A stretch of DNA of 8,962 bases from a bacterium (GTDB lineage: Bacteria > Cyanobacteriota > Vampirovibrionia > Gastranaerophilales > UBA9971), in contig JBAWVS010000072.1 in the NCBI GenBank assembly GCA_037147175.1, positions 1-8,962 on the forward strand, in the 5' to 3' direction. The position numbers were made by a program, and so were the translations under genes. The notes under the pieces were generated by a model. It did no database searches. It worked only from the letters and a program-made list of their open reading frames with translations, and had not been told where the DNA came from. This document shows positions 1 to 8,962 of this stretch, one piece after another; within the stretch, counting starts at the first letter, position 1; the number at the start of each line of letters is the position of its first letter.

Positions 1-54
1 ACTCTTACTCTTACTCTTACTCTTACTCTTACTCTTACTCTTACTCTTACTCTT
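1..54. repeat. Hexanucleotide tandem repeat (ACTCTT)9
   Basis: Nine uninterrupted perfect copies of ACTCTT begin at the first base, so the array probably continues to the left and its true length cannot be seen. Read on the - strand the unit is AAGAGT, which would give alternating Lys-Ser in one frame and a stop in another. A multiple-of-three unit would keep a reading frame through length changes, but no gene is visible here. It could be a variable microsatellite upstream of the chemoreceptor or the end of a neighbouring gene. It could also be an assembly-edge artefact, since contigs often break in such repeats. Confidence 0.9.
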
Positions 55-296
55 AGAGATTTTAACAGAATTATTTTTATATTTTAATGAATTAATATGT
101 AGTAAATTTAACGAAAAAAAGTTATATTAAAAATTGTCGGCAACTATTATTAAAATTCTTATGTTTTTTTAAATCAAATTTCAATTACAAAAATATAATA
201 AATAACGTGTGTAATATATCTAAAAAATAATTTTAGAAGTTTTTTTGTTTGGAAAAATAGAGTCAGCGTAGTTTTATTTAGAAAGGGTGGCTATTA
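55..296 (+). other. AT-rich leader upstream of the chemoreceptor
   Basis: This stretch has no open frame of note. A perfect TATAAT lies at 194-199, but I see no matching -35 hexamer at 16-18 bases, so it is only a weak promoter candidate in very AT-rich DNA. I see no flagellar sigma-28 type promoter. An imperfect AT hairpin (CTAAAA at 220-225, TTTTAG at 231-236) precedes a T-rich run around 240-246 and could be a weak terminator for something to the left. A strong Shine-Dalgarno (AAAGGGTGG, 282-290) sits 6 bases before the ATG at 297 and fixes the next gene's start. Confidence 0.4.
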
Positions 297-2003
297 ATGC
301 AGTGGTTAAATAATTTGAAGATTTCACAAAAGATTTTGGCGTTTGTTGGAATGGCTTCATTATTTATTTGTATTGTCGGGTATGTAGGATTTCATTTTGT
401 CACAAAAGGTGCAAACGACATGACAACTATGTATACGGACAGCTTAATACCGGTAGCAGAGCTTAACCGCTGTGCTCAAGAATTTACTCAAATTAAAGCC
501 GATACTCTTGACGGAATTTATGATCCTGCACAGCGCCAAATTAGAGCAAAAGCCCTATTGGAATCATCTGCAGAGATTAAAACTCTTCTCGGGAAATATT
601 CGACAACTAAACTTGATCCTGAAGAAGTAAAAATGTTAAATGAAATACAAAAGGACTTATCTGCCTTCTATACAAATGTAAAAGAAACAGCAGAAGACTT
701 AAATAAAAATAAGGTATCGGAAGCAAAAAAAGATTTCTATAAAATGGAAGATAAATCTGATGAATTTATAGCTGATATGATTAAACTCTCCGAATACAAC
801 GTAAAAGTTGCCGGTGAACTGAATACTCAAAATGACAAAGATTCTGCTGAATCAATCGCCCTTATAGTCGGTATTATTATTATTGCTGTAGTCTTGGCTG
901 TTGCATTAGGCTTAATGATAGCAAATATGGTTTCAAAGCCGATAAACGCAGTAGTAAAAAACTTAAACGAAATTGCCAAAGGGAATCTCTCAATAGACGA
1001 AGTCCATAATGACTCTAAAGACGAGACGGGAATACTTGCAAAGGCACTTAATCTTACTGTAAAAAACCTCCGCGAACTTATAGGTTCCGTTTCTAAATCA
1101 ATAGAAGAAATTTCTGCAAACTCGGAAGAGATGAGTGCATCTTCTGAACAAACAGCACAAGGAGCACAGCAAACAGCAACCAGCACTCAACAGTTAGCTC
1201 AGGGAGCACAGGAAATTTCCAGAAACGTTGAACTGGGTGCTGCAAGCATCAACGGCTTAAATAAAACAATTCAGGGTGTGGCACAAGAAGCCGTAATCGT
1301 AGCAAAACTCGGTAATGATACAGAAATAAATGCTAACGTAGGTGCTGAACATGTTAAAAAAGCAGTGCTTAAAATAGACAGTATCAAAAACGTCGCAGGT
1401 GCTATTTCTATAAATATTGCAGAACTCGGACAATTAAGTTCTGGTATTGAGCAAATAGTTGATTTAATCAAAAACATAGCAGGACAAACCAACCTTTTAG
1501 CATTAAATGCCGCTATTGAAGCAGCCAGAGCAGGCGAACACGGAAAAGGCTTTGCAGTAGTTGCAGACGAAGTCAAAAAACTTGCAGGACAATCAGCAGG
1601 TGCTACAGAAAAGATTACCGCAATGATTAAAGAAATTCAAAACAAAACACATGTAGCCGTAAATACAATGGATAAAGCAACTAAAGAGGTTGAAGAAGGC
1701 GTGTTCGTTATAAACGATGCAGGAAAAGCATTAGACAATATTATTTCTCAGGTAAAACAGGCTAATATTAAAATTCAGGGTATTACCAAAGAAATAGACG
1801 GCGTTGCAGCAAGTTCAGAAGAAGTTTTACATATGGTTGAAAATATTTCCGCTATAACCGAAGAAACTGCTGCCAGTGCGGAAGAAATTTCAAGCATTAC
1901 CGAAGAACAAACAGCAAGCCTTGAAGAAATAAGTGCAAGTGCTCAAACTCTTGCTTCAGTGGCTGAATCTCTACAAAAGCAGGTTTCTGTATTTAAAATC
2001 TAG
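297..2003 (+). CDS. Methyl-accepting chemotaxis protein (transmembrane receptor, 4HB-HAMP-MA)
   Basis: A 568-residue inner-membrane chemoreceptor that senses a ligand outside the cytoplasmic membrane and controls the CheA kinase through CheW. Residues 13-35 form the first membrane helix. About 36-185 form a helical extracytoplasmic sensor of the four-helix-bundle type, and 187-209 the second membrane helix. The HAMP linker follows (SKPI near 213-216, DETG near 242-245), then a long coiled-coil signalling domain to the C-terminus. The conserved hairpin tip is clear at about 392-434 (core TNLLALNAAIEAARAGE, then GKGFAVVADEV). Glu/Gln/Ala/Ser-rich stretches near 275-300 and 510-550 are plausible methylation helices. 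There is no C-terminal NWETF-like CheR tether. The protein ends in VSVFKI, which is common in non-enteric receptors. The start is supported by the Shine-Dalgarno 6 bases upstream. cheW follows 39 bases later, so they are very likely one operon. The ligand cannot be inferred. Confidence 0.97.
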   Translation: MQWLNNLKISQKILAFVGMASLFICIVGYVGFHFVTKGANDMTTMYTDSLIPVAELNRCAQEFTQIKADTLDGIYDPAQRQIRAKALLESSAEIKTLLGKYSTTKLDPEEVKMLNEIQKDLSAFYTNVKETAEDLNKNKVSEAKKDFYKMEDKSDEFIADMIKLSEYNVKVAGELNTQNDKDSAESIALIVGIIIIAVVLAVALGLMIANMVSKPINAVVKNLNEIAKGNLSIDEVHNDSKDETGILAKALNLTVKNLRELIGSVSKSIEEISANSEEMSASSEQTAQGAQQTATSTQQLAQGAQEISRNVELGAASINGLNKTIQGVAQEAVIVAKLGNDTEINANVGAEHVKKAVLKIDSIKNVAGAISINIAELGQLSSGIEQIVDLIKNIAGQTNLLALNAAIEAARAGEHGKGFAVVADEVKKLAGQSAGATEKITAMIKEIQNKTHVAVNTMDKATKEVEEGVFVINDAGKALDNIISQVKQANIKIQGITKEIDGVAASSEEVLHMVENISAITEETAASAEEISSITEEQTASLEEISASAQTLASVAESLQKQVSVFKI

Positions 2004-2042
2004 TCAATTTCAAAAAAATAATTTACAGAAAGGAAAATCAAT

Positions 2043-2570
2043 ATGGCTTTATTAAATACAGAAAGCGATGAACTACAGCTCATTGCCTTCAAACTCGGCA
2101 AAGAAGAATACACCGTACCTATTGAAACCGTACAAGAAATTATTATGCCTCAAATAACCACTCACATTCCCAAATCTCCTCGATTTGTCGAAGGAATAAT
2201 AAATCTCAGAGGACATATAATTCCTGTAATAGACGGCAGAAAAAGATTCGATATAGAAATTTCGGAAAATAATGCAGACACAAGAGTCATTGTACTTGAA
2301 TTAGATGACCATACCGTAGGCTTAATCGTGGATTCTGTCTCGGAAGTTGTTCATCTTAAGAAAAGCAACATTGAACCAACCCCTATAGAAAGTGACGAAA
2401 ATAGCTTTATTGTAGGAGTCGGAAAACATCAAGACAGGCTTCTTTTATTATTAGATGCTTCTAAAATCCTTGATATAAAAGAGACGGAGCATTTAAAACA
2501 AACATTAGAAATTGCAAATAAGGTTTCAAAGCTACAGGAAACCATTGCAGAAGCAAATGTGAACGTTTAA
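2043..2570 (+). CDS. cheW: CheW chemotaxis coupling protein
   Basis: A 175-residue cytoplasmic scaffold that bridges chemoreceptor tips to the CheA histidine kinase. The CheW fold covers residues about 10-150. It opens with LQLIAFKLGKEEYTVPIETV, which is the first beta strands and the EYxxPI pattern. Next come the hallmark GIINLRGHIIPVIDGR segment (around residues 51-66), VIVLELDDHTVGLIVDSVSEV in the middle, and GVGKHQDRLLLLLDASKIL near the end. A charged helical tail of about 25 residues (151-175) extends past the core. An AGAAAGGA Shine-Dalgarno (2027-2034) lies 8 bases before the ATG. It shares an operon with the receptor upstream and is closed by the terminator at 2592-2627. No cheA, cheY, cheR or cheB is in the window, so partners must lie elsewhere. 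It is a single-domain CheW and not a CheV, because no receiver domain follows. Confidence 0.96.
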   Translation: MALLNTESDELQLIAFKLGKEEYTVPIETVQEIIMPQITTHIPKSPRFVEGIINLRGHIIPVIDGRKRFDIEISENNADTRVIVLELDDHTVGLIVDSVSEVVHLKKSNIEPTPIESDENSFIVGVGKHQDRLLLLLDASKILDIKETEHLKQTLEIANKVSKLQETIAEANVNV

Positions 2571-2591
2571 AAATCTTATAAATTGACACGA

Positions 2592-2627
2592 GTCGACAAA
2601 GTAGAAATATTTTGTCGACATTTTTTT
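2592..2627 (+). terminator. Rho-independent terminator of the mcp-cheW operon
   Basis: A perfect 9-bp stem (GTCGACAAA at 2592-2600 with TTTGTCGAC at 2611-2619) encloses a 10-base loop. One unpaired A follows, then seven T residues (2621-2627). It starts 21 bases after the cheW stop codon, in the expected orientation. Confidence 0.9.
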
Positions 2628-2800
2628 ACCCGAATGAAACAAAAGAGCACTTGTGGCTATTTTATAAATGCTGTTTCAGTATGTTTTAAAGTTATCATCG
2701 GTAAGCAGTTGTATTGTATCTAAAAGTTTTCGGTTTGAAGTCTTTGATTTTAACAAAACAGCAGCAACCTTTTTTGTAATTTCTTGGGTAATTATCAAAG
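2628..2800. other. Intergenic segment, possible gene remnant on the - strand
   Basis: No complete gene is supported here. On the - strand, 2676-2800 stays open and encodes about 40 residues with a plausible amphipathic composition (for example KKVAAVLLKSKTSNRKLLD), ending in a stop at 2676-2678. The open frame continues to an ATG at 2960, but that extension crosses a long terminator-like hairpin and half of the tandem repeat. The piece is therefore at best the tail of a decayed gene. I do not recognise a family. Confidence 0.25.
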
Positions 2801-2858
2801 TTCTTAAGCAAAAATAAACTTGGAACTGAAAATATTTTAGATAAAAATCAACATTATG

Positions 2859-2894
2859 AAAAAGAGGTTTGTGGTCAAATTGACCACCAACCTC
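2859..2894 (-). terminator. Strong hairpin with T-run on the - strand (repeat unit 1)
   Basis: Arms 2864-2878 and 2880-2894 form a 15-bp inverted repeat with one mismatch (arm position 7) around a single central base, so the real loop uses a few of the innermost bases. Five A residues at 2859-2863 become a T-run immediately after the hairpin when read on the - strand, which is the layout of an intrinsic terminator for leftward transcription. On the + strand no T-run follows. It lies 234 bases beyond the gpG-like stop codon, behind the twin hairpin at 3008-3043. Confidence 0.7.
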
Positions 2895-3007
2895 AGACTC
2901 AAGAGGGAAAGGAATTAACGGAAAAAAGAATTGACAAATAATATCATTTTTCTCAAGCAAAAATAAACTTGGAACTAAAAATATTTTAGATAAAAATAAA
3001 CATTACG

Positions 3008-3043
3008 AAAAAGAGGTTGGTGCTCAATTTGAGCACTAACCTC
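3008..3043 (-). terminator. Strong hairpin with T-run on the - strand (repeat unit 2)
   Basis: Arms 3013-3027 and 3029-3043 form a 15-bp inverted repeat whose only non-Watson-Crick position is arm position 7. Five A residues at 3008-3012 give a T-run after the hairpin on the - strand. It begins 85 bases after the gpG-like stop, a natural place for the terminator of the gpF-methylase-gpG operon. Compared with unit 1, arm position 11 changes from G-C to C-G on both sides, a compensatory substitution indicating that pairing has been kept by selection. Confidence 0.75.
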
Positions 3044-3127
3044 AAACTCAGGAAGGAAGAGGATTAACGGCAGAAAGAATTTAACAAAAAATATGATTTT
3101 TAATAAACTGTAAAAAATTATGTTATT

Positions 3128-3574
3128 TTATCCAAGATAATTTTGAGCCTCTTTTATAATCTCAGTCTTTTCCTTTTCTCCAAGCTTTAAATAAGGTCGA
3201 GCCGGTATCTTTACTTTTTTATTTCTGCCGGCATCACCGCCAAATTGATGAATAGCCGCATAAACTTTATTTGTGCCGACTACTGCAACATTCTTATCAT
3301 ATTTGCTTGTAATAGAAGCTGAGAGTTCGCCTCTGACCTGTAAAATTCTGCCGGGCCAGTATCCTTTTTTAGTTCGCTGTTTTATTGTGGGCTTAGCAAG
3401 TGAAGTCCATTTATCGGGACGACCTTCTTTTTCAAAGTTTTCCTCGACAGAATCTTGCATAATTCCGGTAATATTTTTCATAAGCGGACGAAGATTTTCA
3501 GTTTTGGAAATTAACTTTTTTAAAAGTTGCTGTATTTCTTTGTCATCAACCTTTATTTCTATCGGTTCCGGCAT
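3128..3574 (-). CDS. Phage virion morphogenesis protein, Mu gpG-like
   Basis: A 148-residue structural/assembly protein of the phage virion morphogenesis family (Mu gpG type), associated in Mu-like phages with head completion or head-tail joining. The central pattern FEKEGRPDKWTSLAKPT, the LQVRGELSASI segment, YAAIHQFGG and IPARPYLKLGEKE follow the family order, and the length is typical. An earlier in-frame ATG at 3604 would add ten residues (MLIIQLWRSS). I prefer the ATG at 3574 because a GGAGAAG Shine-Dalgarno (3579-3585) lies just upstream and MPEPIEIKV is a family-like N-terminus. The gene overlaps the end of the methyltransferase by 29 bases and is the last gene of the - strand block. 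The next genes expected in a Mu-like head module (protease/scaffold, major capsid) are absent and the repeat region follows instead. Confidence 0.87.
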   Translation of the reverse strand: MPEPIEIKVDDKEIQQLLKKLISKTENLRPLMKNITGIMQDSVEENFEKEGRPDKWTSLAKPTIKQRTKKGYWPGRILQVRGELSASITSKYDKNVAVVGTNKVYAAIHQFGGDAGRNKKVKIPARPYLKLGEKEKTEIIKEAQNYLG

Positions 3575-4376
3575 GGAACTTCTCCATAATTGGATAATTA
3601 GCAATTATAAGTTCTTTAAACATTTTATTTTTTCGGTCTCCGCCTTGTTTATTATTGATTCCGTTGAGTCTTTCAACCGCAATCATTTCATAGCCTGTGT
3701 AAAGTTCACGAATTTTGGGAGAATCATCGTAGGAAAGTAAAAATCTTCCCTGAATGTTTCCGAGAGTTTCTCGCAATCTTTCATGCTCGAAGCCTTTTGT
3801 AGAAGTTGTATAATAACCGGCACCGTAGCTGTATGGCGGGTCGCAATAGAAAAATGCATCTTCATGATCGTATTGCTTGATGAATTTTTCAAAATCCCTG
3901 TTTTCGACCATAACTTTATCGAGCCGTTTACAAATAGCATCGATTTTCAGCAGGACATTTCCCTGACTTTTACAAGCTCCGCCTGTAGATTTCTTGACAC
4001 AGCCAAATGTATCTCCTTTTCCGCCGAATGAGCGGGAGATAAGGAAGAGAAAACTTGCCGCTCTTTGAATATCAGTGATTCCTTCTGTGTTTAGAAACTG
4101 CATAAATATTTCCCTGCTGCCCAGAAGATACTGTAATTCTTCCTTTAAGGCATTGGGATGATACTTTACAATTCTGAATAAATTTACAAGTCTCCCGTCA
4201 AGGTCGTTGTAAACTTCCAAATCTGCCCATTTGTCATGATAGAAAAGAACCCAAGCTCCTCCGCCAAAAACTTCTAAATAAGATTTTATGTCTGTGGGAA
4301 TTAACGGCTCTATTTTTTTGCGGAGCAATCTTTTACCGCCGACCCAGTTAATTAATGATCTTCTGTCAATTGTCAT
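3546..4376 (-). CDS. D12-class N6-adenine DNA methyltransferase (phage-encoded)
   Basis: A 276-residue enzyme that transfers a methyl group from S-adenosylmethionine to adenine N6 in a specific DNA sequence. The D12/Dam family order is complete. NWVGGKRLL (residues 10-18) is the family's N-terminal binding motif. EVFGGGAWVLF (35-45) is the FxGxG SAM-binding loop, YNDLDGRLVNLFR (56-68) the acidic motif, and FFYCDPPY (175-182) the catalytic DPPY motif. The length matches the family and no key residue is missing, so it should be active. The recognition sequence cannot be read from the protein; GATC is only a guess from the family. Its ATG overlaps the last 11 bases of the gpF-like gene, and its own end overlaps the gpG-like gene. 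It is therefore embedded in the head operon and co-expressed late. A likely role is protecting phage DNA against host restriction. No cognate endonuclease is next to it. Confidence 0.94.
   Translation of the reverse strand: MTIDRRSLINWVGGKRLLRKKIEPLIPTDIKSYLEVFGGGAWVLFYHDKWADLEVYNDLDGRLVNLFRIVKYHPNALKEELQYLLGSREIFMQFLNTEGITDIQRAASFLFLISRSFGGKGDTFGCVKKSTGGACKSQGNVLLKIDAICKRLDKVMVENRDFEKFIKQYDHEDAFFYCDPPYSYGAGYYTTSTKGFEHERLRETLGNIQGRFLLSYDDSPKIRELYTGYEMIAVERLNGINNKQGGDRKNKMFKELIIANYPIMEKFHAGTDRNKG
3579..3585 (-). promoter_or_regulatory. Ribosome binding site fixing the gpG-like start
   Basis: GGAGAAG on the - strand, four bases before the ATG at 3574 (seven from the GGAG core). It lies inside the 3' end of the methyltransferase gene, so the two genes are probably translationally coupled. 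No comparable site precedes the upstream ATG at 3604. Confidence 0.75.
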
Positions 4377-5202
4377 TTTGCTGCCTCCATTCTTTTATTT
4401 TGCCGGGGTTGTAACTCCAACCTGCATCCGGCGATATTTTGTGACCTGTTAATGAATCCGTATAAACTGCCACAGGTTTTTCTTCGCCTGTTTTCTTTGA
4501 AACCACCTGCATTTCTTCTGATAATTGCCCTTCTGAAGAATCAACATCGAGACTTCTGTCTTTTAAATTGTCATCAGATAAAGCCCTGACTCTGCATCTG
4601 CATCCCCAACCGTTCGGCGGGTAAAATGAATCCCAAAACGGGTCGTCATATCTGAAAACTCTGCCATTAAGCTGTGCGTGAGTCGGTCTTGTTCTTTTAT
4701 CCATCACCGCAACATATTGCCAGTACGGACGATTATCGATATTATCAAGCTGTTCCCTATACCTTCCCGCCATATATGAAGTCTGAATATTTGTCCTGTA
4801 AATTGTTTTTAATCGTCTCATAGAGCCCAGCTGAATTGTTATAGGTTCATCACCGGCAGGAATAAGCGAGATGTCTTTGATTAATTTGCGTTTTAAAAGT
4901 TCATCTCTTACTTCTTCAGGCGTTCCGCTTATTGCTCCCCACCAGCCTTTATCGATAAGTTTTGGCTTAAGTTCTTTTGTGAATTGCTGCAAGGTTATTC
5001 CTTCATCCAGAGATTTTTGAACTATTTCTCTGATGTCAGTTAGAATATCTTCCCGCATAACTTTTGCCACGGTGAATGATCTTGTATGAGCATCCTGCCA
5101 AACTTCATGCCAGTCCCAGCTAAACTTATAGCCTTTAGATTTAAGGTATTTTATTGCCTGCTCAGGCTGAAGAGTTATAAGGTATTTTAAGCTGGAGCAT
5201 AA
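4366..5202 (-). CDS. Mu gpF-like minor head protein (SPP1 gp7 family), 5' end broken
   Basis: A minor head/head-morphogenesis protein of the Phage_Mu_F family, which in Mu-like phages acts with the portal in prohead assembly. Coding continues from the TGA at 4366 back to about 5202, giving about 278 residues. Family-like N-terminal sequence is LKYLITLQPEQAIKYLKSKG, then WDWHEVWQDAHTRSFTVAKV. The Mu_F core follows: RRLKTIYRTNIQTSYMAGRY, RTRPTHAQLNGRVF and the Cys-containing PPNGWGCRCRVRALSD motif. A GTG at 5070 would give a 234-residue protein, but it would discard 40 clearly homologous residues and has no ribosome binding site, so it is not the natural start. The frame hits a stop at 5203-5205 with no ATG, GTG or TTG between. 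An ATG at 5198-5200 lies in another frame and would join the family sequence if one A of the run at 5185-5188 were absent, but it too lacks a Shine-Dalgarno. The gene is truncated or frameshifted exactly where the oppositely oriented tail gene begins. Confidence 0.9.
   Translation of the reverse strand, partial: LCSSLKYLITLQPEQAIKYLKSKGYKFSWDWHEVWQDAHTRSFTVAKVMREDILTDIREIVQKSLDEGITLQQFTKELKPKLIDKGWWGAISGTPEEVRDELLKRKLIKDISLIPAGDEPITIQLGSMRRLKTIYRTNIQTSYMAGRYREQLDNIDNRPYWQYVAVMDKRTRPTHAQLNGRVFRYDDPFWDSFYPPNGWGCRCRVRALSDDNLKDRSLDVDSSEGQLSEEMQVVSKKTGEEKPVAVYTDSLTGHKISPDAGWSYNPGKIKEWRQQNDN
5181..5202. other. Head-to-head breakpoint between phage head and tail modules
   Basis: The leftward gpF-like frame is open up to 5202 and the rightward tail-protein frame is open from 5181. 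Recognisable family sequence ends at about 5192 for gpF (LKYLITL) and starts at about 5193 for the LamG-like protein (tryptophan codon at 5193-5195). Neither frame has a start codon, Shine-Dalgarno or promoter here. I find no recombinase crossover site or long inverted repeat. Only a short imperfect palindrome, GCT-GG-AGC (5191-5198), sits at the joint. Confidence 0.75.
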
Positions 5203-6818
5203 TTAAAAAAGTCAAATGGAACACCATAACTGCTTTATACACATTAATCAGCGGTGGCGGCAACTTCACTATAAAACTCGATAGAACCGCAGCAAATAAA
5301 CTGGCTCTTTATTTATCTTCAAATTTAACTGCTTTTGATATTGTAAACGGTGCAACAAATGGTGTCGGTCTTGGAGTAAAGGCAGATTGGAATACTACAG
5401 GATATTATTACATTAAGCTTTACTTTACAGGAACAGCATATAAAGTTGACTGGTCAACAGACGGAATCAGCTGGACAAACGAACTTACCGTAACAACAAA
5501 TACTGTTGTAACGGCAAATATTACTCAATTAATTTTAGGCGCAACAAATGCTTCTGCAAACTATTTAGCCGGCAATATTGATATGTCGGGGACGAAATTT
5601 GTTATCGGGAGTAACACAGTATTTGACGGAAGTTTAACTTATGTTGCTTCAAATCTTGTAGTAACTTTTCCGAACGGAAAAATCTATGAAATATCGCAAA
5701 TGGGCAATGTCACAGGTTTAACAAATGACGGACCATATACATTTATCATTGAAGAGAACAATTTAACTAAATTACCAAACGGCAATTATTCTGCAATAGC
5801 CACAGGTGTTAAAACGGCATATTCATCAAATGAAGCATCTCCTACAATGACTTCTAATTCAGGACAGGGTTTTGATTGCTGGGTATGTAATTTCAATTCA
5901 GGCACTCCGTATGCAGATATTGGCGTTACTACAGCCTATTATTTGATGGACAGAAACGCCGGAACCTCTGTTACTTTCCCTGAAGGAACAAATCCAACCT
6001 ATGGATTTGTTGTTAAATCAAATATCGGAGCAATCGCCATAAATAAAGTTCAAGTGGAAGGTCCGGGAAACTTTGGGCTCGGCGGTAACTCTATAGTTAG
6101 TATTTTTGGTTCTAACAATGGCACAAGTTGGACTTCACTTGGTTCTGTTCCGTCTAACGGCATCACAGAAATTACAAATACAACAAATTTTCTTTATTAC
6201 TACTTTCAGCCAAACATCAATTTAGTCGGCGGTTACAGTCAATATAATACTTGGCTGAATAATATTAATTTCTGGTATCCGGTCAGCTACAGCGGAGGAA
6301 ATATTACGCAAGATTATACTATTCCTCTTGGAAATGACGGCGATTATGGTCTTGATATAAGTGTAATACCGTATAAAGCTTTAAAACAAATCTCGGGATT
6401 ATTAACCGACAAACAATTTTTAAAAGCCGCAGCAGCAATAAAAACTACCGGAGTTCTTGGTACACCGATAACTCAAGCCTTTAACAGAAGATTCTATACT
6501 AGAATACCTTGCCCGCAATGCAATACGACCACTGCGATAAATCATAATTTGGGTACGGATAATATAAGAATCGGCTTAAAGTTAGTTTGCAAAATCGCTG
6601 AAAGCAGTTTTATTGTCGGTCAAAAAGTTATTCCTCTGGCTAGAACAGTTTCAGCCAGCGAAGAATTCCCTTGCATTATAACCGGAAAAAACAGTTTTGA
6701 TTTTGTCACAGGAAATACAGGCAGTTCAGGATTAATTGTAATCTCTCCCGGCAGAGACAATATGCAACCAACCTACACAAATTGGGATTTAGAAATAATT
6801 GTGGAGGCACATTTTTAA
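5181..6818 (+). CDS. Phage tail/receptor-binding protein with LamG-like and discoidin-like domains, 5' end missing
   Basis: A 545-residue open frame, probably a tail or baseplate adhesion protein that contacts host surface glycans. Residues about 5-155 resemble a concanavalin/LamG jelly roll: IIKKVKWNT, the ISGGGNFTIKLD strand pair, KLALYLSSN, YYIKLYFTGTAYKVDWSTDG, ILGATNASANYLAGNID. About 215-365 resemble an F5/8-type (discoidin) beta sandwich, with TAYYLMDRNAGTSVTFPEG, KVQVEGPGNF and SIFGSNNGTSWTSLGSVPS. The last 110 residues form a tail-protein C-terminal domain of unknown function ending WDLEIIVEAHF. Two CxxC pairs occur (residues 233/236 and 444/447). The ATG at 5583 cuts the LamG domain in half and lacks a Shine-Dalgarno, so I reject it as the natural start. 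No start is visible in the open frame, so the N-terminal part has been lost at the breakpoint. The stop TAA overlaps the next gene's ATG (TAATG), indicating translational coupling. Confidence 0.85.
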   Translation, partial: GILSWSIIKKVKWNTITALYTLISGGGNFTIKLDRTAANKLALYLSSNLTAFDIVNGATNGVGLGVKADWNTTGYYYIKLYFTGTAYKVDWSTDGISWTNELTVTTNTVVTANITQLILGATNASANYLAGNIDMSGTKFVIGSNTVFDGSLTYVASNLVVTFPNGKIYEISQMGNVTGLTNDGPYTFIIEENNLTKLPNGNYSAIATGVKTAYSSNEASPTMTSNSGQGFDCWVCNFNSGTPYADIGVTTAYYLMDRNAGTSVTFPEGTNPTYGFVVKSNIGAIAINKVQVEGPGNFGLGGNSIVSIFGSNNGTSWTSLGSVPSNGITEITNTTNFLYYYFQPNINLVGGYSQYNTWLNNINFWYPVSYSGGNITQDYTIPLGNDGDYGLDISVIPYKALKQISGLLTDKQFLKAAAAIKTTGVLGTPITQAFNRRFYTRIPCPQCNTTTAINHNLGTDNIRIGLKLVCKIAESSFIVGQKVIPLARTVSASEEFPCIITGKNSFDFVTGNTGSSGLIVISPGRDNMQPTYTNWDLEIIVEAHF

Positions 6819-7360
6819 TGAATTACAAAATTATAAACAAAAAAGATAACAGAATTAAAGATATTCCTGTGCAGCCGACACTTGAAAATTTAATCGGCGC
6901 TGATTATTACCCCGATTGGATTGAAGTGCCTGCTGAGTTATACGGCAAAGATATTGAAGTTATTGATGAAAATGTTGTTGAAAAAGCTGTCGATTTAGAA
7001 AAATTAAAACAACAAAAATTTTCAGAAGTTGAATCTGCTTATATAAACTCATTTTTAAACGGGCTTGATTCAACTATCGGCATTAAATTGCATATAAAAC
7101 CTGATGACCAGCTTAATTATATCGGAGCAATGATTGCAACAGCTTCTTTGCAGGATTCAGATATATTGCCTTTCCCTTTGATTGATTTTTACGGCGCAAC
7201 TCAGCAGATCACAGTCGGGCAGTCAAGACAGGCATATCTCGAAATCGTTAATTACAAAGCTCAAATGGAACTTCAAAGAGCAACCCTGCTTGCACAAATT
7301 GCAAATGCTCAAACTGTTGATGAACTCCCGATAATTCCGGAGGTGTTAAATAATGTCTGA
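6818..7360 (+). CDS. Phage tail-associated protein, DUF4376-like
   Basis: 180 residues. The N-terminal ~60 residues (MNYKIINKKDNRIKDIPVQ, then YYPDWIEVPAELYGKDIEVI) resemble the small N-terminal region of proteins lying next to tail-fibre genes. The rest fits DUF4376: a helical KLKQQKFSEVESAYINSF segment, IKLHIKPDDQLNYIGAMIATA, then a long helix YLEIVNYKAQMELQRATLLAQIA and a closing VDELPII. The exact role of DUF4376 is unknown. Its usual position beside tail fibres suggests fibre assembly or a baseplate attachment part. The ATG at 6818 is chosen over an in-frame ATG at 6782 because it follows GTGGAGG (6801-6807) and forms the TAATG overlap with the tail protein's stop. The 6782 start would lie within the upstream gene. 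No membrane segment or signal peptide is seen. Confidence 0.8.
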   Translation: MNYKIINKKDNRIKDIPVQPTLENLIGADYYPDWIEVPAELYGKDIEVIDENVVEKAVDLEKLKQQKFSEVESAYINSFLNGLDSTIGIKLHIKPDDQLNYIGAMIATASLQDSDILPFPLIDFYGATQQITVGQSRQAYLEIVNYKAQMELQRATLLAQIANAQTVDELPIIPEVLNNV

Positions 7361-7700
7361 ATTTGATTGGCAAATAGCAAGAGGAGACACAGATTATCTA
7401 GAAATAGAAGTCGTCAATGAAGAAACAGAAGCACCTGTCGATATTACCGGAGCTGTAATTTATTTCACTGTCAAAAAATCATCTTCCGAATCTGATTCCG
7501 AGGCTTTGATTTATATCGAAATAACTGAGCATACAGATTCTATAAACGGAAAATCAAGGCTGGATATATTATCAGCAGATACTGATTTGCCGATAGGCAG
7601 GTATTTATATGATTTAGTAATAGAATTTCCGGAAGGGGACAGAAAACATTTAATTTCGCCTTCGCCTTTTATCATAACTTCAACAGTTAAAGAGGTTTAA
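7353..7700 (+). CDS. Small beta-sandwich tail/baseplate protein, BppU N-terminal domain-like
   Basis: 115 residues, one compact beta-rich domain. The signature is RGDTDYLEIEVVNEE, DITGAVIYFTVKK, an ALIYIEITEHTDSINGKSRL hairpin, a PIGRYLYDLVIEFPEGDRK strand pair, and SPFIITSTVKEV at the end. This order matches the Ig-like N-terminal domain found at the start of Gram-positive phage upper baseplate proteins and as stand-alone proteins next to collagen-like fibres. It probably links a fibre to the baseplate. The function is inferred from fold pattern and neighbours only. The start at 7353 has a strong GGAGGTG Shine-Dalgarno (7339-7345) and overlaps the upstream stop by 8 bases. The next ATG follows its stop directly (TAAATG), so the four tail genes are one coupled transcription unit. 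Confidence 0.75.
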   Translation: MSEFDWQIARGDTDYLEIEVVNEETEAPVDITGAVIYFTVKKSSSESDSEALIYIEITEHTDSINGKSRLDILSADTDLPIGRYLYDLVIEFPEGDRKHLISPSPFIITSTVKEV

Positions 7701-8962
7701 ATGCAAAATATCTCTGTAAAAATTACAAAAGGAAAACAATTAAAAGTAAACCTGAAGTCCGGTGTTCAAGGACCGCAGGGAGTTATTGGTTTGCAGGGAG
7801 AACAAGGCATTCAGGGTATAAAAGGCGAAAAGGGAAACACCGGCGAACAGGGACTGCAAGGTTTGCAAGGTATGCAGGGTGAGCAAGGATTTAAAGGGGA
7901 CAAAGGCGACAAAGGCGATGCAGGTATACAAGGGATTCCCGGCAATGACGGTTTGCAAGGGCAAAAAGGTGATGCAGGGGAACAGGGAATTCAAGGAATA
8001 AAAGGCGATAAAGGAGATACGGGAGATTCAGGAGTTGCATCTGCTGTTGCTCCTTTGCAATATGTTTCTGAAACAAAAACTATACAAGTTGCATCAGGAT
8101 ATATTATTCCTTCAAGTTCAGGTGACGGAAGTAAATATTTAGCTGATGACGGGTCTTTTAAAACAGTATCGATTCCTTCGGGAACTAAAATCGAAGTTGG
8201 AGATTCAAAAGCTGAAATATCAGATACAGGAAGCAACGGACTTTTTTCAGTAACAATAGATAATGTCGTCAGAATGAATATCAATGAAGATTTCCATTTT
8301 GGAGACGGCAATACTGAATGGTCATCAGGAAATGAATATAAATGTTTATTCGATAAATCAAAAGGTGCGTTCAGAGCCGGTTATATAACTAACGATAACT
8401 GGAATAATAACAAGAGAGGAATTTACAGTGCAGCATTCGGATACAACTGCAGGGGTGCAGGCGATGGTTCTTTTGCAGCAGGTTATAACAATGTTGCCGG
8501 TTATTACAGTGCATCATTTGGCTACAATAACGTAAACGGCGGTGAGGCTTATGGTTTTTGTTGCGGGTACGGCAATTCAATGTCATACAACAACTCGTTT
8601 GTAGCAGGTTACTACAATATTGACGGCGGAAATTTCGTACACGTTATCGGCAATTCCGCAAAGGCTTCAGGAAGCGGTATTGCCTTAACGATGGCTTGCG
8701 GTCAGATAAATTCTGTTGGCGATGCACAGGTTGAAAAAGCTGTAATGAAAGCCGTTACAACAAATGCCGCACAAATATCTATGAATCATGATACCAATAT
8801 CGGCACACAAGTTTTAGGTATCGATATTCCTGCAAAAACCTGTATGGGTTTTACAGCAAGAGTTTCTGCATACAAATCCGATTATTCGCAATCCGCTGAT
8901 TTTGAAATAAAAGGTCAAATCAAAAGAGATAATTCCGGCAACACGACTTTGGTTTGGACAAA
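7701..8962 (+). CDS. Collagen-stemmed phage tail fibre with YadA-head-like repeats, 3' end beyond the window
   Basis: At least 420 residues, open through the right edge. Residues 1-20 are a short lysine-rich attachment segment. Residues 21-113 are 31 unbroken Gly-X-Y triplets, rich in GxQ, GDK and GIQ but with only two prolines, as in bacterial and phage collagens, implying a trimeric rod. A hinge with [12 protein letters not shown] (about 147-158) follows. Residues about 219-330 contain an Asn/Gly/Tyr-rich repeat of 14-15 residues. Motifs such as AAFGYN, FAAGYN, ASFGYN, FCCGYG, FVAGYY and HVIGNS recur, with N-G-rich turns between, like the left-handed beta-roll of YadA-type adhesin heads. 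A further beta domain ([20 protein letters not shown] and onward) runs into the window end and resembles C-terminal domains of phage tail proteins. AGAGG lies 4 bases before the ATG, which abuts the previous stop. The likely role is host-receptor recognition. An intramolecular chaperone or the true C-terminus could lie outside the window. Confidence 0.9.

Follow-up and report, generated by a model that had tools for sequence, protein, structure and literature searches.

Two phage genes truncated at one joint in a Gastranaerophilales genome: a probable internal deletion in a prophage

How do a minor head gene and a tail fibre gene of a phage come to meet head to head, each without its beginning? 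The question is raised by contig C72 of a Gastranaerophilales genome assembly (2.66 Mb in 109 contigs, estimated to be 99.4% complete). The contig is 8962 bp long, and the whole of it is the window analysed here. From the left it carries MCP and CheW genes, then gpG-like, Dam and Mu-F-type head genes on the minus strand, and finally, on the plus strand, a pair of fibre genes (the second with collagen repeats) flanking two small phage genes. Its features are as follows.

297–2570, plus strand: host genes for chemotaxis (MCP receptor and CheW), to the left of the prophage (PF00015, PF01584)
2801–3101, no strand: two imperfect tandem copies of ~150 bp with a hairpin in each, at the left edge of the prophage (sequence comparison)
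3128–3604, minus strand: phage virion morphogenesis (gpG-like) gene, intact, the last of the leftward block (PF05069)
3546–4376, minus strand: D12-class adenine methyltransferase (Dam) gene, intact (PF02086; same neighbours in relatives)
4366–5190, minus strand: Mu-F-type minor head gene (gpF), a pseudogene that retains the Phage_Mu_F domain (PF04233; alignment with the intact C22 and C38 copies)
5189–5191, no strand: probable deletion joint, with AAG common to both sides (similarity to C22 ends at 5191, similarity to C56 starts at 5189)
5190–6818, plus strand: 3′ part of a tail-collar fibre gene (residues 295–836), N-terminal PF12571 domain gone (97% protein identity to the C56 fibre)
6818–7360, plus strand: small tail gene, 3′ neighbour of the fibre gene (weak match to PHROG 1348; same neighbour in C56)
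7353–7700, plus strand: small phage gene, function unassigned (PHROG 1084)
7701–8962, plus strand: collagen-repeat tail fibre gene, broken off by the contig end (PF01391; 93% to C56)
8908–8962, no strand: putative assembly branch point, 55 bp identical to an end of C56 (sequence comparison)

The joint and the two cut genes

The initial annotation had the two reading frames meeting at the joint, and they do so as it described: gpF is open on the minus strand from 4366 to ~5202 and the fibre gene on the plus strand from ~5181, with no in-frame ATG, GTG or TTG before GTG 5070 in gpF or ATG 5583 in the fibre gene. Homology bears out its proposal of a single joint at which both genes are cut short, and places it at 5189–5191. 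In blocks of 15 bp, the match to the C22 gpF gene drops from 73–93% identity up to 5189 to 7–40% thereafter, and the match to the C56 fibre gene rises from 20–47% before 5190 to 73–100% after it. The suggested search for the missing 5′ parts found longer, intact copies of both genes in the same genome, gpF in C22 and C38 and the fibre gene in C56.

Alignment with C22 and C38 showed that the start codon and the first ~4–6 codons of gpF are gone; the remnant still matches Pfam Phage_Mu_F (E 3.9e-28) and PHROG 220 (E 2.4e-93). The fibre gene has lost the first 294 of its 836 codons, and residues 295–836 are 97% identical to the intact 836-residue fibre of C56, a match that, judged on sequence, is far beyond chance. 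The tail-collar N-terminal domain PF12571 occupies residues 3–135 of the intact C56 protein; given the role of this family, the remnant fibre would be unable to attach to the baseplate, and both truncated genes are presumably dead. The fibre had at first been described as LamG-like; none of the domain and profile libraries tried recognized a LamG domain in it. A PDB sequence search with the remnant gave no match, and its single-sequence AlphaFold model (pLDDT 31) was too poor for use. A 17-bp direct repeat ending at 5189 was considered as the cause of the break and rejected, as the intact C22 gene encodes the same peptide repeat (LKYL..IKYLK).

When sought in three genomes of the genus and 10 of the family, the gpF–fibre joint was found only in the genome to which the window belongs. 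The exact junction pattern had no match in IMG/VR, where no relatives of the fibre remnant were found either, and a literature search on these prophages returned nothing.

The window contains the left end of the prophage and reaches neither its right end nor the second integration boundary; the MCP and CheW genes of the host flank have many paralogues. Among named genomes, the closest relatives of gpF are in metagenome-assembled genomes labelled Candidatus Gastranaerophilales or Cyanobacteria bacterium. Assignment to a myophage with a Mu-type head follows from PF04233 and PF05069 in the window and from the portal family PF06074 in the gpF block of C38. The portal gene is gone from the window copy itself; also missing there, presumably by deletion, are the contractile-tail genes (sheath, tube, baseplate J) that are present in C38 and C56. 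Sequence similar to the ~150-bp repeat of the left edge adjoins gpG in C38, C22 and C51, and in C51 it also recurs within a ParB-like gene (L025 11476–11631).

Several other pieces of prophage lie elsewhere in the genome, with tyrosine and serine recombinase genes near related ones. C51 (L025 8813–10043) has a second broken joint, at which a Dam gene without its first ~12 codons adjoins an intact gpG; the same contig carries a reverse transcriptase gene (PF00078; L025 17575–18777), a candidate diversity-generating or defence element, in the vicinity of phage genes and a serine recombinase. A third broken joint, in C96 (L066 813–1190), leads from a tape-measure gene cut after ~358 codons into a 3′-truncated tyrosine integrase gene without its catalytic end, and in this locus the tube and tape-measure genes are separated by a HicAB-like pair. 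C25 has a terS–terL pair and a second terS with a terL fragment. In C22 (L006 5859–11713), a type I restriction system directly adjoins the gpG end of another prophage of the same family.

Orientation of the two blocks in related prophages

The initial annotation expected head and tail genes of a Mu-like genome to be transcribed in one direction and took their opposite strands as a sign of possible inversion. The related prophages do not share that arrangement. C38, a long and apparently intact stretch, carries the whole gpF–gpI interval on one contig. Its leftward block, on the minus strand, comprises gpG, Dam, gpF, Dcm, portal, terL and terS; its rightward block, on the plus strand, comprises protease, capsid, sheath, tube, tape measure, baseplate genes and gpI, followed by the start codon of a fibre gene at the contig end. 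The gpF gene occupies 6179–7006 (minus strand), protease and capsid run from 12636 (plus strand), and gpI ends at 25964.

We compared the layout of 32 related loci. The packaging block is divergent from protease and capsid in all loci that hold both blocks and whose gpF is ~57–90% identical to that of this family (L026, L027, L029, L031, L032, L033, L035 and L056), whereas capsid-bearing loci with a gpF of ~35–56% identity (for example L038, L039, L041–L047, L049–L053 and L057) have a single-strand layout. Thus the Gastranaerophilales phages with Mu-type heads (L026–L036, L056) have a P2-like divergent layout, and their distant relatives (L037–L057) use one strand; an ancestral inversion of the packaging and gpF block would explain this difference. 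As the two blocks are naturally divergent in this phage group, their opposite strands in the window are no evidence for inversion. The head-to-head orientation is normal for the group, and the joint is accordingly that of a collinear deletion. According to the initial annotation, homologous phages with the same divergent arrangement and intact proteins starting at GTG 5070 and ATG 5583 would have spoken against a break. The outcome is mixed: the divergent arrangement does exist, but with ~20 kb of genes between the two partners, and the intact proteins are longer and do not start at those codons.

Mu-like phages do invert tail-fibre segments, as in the Mu G segment, and the gene cut here is a fibre gene, so that a programmed inversion, a phase-variable fibre switch or an old inversion might be envisaged. 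However, the partner at the joint is a head gene from ~20 kb away rather than an alternative fibre end, both blocks are oriented as in intact relatives, and the contig runs through the joint without a branch. No inverted repeats such as would mark a Mu G/Gin-type invertible segment were found around it (4900–5500). We regard inversion of any of these kinds as having a negligible chance of being correct.

A deletion of ~20 kb weighed against other origins

We consider it very likely that the joint is the product of an ordinary internal, collinear deletion of ~20 kb in a prophage, that is, of prophage decay. The starting prophage would have belonged to a family of Gastranaerophilales myophages that combine a head of Mu type with a tail of Mu/P2 type, and in whose intact members terS-terL-portal-[Dcm]-gpF-Dam-gpG, directed leftward, diverges from protease-capsid-sheath-tube-tape measure-baseplate-fibre, directed rightward. 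A single deletion, extending from the first codons of gpF through codon 294 of the fibre gene, would then have taken out all that lay between, and the two remnants, with 3 bp of sequence in common, would have been fused head to head. Such a deletion would have taken place physically in the cell, by an illegitimate or microhomology-mediated event. The initial annotation had listed deletion within a prophage as one possible origin of the joint, and it is the one we favour; the absence of inverted repeats and the natural orientation speak against inversion, and chimeric assembly is disfavoured.

As expected for a deletion-degraded prophage, the interval absent here is found in C38 with its order and orientation unchanged. 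Measured there, it spans ~19.0 kb between the endpoint in gpF and the start of the fibre gene, to which 882 bp of the fibre gene are to be added. Copies of phage genes in the genome were counted by similarity searches. The portal gene is present only in C38 and C22, without a third copy, and the baseplate–gpI region only in C38 and C56, so that no other contig of the bin can be housing the missing interval, and no intact version of this prophage is seen among them. The presence of a third capsid-to-tape-measure copy, in C97/C96, counts against the deletion model. In at least two other loci of the genome, genes of this phage family are broken in a similar way; large deletions in its prophages thus look repeated here, which makes ordinary decay more likely.

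If, on the other hand, the assembler or a chimeric DNA fragment had joined unrelated phage pieces, no such chromosome would exist. A bin of 109 contigs with several related prophage pieces carries a general risk of mis-joins, a weak alternative path may have been removed, the two halves differ in their divergence from the resident copies, and neither the 10 family genomes nor IMG/VR yielded a second genome with the same joint. The structure of the assembly speaks to this. Exactly 55 bp are common to C72 and one end of C56, to C97 and the other end of C56, and to C96 and C97, and positions 1–55 of C72 are exactly 55 bp of a 6-bp repeat, ACTCTT. The overlaps would be branch points of a de Bruijn assembly with k=55, and the start of C72 is an assembly break at a tandem repeat. 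The contig traverses the joint unbranched, and the sequence common to the two sides is only AAG. Since about 7% of random joins would have at least 3 bp in common, this microhomology is of little informative value by itself. An assembler with k=55 breaks at shared sequence, yet this one crossed a joint with 3 bp in common; reads must therefore have spanned it, and any alternative context of either side was too rare to break the contig. Furthermore, order and orientation at the joint are those expected of a simple deletion, an agreement not required of a random chimera. We therefore judge a chimeric contig unlikely.

The inequality of the two halves could instead reflect recombination between two different resident prophages, one contributing gpF and the other the fibre gene, with a deletion-like gene order as the outcome. 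Several related prophage pieces are available in the genome, and dS is about 1.1 for gpF against C22 and 0.28 for the fibre remnant against C56. However, phage genomes are mosaic and unequal divergence between their parts is usual, so that this difference is expected in any case; we think an exchange of this kind improbable.

For the deletion within a single prophage, divergence also bears on age. The fibre remnant has a dN of 0.012 and a dN/dS of 0.044 against C56, the neighbouring tail genes have ratios of 0.12–0.16, and those of gpF, Dam and gpG are also low. Neither frameshifts nor internal stops were found in the fibre remnant, the tail genes, gpF, Dam or gpG. The sequences have been under selection for most of their history, and the deletion is, on these comparisons, probably recent. 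A different reading of the surviving genes is that selection maintains what is left of a gutted prophage (Dam, gpG and the distal fibre genes) for the cell's use, for example in methylation-based protection or as a satellite-like element, with the loss of packaging and capsid genes being a functional step; we give this very little credence.

Significance and relation to known phages

Deletion-degraded prophages are common, and the finding itself therefore changes little. It does advise caution: a phage joint with opposite strands implies no inversion until the layout of the clade itself is known. Intact relatives explain each feature of the window, and the divergent layout of the phage group is the only mildly interesting point, these little-described Gastranaerophilales phages combining Mu-type head genes with P2-like divergent late genes and occurring in several copies in one genome.

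In phage P2 (NC_001895), as here, the portal and large terminase genes (Q, P) are divergent from the capsid and tail operons, and its tail order V-W-J-I-H(fibre)-G is that of C56 and C38. Unlike P2, the present phages have Mu-type head genes (Portal_Mu, Phage_Mu_F and a Mu I-like protease) and include gpF, Dam and gpG in the leftward block, and the window copy lacks ~20 kb. With Mu (NC_000929) they share adjacent portal (gp29), gp30/F-type and G genes in the same order, with matching Mu-F and portal families; in Mu, however, one strand carries the late genes, portal through fibre S, whereas here the packaging block is divergent. Closest are the prophages of C38, C22 and C56, which are of the same family, with 78–79% DNA identity over the gpG–gpF part and 92% over the fibre part; they differ from the window in having an intact gpF (C38, C22) or fibre gene (C56), and none of them has the gpF–fibre joint.
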